The notes under the pieces: generated by a model
What the model saw: only the letters and a program-made list of their open reading frames with translations
What the model was told of the DNA's origin: nothing
Database searches by the model: none
Position numbers and translations under genes: made by a program
Assembly: GCA_002726205.1 (NCBI GenBank)
Contig: PBSL01000026.1
Span: 1 to 33,028 of the forward strand
Direction: 5' to 3'
From: Planctomycetaceae bacterium
GTDB taxonomy: Bacteria > Planctomycetota > Planctomycetia > Planctomycetales > Planctomycetaceae
Length of the DNA stretch: 33,028 nucleotides
Part shown: piece after piece, positions 1 through 33,028 of the stretch
How positions within the stretch are numbered: the first letter of the stretch is position 1
How the letters are laid out: each line of letters opens with the position of its first letter

Positions 1-935
1 GCTGGGTCGGTGTTGCCGTGATGGTGTATGCGGCCATCTCGCTGCTGGTCACGATCGAGAACTGCTTCAATGTCATCGTCCGCGCGCCCGTTGGCCGCCG
101 CTGGACCCGTCGCGTGCCGCTGTACTGGTTTGTACTGACCGTCAGTCCGTTGGCGGTCTTCGCCTGGTATTCGGTCAACGGTTGGTTTGATACATGGATC
201 GCATCGGTCGAAACCTGGAACTGGCTGTTGTACCTGGTCTTGCTTGGCTGGAACCTTCTCGGGGCCTGGCTGCTGATGCTGGCCGTCTACACGCTGATGC
301 CCAGTAGTTCGCCCCAGTGGAAACCGGCCGCTATTGGAGCGGCCGTGTCGGCGATGCTGTTGGTGATCGGCTTGCGAGGATTTGGTGCCTACCTGAACAA
401 CGCCTTCACGATTGGCCAGCTTTACGGATCACTGGGGCTGATTCCGTTGTTCATGTTCTGGGTCTACCTGATGTGGCTGGCCGTGCTGTTTGGCCTTGAA
501 GTCGCCGCGATCCTGCAGGCGTTGCCGGGGCGGCGACTGGAGGAACTTGAACGAGAACGCAAGGCCGAAGCCCTGGTGGATCCGGCGGCCGTCATGGGCG
601 TGATGGAGGTGATCGGCGAGCGGTTCATGCTCGGCCAGTCGTCGTCGTTGGTCCAGTTGTGTGAACGGACCGGGTTGCCCGAGGTGGCCGTTTCCAAGAT
701 GTTGTCGGGGCTGGCCATGGAAAACCTGGTCCACCGCCTCGAGGGCCCCACCGACACTGTCACGCTGGCACGATCCCCCGACCAGATCAGTGGTGTCCAG
801 TTGCTGGAAATCGCTTTTCGGCTTGTCGATTACGGGGACGCTGGAACCGGTTCCGCATTGCTGGCCCGGCTTCGCCAGGCGCAACGGGATCTGATTGACC
901 AGACGACACTCGCCGGACTGGTCACCGAAAACTAG
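1..935 (+). CDS. YihY/virulence factor BrkB family membrane protein, 5'-truncated by the window edge
   Basis: This is the C-terminal part of a polytopic inner-membrane protein of the YihY/BrkB family (once misnamed RNase BN), whose biochemical role is not settled. The reading frame is open to the left edge: codons 3-17 read W-V-G-V-A ahead of the first GTG at 18, so the true start lies outside the window. Several hydrophobic segments are visible: near the start, around VPLYWFVLTVSPLAVFAWY, around WLLYLVLLGWNLLGAWLLM, and around LGLIPLFMFWVYLMWLAVLF. After the last membrane segment, about 130 residues form a soluble tail with a winged-helix look (LCERTGLPEVAVSKMLSGL). That tail is common in BrkB proteins of this type and may sense or bind something in the cytoplasm. 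It ends with TAG at 933-935. The family call is firm; the function is not known. Confidence 0.85.
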   Translation, partial: WVGVAVMVYAAISLLVTIENCFNVIVRAPVGRRWTRRVPLYWFVLTVSPLAVFAWYSVNGWFDTWIASVETWNWLLYLVLLGWNLLGAWLLMLAVYTLMPSSSPQWKPAAIGAAVSAMLLVIGLRGFGAYLNNAFTIGQLYGSLGLIPLFMFWVYLMWLAVLFGLEVAAILQALPGRRLEELERERKAEALVDPAAVMGVMEVIGERFMLGQSSSLVQLCERTGLPEVAVSKMLSGLAMENLVHRLEGPTDTVTLARSPDQISGVQLLEIAFRLVDYGDAGTGSALLARLRQAQRDLIDQTTLAGLVTEN

Positions 936-945
936 GACCCGGACC

Positions 946-1117
946 AGCATCTACATCGAGATGGCCTGTATCGGCGACCCCGACATCGGTCGGGCCATCG
1001 TGCAGCAGCCAACCGGGGAGTCGAGATCACCATCCTCTTCTCTCGCAACGCCAACTCGGTGACGACATCAACTGGCGGGCGCTGCATGGTGTCTGCCGGC
1101 GGGCCGCGGACTGCTAG
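946..1117 (+). pseudogene. Remnant of a phospholipase D-like (cardiolipin synthase-type) gene with two frameshifts
   Basis: Reading the plus strand in three successive frames gives one continuous PLD-like stretch. Codons 946-1011 read SIYIEMACIGDPDIGRAIVQ; codons 1017-1055 read GVEITILFSRNAN; codons 1058-1117 read GDDINWRALHGVCRRA and end in TAG. This order resembles the region of PLD-superfamily proteins just before the HKD motif: a strand with Y-x-E-M-A and G-D-P, then RGV-x-V-T-x-L and an A-N. The two frame changes fall near 1012-1016 and 1056-1057, so nothing intact can be made. The fragment begins only 10 bases after the BrkB stop, and its end touches the last codon of the convergent enolase-superfamily gene. 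The resemblance is from memory of the family and was not confirmed by search. It could also be chance coding-like sequence in GC-rich DNA. Confidence 0.5.
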
Positions 1118-2217
1118 AGTGTGATGTCCGGGCCAAAACCGATCGTCCCGGGCACGGCGAGATGACCGTCGATGTAGGTCAGTGGCTGCGCGAGGACGTC
1201 GTCGGCGTAGAGCCCCGGGCCGACCAGGTCGCTGGGGAGGGTCAAGCCACGGATCGAGGCGGCCAGCTGGATCTGCGCGAGTGTTCCCGGCCCCATCTCG
1301 ACGGTACTTCCCAGCAGCAGGCCCACGCCGGCGGTTTCGGCCATCTGGGCGATTTGACGGGCCGGGTGGATGCCGCCGCAACCGGTCGTGGCAATGTTGA
1401 AGTAGTCGAGTGAGTCGTGCCGGATGTAGTCCAGGGCGTCGTCGGGGGTCACCACGTGTTCGATCAGGGGCACGTCGACCTCGCGCCGTACCGAGGCGAT
1501 CTCGGCGGCATCCCGGCCACCGACGGGCGTTTCGACTCCGGCAATGTCGAAACGGGCCAGGCGAGCGATGTTGGCGACCGCCTGGTCGCGGTTCCAACCC
1601 CCATTGGGGTCGATCTTGATGCTGGCTCGTGGCCCAGCCGTCTCGCGCATCACGGCCAGGCGTTGCTCGTCGAGGTCGATGTCGACTCCGACTTTCAGCT
1701 TGAAGGCCGTGAAACCCTCGCCGCACTTCCCGGCAATCTCCTCGCGCAACAATCCCAGGTCGTCACGGATGAAGGCCACCCACGAGATCCGGATCCGGTC
1801 GCGCCAGCGGCCACCCAGCAGACCGCAGACCGGCGTGTTGGTGGCATGGCTGGCCAGGTCGTAGCAGACCATGTCGAGGCCGGCGCGGGTCAGGCGGTTG
1901 AGCGAGGCACCCGCCTGGTCGGCTGGTTCGGGAAACAGCTGGGCCCAGTCCGCGTGCAATCGTGCGATTTCGATCGGATCGCGACCGACCAGGGCCGCGG
2001 CCACGCGTTGCTGCCAGTCGGCCGTCCCGGGCACCTCGTCGGGTTCGATGTCCGAGATTTCTCCCCAACCGACGTGGCCGTCGTCGGTCGTGGCCCGGAT
2101 GAACAGAAACGGCGAATCTTCGACGACGTCACGGGCACCGCCACCTTCCCGGGCGATTTGGGTCGCGTAGCGGCGGGTGACCCGGTAGGGGAACAACTGG
2201 ACGTCGGTGATTTTCAT
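1114..2217 (-). CDS. Mandelate racemase/muconate lactonizing enzyme family protein (enolase superfamily)
   Basis: This is a cytoplasmic enzyme of 367 residues, normal for the family, which removes a proton alpha to a carboxylate of an acid-sugar or amino-acid-like substrate bound to Mg2+. The N-terminal capping domain covers about residues 1-125 and the barrel about 130-350. Visible motifs are KLK (K173, K175) on barrel strand 2, D203-P-N205 and E229 as the first two metal ligands, and E253-H254 as the likely third ligand and neighbour. Where MLE-subgroup racemases carry a second catalytic Lys (N-I-K), this protein has N-I-A276, so its chemistry may rely on one base. It is the last gene of a four-gene minus-strand unit, 30 bp after the sulfatase. 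With the HpaI aldolase upstream, a sugar-acid dehydratase role is a reasonable inference; epimerase or cycloisomerase activity cannot be excluded. Confidence 0.85.
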   Translation of the reverse strand: MKITDVQLFPYRVTRRYATQIAREGGGARDVVEDSPFLFIRATTDDGHVGWGEISDIEPDEVPGTADWQQRVAAALVGRDPIEIARLHADWAQLFPEPADQAGASLNRLTRAGLDMVCYDLASHATNTPVCGLLGGRWRDRIRISWVAFIRDDLGLLREEIAGKCGEGFTAFKLKVGVDIDLDEQRLAVMRETAGPRASIKIDPNGGWNRDQAVANIARLARFDIAGVETPVGGRDAAEIASVRREVDVPLIEHVVTPDDALDYIRHDSLDYFNIATTGCGGIHPARQIAQMAETAGVGLLLGSTVEMGPGTLAQIQLAASIRGLTLPSDLVGPGLYADDVLAQPLTYIDGHLAVPGTIGFGPDITL

Positions 2218-2247
2218 CGATCAGGTCTCCGCGGGAGGGACTCGCTG

Positions 2248-3675
2248 CTAACGTCGCGACCGGGTCGGCAGCGGAGCTTTTACCCGGGTTCGCCATGCCT
2301 GCAACGTCGCGAAGAGACTGTTTGCGACGTCGGGCTGGTCGGCGGCCAGGTCGCGGGTCTCACCGATATCACGCCCGGTGTGGTAGAGCTCGCGGCGACC
2401 ATCCTCGAAGAACTCGATCAGTTTCCAGTCGCCCGAGCGGACTGCTCCGGCCGGCGTCGTCCGCCAGGTTCCCTTGCGGGCATTGGCTTGCAGGTAGCCG
2501 GGAAAATGCCAGAAGAGCGATCGGTCCGGAAGGGACCCTCCACGCAACAACGGCGTGAAACTGACACCGTCGGCGACCTGGTCGGCGGGCAGGGTCGTCC
2601 CGGCGATCTCGGCGAGCGTCGGGTAGAAATCGACCGTGATGATCGGTGTCGAACAGGTGGCACCGGCACGGGTCTGGCCGGGCCAGCGGGCGATCAACGG
2701 GACGCGGATTCCTCCCTCGTAGAGCATTCCCTTGCCACCTCGCAACGGGGCGTTGTCGGTGATGCTGCGTCCGGTCGATCCTCCCAGTGCCCCGTAGCCG
2801 CCCAGGCCACCGTTGTCGGAGGTGAAGATCACGACGGTTTCCCCGGTGAGTTTCAGCTCATCGATTGTGGCCAGGACACGGCCGACGCCAGCATCCATCG
2901 TCTCGACCATTGCCGCATACTTCGGATTGCCGTGCCCACCGGCGGGTTTTCGCTTCGCGTACTCGGCGGCCAGTTTCTGCTTGGCCTGGATTGGCGTGTG
3001 GACGGCATAGAAGGGCAGGTAGACGAAGAACGGCTTGCGGGGAAAATGCCTGACGTGTTGCCGGATCACGTTGGCCGCCTCGGTGGCGAGGCGGTCGGTC
3101 AGATTTTCGCCCGGGGGACCGTCCTTGAGTTGAGGGTTCTTGTAGGGGGAAAAATAGCCGCCGCGGGGCGAGCCGGTCTTGTTGCCCCCGAAGTTGATGT
3201 CGAATCCCTGCTGCCGTGGTCCGGCTTGCGGCGGCGGACCGAGATGCCACTTGCCGAAGTGGGCGGTCGCGTAACCGGCCGACTGCAATCGCTCGGCCAG
3301 CGTGAGAATGCCTGTGTCGAGAACGGTCCTGTTGACCACCGGGATCAGCTTGCGGAACTTCGCCTGGCCGCGCGCTCCCGTGCTGACCGTGTAGATGCCG
3401 TGACGGGGCGAGTACTGCCCGCTCATCAGGCAGGCCCGCGTCGGGGCACAGTTGGGGCCGCAGGTGTAGGCGGCGGTGAAACGGATGCCGGTTCTTGCCA
3501 GGCGGTCGATATTCGGCGTGCGGTAGTAACCGCTGCCAAAGCAGGCCAGGTCGGTCCAGCCCAGGTCGTCGGCAACGAACAGGATGATGTTCGGCGGTGA
3601 AGCGGGGGCTGTCGGTGCAAGCAGGGCAACGGCGAGGGCCAGGAATCCGAATCGACGCAGTGGGCTGGTCATCAT
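2248..3675 (-). CDS. Secreted type I sulfatase (arylsulfatase-like)
   Basis: This enzyme hydrolyses sulfate esters, probably on a polysaccharide or a released sulfated sugar. The 475 residues start with a Sec-type signal peptide (RRFGFLALAVALLAP, cleavage near residues 25-27). Then comes the sulfatase core with the metal-binding D36-D37 after NIILFVA. The active-site motif C76-A-P-T-R80 fits the C-x-P-x-R consensus, in which the Cys must be converted to formylglycine. Further conserved segments are GKWHLG, a FTSDNGG-type metal site, and PLRGGKGMLYEGGIRVPLIARWPG. No formylglycine-generating enzyme or anaerobic maturase gene lies in the window, so activation must come from elsewhere in the genome. 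It sits between the Asp-box protein (52 bp upstream) and the enolase-superfamily gene (30 bp downstream). The sulfatase assignment is firm; the substrate is unknown. Confidence 0.93.
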   Translation of the reverse strand: MMTSPLRRFGFLALAVALLAPTAPASPPNIILFVADDLGWTDLACFGSGYYRTPNIDRLARTGIRFTAAYTCGPNCAPTRACLMSGQYSPRHGIYTVSTGARGQAKFRKLIPVVNRTVLDTGILTLAERLQSAGYATAHFGKWHLGPPPQAGPRQQGFDINFGGNKTGSPRGGYFSPYKNPQLKDGPPGENLTDRLATEAANVIRQHVRHFPRKPFFVYLPFYAVHTPIQAKQKLAAEYAKRKPAGGHGNPKYAAMVETMDAGVGRVLATIDELKLTGETVVIFTSDNGGLGGYGALGGSTGRSITDNAPLRGGKGMLYEGGIRVPLIARWPGQTRAGATCSTPIITVDFYPTLAEIAGTTLPADQVADGVSFTPLLRGGSLPDRSLFWHFPGYLQANARKGTWRTTPAGAVRSGDWKLIEFFEDGRRELYHTGRDIGETRDLAADQPDVANSLFATLQAWRTRVKAPLPTRSRR

Positions 3676-3727
3676 GAAGGCTCTTCGAAGCGGTCTGTCC
3701 GGTCAAACTCCCGCGATCGGTCGCTGG

Positions 3728-4966
3728 CTACTTGTTCGGCTCGAGCAGGTCGATGCCCTGCCGGTCCTTGCGGATTCGCAGTCTCATGCCCCAGATGGCG
3801 GTTTTCTGCTGCTTGCCCCGGGGGTCGTAGTAGACCATGTAGATCGTGGAGTCGGGCAACTCGGTTCCGATGCCGTAGAGGTAGACGGAGTTGTCGATCG
3901 GGAAGCCGCGATCGGCCTTGGGGACCGTCCAGGTGCGACCGTTGTCGTCACTCCAGGTGATCTGCAGACCCCCGGTTGCGTGCCAGCCGAAGATGCAGAC
4001 GATCGTGCCGTCGGCGAGTGTCAGCAGGCAGGGGGCAACCATCTTGATGCCGGTGTCGACGGGACGAGTCCAGTGCCGGCCCTCGTCGTCGGAGAATGCC
4101 AGTTCTCCGTTCGGGCGAGCGATCATCACGATCCGTCCGTTGCGGGTCCGGGTGATCGCCGGCTCGTCCAGGGCGCCGCTGGTTCCTTTCAGCCGCGAGA
4201 CGAATTGCCATGTCTTTCCGCGGTCGTCGCTGCGATAGACCCCCAGTTGTTCGTGGCTGGTCCAGGTTTCCTTGCCGTAGGTGCTCAGCAGGATACGGCC
4301 CCCTGGCAGCACCACCGGCTTGCCGCACATGCGGTCGTAGTAAGCGAACGGTGATGGCATGTAGGTCGGACGACTCCAGCTCCGGCCACCGTTGGTCGAG
4401 CGAATCGAGGCGACGCGGCTGTTCTTGTTGCGGCCCGCCGGTGGCTTGTCGTAACCGTACCAGTTGTCGATCACGAAGAATGTGCAAACGAGCGTGCCGT
4501 CATCGAGTTCGACCAGGCACGGGTGTCGGTCGTCACCGGGAGTGTCCACGAGCGTGGTCGGACGGGTCCAGGTTCTTCCCCCGTCACGCGACCGGCACCA
4601 CAGGGCCCGGCCCCCGGTCGGCGCATCGATTTTCTCGGGGAACCCTCCCTGGATGTAACTCTTCAACAGATCGGGCTTGATGTCGATCGGCGTGGGGAAC
4701 GATACGTGCCAGTAGCCGGCACTGAAACTGCAGACCAGGTCACCGTTGCCGAGCCGGATCACCGATTCCCAGCCGACAAACCCGGTGCAGCCGGGATAGG
4801 CGGGGTGTTGGTTGACACCCGCACCGGTGATCTTTTGTCGCATCTTGCGGAAATCACCGGTCGAGGTGTCCTTGACGACCCGGACGGCAAATCCGGGTTC
4901 GGCCCCAGCGGCTTCGACCCCGGGCCAGCAACTCGCCAGCAGCAACAGCGACAAGACGGTGCGCAT
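3728..4966 (-). CDS. Secreted Asp-box (BNR) protein, sialidase-like exo-glycosidase fold
   Basis: This is a 412-residue secreted beta-propeller. I place the start at the ATG at 4966 because a typical signal peptide (MRTVLSLLLLASCWPGVEA) follows at once; a TTG at 5026 overlapping the upstream stop would add 20 polar residues in front. Five Asp-boxes of the S-x-D/N-x-G-x-x-W type are visible (SRDGGRTW, STNGGRSW, SDDRGKTW, SDDEGRHW, SDDNGRTW), the mark of a six-bladed sialidase/BNR propeller. Such proteins in planctomycetes are usually annotated as exo-alpha-sialidases, but many act on other glycans or only bind them. I do not see a clear full arginine triad, so catalytic activity is unproven. 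It is flanked by the aldolase gene (56 bp upstream) and the sulfatase gene, which suggests shared work on a sulfated, acidic glycan. Confidence 0.82.
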   Translation of the reverse strand: MRTVLSLLLLASCWPGVEAAGAEPGFAVRVVKDTSTGDFRKMRQKITGAGVNQHPAYPGCTGFVGWESVIRLGNGDLVCSFSAGYWHVSFPTPIDIKPDLLKSYIQGGFPEKIDAPTGGRALWCRSRDGGRTWTRPTTLVDTPGDDRHPCLVELDDGTLVCTFFVIDNWYGYDKPPAGRNKNSRVASIRSTNGGRSWSRPTYMPSPFAYYDRMCGKPVVLPGGRILLSTYGKETWTSHEQLGVYRSDDRGKTWQFVSRLKGTSGALDEPAITRTRNGRIVMIARPNGELAFSDDEGRHWTRPVDTGIKMVAPCLLTLADGTIVCIFGWHATGGLQITWSDDNGRTWTVPKADRGFPIDNSVYLYGIGTELPDSTIYMVYYDPRGKQQKTAIWGMRLRIRKDRQGIDLLEPNK

Positions 4967-5022
4967 GACGGGGGATTCCCGGAGAGTGGATGGAGACCGG
5001 CTCGCTGGTTTCAACCGAACGT

Positions 5023-5796
5023 TCAACCGGACCGGCCAACGTGGTCGCGGACCTTTCCGGCGACATCATTGAATGACTGGATCATCAGCGTGACATCCAC
5101 GCCATAGCAGATCCAGTCCAGGCCGTAGTCGGCCCATTGGCAGACGGTCGCCGGGGCCGACCCGATCGAGACGCCGGTCGGGATGCCCGCGGCCTTGGCG
5201 CGTTCCACCACATGGCGAACCGCCGCTTCAACTTCGGGATGTCCCGGTTGGCCCCGATGACCCAGCGAGGCCGACAGATCCATCGGTCCAAATGCCAGGC
5301 TGGTCAGTCCCGGGACGGCCAGGATCTCGTCGATGTTCTCCACCGCCTCGGCCTGCTCGACCTGTACGACCACCATGATGTTCGCGTCGGCCTCGTCGCA
5401 GAACTCGATCGCGTTGCGGCGTCCGTAGTCGAGTGGCCGCAAGGGGCCGAACCCGCGTTCGCCGTGGGGGGGGTAACGGCAGGCCGAAACGGCCCGGCGG
5501 ACGTCGTCGGCGGTTTTCGCCATCGGGAAAATCACGCCGTCGGCTCCCAGGTCCAGCACCGGCTTGACCCGGACCGGGTCGTTCCAGGGCACGCGGACCA
5601 GCGCGGCGGTGTCGGTGCCCTTGAGGGCCATCATCCCGGCCTTCACGTCAGCCAGTGACAGTGACGTGTGTTCCAGGTCGATCCAGAGGACATCGACGTC
5701 TGGGCCCAGTGCCTCGGTTGCCTGGGCATCGGAAAGACTGATACAGGTTCCCAGGCAGAGTCGGCCGCTCTGGATCTTCTCGAGAAATGGATGCAT
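5023..5796 (-). CDS. HpaI/HpcH-family class II aldolase
   Basis: This is a cytoplasmic 257-residue aldolase of the family that includes HpaI (4-hydroxy-2-oxoheptanedioate aldolase), GarL and RhmA (2-keto-3-deoxy-L-rhamnonate aldolase). It cleaves 2-keto-3-deoxy acids to pyruvate and an aldehyde. The family residues are in place: H43 in DLEHTS, R68 in VRVP, metal ligands E147 in QVEQ and D173 in FGPMDLSASLG. Length is normal. It is the first gene of the four-gene minus-strand unit, preceded by a purine-rich stretch (GAGGAG) upstream of the ATG. Paired with an enolase-superfamily enzyme in the same unit, it suggests a non-phosphorylative dehydratase-then-aldolase route for a sugar acid. The exact substrate cannot be read from the sequence. 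Confidence 0.9.
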   Translation of the reverse strand: MHPFLEKIQSGRLCLGTCISLSDAQATEALGPDVDVLWIDLEHTSLSLADVKAGMMALKGTDTAALVRVPWNDPVRVKPVLDLGADGVIFPMAKTADDVRRAVSACRYPPHGERGFGPLRPLDYGRRNAIEFCDEADANIMVVVQVEQAEAVENIDEILAVPGLTSLAFGPMDLSASLGHRGQPGHPEVEAAVRHVVERAKAAGIPTGVSIGSAPATVCQWADYGLDWICYGVDVTLMIQSFNDVAGKVRDHVGRSG

Positions 5797-5963
5797 CGGG
5801 CTGGAGGTCTCCTCGTTGGGTTGGTCTGGGCGAGCCGACCAGCATACCCCACCCGGTCTCGTGGCGTCAGTCAGTCGCCGAACGACTGTCGAATCGGTAG
5901 GATGCCGACCGTGGGTTGCCGATCAACCAGGTCCTCCGCGAGATCCAGGAAAGAGAGAGACTC
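5797..5963. promoter_or_regulatory. Divergent promoter region between the aldolase unit and the PQQ-propeller gene
   Basis: These 167 bp separate two divergent genes and must hold the start signals for both the four-gene minus-strand unit and the plus-strand propeller gene. The only element I can point to is the ribosome-binding stretch AGGA before the ATG at 5964. I see no convincing -35/-10 pair and no clear operator palindrome. Confidence 0.35.
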
Positions 5964-7259
5964 ATGCGTTTTTCCGCCGCGTCCGTTGTCCAGGGCCTTT
6001 TTCTCTGTGCAATCGGCCTGTCAAGCGTCGTTGCCGCTGAACCGGGAGCGGGGAAGATCGGTCCCCACGACTGGCCGTGGTGGCGAGGTCCCTCGCGGGA
6101 CGGTGTCGCCGCCGACCGGGCCGCGCCGGTGAAGTGGTCGGCCAAGGAAAACGTGCTCTGGAAGTCCCCGGTTCCCGGTCGTGGCCATTCGTCACCGACG
6201 ATCATCGGGTCACTGGTCGTGATGCAGACAGCCGACGAGACCAAGCAGACCCAGTCAGTGATCGCCTTCGATCGGGCCTCGGGTCGCCGGGCCTGGCAGA
6301 CGCGGATCAACTCCGGCGGTTTCCCCGAACGCATCAATCGCAAGAACACCCACGCGTCGACCACCGTGGCTGCCGACGGAAGCCGGTTGTTCGCCGTGGC
6401 CTTTCACCACAAGTCGATTCACGTCACCGCGCTGGACATGGCCGGGAAGATTCTCTGGCAGAAACAGATCGGTCCGTTCGTGCCCGACCAGTACAAGAAC
6501 GGCTATGCCGCCTCGCCGATCGTTCATGGATCGACGCTGATCGTCCTGGCCGAGTGCGACGGCACCAGTTACATGGTCTCGTTGGACCGGGTCAGTGGAA
6601 AACAGAACTGGCGAACGCCCCGGCCCTCGCGGATCAGCTATTCCTCGCCGGTGCTGGCAAGGGTCGCCGGTCGCAGCCAGGTGTTGATTCCCGGATGCGA
6701 CAAGGTGGCCGGCTTTGATCCGGACACGGGCAAGCGGTTGTGGGCCGTCGCTGCGACCACGATGGCCACCAGCGGCACCATGGTCTGGCACAACGACCTG
6801 GTCTTTGCCAGTGGCGGCTTCCCCAAGGCCGAGACGGTCTGTATTCGTGCCGACGGGTCGGGCAAGATTGTCTGGAAGAACCAGCAGAAGTGTTATGAAC
6901 AGTCGATGATCGTTCACGACGGTCATGTCTACGCGATGAACGATGGCGGGATCGTTTTCTGCTGGCGGGCGACCGATGGCCAGGAGATGTGGAAGCACCG
7001 CCTGCGCGGTCCCGTCAGTGCCTCCCCGATTCTCGCCGCCGGGAACATCTACATCAGCAACGAACGGGGCATGACGTATGTCTTCAAGGCCTCGCCGTCG
7101 AAGTACACCCAGGTGAGCGGAAATCAACTGGGGGATTCGGTTTTTGCCTCGCCGTCGATCTGCGGCGGCCGTCTTTACACCCGGGTCGCTCATCTCAAGG
7201 CCGGCCAACGACAGGAGCTCCTCTACTGCATCGGGAACCGGGCGGCCGCATCACGCTGA
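5964..7259 (+). CDS. Secreted PQQ-binding-like beta-propeller protein
   Basis: This is a 431-residue exported beta-propeller. The start is set at the ATG at 5964, which has an AGGA ribosome-binding site and is followed by a signal peptide (RFSAASVVQGLFLCAIGLSS, cleavage near VVAA-EP). A GTG/ATG-like extension to 5916 would put a charged segment ahead of the signal. Mature residues open with the planctomycete-typical W-P-W-W-R-G-P-S-R-D-G. At least six propeller blades follow, each with the A-x-D-x-x-(T/S)-G-x-x-x-W pattern: FDRASGRRAW, LDMAGKILW, LDRVSGKQNW, FDPDTGKRLW, DGSGKIVW and RATDGQEMW. Homologues are annotated as outer-membrane assembly BamB-like or quinoprotein-like. There is no sign of the PQQ-binding residues of true alcohol dehydrogenases, so a binding or scaffold role is likelier than redox catalysis. 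Confidence 0.85.
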   Translation: MRFSAASVVQGLFLCAIGLSSVVAAEPGAGKIGPHDWPWWRGPSRDGVAADRAAPVKWSAKENVLWKSPVPGRGHSSPTIIGSLVVMQTADETKQTQSVIAFDRASGRRAWQTRINSGGFPERINRKNTHASTTVAADGSRLFAVAFHHKSIHVTALDMAGKILWQKQIGPFVPDQYKNGYAASPIVHGSTLIVLAECDGTSYMVSLDRVSGKQNWRTPRPSRISYSSPVLARVAGRSQVLIPGCDKVAGFDPDTGKRLWAVAATTMATSGTMVWHNDLVFASGGFPKAETVCIRADGSGKIVWKNQQKCYEQSMIVHDGHVYAMNDGGIVFCWRATDGQEMWKHRLRGPVSASPILAAGNIYISNERGMTYVFKASPSKYTQVSGNQLGDSVFASPSICGGRLYTRVAHLKAGQRQELLYCIGNRAAASR

Positions 7260-7268
7260 CGCTGGGCG

Positions 7269-7958
7269 TTACGAATTCTCGGCGGCCGGTTCCGTGAGTG
7301 GTACCGAGAGAAAGACGCCGAACTCGACGGCAAAATTGATGGCGATGCAGGCGTGCACCCGGCCCTGCTTGTCATCGAAGACCACCCGGTCGCCGACCGG
7401 GTACAGCGGTTGGTGCCAGGTGCCCGGATGCAGGTTGACGCCGAAGGTTCCGTCGCAGTAGTAGGCGATGAAATCTGCGGGAGTCACGTCGTCGCCGGCC
7501 GGGGCCAGCAGGGCCACGTACGGGGCTCCGTCTCGTGGGAAAAACACCTGCCCACCGTCGGGGTGGTAGTTCGCCTCGCACACCAGCACCCGCGAGACAT
7601 CGGTTGGCTCGATGTCCCCGGATGCCGCCGCCGGATCCCCGAACCAGCCGGTGATGTAATAACCGTCGACGGCGTGGTTGCGGCCCAGGACCAGTTGTCC
7701 CTGGCGGTACACCTCGAATTCCCCGCTCGTCACGCCGCCCTGGTCGCCGGTTCCGGCGACGACCGGTCGCCAGCCTGCCGTTGGCCAGGTCACGATTTCG
7801 ACATCGGCGGTCTCAAACGACGGAGCCAGGCTTGCCAGTCCGGTCAATGACTCGGCCGTCGCCGGTACCAGTGGGACGTCGACAACCGAGATTTCAGGGT
7901 CGTTGATCGAGGGGATCTGATCGATCGGGGCTGTCAGGGAAGGGGTTCGGTGGGGCAT
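7269..7958 (-). CDS. Ureidoglycolate lyase (AllA)-like cupin-fold protein
   Basis: This is a 229-residue cytoplasmic protein, longer than the 160 or so residues of E. coli AllA, which releases urea from ureidoglycolate at the end of purine (allantoin) breakdown. The second half carries the family's recognisable landmarks: HPDGGQVFFP near residue 132 (AllA has HPLGTQAFIP), LLAPAGDDVTPADF near 150, and GVNLHPGTWHQPLYP near 173, including the W-H pair. The first 60 residues have no equivalent in AllA. It lies 28 bp after the DUF4954 gene on the same strand and is probably cotranscribed. No other purine-degradation gene is in the window, so the substrate may differ. The fold is well supported; the exact reaction is not. 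Confidence 0.65.
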   Translation of the reverse strand: MPHRTPSLTAPIDQIPSINDPEISVVDVPLVPATAESLTGLASLAPSFETADVEIVTWPTAGWRPVVAGTGDQGGVTSGEFEVYRQGQLVLGRNHAVDGYYITGWFGDPAAASGDIEPTDVSRVLVCEANYHPDGGQVFFPRDGAPYVALLAPAGDDVTPADFIAYYCDGTFGVNLHPGTWHQPLYPVGDRVVFDDKQGRVHACIAINFAVEFGVFLSVPLTEPAAENS

Positions 7959-7986
7959 GCTGACGGCTCACAATTGTGGTTCATTC

Positions 7987-10026
7987 TTATTCCAGGAGTG
8001 TCTCGATTTCGCGGCAGAGGCAATCCAGCGCGGCGCGGGTTCCCTGGACGAACGGATCCTCTGCGGCGGGGACGTGAGTGTCGGCGTAGCCTTCGAGGAT
8101 TCTCTCGCCCCGCTGGTCGTCTCTGCTCTTGGAGAGGAAAACATCCTCGGCGATCTTGCGTTCGCGATCCTGCAGGTCGGAAAGCATTGCGGCGATATCG
8201 GTTCGGCCGACGAGGATCTGCCGCTGGTGTTCCCACCGCGGGTCATCGGAGGGTTCCTCGAGCAACGCACTCGCCGCGGGACAACGCGCGGTCAACCCGG
8301 TTGTCTCGAGCTGCTGTTTCAGGCCCCGCAAAGCGTACCACTCGATGTAGAAGCCGTAGGCCTTCACACCATCGTCGACCGCCGAGCGTGACATGCGGTT
8401 CTTTCCCAGGCCCTCGATGTCGTGGTCGAAATAGAGATCCTGGACCGTGGCCTGTTGCAGTCGCCCGAGGGCGACCTGCATCAACCCGACCGTCTCGGGG
8501 CGGAAGACGTCGAGCGAGGCGTCGGACCGTTTCGTCCGGTCCCGTTGCCGGTGTTTTTCCTCGTTTCGTTTGACCATGTAGATGTTGTGTAACAGGACCC
8601 AGCCCGGAAACAACTCGTTGATGGCCGGTGACCGGCCGGCGACGACCGCCGATGGTGTGTTGATCAGGGAGAAGGGGAATTCAACGCGTTGCGGCAGCGT
8701 GGTGACGCCGGCGGCGATGATCGAGTAGGGACTGCCTGTGAAATCGGCGGGGAACTTGACGAGGCAACCAAGGCCGAAGAACAGGCCCTCGCCACAGCGG
8801 ATCGACTGGTCGGGGGCGCGGCCGGTGTGATTGGATCCAACCTGGGCCCCGGCGGCGATGTTGCCCCGTCCCCCGGTCCAGGTTGCCGCAATCAACAGCG
8901 AGCGGTGATGGGCCGCCACGAATGATCCCAGCAGCGATGCGGTCACCTCGCCCTGCGAGACACTGGAATTGGTGCCCAGGATCGATCGAACGACCGAGGC
9001 ATTGTTCTCGACGACGGTTGCCTCGCCCAGGACCGAACTGCTGACCACCGCTCGGGTGGAAACGCGGCTGCCCCATTGCAGGACAGAACCGCTGATGCAC
9101 GCCCCGTCGGTTGCCAGCGTGGGCTGTTTTGCGGTTGAAAGCAGCGAGCTGTTTTCGATTAACTGGGCACCACGCACCACGGCCGATCGGCCAATGTAAG
9201 AGTCGACGATCCGCCCGGCGTCCCTGATCACCGCCCCCTCGTCGATGATCGTCACCGGGGCGTCGATCCCCCGGAGATAGTCCTCCACCAATTCCTGGTA
9301 GTCCTCCCCCAAGCCCCGCTCGTCGAGACAATCGACCAGTTCCCCGGCAATCGCGGCTGTCAGCTCGGCATAGACACCGATTTCCCTGTCAGCTGTCTCA
9401 CCATCGACCGGCAGTTTCAGGTCGCAGCCGTAACGTGATGACGAACCGCCGCCGGTGACACTGGCGGTCTGAAGGATTGCGGCTTCACGGGCAAGCAGCG
9501 TACCGGAGATGAGGCCGACACGGCTGACGACCGCTTCGTCACCGATCTCGCAGTCCTGCAATGTCGCGTCGTAAACGCCAGTCGGCAGCGTCGGTCCCCC
9601 GTCGAGTGTCCGTGGGGTGCCGGAGAAGCTGCCGAGAACGACGCGGCCCAGGAAACGGTTGTTGCGAACGTGTCCAGGCGTGAAGTTGCTGCCAACAAAC
9701 ACCGACGACCATGCCTGGGCCTGGTTGCCCTGCGACTCGAGTTGTTCGATCTCGGGACTGGTCAATTCGCGGGGCTGTTCGGTGAGAACCCAGCTGGTTG
9801 CTCGTCCGACGTGTTGGTTGACCGTGGCGACGACGCCGAGAAGATCCGAGTCGGCCATGGCGACCTTGATGGCCGACAGCAACCGGGTCCGGGAGGTCTC
9901 GGACGGTGTCGGGCGATCGCTCACGTTCAGGGGGTCCTCGTCGGAGTTGTCAACGAAGTGGTTCTTGCCAAGACCCGAAGGGATGTCAAGGGCGGGAACA
10001 GTGGAGGCTGGTTTCGCTATAATCAT
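7987..10026 (-). CDS. DUF4954 family protein with left-handed beta-helix (hexapeptide) core
   Basis: This is a 679-residue protein with no signal peptide. The start is taken at the ATG at 10026 (a TTG at 10038 would add four residues). Residues roughly 95-470 are a long series of short turns rich in small residues with buried I/V/L at regular spacing (VVRGAQLIENSSLL, GSVLQWGSRVSTRAVVSSSVLGEATVVENNASVV). This is the pattern of left-handed beta-helix acyl- and nucleotidyl-transferases such as the GlmU C-terminal domain. The C-terminal 200 residues are helical and charged (WVLLHNIYMVKRNEEKHRQRDR). The architecture matches DUF4954 proteins of Bacteroidetes and planctomycetes, whose function is unknown; a sugar-nucleotide or acyl transferase role is only an inference from the fold. 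It is divergent from the haem protein gene with 29 bp between start codons. Confidence 0.75.
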   Translation of the reverse strand: MIIAKPASTVPALDIPSGLGKNHFVDNSDEDPLNVSDRPTPSETSRTRLLSAIKVAMADSDLLGVVATVNQHVGRATSWVLTEQPRELTSPEIEQLESQGNQAQAWSSVFVGSNFTPGHVRNNRFLGRVVLGSFSGTPRTLDGGPTLPTGVYDATLQDCEIGDEAVVSRVGLISGTLLAREAAILQTASVTGGGSSSRYGCDLKLPVDGETADREIGVYAELTAAIAGELVDCLDERGLGEDYQELVEDYLRGIDAPVTIIDEGAVIRDAGRIVDSYIGRSAVVRGAQLIENSSLLSTAKQPTLATDGACISGSVLQWGSRVSTRAVVSSSVLGEATVVENNASVVRSILGTNSSVSQGEVTASLLGSFVAAHHRSLLIAATWTGGRGNIAAGAQVGSNHTGRAPDQSIRCGEGLFFGLGCLVKFPADFTGSPYSIIAAGVTTLPQRVEFPFSLINTPSAVVAGRSPAINELFPGWVLLHNIYMVKRNEEKHRQRDRTKRSDASLDVFRPETVGLMQVALGRLQQATVQDLYFDHDIEGLGKNRMSRSAVDDGVKAYGFYIEWYALRGLKQQLETTGLTARCPAASALLEEPSDDPRWEHQRQILVGRTDIAAMLSDLQDRERKIAEDVFLSKSRDDQRGERILEGYADTHVPAAEDPFVQGTRAALDCLCREIETLLE
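9995..10023 (+). promoter_or_regulatory. Candidate sigma70-like promoter of the PA14/multihaem gene
   Basis: A perfect TATAAT lies at 10018-10023, 32 bp ahead of the ATG at 10056. A poor -35 candidate (GGAACA, 9995-10000) sits 17 bp upstream. The -10 box is three bases from the divergent DUF4954 start codon, so the two promoters would overlap. It is supported only by sequence match. Confidence 0.4.
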
Positions 10027-10055
10027 CGGCGCGTTCAATCATCGAGGTGGGACAC

Positions 10056-13000
10056 ATGCGAAGCGGTTGGATCAACGTTGCCTGGATTCTGGTTGTGCTG
10101 TTGGTGGGCCTGGTTGGTCGAGCCGAAGCCGAACCTGCCGAGGAGTCCGATGGCGAGTTTCGGCCCGGCCTGGTGGCTGCCTACACCGCAGGAACGCGCA
10201 CCGTCGAACGGATCGATGATGACATCTCCTTTGACTGGGGCCCGTCGGCAGCCGACCAGCGATTGTCGACCGGAAAATTTTCGGCCCGCTGGAATGGCCA
10301 GTTGCTGGTTCGGCAACCGGGGCGTTATCGCCTGCACGCCTTCATCCGTGGGAAGATCAGCGTCCGGATCGGCGACCGCGAGGTCCTTCGAGCCGAGGCC
10401 GACAAGCCGGGATGGCACAGTGGTGCCGCTTTTGAGCTGGCATTTGGTGAAAAACAGCTGTCCGTCGAGTTCGTCAAGACCGCCACGACGGCCCGTGTGA
10501 TGCTTTGCTGGTCGTCGGACAAGTTTCCGCTCGAACCGATCCCGGCACACCTGCTGTTTCGGCCGGCCCCGCGAGACGATCTGGACCGTGTCGAAGTTGG
10601 TCGCGGGCTGTTCACGGCCCATCGCTGCAATCGCTGTCATCAGCGGGAAAATGAGATCGTCTCGGCACCGGGGCCGGACCTGACCGCTGCCACCACGGCG
10701 ACCGATCCGGCCGCGCTGGTGACACGGATCGTCGGCGAGACACGATCGACGGATCACGCCCGCATGCCCCGGCTGGGTGTCTCGCCGGCCGACGCCGCCG
10801 CGGTGGTTGCCTGGCTGTCCGCCCGCGGACGACGCGTCGCACTGTTGGCCGGTCCGCAGATCAAACAGAAGGATCGCAAGTCGTTTCTGGCCAGCGGGCA
10901 TCTCCTGTTGCAATCGTCTGGTTGCCTGGCCTGTCACCGAGTCGGGAAACGCGGTGGCCGAGTCGCTCACCCGGGGCCGGAACTTTCAGAAGTCGGGCGA
11001 CGACGTTCGCCGGCCTGGCTGTGGACGTGGTTGAAGGATCCGGCGCGATTGAACCGCGATCACCGGATGCCAGTCATCGCGATGAACGATCTCGAACGAT
11101 CTCAACTGGTCCTGGCACTGGCCTCCCTGGGCGGACCGTTCCGGGCAAAGACAAACAGCCCGACCGCCGCTGCGGTCAAACGAGGCGAAGCGGTCGTCCG
11201 CGCGGCGATGTGTGCCCGTTGTCACCGTCTCCCGCTCGAAAACGCGACGGCGGTGGAGCGAATCGCGGACCTGTCGGGTCCGGCCAGGGACTGGCGGTCG
11301 AGTTGCCTGGGCGAGACGGTCGATCTCAAGAAACGGCGGCCCGCCTACGGTCCGGCGTTGAACAAGGCCGATCGCCTGGCGATTCTCGCGTTTCTCGCCT
11401 CACGTACCGGCCCGAAACTCTCGGTGGCCTCGTCATTCGAACGGGGTCAGCGGGTGCTGAGAGCACGGAATTGTCTGTCCTGCCACGAACGGGGAACCGG
11501 CCGGGGCAACGCCGCGTTGGCCGGGACCGTTTCGCAAGAGATCAAGGAACTGAAAGGCCAAAGCCCGGCCCTGATGCCGCCGTCGTTGACAGCCGTCGGG
11601 GACAAGCTGATCGACAAGGCTCTCGAGGCGGCAATTGCCGGCCGGCAGAAGACGGTGAGAATGCCGTGGCTACGGATCCGGATGCCGCAGTTTGTCCACG
11701 CGGCTGAAGATCAACAGGCCCTGCGAGACTACCTGGTTGCCCATGATCGAATCCCGGATTCTCCACCGGAAGTCCCGGTCGTGGCTTCGAGAAAACAGGA
11801 CGAGCGGGTGCTGGTCGAAGGACAGGAACTGATCGGAGCCAAGGGCTTCAGTTGTATCGCCTGTCACCGGGTGGGGAATTATCAACCCAGAAACGTGGCG
11901 CTGGGAACGCGGGGATCGGACTTGATGGGCCTGGCCGGTTGGTTGCGGCGCGAGTACTTCCTCCGCTGGTGCCGGTCGCCGTTGAGGATCGTTCCCGGGA
12001 TGGAAATGCCGTCCTACATCAAGGCGGTTCCCGGGGTGCTTGGTGATGATGCCGACCGTCAACTGGCCGCCACCTGGGATGCTCTCAACGACAGCCGCTT
12101 CCAGCCGCCGACGAACCCGACGGCCGTCGAACAGTACCTGGTCGTCTCCGAGGGCCAGTCGCCGCGGATTGTGCGCGACGTGTTCACCAATCCCAAGTCC
12201 AACGGCGGTGGGTCGGTGGCCCGTGCACTGGCGATCGGTTTTCCCAACGGACACAACGTGCTGCTGGATCTCGATCGTGCGAACATGACGTCGTGGACCT
12301 TTGGCGATTTTGCTCGCCAGCGAACCCAGGGCAAGAGCTGGTTCTGGGACATGGCCGGGACGCCGGTAATCAGCGGCGGTCAACTTCGTTCGGACCTGGT
12401 GCTGGTCGCAGTCGATGGGCAGGGAGAGCCGGTCCGAGTCCACCGCCCTGAAAAAGACCCCGTGACGGCCGCCCAGCTGATCGGCTACCGGCAGGACAAC
12501 GCCGGGGCGGTGGTCGTGGAGTACCGGCTGCGGTTTCGAGCCAGGGGGAAGGACAGGAGAATCCGGGTTCGCGAGACGCTCAAGCCGATCGACCCAAAGG
12601 AATCGGCCGAGGGGACCACCGGCTGGGAGCGGGACGTGTCGGTGCGACCCGATCCGCCGCGGGGCCGCCAGACGCCGGCCGGGTTTTTCGCCGGACTGGC
12701 CGTTTATGTCGGGCGGCCGACCGCCGCTGCAACACTGGGACAGGCGACGGTCACCGCCTGGGAAAAATCCGGCAATTCAGCACGGCTTCGTGGCCGCCGG
12801 GACTGGCGGTCACTGCCCAAACAGGGGGCCCAGCAGTTCATCCGCCTGGCGGCAGCGACCTCCCAAAGAATCCTGCTGCGGTACACCTGCAAGCTGGAGG
12901 CCAAGCGACTGCCGTTGAAATCGCCGAAGATCGATCCGCTGCGGCCCGAGCCGGTGACGACGGTGCCCGGGTTCGAGGGCGTGAGATTGGCTCTGCCGCG

Positions 13001-14351
13001 GTCGATCATGCCCACGGGGATCACCTGGAGACCGGATGGCACACTGGCGATGACCTCGCTGAAGGGACACGTCTATCTCGCCCGCGATACCGACGGGGAT
13101 GGACTCGAGGATCGCCTCGAGCTGTTCGAGGAAGGACTGGCCGCGCCCTATGGGATCCTGGCCGACGGCGATGACCTGATCGTGGCGCACAAACCCGAGG
13201 TCCTGCGACTGCGGGACACCGACAAGGATGGGCGGGCTGATGTTCGCGAAGTCCTGGCGACCGGATGGGGCTACAGCGACGACTATCATGACTGGACGTG
13301 CGGCATCGTGCGGGACGGCAAGGGACGCCTGTACGTTGGACTGGGCAGCAACTACTCCCAGCGCAACCGCGTCGGAGCAACCAGTCGCTGGCGCGGCAAG
13401 GTGCTGAGAATCTCGTCTGGCGGCCGCGTCGAACCGGTTGGTCATTCGTTTCGTTACCCGACCGGACTGGCGATCGATGCCGCGGGACGGATCTTTGTCA
13501 GTGACAACCAGGGCGTGCAGAACACGTTCAACGAGATCAACCACCTGGTGACCGGTCGCAACTACGGGGTGCCGAGTCGGTTCGAAGAGAAACACGCCTC
13601 GGCGGCCGTGCCACCGGCGATTCACGTGCCGCATCCCTGGTCGCGCAGTGTCAATGGCCTGGTGTTTCTGCCGGGAGACTTCGGGGATCCATCGATGATC
13701 AACCACGGGATCGGTTGCGAGTACGACAACCGGTTCCTGGTCCGGTTCACCTTGCAGGAGGTCGGGGGCGAGATGCAGGGGGCCGTTTATCACTTCAGTC
13801 GTCCCGGCGTCGGTGCCGGTGGAAAGAACTTCGTCGGTCCACTGTGCAGTGCGGTCAGCCCGGATGGTGACATTTACGTCGGGAACATCTTCGACAGCGG
13901 ATGGCTGGGCGGACGCAACACCGGCACGATCACCCGGCTCAGGCAAAGTCGGAACCGGCCCAACGGCCTCCGCGAACTGACGGCGGTGCCCGGGGGATTC
14001 CTGTTGAAATTTGCATCGGCCGTCGATCGAAAGACCGCCGGCCTGGCTCAATCGTATTCGGTGTCGGGCTACACGAGGGTCTGGAAGGGGGGATACACCA
14101 CGACCGATTCCGGGCGTCACAAGGCGACGGTTCGCCAGGCCACCGTGGCCGGGGACGGACGCAGCGTGCTGCTGGCCGTCGAGGGACTCAAGAAACGGCA
14201 CGTTTACGAGGTGACCTGTGCTAGGATCGGCAGCGGCGGTGCCCAACTGTGGCCGGCCACCGGTCACTACAGCCTGCAGCGGCTTCCCGTGAAGGCCGCG
14301 GCCGATCGAAGCCGACCACGACGGTCGCAGCAGGAGATCTCGACGAAGTGA
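10056..14351 (+). CDS. PVC-type multihaem CxxCH protein with PA14 domain and C-terminal beta-propeller
   Basis: This large exported protein (1431 residues) probably binds c-type haems and a sugar-like ligand. The start is the ATG at 10056, with GAGGTGGGA upstream and a signal peptide right after (INVAWILVVLLVGLVGRAEA). Domains in order: a PA14-like carbohydrate-binding domain (about residues 30-165); a cytochrome region with five CxxCH motifs starting at C191, C290, C386, C473 and C600; a long linker of beta-rich sequence (about 690-960); and a propeller of the planctomycete membrane-bound-dehydrogenase/DUF7133 type (about 968-1320). In the propeller, two D-x-D-x-D-G stretches (DTDGDGLED, DTDKDGRAD) look Ca2+-binding. 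The family is abundant in planctomycetes and linked to periplasmic polysaccharide oxidation, without a proven reaction. Its stop codon overlaps the start of the next gene. Confidence 0.9.
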   Translation: MRSGWINVAWILVVLLVGLVGRAEAEPAEESDGEFRPGLVAAYTAGTRTVERIDDDISFDWGPSAADQRLSTGKFSARWNGQLLVRQPGRYRLHAFIRGKISVRIGDREVLRAEADKPGWHSGAAFELAFGEKQLSVEFVKTATTARVMLCWSSDKFPLEPIPAHLLFRPAPRDDLDRVEVGRGLFTAHRCNRCHQRENEIVSAPGPDLTAATTATDPAALVTRIVGETRSTDHARMPRLGVSPADAAAVVAWLSARGRRVALLAGPQIKQKDRKSFLASGHLLLQSSGCLACHRVGKRGGRVAHPGPELSEVGRRRSPAWLWTWLKDPARLNRDHRMPVIAMNDLERSQLVLALASLGGPFRAKTNSPTAAAVKRGEAVVRAAMCARCHRLPLENATAVERIADLSGPARDWRSSCLGETVDLKKRRPAYGPALNKADRLAILAFLASRTGPKLSVASSFERGQRVLRARNCLSCHERGTGRGNAALAGTVSQEIKELKGQSPALMPPSLTAVGDKLIDKALEAAIAGRQKTVRMPWLRIRMPQFVHAAEDQQALRDYLVAHDRIPDSPPEVPVVASRKQDERVLVEGQELIGAKGFSCIACHRVGNYQPRNVALGTRGSDLMGLAGWLRREYFLRWCRSPLRIVPGMEMPSYIKAVPGVLGDDADRQLAATWDALNDSRFQPPTNPTAVEQYLVVSEGQSPRIVRDVFTNPKSNGGGSVARALAIGFPNGHNVLLDLDRANMTSWTFGDFARQRTQGKSWFWDMAGTPVISGGQLRSDLVLVAVDGQGEPVRVHRPEKDPVTAAQLIGYRQDNAGAVVVEYRLRFRARGKDRRIRVRETLKPIDPKESAEGTTGWERDVSVRPDPPRGRQTPAGFFAGLAVYVGRPTAAATLGQATVTAWEKSGNSARLRGRRDWRSLPKQGAQQFIRLAAATSQRILLRYTCKLEAKRLPLKSPKIDPLRPEPVTTVPGFEGVRLALPRSIMPTGITWRPDGTLAMTSLKGHVYLARDTDGDGLEDRLELFEEGLAAPYGILADGDDLIVAHKPEVLRLRDTDKDGRADVREVLATGWGYSDDYHDWTCGIVRDGKGRLYVGLGSNYSQRNRVGATSRWRGKVLRISSGGRVEPVGHSFRYPTGLAIDAAGRIFVSDNQGVQNTFNEINHLVTGRNYGVPSRFEEKHASAAVPPAIHVPHPWSRSVNGLVFLPGDFGDPSMINHGIGCEYDNRFLVRFTLQEVGGEMQGAVYHFSRPGVGAGGKNFVGPLCSAVSPDGDIYVGNIFDSGWLGGRNTGTITRLRQSRNRPNGLRELTAVPGGFLLKFASAVDRKTAGLAQSYSVSGYTRVWKGGYTTTDSGRHKATVRQATVAGDGRSVLLAVEGLKKRHVYEVTCARIGSGGAQLWPATGHYSLQRLPVKAAADRSRPRRSQQEISTK

Positions 14352-14758
14352 TTTCACCGACCACCGAAGAACTGGTTGCCTTTCTCGACGAGCAGTTGCC
14401 CGCCGAGCGGATGGCGGAGATCGAGCAGGCGTTGCGGGATGACGAGAAGTTGCAGCACCGCCTTGCCGGAGCCGTCCGGCGGCAGAATCCCGGCCAACAT
14501 TCGGTGGGGGCCATCTGGCGCCGCCGCCACCTGAGTTGTCCGAGCCGCGCCGAGCTGGGCAGTTTCCTGCTGGGGGCCGCGACCGAGACGGTGGCCGCGT
14601 ACCTGGATTTTCACTTGAGGGTGGTGGGCTGCCGGTACTGCGCGGCGAATCTCGAGGATCTGCGGGACGCTTCGGAGTCGGCCGCCAGCGACGACACCGC
14701 CAGCAGGCGTCGCCGCAAGTTCTTCCAGTCGTCGGTTGGCCATCTGCAGTCGGACTGA
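14348..14758 (+). CDS. Small anti-sigma-like protein, translationally coupled to the multihaem gene
   Basis: This is a 136-residue protein whose GTG start at 14348 overlaps the preceding TGA (GTGA), with AGGAG about 12 bases ahead; the upstream in-frame extension to 14249 overlaps the haem gene and is unlikely. The N-terminal 40 residues (TTEELVAFLDEQLPAERMAEIEQAL) resemble the start of zinc-finger anti-sigma factors. The middle carries DFHLRVVGCRYCAANLEDL, an H-x5-C-x2-C arrangement close to, but not the same as, the ZAS motif. The C-terminus is Arg-rich. No membrane segment is visible. No sigma factor gene lies in the window. The coupling suggests it controls or responds to its large partner. 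The anti-sigma link is an inference from a short resemblance. Confidence 0.6.
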   Translation: MISPTTEELVAFLDEQLPAERMAEIEQALRDDEKLQHRLAGAVRRQNPGQHSVGAIWRRRHLSCPSRAELGSFLLGAATETVAAYLDFHLRVVGCRYCAANLEDLRDASESAASDDTASRRRRKFFQSSVGHLQSD

Positions 14759-14776
14759 AAGAAGCCGGGCCGCCGT

Positions 14777-15589
14777 CTAGCTGCTTTTGCCGGGCTTGGG
14801 TTTTTCGGCCTTCTTTTTCGCCTTTGCCGCCAGCAACTCGTAGTGCAGTCGGCCGACCTGCCACATGTAGTGAGGGCCGAAGCCGGAGCGAGGGCCCCAG
14901 GTGTTGGCGACAGCCTCGCGGAGGTGGGCGAGCGCCTTTTGGTCGCGGTCATGGATGGCGTGGTCGAGCCCGATGTAGAGCTGGGCATAGAACAACCGTT
15001 TTTCCCGCTCGGTCTTGTCGATCTTTGCCGAGGTGATCGACGCCAGGATCTTCTCGGGAGTGGTCTTTCCGGCGAAGAGCCGGTAGACCGACGGAAACGG
15101 CTCGCGGTCATCCTTCTTGTACTTCAGCAACCCCTGTCGTGCTCTTGCCAGTCCGTAAGCGCGGGCCTGTGAGAAGAACCGCCAGATGCCGTTTTCCCGA
15201 TCGACATCGTCAAACGAGTTGTAGATCTCGAACTGGTGAGCGGCTTTCTTGAACGTCCCCGCATAGAACCAGGCGATTCCCCGTCGCCAGTGCGGCGCGT
15301 CGAGTTTCTTGTCGAGTTCGACCATCTTCTCGTAGTCGGTCACGGCCGCGTCGAACCGGCCGAGATAAAACAGGGCATCGGCCCGCCGGGAATAGAACCC
15401 GACGCGGTCAGGTTGGTCCTTGATCTGCGAGGTGAGCTGCTTCACCTGTTTTTCCCAGGTCTCCTTCATCGTCTTTATCGTCTTTCGGGTCTCGCTGGAA
15501 AGGGGGGGGGCGTCGGCGCCCCGGCTCGCGGTGGGTCCCAGGGTGAGCAGTGAAAGGATCGAGAGCGTGGCGACGGGCAGGCGCATCAC
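14777..15589 (-). CDS. Exported TPR-containing protein of unknown function
   Basis: This is a 270-residue protein with a signal peptide (RLPVATLSILSLLTLGPTASRGA). Tetratricopeptide-like helices follow from about residue 55: YSRRADALFYLGRFDAAVTDYEKMVELD, then HWRRGIAWFYAGTFKKAAHQFEIY, and a further pair near ALAHLREAVANTWGPRSGFG. The C-terminus is Lys-rich (KAKKKAEKPKPGK). TPR proteins of this sort act as protein-protein adaptors in the periplasm; no partner is evident. A run of nine G on the plus strand (15502-15510) lies in codons 26-29. Its stop is 18 bp from the convergent small gene. Confidence 0.75.
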   Translation of the reverse strand: MMRLPVATLSILSLLTLGPTASRGADAPPLSSETRKTIKTMKETWEKQVKQLTSQIKDQPDRVGFYSRRADALFYLGRFDAAVTDYEKMVELDKKLDAPHWRRGIAWFYAGTFKKAAHQFEIYNSFDDVDRENGIWRFFSQARAYGLARARQGLLKYKKDDREPFPSVYRLFAGKTTPEKILASITSAKIDKTEREKRLFYAQLYIGLDHAIHDRDQKALAHLREAVANTWGPRSGFGPHYMWQVGRLHYELLAAKAKKKAEKPKPGKSS

Positions 15590-15730
15590 GTGGGGTCTCC
15601 AGTCAGGGGATCACTGCGGTGATGATATCCGGCCGCCGACACGGTCGCTACACTCACCGGGGAGGTCGGTCATCCGCCGCCTGGTGAGAATGCTCGGTTC
15701 GGGTTGGACACGGGAAAATAAGAGGGTCGC

Positions 15731-16489
15731 ATGGGAAATCTGGACGGCAAGGTGGCGATCGTGACCGGGGGGGGGTCGGGAATCGGAGCGGCGACGTGTC
15801 GACGACTGGGCGAGGCCGGGGCCCGCGTGTTCGTGGCGGAAATCAACGAGGAAACCGGCCAGGCGGTGGCCGAGACGATTCCGGCAGCGCGTTTCGTCGC
15901 CACCGACGTGACCTGCGAGCAGAGTGTCCAGACGCTGGTCGCGCAGGTGATCGACGAATGTGGTGGAATCGACATCCTGGTCAACAACGCCGCGGTGTTT
16001 GTGCTGAGAGGAATCGATGCCAGCGACGAGGAGTGGCGGCGGAGCCTGGAGGTCAACGTGATGGGCGCGGCGCGGATGGCGCGGGCCGTCGTGCCGGTGA
16101 TGCAGGACGCCGGAAGCGGTGCGATCGTCAACATGGGATCGATCTCCAGTTTTCTCGCCCAGCCGGAATTCGTGACCTACAACGCATCGAAAGCGGCGAT
16201 TGCCGCCATGACCCGTTGCCTGGCACTGGATGTCGCGCCCCACGGGATCCGTGTCAACGCCGTCTGTCCCGGGACCGTCTGGACACCCGTCGTCGAACAG
16301 ATGGCCCGCGACAAGGGGCTCGATCGCGATGCGGCCGAGACGCACGCGGACTTCGGGGGCGCTCACATGCTGTGCCGCCTGGCCGAGCCTCGCGAGATCG
16401 CCAACGCGGTCTGTTTCCTGGCGTCTGACGAAGCGTCGTTCATCACCGCCGAGTGCCTGATGGTCGATGGGGGCTACGCGGCCAAGTGA
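15731..16489 (+). CDS. SDR family NAD(P)-dependent oxidoreductase
   Basis: This is a 252-residue classical short-chain dehydrogenase/reductase. The cofactor motif T-G-G-G-S-G-I-G is at residues 12-19, N-N-A-A at 85-88, and the catalytic Ser (137), Tyr150 and Lys154 are in YNASK. The C-terminal V-D-G-G-Y is intact. An acidic residue at the end of strand 2 (VAEINEE) suggests NAD rather than NADP. A purine-rich AGAGGG precedes the ATG at 15731. The coding sequence for the T-G-G-G motif includes a run of nine G. The last 47 bp overlap the end of the convergent ZIP gene. Substrate unknown; no pathway partner on the same strand is close by. Confidence 0.9.
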   Translation: MGNLDGKVAIVTGGGSGIGAATCRRLGEAGARVFVAEINEETGQAVAETIPAARFVATDVTCEQSVQTLVAQVIDECGGIDILVNNAAVFVLRGIDASDEEWRRSLEVNVMGAARMARAVVPVMQDAGSGAIVNMGSISSFLAQPEFVTYNASKAAIAAMTRCLALDVAPHGIRVNAVCPGTVWTPVVEQMARDKGLDRDAAETHADFGGAHMLCRLAEPREIANAVCFLASDEASFITAECLMVDGGYAAK

Positions 16490-17411
16490 ACCGCGGGCCG
16501 GGATGGGTCTCGTCGCCGATCACGACCGAAGTGGCCGGGAGCGGGATCCGCCGGGAGTGATCGTGCTCGTGATCGTGCAGGTGGGCGGGTTCGATGAAAC
16601 GGATTCCCCAGGCCAGCAATACGCCGATGACCAGGCAGGCAGAGTACTTGACGCGGTCGTGCGAATGGAACTGGATCTCGGGCAGCAGGTCGCCCAGGGC
16701 GATGCAGAGAAACACACCGGCGGAAAATGCCAGCGCGGCCGGAATGAACTGCCCGGCTGTCGGACCCGAGCTGCTGTCGAGCAGGAGATAGAACACCAAC
16801 GCGGACAGGGGGCAGACGGCGGCGAAGGCGATGTTGATTCGGCGTTGGGCGGAGTCTGACCAGCCACCGGCGGCCATCAGCGTGGTGATCGACATCGAGT
16901 CGAGTGGCTTGTGCAAGGCGATGGCCAGGAATGTTCCCACGCCGGCCAGGAGGACGCCGGTTTCTTCGGTCAAGGATGCCGCCACGGCAGTCGCCAGGGC
17001 CAGGCCATCGATCAGCGTGTGGATCGTCAAGCCGACAAAGACCCCGGTCCAACTCAGCCGATGCTGGTTGCCGTGGTGGTGAGCATGACTGTCGTCGTGG
17101 TCGTGGTCACAGGCGGCATCCCCGTTGTCGATCGACTCGACCGACCCGTGCTGGTGGAAGTGCAGGGCACGCACGAGAAAGAACATGGCGAGCAGGCCGA
17201 TCATCATGTAGGTCATCGACAAGTCGAGTGATCCACCGTGTTCGACCGAATGTGGCAGCATGTGGAAGCAGGCGACACCGAGCATGAAACCGGCGACCAG
17301 GCTCATCAGTGCGTGCAGTCGCACGTGCGTGAATCGAATGACCCGGGGCAACGAGCCACCAAGCAACGAGACGGCAGTGATCAGAACACAATAGATCAGT
17401 AGCGTCGGCAC
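16443..17411 (-). CDS. ZIP family metal (zinc) transporter
   Basis: This is a 322-residue inner-membrane protein with about eight membrane segments, which imports divalent metals, usually Zn2+. I prefer the GTG at 17411: it has AGGAC just upstream and starts directly before the first membrane helix (TLLIYCVLITAVSLLGG), whereas a start at 17498 would add an Arg/Pro-rich segment. The long loop after the third helix is His/Asp-rich (a stretch with D-H-D-H-D-D and H-A-H-H-H) and probably binds metal. TM4 carries H-T-L-I-D-G-L-A and TM5 H-K-P-L-D-S, variants of the ZIP metal-site motifs. A second His-rich stretch (HLHDHEHDH) is near the C-terminus. The stop overlaps the convergent SDR gene by 47 bp. 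Confidence 0.88.
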   Translation of the reverse strand: MPTLLIYCVLITAVSLLGGSLPRVIRFTHVRLHALMSLVAGFMLGVACFHMLPHSVEHGGSLDLSMTYMMIGLLAMFFLVRALHFHQHGSVESIDNGDAACDHDHDDSHAHHHGNQHRLSWTGVFVGLTIHTLIDGLALATAVAASLTEETGVLLAGVGTFLAIALHKPLDSMSITTLMAAGGWSDSAQRRINIAFAAVCPLSALVFYLLLDSSSGPTAGQFIPAALAFSAGVFLCIALGDLLPEIQFHSHDRVKYSACLVIGVLLAWGIRFIEPAHLHDHEHDHSRRIPLPATSVVIGDETHPGPRFTWPRSPHRPSGTRR

Positions 17412-17560
17412 GATTGTCCTGCGGTGGGCTGGCGGAGGGAGAGGGCGAGCGACCGACGATCGGCCGGGGGAAAACCGCAAGCTGTCGATTCTAGACATCC
17501 CGCCAAGGGAAACCCAAGCGATCGCCTTCGGATTGGATTCGCGCCGGCGACAAGGCCGAT

Positions 17561-17566
17561 TATACT
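17561..17566 (+). promoter_or_regulatory. Candidate -10 box of the tRNA-Gln promoter
   Basis: TATACT at 17561-17566 would start transcription near 17573, giving a leader of about nine bases before the tRNA. No good -35 hexamer is seen at the usual spacing (TTCGCG at 17538-17543). Sequence match only. Confidence 0.4.
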
Positions 17567-17581
17567 CTGGGACCGCGTGAT

Positions 17582-17652
17582 TGCCCGATAGTGTAACGGT
17601 AGCACGAGTGACTCTGAATCACTTAGTCTAGGTTCAAATCCTAGTCGGGCAA
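17582..17652 (+). tRNA. tRNA-Gln (anticodon CTG)
   Basis: This is a 71-base cloverleaf. The acceptor arms TGCCCGA and TCGGGCA pair fully, with discriminator A. The anticodon stem AGTGA/TCACT encloses the loop CTCTGAA, which gives anticodon CTG and reads CAG. The T stem CTAGG/CCTAG encloses TTCAAAT. The D arm is the short GTG/CAC type with TAACGGTAG. CCA is not encoded and must be added. Confidence 0.95.
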
Positions 17653-17656
17653 CTTC

Positions 17657-17672
17657 CCGGGACTCTTCCCGG
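17657..17672 (+). terminator. Weak hairpin after tRNA-Gln
   Basis: The arms CCGGGA and TCCCGG enclose the loop CTCT five bases after the tRNA. There is no T-run behind it, so termination is doubtful; it could instead aid 3' processing. Confidence 0.25.
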
Positions 17673-17726
17673 TGATGACCGCGGTCGGCAGGGAGGTCGG
17701 AGCAAAACCGAGGAAGGAACCAGGTC

Positions 17727-19025
17727 ATGTTGAATATTGAGTTCGGGCGCAGGGAAAAGAATTGCCAGGGCGTGACACGCCGCAACGTCTTGCAGGCGGG
17801 TGGCCTGGGTTTTGGAGGGTTGACGCTCTCGAACCTGTTGGCAGCGCGGGCGGCTGAAAAACCGGGTGTGACCAGGGACACGTCGGTCGTCTGGCTGTGG
17901 CTCAACGGTGGCCCGACTCATATCGAGACCTTCGATCCGAAGATGACCGCGCCGGTGGAATTCCGCAGCGTGACCGGCGAGGTCAAGACCGTGCTGCCCG
18001 GCGTGACGCTGGGAGGAAATTTCGGCGGGCTGGCCAAACAGGCCGACAAGATGGCGTTTGTCCGTTCATTTCGCATTCCCTCCAGCAGCCACAACGTGGG
18101 GGCCTACTGGGTGAACACCGGCCATGGATCCAATGCCAACCGGCCGTCGCTGGGATCGATCACCTCCCGCGCGCGTGGGCCCAATCATCCGCTGACCGGC
18201 ATGCCGACCTATCTGCAGATGGGGCGGATCGGTTTCAATACCGCCGCGCCGCTGATTCCCGGTCCGGCCTGGCTGGGCAAGGCCTATGCACCATTCAGTC
18301 CCAGTGGCCCGGCGCGGGAGAACATGAACCTGACGACCCAGGTCTCGCGGCTCGAGGACCGTCGTTCGCTGTTGAAGGGCCTGGACCAGATGCGCCACGA
18401 TGTCGATGCCAACGGCGTGATGGCCGGCATCGACGGGTTGAACCAGCAGGCCTTCAGCCTGATTCTTGGCCAGGCGACCCAGGCTTTTGACCTCGCCAGG
18501 GAAGACAAGCGGGTCGTGGCCAGTTACGGGGGCGGCCTCGGCCAGTCGCTGTTGATGGCACGCCGGTTGTGCGAAGTCGGCTGCGGCTTTGTCGCGGTCT
18601 CGTTGCAGGGCTGGGACATGCACAGCAAGGTCGCCGGCGGGATCAACAATCTCGGTCCCAAGGTCGATCGTGCCGTTTCCGCATTCGTCGAGGACATTTA
18701 CCAGCAGGGCCTGGACCGCAAGATCCTGCTGGTGATTTCCGGCGAGTTTGGCCGGACACCGCGAATCAACAAGAATGCCGGGCGGGACCACTGGGGTCCG
18801 CTGAGTACCCTGGCGCTGGCGGGGGGCGGCTTGAAGGTCGGCCAGGTGATCGGCCAGTCGTCGCCCAAGGCCGAGGTGCCGCGGACGGGACTGGTCACGC
18901 CGCAGGATCTGATGGCCACCGTGTTCCACGTCCTGGGCATCACGCCCGACACGGCGTTCGAGGATCCAGCCGGCCGACCGACCCGGATGCTCGAGGCTGG
19001 CAAGACGATTGCCGGCCTGGTCTAG
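17727..19025 (+). CDS. DUF1501 domain protein with twin-arginine-type leader
   Basis: This is a 432-residue exported protein. The N-terminus has T-R-R-N-V-L-Q-A-G-G, a twin-arginine leader of the kind common in planctomycete DUF1501 proteins. DUF1501 belongs to the alkaline phosphatase/sulfatase-like fold group. Conserved pieces are WLWLNGGPTHIETFDPK, the RSF...SSSHNVGAY stretch, and the probable metal site SGEFGRTPRINKNAGRDHWG. The biochemical role of the family is unknown; members usually accompany DUF1549/DUF1553 proteins, yet this one has no such partner next to it. It follows the tRNA by 74 bp, with AGGAAGGAA ahead of the ATG. Confidence 0.9.
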   Translation: MLNIEFGRREKNCQGVTRRNVLQAGGLGFGGLTLSNLLAARAAEKPGVTRDTSVVWLWLNGGPTHIETFDPKMTAPVEFRSVTGEVKTVLPGVTLGGNFGGLAKQADKMAFVRSFRIPSSSHNVGAYWVNTGHGSNANRPSLGSITSRARGPNHPLTGMPTYLQMGRIGFNTAAPLIPGPAWLGKAYAPFSPSGPARENMNLTTQVSRLEDRRSLLKGLDQMRHDVDANGVMAGIDGLNQQAFSLILGQATQAFDLAREDKRVVASYGGGLGQSLLMARRLCEVGCGFVAVSLQGWDMHSKVAGGINNLGPKVDRAVSAFVEDIYQQGLDRKILLVISGEFGRTPRINKNAGRDHWGPLSTLALAGGGLKVGQVIGQSSPKAEVPRTGLVTPQDLMATVFHVLGITPDTAFEDPAGRPTRMLEAGKTIAGLV

Positions 19026-19046
19026 CCGGCCTGGTCGGGAACGCCG

Positions 19047-20066
19047 TCAGCGACCGTTGGCGCCACCCTCGTCTTCGCCGATGCCCAGCGCCGTCGCCGC
19101 GTTTTTCCAGAAGATTCCCTCGACCTGTTCGCGCGAGAGTCCGGCCACCTCGACGGCGAACTTCAACGCCATCAATTGCTCGTAAACCGAGAGGATCGGA
19201 CGACCGTCGCAGTGCGGGAACTGCAGGCCGGCCAGGTCGGCATCGAAGTGCTGCCAGGCACGGCCCAGGGCCGCATAGTGTCCGTGGAAAAATGCTGCCC
19301 CGACGCCGTCGGATCCCCAGAAGATCCGGCCGGGATCTTCCCTGGTCAGCAAGGTCACGTAAGGGCGAATGTCGGTGACCGCCGACGTGTCGTAATGAAT
19401 GTTGGGCATGTCCCGCAGTCGCTCGACGGCGGTCCTGATCGGCCAGTAGGTGAAACTGCGGGCGCAGTGGGCCAGGATCCAGCGGATGTTGGGGTAGCGA
19501 CGCGTCGTGTATTCCTCGAGATCGTCGAGGTTGTGCTTGTCGGCACAACCGTCGAACCGGGACAGGTGCATGGTGACCCACCAACCGTGCTGGTTGGCCA
19601 GCTCCAATTGCTCATGGGGCAAAAACTCGTGGATGCGGCACTGAGCGATGTCGCCGGTCACCGAATACGAGCGGTAGGGTTTCAGCCCCACGAACTGTGG
19701 GTTCTGCAGGTCCCTCTGGATGTCCTCGAGACGGCAGGCGGGCGTGACCATGCGGTTGTGCCGAATGCCGGGGACACCCTGGATTTCCTGCCGCACCGAC
19801 TCGACGTGCCGGGCCACGTCGGTGCCCGGGTAAGGGGTGCCCAGGATCAGGTACTGCATTCGTCGGCCGGGATAGAGCACCTCGGCCCACGAGTTGAGAG
19901 TTTCCAGCGTGTCCTCGGGACGACCGCCTCCGGCCGGGTCCGGGTGGTTCGAGTGCCAGTAACAGTGGATGTGTGCATCCAGGATCCTGTCGGGGACGAA
20001 GTCGGCCAGTTCCTCTTCCCAGATCAGCCGGTCACAGTCCCGGTAGTCAATCGCTTGCTCTGTCAT
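19047..20066 (-). CDS. Amidohydrolase-family (amidohydrolase 2) metal-dependent hydrolase
   Basis: This is a 339-residue cytoplasmic TIM-barrel hydrolase. The start is set at the ATG at 20066, with GAGGAT upstream; the longer frame to 20324 runs into the divergent cupin gene. The H-I-H metal motif is at residues 32-34, with further ligands in MHLSRF, the LAHCARSF strand, and the late Asp in FWGSDGVG. Members of this subgroup hydrolyse C-O, C-N or C-C bonds, including decarboxylation (ACMSD-type) and lactone opening. The substrate is unknown. It ends 21 bp from the convergent DUF1501 gene and is divergent from the cupin gene. Confidence 0.85.
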   Translation of the reverse strand: MTEQAIDYRDCDRLIWEEELADFVPDRILDAHIHCYWHSNHPDPAGGGRPEDTLETLNSWAEVLYPGRRMQYLILGTPYPGTDVARHVESVRQEIQGVPGIRHNRMVTPACRLEDIQRDLQNPQFVGLKPYRSYSVTGDIAQCRIHEFLPHEQLELANQHGWWVTMHLSRFDGCADKHNLDDLEEYTTRRYPNIRWILAHCARSFTYWPIRTAVERLRDMPNIHYDTSAVTDIRPYVTLLTREDPGRIFWGSDGVGAAFFHGHYAALGRAWQHFDADLAGLQFPHCDGRPILSVYEQLMALKFAVEVAGLSREQVEGIFWKNAATALGIGEDEGGANGR

Positions 20067-20229
20067 GTCAGGGGGATCCTCACGGTTTGAACCAACCGGC
20101 CCAGTGTAAATCGACTCGGGCATGGTTTGCCAATTCGCAGCACGGTTTTGGTTTGCTCCGCGGGCGGTCGACGGCTTCAATACGCGGTCCCCCGGTCGTT
20201 CCGGTTCTTCTTGCCCCATGGAGCACGCG

Positions 20230-20733
20230 ATGCCGATCGCCAACTGGAAGACCCAGTCGTACAACCTGGTCCAGAGCCTGTTGTTTGCCAACCCGCACCG
20301 CGTGATCCGGATGCTCGTCCTCAATGAGCGCGGCCAGCGACAGGAACGAAGTGAACTGCCGGCCCCGGTGCGGCGGATCTACGAGACCGATGCGCCGCCG
20401 GAGCGGATGTGCCTGCAGACGATCCAGTGCGTCCAGCACATGTTGATTCCACCCGGCGGTCGGCATGTCGAGGAACTGCACATCCATCCCGACGCCGAGG
20501 AACTGGTCATCGTCACCCGCGGAACGGGCACAGCAAACATTGGAGGCGAGAGTTCTTCGATTGCCGTCGGAGACGTCATCTACATTCCACCCGACACCGA
20601 GCACGAGATCAGCAACAGCGGCGACGATCTGCTGGGAGTGTTCTTCCTGGCCGCGCCGGTCGGAGAAGGGTTGACGCGCCTGGCCGAACACCAGGCAGCG
20701 GCCAGGGTTTCAGCGGCAAGCAGCCGAGACTGA
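20230..20733 (+). CDS. Cupin-domain protein
   Basis: This is a small protein of 167 residues from the ATG at 20230, which has GGAG six bases upstream; an ATG at 20218 is possible. A single conserved barrel is seen: G-R-H-V-E-E-L-H-I-H-P-D-A-E-E (metal-type H-x-H and Glu), then GTGTANIGG, GDVIYIPPDTEHEISN with the last His. Length and motif fit monocupins that act as isomerases, dioxygenases or sugar-binding proteins. It lies 54 bp before the DUF1549 gene on the same strand and is divergent from the amidohydrolase gene. The function is not determined. Confidence 0.85.
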   Translation: MPIANWKTQSYNLVQSLLFANPHRVIRMLVLNERGQRQERSELPAPVRRIYETDAPPERMCLQTIQCVQHMLIPPGGRHVEELHIHPDAEELVIVTRGTGTANIGGESSSIAVGDVIYIPPDTEHEISNSGDDLLGVFFLAAPVGEGLTRLAEHQAAARVSAASSRD

Positions 20734-20787
20734 TCGCGACCGGTTGGGCTGTCGCGAGGCCGCGGTCGGCGATTAAACTGGCCACTC

Positions 20788-22722
<1,935 letters not shown>

Positions 22723-22724
22723 GC

Positions 22725-24146
22725 GTGCAGGCAGATTGCTACACCAGGCAGGCCGTCACGCGGCGGGCCTTTTTCGGCAGCAGCGGTTTGGGATTGGCCT
22801 CGATTTCGCTGGCGGAGATGTTGCGGGCCGAGACGCCGGTTGCCGACGGCCTGTTGCCGCCAATCCGGCCGCACCTGCCTCCGCGTGCCCGCTCGGTCAT
22901 CTTTCTCTTCCAGGTCGGCGGGCCCAGCCAACTGGACCTGTTCGATCCCAAGCCGGAGGTCAATCGGCGTGACGGCCAGGAGTTGCCCGAGTCGTTGCTC
23001 AAGCAGTTGACGTTTGCCCAGATCCAGGAGAAGCGTCCCCGGCTGATGGGTTCACCCTACCGGTTTCGCCGTCACGGCCTCAGCGGTGCCTGGGTCTCGG
23101 AACTGGCGCCGCACACGGCACGGATCGTTGATCGGCTGACGATCGTCAGGACGCTCAAGACCGATGACACCAACCACATGTTCGCCGAGTTGCTGATCAA
23201 CACCGGCTGGCGACGATTCGGACGTCCGAGCCTGGGAAGCTGGGTCAGCTACGGGCTGGGCAGCCAGTCGCAGGAGATGCCGGCCTTCCTTGTGCTGGGG
23301 TCGAAGCCCCGCAGCAAAAGCGCCAACTACGGCAACGGCTTTCTGCCGTCGCGGTACCAGGGAACGGTTCTCCGCGATGCCGGCGCCCCGATCCTCAACC
23401 TGGCCAACCCCGCCGGGATCACGCCGAAGCGTCAACGGTTGTCGATCGACGCGATCAATGCCCTGAATCGCCTGCGGCTCCAACAGTCCGGGGACGACGA
23501 GATCGCAGCCCGGATCGCCAGCTACGAGATGGCCTTTCGGATGCAGTCGTCGGCACCCCGTTTGCTGTCGCTTTCTGATGAGACCGCCGAGACACTCCGG
23601 CTCTACGGGATCGAGGATCCCGCCCGCCCTTCGTTTGCCCGCAACTGCCTGCTGGCACGCCGACTGGTCGAGAAGGGTGTTCGCTTCGTCCAGGTCTTCC
23701 ACGGTGACTGGGACCATCACACCAACATCGCAACCGGGTTGCCGCAACAGTGCCGGTTGACCGACCAGGCCTCGGCGGCGCTGGTCGTGGACCTGGCACG
23801 GCGGGGATTGCTCGACGACACGCTGGTCGTGTGGGGGGGGGAACTGGGACGCACGCCGGTTGCCCAGAAGCCGATGAACGCCAAGGCCCGGGTCGGCCGC
23901 GATCACCAGATCGAGGCCTTCACGATGTGGTTTGCCGGCGGCGGTGTGAAACCCGGCCAGGTCATCGGAAACACCAACGACCTGGGGTGCCTGCCAGTCG
24001 ATGAGAGTTGGCACGTCTATGACCTGCAGGCGACGATCCTGCACGCCCTGGGGCTGGACCACGAACGACTGACCTACCGTTACGAGGGCCGGGAATTCCG
24101 GCTGACCGACATCCACGGCGAGGTCAGGACCTCGCTGTTTGCCTAG
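22725..24146 (+). CDS. DUF1501 domain protein, partner of the DUF1549/1553 protein
   Basis: This is a 473-residue protein from the GTG at 22725, two bases after the preceding stop, with GGGAG just ahead; the longer frame from 22665 lies inside the upstream gene. The leader has T-R-R-A-F-F-G (twin-arginine type). Conserved pieces are IFLFQVGGPSQLDLFDPK, the VQVFHGDWDHHTN stretch and the metal-site region GELGRTP...VGRDHQIEAF. Family members fold like sulfatases/phosphatases, but no activity is known. It is cotranscribed and probably co-exported with its partner. A run of nine G (23833-23841) codes for W-G-G. Confidence 0.92.
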   Translation: MQADCYTRQAVTRRAFFGSSGLGLASISLAEMLRAETPVADGLLPPIRPHLPPRARSVIFLFQVGGPSQLDLFDPKPEVNRRDGQELPESLLKQLTFAQIQEKRPRLMGSPYRFRRHGLSGAWVSELAPHTARIVDRLTIVRTLKTDDTNHMFAELLINTGWRRFGRPSLGSWVSYGLGSQSQEMPAFLVLGSKPRSKSANYGNGFLPSRYQGTVLRDAGAPILNLANPAGITPKRQRLSIDAINALNRLRLQQSGDDEIAARIASYEMAFRMQSSAPRLLSLSDETAETLRLYGIEDPARPSFARNCLLARRLVEKGVRFVQVFHGDWDHHTNIATGLPQQCRLTDQASAALVVDLARRGLLDDTLVVWGGELGRTPVAQKPMNAKARVGRDHQIEAFTMWFAGGGVKPGQVIGNTNDLGCLPVDESWHVYDLQATILHALGLDHERLTYRYEGREFRLTDIHGEVRTSLFA

Positions 24147-24170
24147 GGCGCCGGTCCGGCGAGCCGGCCT

Positions 24171-25472
24171 TCACACCTGCCAGCCGGTCCGGAAGGTCGG
24201 CTTGATCAACTCCCCGGCCCTGGAGTTGCCCGAGACACCCAGCGTGCGGTGATCCCAGGCAAAACCCTTGCCGCCGGCGCGGTAGGCCACGTTGCCCAAC
24301 AAGACCGTCTCGGTCAACGGGCCGGAATAGTCGAAGTGACAGGTCGCCGGGCGACCGCCGCGGATTGCCGCGGTCCACTCGCGGTAAAATCCCGGTGAAT
24401 CGGGGATGCTCTTCGAGACTGGCTTGGCGTCGGCAAAACGTGATTCCGGCAGAAGTTTTCTCATTCCAAAACCGCACAGCAGCATGCCGTCGCTTCCCAC
24501 AAACAGCGTGTTGGCCCCCTTGGGACTGAGCCCGTGCTGGCGAAGAATCTCGGGGCCCCGGGCGGCATGGTACCAGTGCAGCAGGACTTCCGGTCGCTGT
24601 CCCCTGGCGGGAAACCGCAAGTGGGTTGCCATCGATCGCGGAGTGGTCAGGCCGTGAACGGGTGGTCCCGAGGCGGAGACGTGGTCCGGGTGATCGAGAT
24701 CGAGAGCCCAGAAGGGAATGTCGAGGATGTGGCAGCCCCAGTTGCCGGTTTCACCGGTGCCGTAGTCCCACCAGAACCGCCAGCCGTAGGGGCAGTAGGT
24801 GGGGTGATAGGGGCGTGAAGCCACCGGACCCTGCCAGAGATCCCAGTCGAGGTGGGCGGGAACTTCGGGCCGTTGGGCGGGGACCTTGGGCATGCCGCGA
24901 TTCCCGCCGATCCAGGAATGCACCTCCTTGATCGTTCCGATTGTCCCGGCCTTGACCAGTTCGACCACCCGGTGGACGTTGGAAATCGTGTGTCGCTGGA
25001 CCCCCAGTTGCGTGGCCACCTTCTGCCGGCGGGCCAGCTCGGTCATCTGTCTCACTTCCCAGATCGAATGGGCCATCGGCTTTTCGCAGTAGAGGTGCTT
25101 GCCCATCGTCAGCGCGGTCATCGACGGGTGGAAGTGCGTGTGGTCGGGCGTGCTGACGACGACCGCGTCGATCTGCTTTTCCATCGCGTCGAACATGCGG
25201 CGGAAGTCCTTGAACTTCCTGGCCTTGCCGTGCTGCTGGTAGGCCTTGCCGGCCCGGACGTCGTCGACGTCACACAGGGCGACCACGTTTTCGCCGACGC
25301 GGTGCAGCGAATTCAGGTTGGCGCGACCACGTCCCCCGATCCCGACAAACGCCAGGTTGATCTTCTCGTTGGCAGCCGCCGGGGCGGTGGCGGGGGCGCC
25401 GCCCAGGAACAAGCCGGTGCCCACCGCGGCAGCCGACTTCAACAGGTCACGGCGATGGATACGTTGCGTCAT
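24171..25472 (-). CDS. Gfo/Idh/MocA family oxidoreductase with twin-arginine leader
   Basis: This is a 433-residue NAD(P)-dependent sugar oxidoreductase family protein. I place the start at the ATG at 25472 (GGAG upstream), which gives a leader H-R-R-D-L-L-K-S-A-A-A-V-G-T-G typical of exported planctomycete members. The Rossmann part has AFVGIGGRGRANL near residue 40 and E-K-P (CEKPMAH) about 100 residues on. The C-terminal sheet domain has YGTGETGNWGCHILD. Exported members may carry tightly bound cofactor. It is the last gene of the five-gene minus-strand run, 100 bp after the DUF1501 gene. Substrate unknown. Confidence 0.88.
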   Translation of the reverse strand: MTQRIHRRDLLKSAAAVGTGLFLGGAPATAPAAANEKINLAFVGIGGRGRANLNSLHRVGENVVALCDVDDVRAGKAYQQHGKARKFKDFRRMFDAMEKQIDAVVVSTPDHTHFHPSMTALTMGKHLYCEKPMAHSIWEVRQMTELARRQKVATQLGVQRHTISNVHRVVELVKAGTIGTIKEVHSWIGGNRGMPKVPAQRPEVPAHLDWDLWQGPVASRPYHPTYCPYGWRFWWDYGTGETGNWGCHILDIPFWALDLDHPDHVSASGPPVHGLTTPRSMATHLRFPARGQRPEVLLHWYHAARGPEILRQHGLSPKGANTLFVGSDGMLLCGFGMRKLLPESRFADAKPVSKSIPDSPGFYREWTAAIRGGRPATCHFDYSGPLTETVLLGNVAYRAGGKGFAWDHRTLGVSGNSRAGELIKPTFRTGWQV

Positions 25473-25572
25473 CGGTTTCGCTCCGGTTGTCTGCTGAAAA
25501 ACGGGAACCGCGAGGATCGGTGATTGTGCCGGTGCGAACGGCGCGGGGCAAGGGGGGATTCCCTGCCCGACG

Positions 25573-26979
25573 CTACAGGTCGCGGACGCGACGGCCTTCG
25601 CAGATCCGCCGCGAGATCCCCTGGAATTCATCGAAGTACTTCTGCCTGGTATCAATGCCGAGGTGATGGTAGATCGTCGCGTGCAGATCCGAGGGGCTGA
25701 CGGGCTTGTCGGCCACGTGACCCCCGTTGCGGGTCGTGGCGCCGTAGACTTGTCCGCCACCGACACCGCCACCGGCAAGCAGCGCCGTGAAGGCGTGTGG
25801 CCAGTGGTCGCGACCGGTCGATTTCGTGTTGTTGCTCTGGGTCACCTCGCCCATCTTCGGTGTGCGGCCGAATTCCCCGACGGCGACCACGAGCGTGGTC
25901 TCCAGCAGGCCCCGCTGCTCGAGGTCGTCCAGGAAAGCCGGGAAGCAGCGGTCGAACATCGGACACAGCAGCTTGGTGAGTTTCGGGAAGTTCCGCTGGT
26001 GCGTGTCCCAGCAGGTGTTGACCCCGTCGGTCATCGTCGGGTCGAGCCAGTTGACCGTCACCAGCGGCACGCCGGCCTCGATCAATCGCCGTGTCAGCAA
26101 CAGGCTCTGGCCGATCCGCGTGTCGCCGTAGGCGTCGCGGACCGCTTGCGGTTCGCGGGCGAGATTGAAGGCCCGGCCGGCCTGTCGCTCGAGAAAGTCA
26201 AAGGCCCGCCCCGTGTCGCGTTGACGGTTGACGACATCCAGGTTGCGGTCGGTGGGGACCGTTCCGAGCCGTTCGACCTGCTGCAGCAGTTGTCGACGTT
26301 GCCGGAACCGGTCGGTCGAAACCTCCTCGGCCAGCTCGAAACCCTTCACGTGGAAATCGTCACGGCTGGGGTCGCCGTCGGCCAGCACGGCGTCGTGGTG
26401 CCGTCCCATCCGTCCGGCGGTCTGTCCCGCAATCAACCGGCTTTGTCCGGGAAACTGCAGGTACCAGGGGAGAACGATCGAGGGTGGCAGACCGTTGCGC
26501 GGCTGTCCGAACCGCATCGCCAGCGAACTCATCGAGGGCCAGTCCTCGGGACGGGATTGATCGGTCGTAGGAGGAAACGGGTAAGGGCGGCCGGTGTAAA
26601 GTTCGCTCATCGCCGGCCCGTGCACGTTCATGTCGTGTGTCATCGAACGCAGCAGGCAGAGCTTGTCGATCCGCTGGGCCAGTCGCGGCAGGTGTTCGCA
26701 GAGACGGATGCCGGCCACCGACGTCGAGACCCCGCGGAATTCTCCGCGGACCTCGACGGGGGCCTCGGGCTTCATATCCCAGAGATCGATGTGGCTGGGG
26801 CCACCGAAAAGGAACACGAAGACGCACGAACGGGCCCGGGGTGCCGCGGGGACGCCGCGACCGGCGGCGGCCAGCCTTCTCAGCCCGAGCAGATCGCCGG
26901 TGCCCAGTCCCAGCAGTGACAGGCCCCCGATCTCGAGCAGGTGACGCCGGGAGTGATGGAGAGAAGCTGCGATGTTCAT
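25573..26979 (-). CDS. DUF1501 domain protein in the PhyH-SDR-VOC gene run
   Basis: This is a 468-residue protein from the ATG at 26979, which has AAGG about six bases upstream; ATGs further out (27000, 27024) would lengthen the leader. The leader contains S-R-R-H-L-L-E-I-G-G-L-S. Conserved pieces are VFVFLFGGPSHIDLWDMKP, LCLLRSMTHD, and the metal-site region GEFGRTPKMGEV...GRDHWPHAF. It is of the short DUF1501 type often found beside sulfatase-like or DUF1553 genes, but here it follows a phytanoyl-CoA-dioxygenase-like gene by 68 bp. The function is unknown. Confidence 0.9.
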   Translation of the reverse strand: MNIAASLHHSRRHLLEIGGLSLLGLGTGDLLGLRRLAAAGRGVPAAPRARSCVFVFLFGGPSHIDLWDMKPEAPVEVRGEFRGVSTSVAGIRLCEHLPRLAQRIDKLCLLRSMTHDMNVHGPAMSELYTGRPYPFPPTTDQSRPEDWPSMSSLAMRFGQPRNGLPPSIVLPWYLQFPGQSRLIAGQTAGRMGRHHDAVLADGDPSRDDFHVKGFELAEEVSTDRFRQRRQLLQQVERLGTVPTDRNLDVVNRQRDTGRAFDFLERQAGRAFNLAREPQAVRDAYGDTRIGQSLLLTRRLIEAGVPLVTVNWLDPTMTDGVNTCWDTHQRNFPKLTKLLCPMFDRCFPAFLDDLEQRGLLETTLVVAVGEFGRTPKMGEVTQSNNTKSTGRDHWPHAFTALLAGGGVGGGQVYGATTRNGGHVADKPVSPSDLHATIYHHLGIDTRQKYFDEFQGISRRICEGRRVRDL

Positions 26980-27047
26980 AACTACCTTATTAGACCGCAT
27001 TCCCGGTTCCGGTTTTAGTCCCAATCCCGCGTTCTGCCTAATGTAGC

Positions 27048-27965
27048 CTAGTTCAACGGCTGCGCGCCCCGCATGTCACCGTAACCACCTCCCTTGGAAC
27101 CGCTGGGAATCGCTCCGAAATACCTCCCGTCGTCGGCCGGTTGACTGGCCGGCTGGTAGCGGACATCGCAGGAGAGACGGACCCGGTTGGTCGGCGAGAC
27201 GTTGTCGAGAGATCCGTGCAGAATGAACATGCTGATAATCAGCATGTCACCGGTACGGAAGTCGGCCGTCAGCAGGCGGGTGTCGCGGTCTTCGATCAGG
27301 TGGATCGGGTCGGATTGGCCCGATCCCGCGTAGGCGGCCTGCTGGACGACGGAGTCGGAGCGGTCGGCGGCGTAGTCGATGGACAGGAACGGTGCAATCA
27401 GGTCATCAAACCGATGCGATCCTTCGACCAGCACCAGCGGCCCGTCCTGGATCGGGACATCGCCGACGGGGATCCAGGCGTTGAACATCGGCTGGGCACT
27501 GCCGGCGAAGAACGGGTAGTCGTAGTGCATCGCGGTGGCCTTGCCGACGCACGTGGGTCGGAGATAGATCAGGTCGAAGGCTCGCGCCGGTTCTTCCAGG
27601 GTCGCCTGCATGATCGCCATCATGCCGGGACCGTGTGTTAACCGTCTCAGCGCCTCCCCCTCGCTGACTGATGTCCAGAACGCCCCGTCGTCGTCGGCGG
27701 GATCGATTCGCCGGCTGGTTCCCGTGGCGACGCCGCCGCCGGGCGGGTCGGCAATCTCGCCCTGTTCGGCCAGGCGGCCAAACACCTCCGACCTGGCCGC
27801 GGTCACCAGGTCGACATCCAGCACATCCCGCAGCAGTACGTAGCCGTGGTCGTTGAGGTGCTGCTTGAGCAACGCCGTGTCGGAGGCCGAGCCGGGAAAG
27901 TCGGCCAGGTGTCCGAATCTCTCGGTGGGAATCTCCACACCCTGGATCGTGGCGGCGCTGTTCAT
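27048..27965 (-). CDS. Phytanoyl-CoA dioxygenase (PhyH) family protein
   Basis: This is a 305-residue Fe(II)/2-oxoglutarate oxygenase. The facial triad is visible as H147-Y-D149 in MHYDYPFF and H250 in FILHGSLDN, with the 2-oxoglutarate-binding Arg in TNRVRLSCDVRYQP (R261 or R263). Length is normal. Its ATG overlaps the stop of the SDR gene (ATGA, 27962-27965), so the two are translationally coupled. Bacterial PhyH proteins hydroxylate many small molecules, including phosphonates, ectoine and sugars; the substrate here is unknown. Together with the coupled SDR and VOC genes it may oxidise and then process a secondary alcohol or lyase product. Confidence 0.9.
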   Translation of the reverse strand: MNSAATIQGVEIPTERFGHLADFPGSASDTALLKQHLNDHGYVLLRDVLDVDLVTAARSEVFGRLAEQGEIADPPGGGVATGTSRRIDPADDDGAFWTSVSEGEALRRLTHGPGMMAIMQATLEEPARAFDLIYLRPTCVGKATAMHYDYPFFAGSAQPMFNAWIPVGDVPIQDGPLVLVEGSHRFDDLIAPFLSIDYAADRSDSVVQQAAYAGSGQSDPIHLIEDRDTRLLTADFRTGDMLIISMFILHGSLDNVSPTNRVRLSCDVRYQPASQPADDGRYFGAIPSGSKGGGYGDMRGAQPLN

Positions 27966-28753
27966 GGCGTGTTGTCGTCCAGTTGGATCACGTTGGCCAC
28001 TCCCCCGTCTATGGGAATCGTGTGCCCGGTGATGTAGGCGGCCGCGTCGCCGGCCAGGAAGGCGACCGCTCCGGCCACGTCGCCGGCCTCACCCCAGCGT
28101 CCCAGCGGCACGCGACCGGTGACCAGTGCCGAGCGTTGCGGGTTGTTCTGTAACGCGGTGGTCATCGGCGTGCGGATCCAGCCCGGCGCCAACGCATTGA
28201 CCCGGACACCGGCATGACCCCACTCGGCGGCCAGCTCGCGGGTCAGCGACACCAGGCCGCCCTTGGTCATGCAGTAGATCGTTCCGGCCCTGCCCAGTCC
28301 GGCGATGCCGCCGCCCAGTGCCGAGACATTGATGATGCTGCCGCCGTTCTGGGAGACCATCACGCGTCCGACACGGGAGGCGACCTGAAAGGCACCACGC
28401 AGGTTGACGTCGAGAATCGCCTCGACGTCGGCGGGGTCGTAATCCAGCGGGTCGACACGGCGATGAATGCCCGCGTTGTTGACCAGGATGTCGATTCTCG
28501 AAAAATCCGCGACAACGGCGGCGACCAGAGATTCGACGGCCGCGGCATCGGTCACGTCGCAGCCGCGGCCGACAATCTCCGCCCCGGTCTCGCTGGAGAG
28601 CCGTGCCGCGGTTTCCTCGGCCGCGGCGGCATCAATGTCAGAGAGAACGACGATGGCACCGAGGCGGGCAAGTGCGGCGGCCGAGGCCTCGCCCAGGCCG
28701 CGGGCACCACCGGTCAACAGCGCCACCCGTCCCTCCAGGCCGAACAGGCTCAT
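27962..28753 (-). CDS. SDR family oxidoreductase, coupled to VOC and PhyH genes
   Basis: This is a 263-residue short-chain dehydrogenase. T-G-G-A-R-G-L-G is at residues 14-21, N-N-A-G at 92-95, and the active site is S144, Y160 and K164 in IYCMTK. The gap between S144 and Y160 is about two residues longer than usual. The Asp at the end of strand 2 (VLSDID) points to NAD. It overlaps its upstream neighbour (VOC) and downstream neighbour (PhyH) by four bases each (ATGA), a strong sign of a common operon. The substrate is unknown, but a hydroxylated product of the PhyH enzyme is a natural candidate. Confidence 0.92.
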   Translation of the reverse strand: MSLFGLEGRVALLTGGARGLGEASAAALARLGAIVVLSDIDAAAAEETAARLSSETGAEIVGRGCDVTDAAAVESLVAAVVADFSRIDILVNNAGIHRRVDPLDYDPADVEAILDVNLRGAFQVASRVGRVMVSQNGGSIINVSALGGGIAGLGRAGTIYCMTKGGLVSLTRELAAEWGHAGVRVNALAPGWIRTPMTTALQNNPQRSALVTGRVPLGRWGEAGDVAGAVAFLAGDAAAYITGHTIPIDGGVANVIQLDDNTP

Positions 28754-29250
28754 CGGTCCGTCTCCCCGGCGGCAGCCGGCTGGAAAAGTTCAAGCATGTA
28801 GTCGTCGGGGTCGAGTAGGTAGATGACCAACCCTCCGCGGTTGGGGCCGGCGGTGATTTCGATCGGGTCGGATTTGAACCGGACCCCACGATCCTTGAGG
28901 TCGTTGACGGCGGCAGCCAGGTCGTCGACGAGCAGACAGAGGTGGGAGTTGCCGGGCTGGTTGGTTGCCGTCGAAGCCGCCGCGCCGGTGTGGTTCATGT
29001 ACTGGACAACCTCCATTGTCTGGCGGCTGTCGGGGTTGACCCGAAACGAGGCGACGTTGAGTTCGACGTTCTCGTAACCGGTCTGTCGGCTCACGTAGTC
29101 TTCGCGAACCTCGGGGCGGCGGCCGATCAGTTCCATGCCCAGCAGGTCGCGATAGAAGTGGATCGACTGGTCGATGTCGGCGACGGTCAGCCCGAGGTGA
29201 TGCAGGTCTTGCAATGACCAGGAGCGGGCCTGGGACGAGGGGATGCTCAC
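28750..29250 (-). CDS. VOC family (glyoxalase/bleomycin-resistance-type) protein
   Basis: This is a 166-residue single-chain vicinal-oxygen-chelate protein with two beta-alpha-beta-beta-beta modules. Metal ligands expected for the fold are visible: His17/18 in LHHLGLTV, E80 in TMEVVQY, H103 in NSHLCLLV and E154 in YMLELFQP. The family covers glyoxalase I, dioxygenases, epimerases and resistance proteins; the complete ligand set favours an enzyme over a binding protein. It is first in the run VOC-SDR-PhyH-DUF1501-Gfo/Idh, so any promoter should lie in the 150 bp before 29250. Confidence 0.9.
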   Translation of the reverse strand: MSIPSSQARSWSLQDLHHLGLTVADIDQSIHFYRDLLGMELIGRRPEVREDYVSRQTGYENVELNVASFRVNPDSRQTMEVVQYMNHTGAAASTATNQPGNSHLCLLVDDLAAAVNDLKDRGVRFKSDPIEITAGPNRGGLVIYLLDPDDYMLELFQPAAAGETDR

Positions 29251-29360
29251 GTCGTACTCCGAGTGTGGAAACAGGCGGCGCGACCAGTGTGCCCCAATCG
29301 GGCCAGTCGAGTCAAAGGTAGGACGCCTGTCGGGCCGGTGGCGGCGGTTTCCCGAAGAGC

Positions 29361-29382
29361 CTTCCGGCGGCCGTGCCGGAAG
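29361..29382 (-). terminator. Candidate hairpin terminator after tRNA-Lys
   Basis: The arms CTTCCGGC and GCCGGAAG form a perfect 8-bp stem with a six-base loop, 18 bases after the tRNA-Lys 3' end. The sequence that follows on the minus strand (GCTCTTC) is only weakly U-rich. It may terminate the tRNA transcript. Confidence 0.4.
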
Positions 29383-29399
29383 CCGGAGCGAGGAGGAAA

Positions 29400-29472
29400 T
29401 GAGGGCGACAGGATTCGAACCTGTGACCTACGGATTAAAAGTCCGTTGCTCTGCCAACTGAGCTACGCCCCC
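29400..29472 (-). tRNA. tRNA-Lys (anticodon TTT)
   Basis: This is a 73-base cloverleaf on the minus strand. It has acceptor GGGGGCG with CGCCCTC and discriminator A, and a D arm with AGCTCAGTTGGCAGAGC. The anticodon arm CGGAC-TTTTAAT-CCG gives anticodon TTT, and the T arm ACAGG-TTCGAAT-CCTGT is complete. CCA is not encoded. Confidence 0.95.
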
Positions 29473-29553
29473 TCCTGCCGTCAAACGTGCTGATAATCGT
29501 AGCGATTGAGTGGGGAACGGGTCGAGCCAGAAGACCCGGTGGCCAACGACAAG

Positions 29554-29587
29554 GCCCCGGTTGCCACCGTTGTGGCGGGACCGGGGC
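29554..29587 (-). terminator. Strong hairpin after the outer-membrane protein gene
   Basis: The outer arms GCCCCGGT and ACCGGGGC (8 bp) and inner arms TGCCAC and GTGGCG (6 bp, one wobble) enclose the loop CGTT, with a two-base bulge. It lies 40 bp past the stop of the minus-strand gene and before tRNA-Lys. The following minus-strand sequence is CTTGTCGTT, a weak U-tract, so it is a likely intrinsic terminator. Confidence 0.55.
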
Positions 29588-29627
29588 ATTGAGGCATGGG
29601 AAATCCGGAAGGCCGACGATCGCCGCT

Positions 29628-31028
29628 CTACCAGTGAATTTCGATTCGAGCCTGCAGACCGTCGAAGGTCAGCGAGTCGTCGAGCTTGTAGAGGTTGTTG
29701 TCCTGAACCCCCTGGATGAAGCGACCGGTCGTCAGCGTGTTGTGATAGGTGGCGACATAGTAGGCCCCCGAGAATCGCCAGTTGCCGTTGGGGCTGTCCC
29801 AACCGATCCCGACCTCGAGTTCGGTGACCGGGACGAAACGACTGTCGTCAATCTCGGCCGTGGCCTGGGGTGTCGTGGATCCGCCGAAGGAATTCGTCTG
29901 GACGTATTCGGCGGTGACGTGCCCCAGCAGCATCGAGAGGGCACTCCGCACGAACAGGTGCATGCGACCGTCGAAGGGGCGTTCGAGTTCCAGGCCCAGG
30001 CGAGGCCCGCATCCGTCGAAGCCAAGAGCGGTATCGACGTCGGTCGTTCCCAGGACCGAGTAACTGGCATGGAAATCCTCGTCGATCCGCGTGTACCGGG
30101 CCCCGACGGTCAGGTCAAGATAGTAGAGGTCGCCGTCGTAGACGGTGCTGCGGTAGTGGGCATCCACGACGTCGAAGTCGAGGTCGAATTCGGCGGAGGT
30201 CGCCAGGTTGTCACTGATCACCGAGAGCGTGTTCGGGTGCATCGTGATCGGATCAAAGTAGCCGGTACCGCCGGGAAGCGAGGCGCTGCGGTGCAACTGG
30301 CTCTGGTAGAACCAGTAGTTGCCCGAAAGACTGGATTCGTCAGTCAGGTTGCTGGTCAATCCCACCCGGAATCCGGGCTGAAACATCGGGTCAGCATAGA
30401 GTGTGGCCCCGATGGGGACGGCGTTTGTTCCCAGGCCGTCGGTCGGAGTTGCGTAGGGAATGTCGACACTGCGAGCCTGCAGGTACAAGAACTCGCCGAT
30501 AAGGCCGCTGCGGTGGTTTTGCCGAACGCCGCGGCCCGAGGGGTCGCAATCGCCGGCGGGGACACAATTCTCGTCGTCGAGCAGTCGCACGGTGTCGGCC
30601 TCGTAGACTACCGGTCGGCCAAGCCCCCGGTGGGCGGCCGCTTCCAGCGGGGGAGGAATCAGGAGGTCGTCGGTCGTCGATCGTGGCTGGGTCGGTGGGA
30701 CCGGTGGGGTCGATGAGGTTTTTGCCACGGCTGGTCGAAAAATGGCTTTCTTGGCCTTTTTGACCAGAACGTCCTGGTCGGGCGTCTCCGCCTTCTGCAG
30801 CGTGGTTGTCCCGGCATGCTTATCGGCCTTGGTCAGTGAAGAACTGGCCTTCTTGGGACCGGGACGGAATTTCGCAAAGAATCCCTTCACCGCAGCTGCC
30901 ACGCTGGTCTTTTTCTTCGGAGCAGTCGAATTGATGTTCTCTTGCTCCGCGGCTCCCAAGTCCGCCGACGCCAGGATGCTGAACAACAGTGCCACGCCAA
31001 GTGCCGTGCGGAATGCGGTGGGACGCAT
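29628..31028 (-). CDS. Lpg1974-like outer-membrane beta-barrel protein
   Basis: This is a 466-residue exported protein from the ATG at 31028, with AGAGG upstream and a signal peptide (RTALGVALLFSILASADLGAA). Residues about 30-140 are low-complexity, rich in Lys, Ala, Ser and Pro. From about residue 175 a barrel begins with GEFLYLQARSVDIPYATP, then GFRVGLTSNL and repeated amphipathic strands with YYLDLTVGARYT, GPRLGLELERP, RFSGAYYVATY, ending in the terminal strand ARIEIHW with the aromatic last residue of outer-membrane proteins. The pattern fits the Legionella-type major outer-membrane protein (Lpg1974) family expanded in planctomycetes. The transported solute is unknown. Confidence 0.75.
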   Translation of the reverse strand: MRPTAFRTALGVALLFSILASADLGAAEQENINSTAPKKKTSVAAAVKGFFAKFRPGPKKASSSLTKADKHAGTTTLQKAETPDQDVLVKKAKKAIFRPAVAKTSSTPPVPPTQPRSTTDDLLIPPPLEAAAHRGLGRPVVYEADTVRLLDDENCVPAGDCDPSGRGVRQNHRSGLIGEFLYLQARSVDIPYATPTDGLGTNAVPIGATLYADPMFQPGFRVGLTSNLTDESSLSGNYWFYQSQLHRSASLPGGTGYFDPITMHPNTLSVISDNLATSAEFDLDFDVVDAHYRSTVYDGDLYYLDLTVGARYTRIDEDFHASYSVLGTTDVDTALGFDGCGPRLGLELERPFDGRMHLFVRSALSMLLGHVTAEYVQTNSFGGSTTPQATAEIDDSRFVPVTELEVGIGWDSPNGNWRFSGAYYVATYHNTLTTGRFIQGVQDNNLYKLDDSLTFDGLQARIEIHW

Positions 31029-31915
31029 GGGCAACCTCTTCTTTTCCGACAGTGAGTTTTTGGGAGGATTGTATCGATTGTGCAAAGGATGCACGAAAGC
31101 GCCATTGCCCGTCTGTATCGGTCACACGAGTGGCGCCAGCGTAGAGTTTTTCGTGAAGTTATCTGAAACAGGACAGCGAGATCTCAATCGCTCTCAAAAA
31201 ATGCAGCGCTTTCCTGCGAAAAGGGCTCTGACAGGATGCTCCAGCCCATGTCTGCGCCAGGAAGTGCCGAAGAAACCGAAGTAACTCATCTTGTCCCTCA
31301 GGGACTTTCATGGCAGCATGTGCCCTGGTGTCTTCATGGAAGATTTCTGACACGCCCAGGGACGGGAAAATGTACCTCAGATCCTGGCCTGCTGGCCAGA
31401 GCATCGGGCGAAGCTTCAAAGCAACCGTGAGGAGGTCTCGTGTTGTTCGAGACCGACTGGCGGCCGCACCTCAGCGACCCGATAAGGACCCGAAACGTGT
31501 AACTACTTATTCTTTGTGTTCGTTGAAAAATTCCCAAATTATTGACGAATCGCAATTTACCTATCTTGCGTAAACCCTTTATTCGTGGCAATATGGTTGG
31601 TTGGGATGTTTGGCTGGCACGACCGGGAGGATCTTTTTCTTCCAGGGTGGTGGCGGTCGTTGGGTCATCAGGGTGGACGACTCAGATTTTTCCACGGTGG
31701 GAGACAGGTGTCTGTCGTTTGAAAACTGGTTACTCGAAATCCCAATTGCTGATTGACTGACTATTGATGACGCTGACTTCTGGAAACCGAGGAACTGCAT
31801 CTGCAGTCCGCCGTTGCGCAGGTAAGTCCTGCGGACGGTCGGGTCGTGGGCGTGGTTCTTTTTTTTGTAGATCCAACTAATCCACTGAGTTTCGATTCTC
31901 GAAGGATGTGACTCG
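31029..31915. other. 887-bp intergenic region between divergent outer-surface genes
   Basis: No convincing gene is seen here. An 86-codon minus-strand frame (31159-31419) and a 64-codon plus-strand frame (31236-31430) have no ribosome-binding site or family match. The left part may hold the outer-membrane protein promoter (TACAAT on the minus strand at 31068-31073). A small hairpin GGTCTCG/CGAGACC lies near 31434-31454. Positions 31495-31620 are clearly AT-rich against GC-rich flanks and include a possible promoter TTTACC-16-TTTATT (31557-31584) reading toward the surface protein gene. A stronger hairpin and a T-run precede that gene. The region appears to be regulatory or untranslated leader. 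Confidence 0.5.
31811..31866 (+). promoter_or_regulatory. Structured leader of the surface protein gene: hairpin and downstream T-run
   Basis: CCGTT and CGCAGG pair with CCTGCG and GACGG around the loop TAAGT (31811-31838), 11 base pairs with a single bulged G. A run of eight T follows at 31859-31866, about 20 bases later, so it is not a classic terminator. It sits 77 bases before the start codon and could act as an attenuator-like or stability element. Confidence 0.4.
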
Positions 31916-33028
31916 ATGTTTTTTACGCCTTGGCTCCGCACGTTGGGCAATCGTCTTCGTTCCCGTTCCGTCCGCAAGGACCGCAGCAAGTCTTTGCAGA
32001 AACGATCGGAACAGCCGGCCGCCGCAATGGTGGAGTTGTTGGAGGACCGGACGCTGTTGACGATTGACGTCACAGCTTTCGCGGCGACCTCGGCGACGAT
32101 CACCGGGGGGGCCGACGCCAACGCCCTGGTCCTGGGGCAAAACGCTGGCGGGTTCCTGACGCACAACCTGTCGGGTAATCCGAATGCCACTGGTGCCTAC
32201 GCCGATGCAACGGACTTCGATCCCGGTGCCGGCACTCAGACGATTGCTGTGGCGACGGCTGGAACGATTGCTGTCAACCTTGGCGACGATGCGGATTCGA
32301 TCACGATCGATGACTCGCAGGGACTTGGCCTGCAAGGGGCAGCCTCGATTCACATCGACATTGATGGTGAGGGCGGAAGCGACGAGTTGATTGGCCCGGA
32401 TACGGCCGCGATGCTCTATGCGGTTACCGCCGCGAATGCCGGCAACCTGGGCGGTGCTGGCGTGACCGATTTTGCGAACCTCGAAAATCTCACCGGCGGC
32501 ACCCAGGCCGACACGTATGACGTGACCGCCGCGGGCAGCCTCGGGGGAGCGATCGACGGCAAGGCCGGCAACGACGTGCTCCTGGGGACCGGGATTGACG
32601 CGGTGGTGCTGACCGGAGCCGACGCCAACGGTTATGCGGGAACCGAGCCAAACATCACGGGTAACTTCGACCACATCGTCACCCTGACCGGTACCGGGGG
32701 CACGCTGACCGGCCAGGCGGTCGACAGCGTCTGGACGCTGAGTGCGACACCAACATACTTCAACGGTGCCCAGGTACTGAACCACTCCGGGTTCGCCACG
32801 CTGCAGGGCGATAGCGGCGAGGACACGTTCAACGTGACCTTCGCCAATGCGTTCAACCTCAATGGTGGTGGCAACGATGATGAATTCGACATCGACGCGG
32901 TGCTGACGGGAACCGCCGACGGCCAGGCTGGTGCCGACACGCTCGAGGGAACCGAGATCAACGCGGTGGCGCTGACCGGAGCCGACGGCGACGGATTTGC
33001 CGGAGCCGACGGAGTGACCGCCTTCGAC
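31916..33028 (+). CDS. Large repetitive surface protein with LEPR-XLL-type N-terminus, 3'-truncated by the window edge
   Basis: The frame opens at the ATG at 31916, nine bases after GAAGGA, and stays open for 371 codons to the window edge. The first 40 residues are basic (SRSVRKDRSKSLQKRSE), followed by M-V-E-L-L-E-D-R-T-L-L-T (residues 38-49). This matches the LE(P/D)R-x-LL motif found at the start of very large planctomycete extracellular proteins. The rest is acidic, rich in Gly, Asp, Ala and Thr, with G-x-x-G-x-D-x-L turns as in beta-solenoid or Ca2+-binding surface proteins. A repeat with a period of 121 residues is seen: AVVLTGADANGYAG at 229 and AVALTGADGDGFAG at 350, with IDGKAGND and ADGQAGAD in the same register. 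It is probably secreted and many times longer than shown. Function (adhesion, cell surface) is an inference. Confidence 0.85.
   Translation, partial: MFFTPWLRTLGNRLRSRSVRKDRSKSLQKRSEQPAAAMVELLEDRTLLTIDVTAFAATSATITGGADANALVLGQNAGGFLTHNLSGNPNATGAYADATDFDPGAGTQTIAVATAGTIAVNLGDDADSITIDDSQGLGLQGAASIHIDIDGEGGSDELIGPDTAAMLYAVTAANAGNLGGAGVTDFANLENLTGGTQADTYDVTAAGSLGGAIDGKAGNDVLLGTGIDAVVLTGADANGYAGTEPNITGNFDHIVTLTGTGGTLTGQAVDSVWTLSATPTYFNGAQVLNHSGFATLQGDSGEDTFNVTFANAFNLNGGGNDDEFDIDAVLTGTADGQAGADTLEGTEINAVALTGADGDGFAGADGVTAFD

What the first reader, a model, noticed from the sequence alone, without database searches (positions are those of the whole stretch)
31916..33028. Start of a very large repeat-built surface protein running off the window
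The open frame has no stop in 371 codons, a planctomycete LEDRTLL N-terminal motif, and a 121-codon repeat in perfect register (codons at 32552/32915 and 32594/32957 are exactly 363 bp apart). This points to a giant acidic surface or secreted protein whose repeat unit I cannot match to a named domain. It may be a new repeat family.
Basis: partly seen in the sequence, partly recalled or inferred. Interest (0 to 1): 0.6.

Follow-up and report, generated by a model that had tools for sequence, protein, structure and literature searches.

The report
Planctomycete calcium-roll repeat surface protein
This is the cut-off start of a probable exported planctomycete surface protein whose repeat contains 19-residue calcium-binding-type turns like those in a bacterial ice adhesin, so it is a new arrangement of a known building block rather than a new kind of repeat.

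Summary
An open frame (31916-33028, 371 codons) runs off the contig end, carries LEDRTLL near its start, and repeats a 36-residue stretch 121 codons later (21/36 identical; score 104, best of 200 shuffles 75). The gene is real: collinear orthologues in two Planctomycetaceae MAGs, dN/dS about 0.09-0.25. The "121-residue repeat" is a unit of variable length (104 residues in window copy 1, 121-149 in relatives) with GxxxxD turns 19 residues apart plus a Trp-containing spacer. A profile of these rungs picks one solved structure, the Ca2+-bound beta-roll of the Marinomonas ice adhesin (3p4g, E=2.9e-6); two column-permuted profiles do not. Relatives carry 1-4 copies, in complete proteins of 872-1192 residues and in frames of up to 6,249. 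"Acidic, repeat-built, probably exported" is supported, "very large" cannot be decided, and "new repeat family" holds weakly: no Pfam match, but an RTX-roll variant. Structure models were poor; calcium binding, export route and partner are untested. Thirteen LEDRTLL proteins lie in the genome; the nine complete ones end in an IDExF-type tail, a possible second tag.

The parts
31916..33028 (+). 5' part (371 codons) of the repeat-protein gene; runs off the contig end
   Evidence: open to the last base of contig C27; dN/dS 0.09-0.25 between and against orthologues over the first 218-223 codons
31902..31906 (+). AAGGA, likely ribosome-binding site, 9 nt before the ATG
   Evidence: read directly from the sequence
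31916..32062 (+). basic N-terminal segment ending in LEDRTLL (residues 42-48 at 32039-32059); no hydrophobic signal-peptide core (highest 12-residue hydropathy mean 0.23)
   Evidence: strongly conserved in the two orthologues; 13 LEDRTLL sites in the genome against 0 for the reversed control pattern
32063..32488 (+). Gly/Asp/Thr-rich lead-in region conserved with the orthologues, with one RTX-like turn at residue 151
32489..32800 (+). repeat unit copy 1 (residues 192-295): two GxxxxD turns (194, 215) plus Trp-containing spacer
   Evidence: (profile of nine relatives' units, i-E 1.3e-25)
32801..33028 (+). repeat unit copy 2 (residues 296-371), cut by the contig end: three GxxxxD turns at 298, 317, 336 (19-residue steps)
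   Evidence: (i-E 9.6e-19)
29628..31094 (-). divergent neighbour: outer-membrane beta-barrel protein (Legionella_OMP, PF05150), kept beside this gene in three relatives; functional link inferred only
   Evidence: (L022, L023, L054)

Best explanation
The gene encodes an exported, calcium-dependent, RTX-type surface protein. A basic N-terminus ending in LEDRTLL probably acts as an export or sorting tag (inferred). The rest folds outside the cell, once calcium is available, into stretches of right-handed beta-roll with 19-residue turns: a Ca-binding GxGxD-type turn on one side and a non-binding loop on the other, as in region IV of the Marinomonas ice adhesin. These rolls alternate with Trp-containing spacers to give units of about 104-149 residues. 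Relatives suggest that the unit array is followed by other modules and then either a classic RTX array or a longer stalk. Most likely role: a stiff spacer or adhesive layer at the outer membrane, for attachment to surfaces or other cells. Shown: coding, homology, unit anatomy, 19-residue spacing, sequence match of the rung profile to the solved roll. Inferred: calcium binding, location, export, function.
For: Collinear orthologues in two named MAGs, neighbours from 20.7 kb to the gene conserved, under purifying selection. Full-length unit in relatives. GxxxxDxU turns at 19-residue steps: two pairs in the window protein (0 of 5000 shuffles reach this) and 35 steps of exactly 19 in the unit regions of five relatives. 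Seven RTX-like motifs in the window protein against a shuffle mean of 0.38, maximum 3 in 1000. The rung profile A7 hits 3p4g at E=2.9e-6, the next PDB sequence at 0.3; 0 of 2 column-permuted control profiles hit it. The published consensus of that roll, XGTGND-XUXU-GGXUXG-XUX with 19 residues per turn, fits (passages). Of the five relatives with the unit, the two scanned with Pfam have PF00353 arrays (16 and 15 stretches), and all five have 18-22 strict GGxGxDxU motifs against at most 4 in shuffles.
Against: The window protein alone has no Pfam match up to E=10, no NCBIfam match up to E=1, and its residues 298-371 have no PDB match up to E=10. The full-unit profile reaches 3p4g only at E=0.076. 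The rows of A7 were chosen after the motif was seen. The full rung consensus with loop glycine fits just one window rung (9 of 1000 shuffles also give one) and one in G138 (26 of 1000); in the other four relatives 2-5 fit (0 of 1000 each). AlphaFold models are poor (mean pLDDT 41 and 53) and Foldseek finds nothing at E <= 0.001. No HlyB/HlyD match above cut-off in the genome. No adhesive Pfam domain in the visible part.
Confidence: 0.6

Rival explanations
1. The protein is a generic filamentous (haemagglutinin/autotransporter-like) beta-helix stalk in which the acidic GxGxD look is only composition; calcium plays no part.
For: The orthologue L022 carries DUF5649 repeats, a family treated as a stalk domain in PMC8286594 (passages); the giant relative L072 carries PATR, Cadherin, Big_9 and Laminin_G_3.
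Against: The 19-residue spacing and the 3p4g match with clean permuted controls; five relatives with the unit go on into RTX motif arrays (Pfam on two of them; motif counts on all five).
Confidence: 0.24
2. The gene is an ordinary-sized (about 900-1500 residue) extracellular RTX protein with nothing giant about it; the contig simply ends inside it. This concerns size and does not exclude the best explanation.
For: Five relatives with the same unit are 872-1192 residues with a stop. An orphan C-terminal piece of 657 residues at the end of contig C46 matches the orthologue's downstream region and could be its end.
Against: The collinear orthologue is open for at least 1,506 residues, and 7 of 11 other genomes found with the unit have it in frames of 5,515-6,249 residues. 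C46 is not proven to join: no shared 14-mer within 600 bases of the ends.
Confidence: 0.4
3. The frame is a chance GC-rich open frame, not a gene.
For: The opposite strand is also open through 31877-33028, as GC-rich DNA often is.
Against: Conserved start, likely ribosome-binding site, substitutions mostly at third positions and dN/dS of 0.09-0.25; unit homologues in 11 other genomes of 392 drawn from the phylum.
Confidence: 0.01

Closest known systems
Region IV of the Marinomonas primoryensis ice-binding RTX adhesin (MpAFP/MpIBP, PDB 3p4g)
   Same: 19-residue rungs, GxGxD-type turn, strand, non-binding loop ending in G, strand; only significant PDB match of the rung profile
   Different: There: thirteen rungs in a row with GTGND turns and ice-binding activity (passages of PMC3492233). 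Here: blocks of two to five turns between Trp-containing spacers, and the window turns (GDSGED, GGGNDD, GQAGAD) lack GTGND
RTX nonapeptide repeat proteins (PF00353)
   Same: Acidic, Gly/Asp-rich; two scanned relatives with the unit carry PF00353 arrays; 177 PF00353 matches reported in the same genome
   Different: The window protein is not matched by PF00353 and its turns come at steps of 19 or more, not every 9
LEPR-XLL N-terminal domain proteins (NCBIfam NF012209) and planctomycete giant genes
   Same: Short N-terminal LExRxLL motif on long exported proteins; an N-terminal LEPR-XLL plus C-terminal RTX giant protein of about 8000 residues is described in Vibrio (one passage of PMC10868602); planctomycetes are rich in giant genes (passages of PMC5177795)
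   Different: The window's LEDRTLL segment is not among the 8 NF012209 matches in this genome up to E=10, although two other LEDRTLL proteins (C54, C7) are, below the cut-off
DUF5649 stalk repeats (PF18886)
   Same: Present downstream in the orthologue L022; treated as a stalk domain of fibrillar adhesins (passages of PMC8286594)
   Different: Not found in the visible part of the window protein

Membership tests
RTX repeats, PF00353 | match to the nonapeptide-repeat model | tested here: not met
   window protein: no Pfam family up to E=10; relatives L048 and L050: 16 and 15 stretches
Half-calcified 19-residue beta-roll (3p4g type) | Asp turns at 19-residue steps with the U-x-U strand and loop pattern | tested here: met
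   controls. Met for the unit family; in the window alone two 19-step pairs and one full rung, and no PDB match on its own
Half-calcified 19-residue beta-roll (3p4g type) | Ca2+ bound on one side only | not testable with these tools
   needs a structure or a binding assay; AlphaFold models too poor
MpIBP ice-binding domain | GTGND turns of the published rung consensus | tested here: not met
   window turns read GDSGED, GGGNDD, GQAGAD (sequence)
Type I secreted RTX adhesin | HlyB/HlyD-type exporter in the genome | tested here: inconclusive
   TIGR01843 and TIGR01846: no match over the cut-off; below-cut-off proteins exist (best 341.8 bits against 725.55 for TIGR01846); genome 96% complete
Type I secreted RTX adhesin | uncleaved C-terminal signal after RTX repeats | not testable with these tools
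   the C-terminus lies beyond the contig end
LEPR-XLL (NF012209) | model match over the curated cut-off | tested here: not met
Giant gene (over 5 kb) | gene length over 5 kb | not testable with these tools
   1,113 bp visible; contig ends
Fibrillar adhesin-like protein | at least one known adhesive and one known stalk Pfam domain | tested here: inconclusive
   no Pfam domain in the visible part, but most of the protein may be missing; the orthologue shows only DUF5649 in its 1,506 residues

The most novel reading that the evidence does not exclude
Planctomycetes carry a two-tagged class of exported calcium-roll proteins: a basic N-terminus ending in LEDRTLL and a C-terminal EIDExF-type tail, exported by a route other than the canonical HlyBD/TolC type I system. 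The window protein is built from a previously undescribed stalk unit that splices the 19-residue half-calcified roll, here matched only to an ice adhesin among solved structures, with Trp-containing spacers.
Probability: 0.25. Interest if true: 0.55.

Novelty: new variant of a known kind. Interest (0 to 1): 0.36.

Why it matters
It gives a defined, expressible unit (about 121 residues) with a testable calcium-roll fold inside the long repeat proteins of planctomycetes. It also points to paired N- and C-terminal motifs that could be tested as export tags in a genome where no canonical type I exporter passed the models used here.

Tried and rejected
Extending the gene: the window is the whole contig, so extension in the same genome is impossible. 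Further unit copies elsewhere in the genome: the unit profile gives two matches up to E=10, both in the window's own contig.

Candidate missing 3' part: contig C46 ends in a 657-residue C-terminal orphan that is the only match at E <= 0.01 to the orthologue's downstream region (E 1.2e-14; residues 709-911 of L022, E 3e-20) and ends in RTX-type repeats. I keep it only as a candidate. Its module also occurs in other giant proteins, including the 7,539-residue one of the same genome (E 1e-10). Its first 70 residues have no good match, and no 14-mer is shared near the two contig ends. Four N-terminal orphans (C27, C32, C68, C69) and at least three C-terminal orphans (both ends of C46, and C66) compete.

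Structure: AlphaFold on the window protein (9-row alignment, pLDDT 41) and on the orthologue's 61-residue repeats (5 rows, pLDDT 53) gave all-beta models of low confidence. Foldseek of the second model had no match at E <= 0.001 (best 0.53). RTX and beta-helix proteins stand high in that list, but I do not count this as evidence.

Plasmid collection: no relative of the window protein at E <= 1e-3. The orthologue L023 matches one Synechocystis plasmid (E 1e-10) over residues 729-847 only, outside the unit. PDB searches: P0001 none at E <= 0.01; the 61-residue unit of L022/L023 gave an odorant receptor at E 0.027 and one at 0.5, taken as chance.

A profile search inside the script printed nothing (the step failed silently); it was redone. 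Ice binding was considered and rejected because the window's turns lack GTGND.

Full report
What is in the sequence. The frame 31916-33028 is open for 371 codons and stops only because the contig stops: the window is the whole of contig C27 of a 4.86 Mb, 76-contig genome. The start has an AAGGA nine bases upstream. LEDRTLL is at residues 42-48. After residue 50 there are 43 acidic residues and 1 basic residue, and there is no cysteine.

It is a gene. One scan of genome contigs confirmed 7 loci. Two, L022 (Planctomycetaceae RS395, Red Sea by its title) and L023 (UBA9460), are orthologues: 63-64% identical over the first 223 residues and collinear with the window from about 20.7 kb to the gene. 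dN/dS is 0.032/0.344 between them, 0.274/1.203 for L022 and 0.276/1.086 for L023 against the window, with third positions changing most. Both orthologue frames also run off their contigs, after 1,506 and 855 residues. The other five loci match only about the first 50 residues.

What the repeat is. With a profile of the first 223 residues, 61 of 170 genomes of the family had a match at E <= 1e-5. I read nine stretches chosen from the best of these, one from the own genome and eight from seven others. Five proteins of one genus (G131, G133, G137, G138, G140; 872-1192 residues from my chosen Met, all with a stop) contain the window's unit, 40-44% identical in each one's best match. Two others read (G136 and G190) show only a short stretch of about 40 residues. 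Unit copies are 121-149 residues long, and the window's first copy is 104. A profile of nine such copies finds the window's two copies at i-E 1.3e-25 and 9.6e-19, and 1-4 clear copies per protein in the other unit-bearing proteins read. In a draw of 392 genomes of the phylum, 12, the own genome included, have the unit at E <= 1e-5, in 4 of 267 genera. In 7 of the 11 others the best match lies in a frame of 5,515-6,249 residues; the other four frames are 1,511-3,909. The genus of the five proteins above is not among the 12.

The unit is not a uniform 121-residue period. It contains turns GxxxxDxU (U hydrophobic) at steps of exactly 19 residues: 298, 317, 336 in the window, and 35 such steps in the unit regions that I marked out in the five relatives. 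Two 19-step pairs occur in the window protein; 0 of 5000 shuffles reach that. In L022/L023 the unit is shorter, 61 residues, with turns 21 (once 22) and 40 apart. Length differences between copies come in part from adding or dropping rungs. The rest of the unit is a spacer of the form TLTG...W.L....TY.....L..GF.TL.

Match to a known roll. A profile of ten 48-residue rung stretches (one from the window, nine from the five relatives) against the PDB sequences gives one significant hit, 3p4g, the antifreeze protein of Marinomonas primoryensis, E=2.9e-6; the next is 0.3. Two column-permuted versions of the profile do not find it (0 hits, and one unrelated at E=0.98). Against this: the rows were chosen after I saw the motif, the full-unit profile reaches 3p4g only at E=0.076, and the window residues 298-371 alone find nothing up to E=10. 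The published description of that domain (passages read) is one turn of 19 residues, XGTGND-XUXU-GGXUXG-XUX, with Ca2+ on one side only (PMC6891781; PMC3492233). One window rung, GGGNDDEFDIDAVLTGTAD, fits the whole pattern; 9 of 1000 shuffles also give one fit. In four relatives 2-5 rungs fit (0 of 1000 shuffles each), in G138 one (26 of 1000). The window lacks the GTGND turns, so ice binding is not expected.

What follows the unit in relatives. In L048 (G131) and L050 (G137), the two relatives scanned, Pfam finds PF00353 RTX arrays (16 and 15 stretches); all five have 18-22 strict GGxGxDxU motifs, shuffles at most 4. In L022, DUF5649 repeats follow. In the giant L072 there are Laminin_G_3, Cadherin, PATR and Big_9. 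So the visible 5' part does not tell how the window protein ends.

The family in this genome. A LEDRTLL DNA pattern occurs 13 times, against 0 for the reversed pattern. I read all 13: nine end with a stop (849-7,539 residues, the start codon being the script's choice) and four run off contig ends (C27, C32, C68, C69). Of the 12 others, ten have 17-52 RTX-like motifs and two have none. All nine complete ones carry [IVA]D[EDQ]x(1-2)[FV] in the last 40 residues; shuffled tails do so in 2-16% of cases. I wrote this pattern after seeing those tails, so it is a fit. In a second set, 12 loci picked from the PF00353 hits (a capped list), 11 frames have a stop and 4 of 11 match the same pattern; three more have near variants (EIDGEF, EINELF, EINENF) by eye, and four have neither. 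Against a general rule, the tails of the five relatives of the other genus differ (one of five, G138, fits the pattern). The tail could be a C-terminal sorting or secretion tag. The canonical type I secretion models TIGR01846 and TIGR01843 have no match over their cut-offs, so the export route is open.

Novelty. [quoted passage not shown] A search for Planctomycetes with LEDRTLL in the text library gave 0 papers; LEPR-XLL gave 2. Planctomycet* with RTX and adhesin gave 4 papers; of these I read passages of PMC8286594 only. I therefore file this as a new variant of a known kind.

Noticed in passing
G000 loci L055, L078, L079+L080, L081, L083, L084, L085, L087 (C-termini); also L093, L094, L096, L102: RTX-type proteins of this genome share a C-terminal EIDExF-like tail: 9 of 9 complete LEDRTLL proteins (pattern fitted on them) and 4 of 11 other RTX frames with a stop. 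Possible uncleaved export or sorting tag.
   Followed up: partly
L090 (G000:C46 right end, 657-residue frame open at the contig end): Orphan C-terminal RTX piece, the only match in the genome at E <= 0.01 to the orthologue's downstream region; candidate continuation of the window gene.
   Followed up: partly
contig ends of G000: C27, C32, C68, C69, C46 (both ends), C66, C41: Several contigs break inside LEDRTLL or RTX frames, as do the orthologues' contigs: these genes seem to limit assembly and may be under-counted in MAGs.
   Followed up: no
L079+L080 (G000:C13): A 7,539-residue LEDRTLL open frame with 43 RTX-like motifs, a true giant frame in the same genome.
   Followed up: no
L055 (G000:C21:160000-172000): Two neighbouring LEDRTLL-RTX frames of 1,762 and 1,123 residues; they contain what look like zinc-metallopeptidase motifs (HEYSHG and HELGHL in the printout; assignment recalled, not searched).
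   Followed up: no
window 29628-31094: Outer-membrane beta-barrel gene (PF05150) kept divergent to the repeat gene in L022, L023 and L054; possible functional partner.
   Followed up: partly
window 17582-17653 (+) and 29400-29472 (-): tRNA-Gln (CTG) and tRNA-Lys (TTT) genes; the ORFs listed at 17396-17905 and 29428-29802 overlap them and are probably not genes.
   Followed up: no
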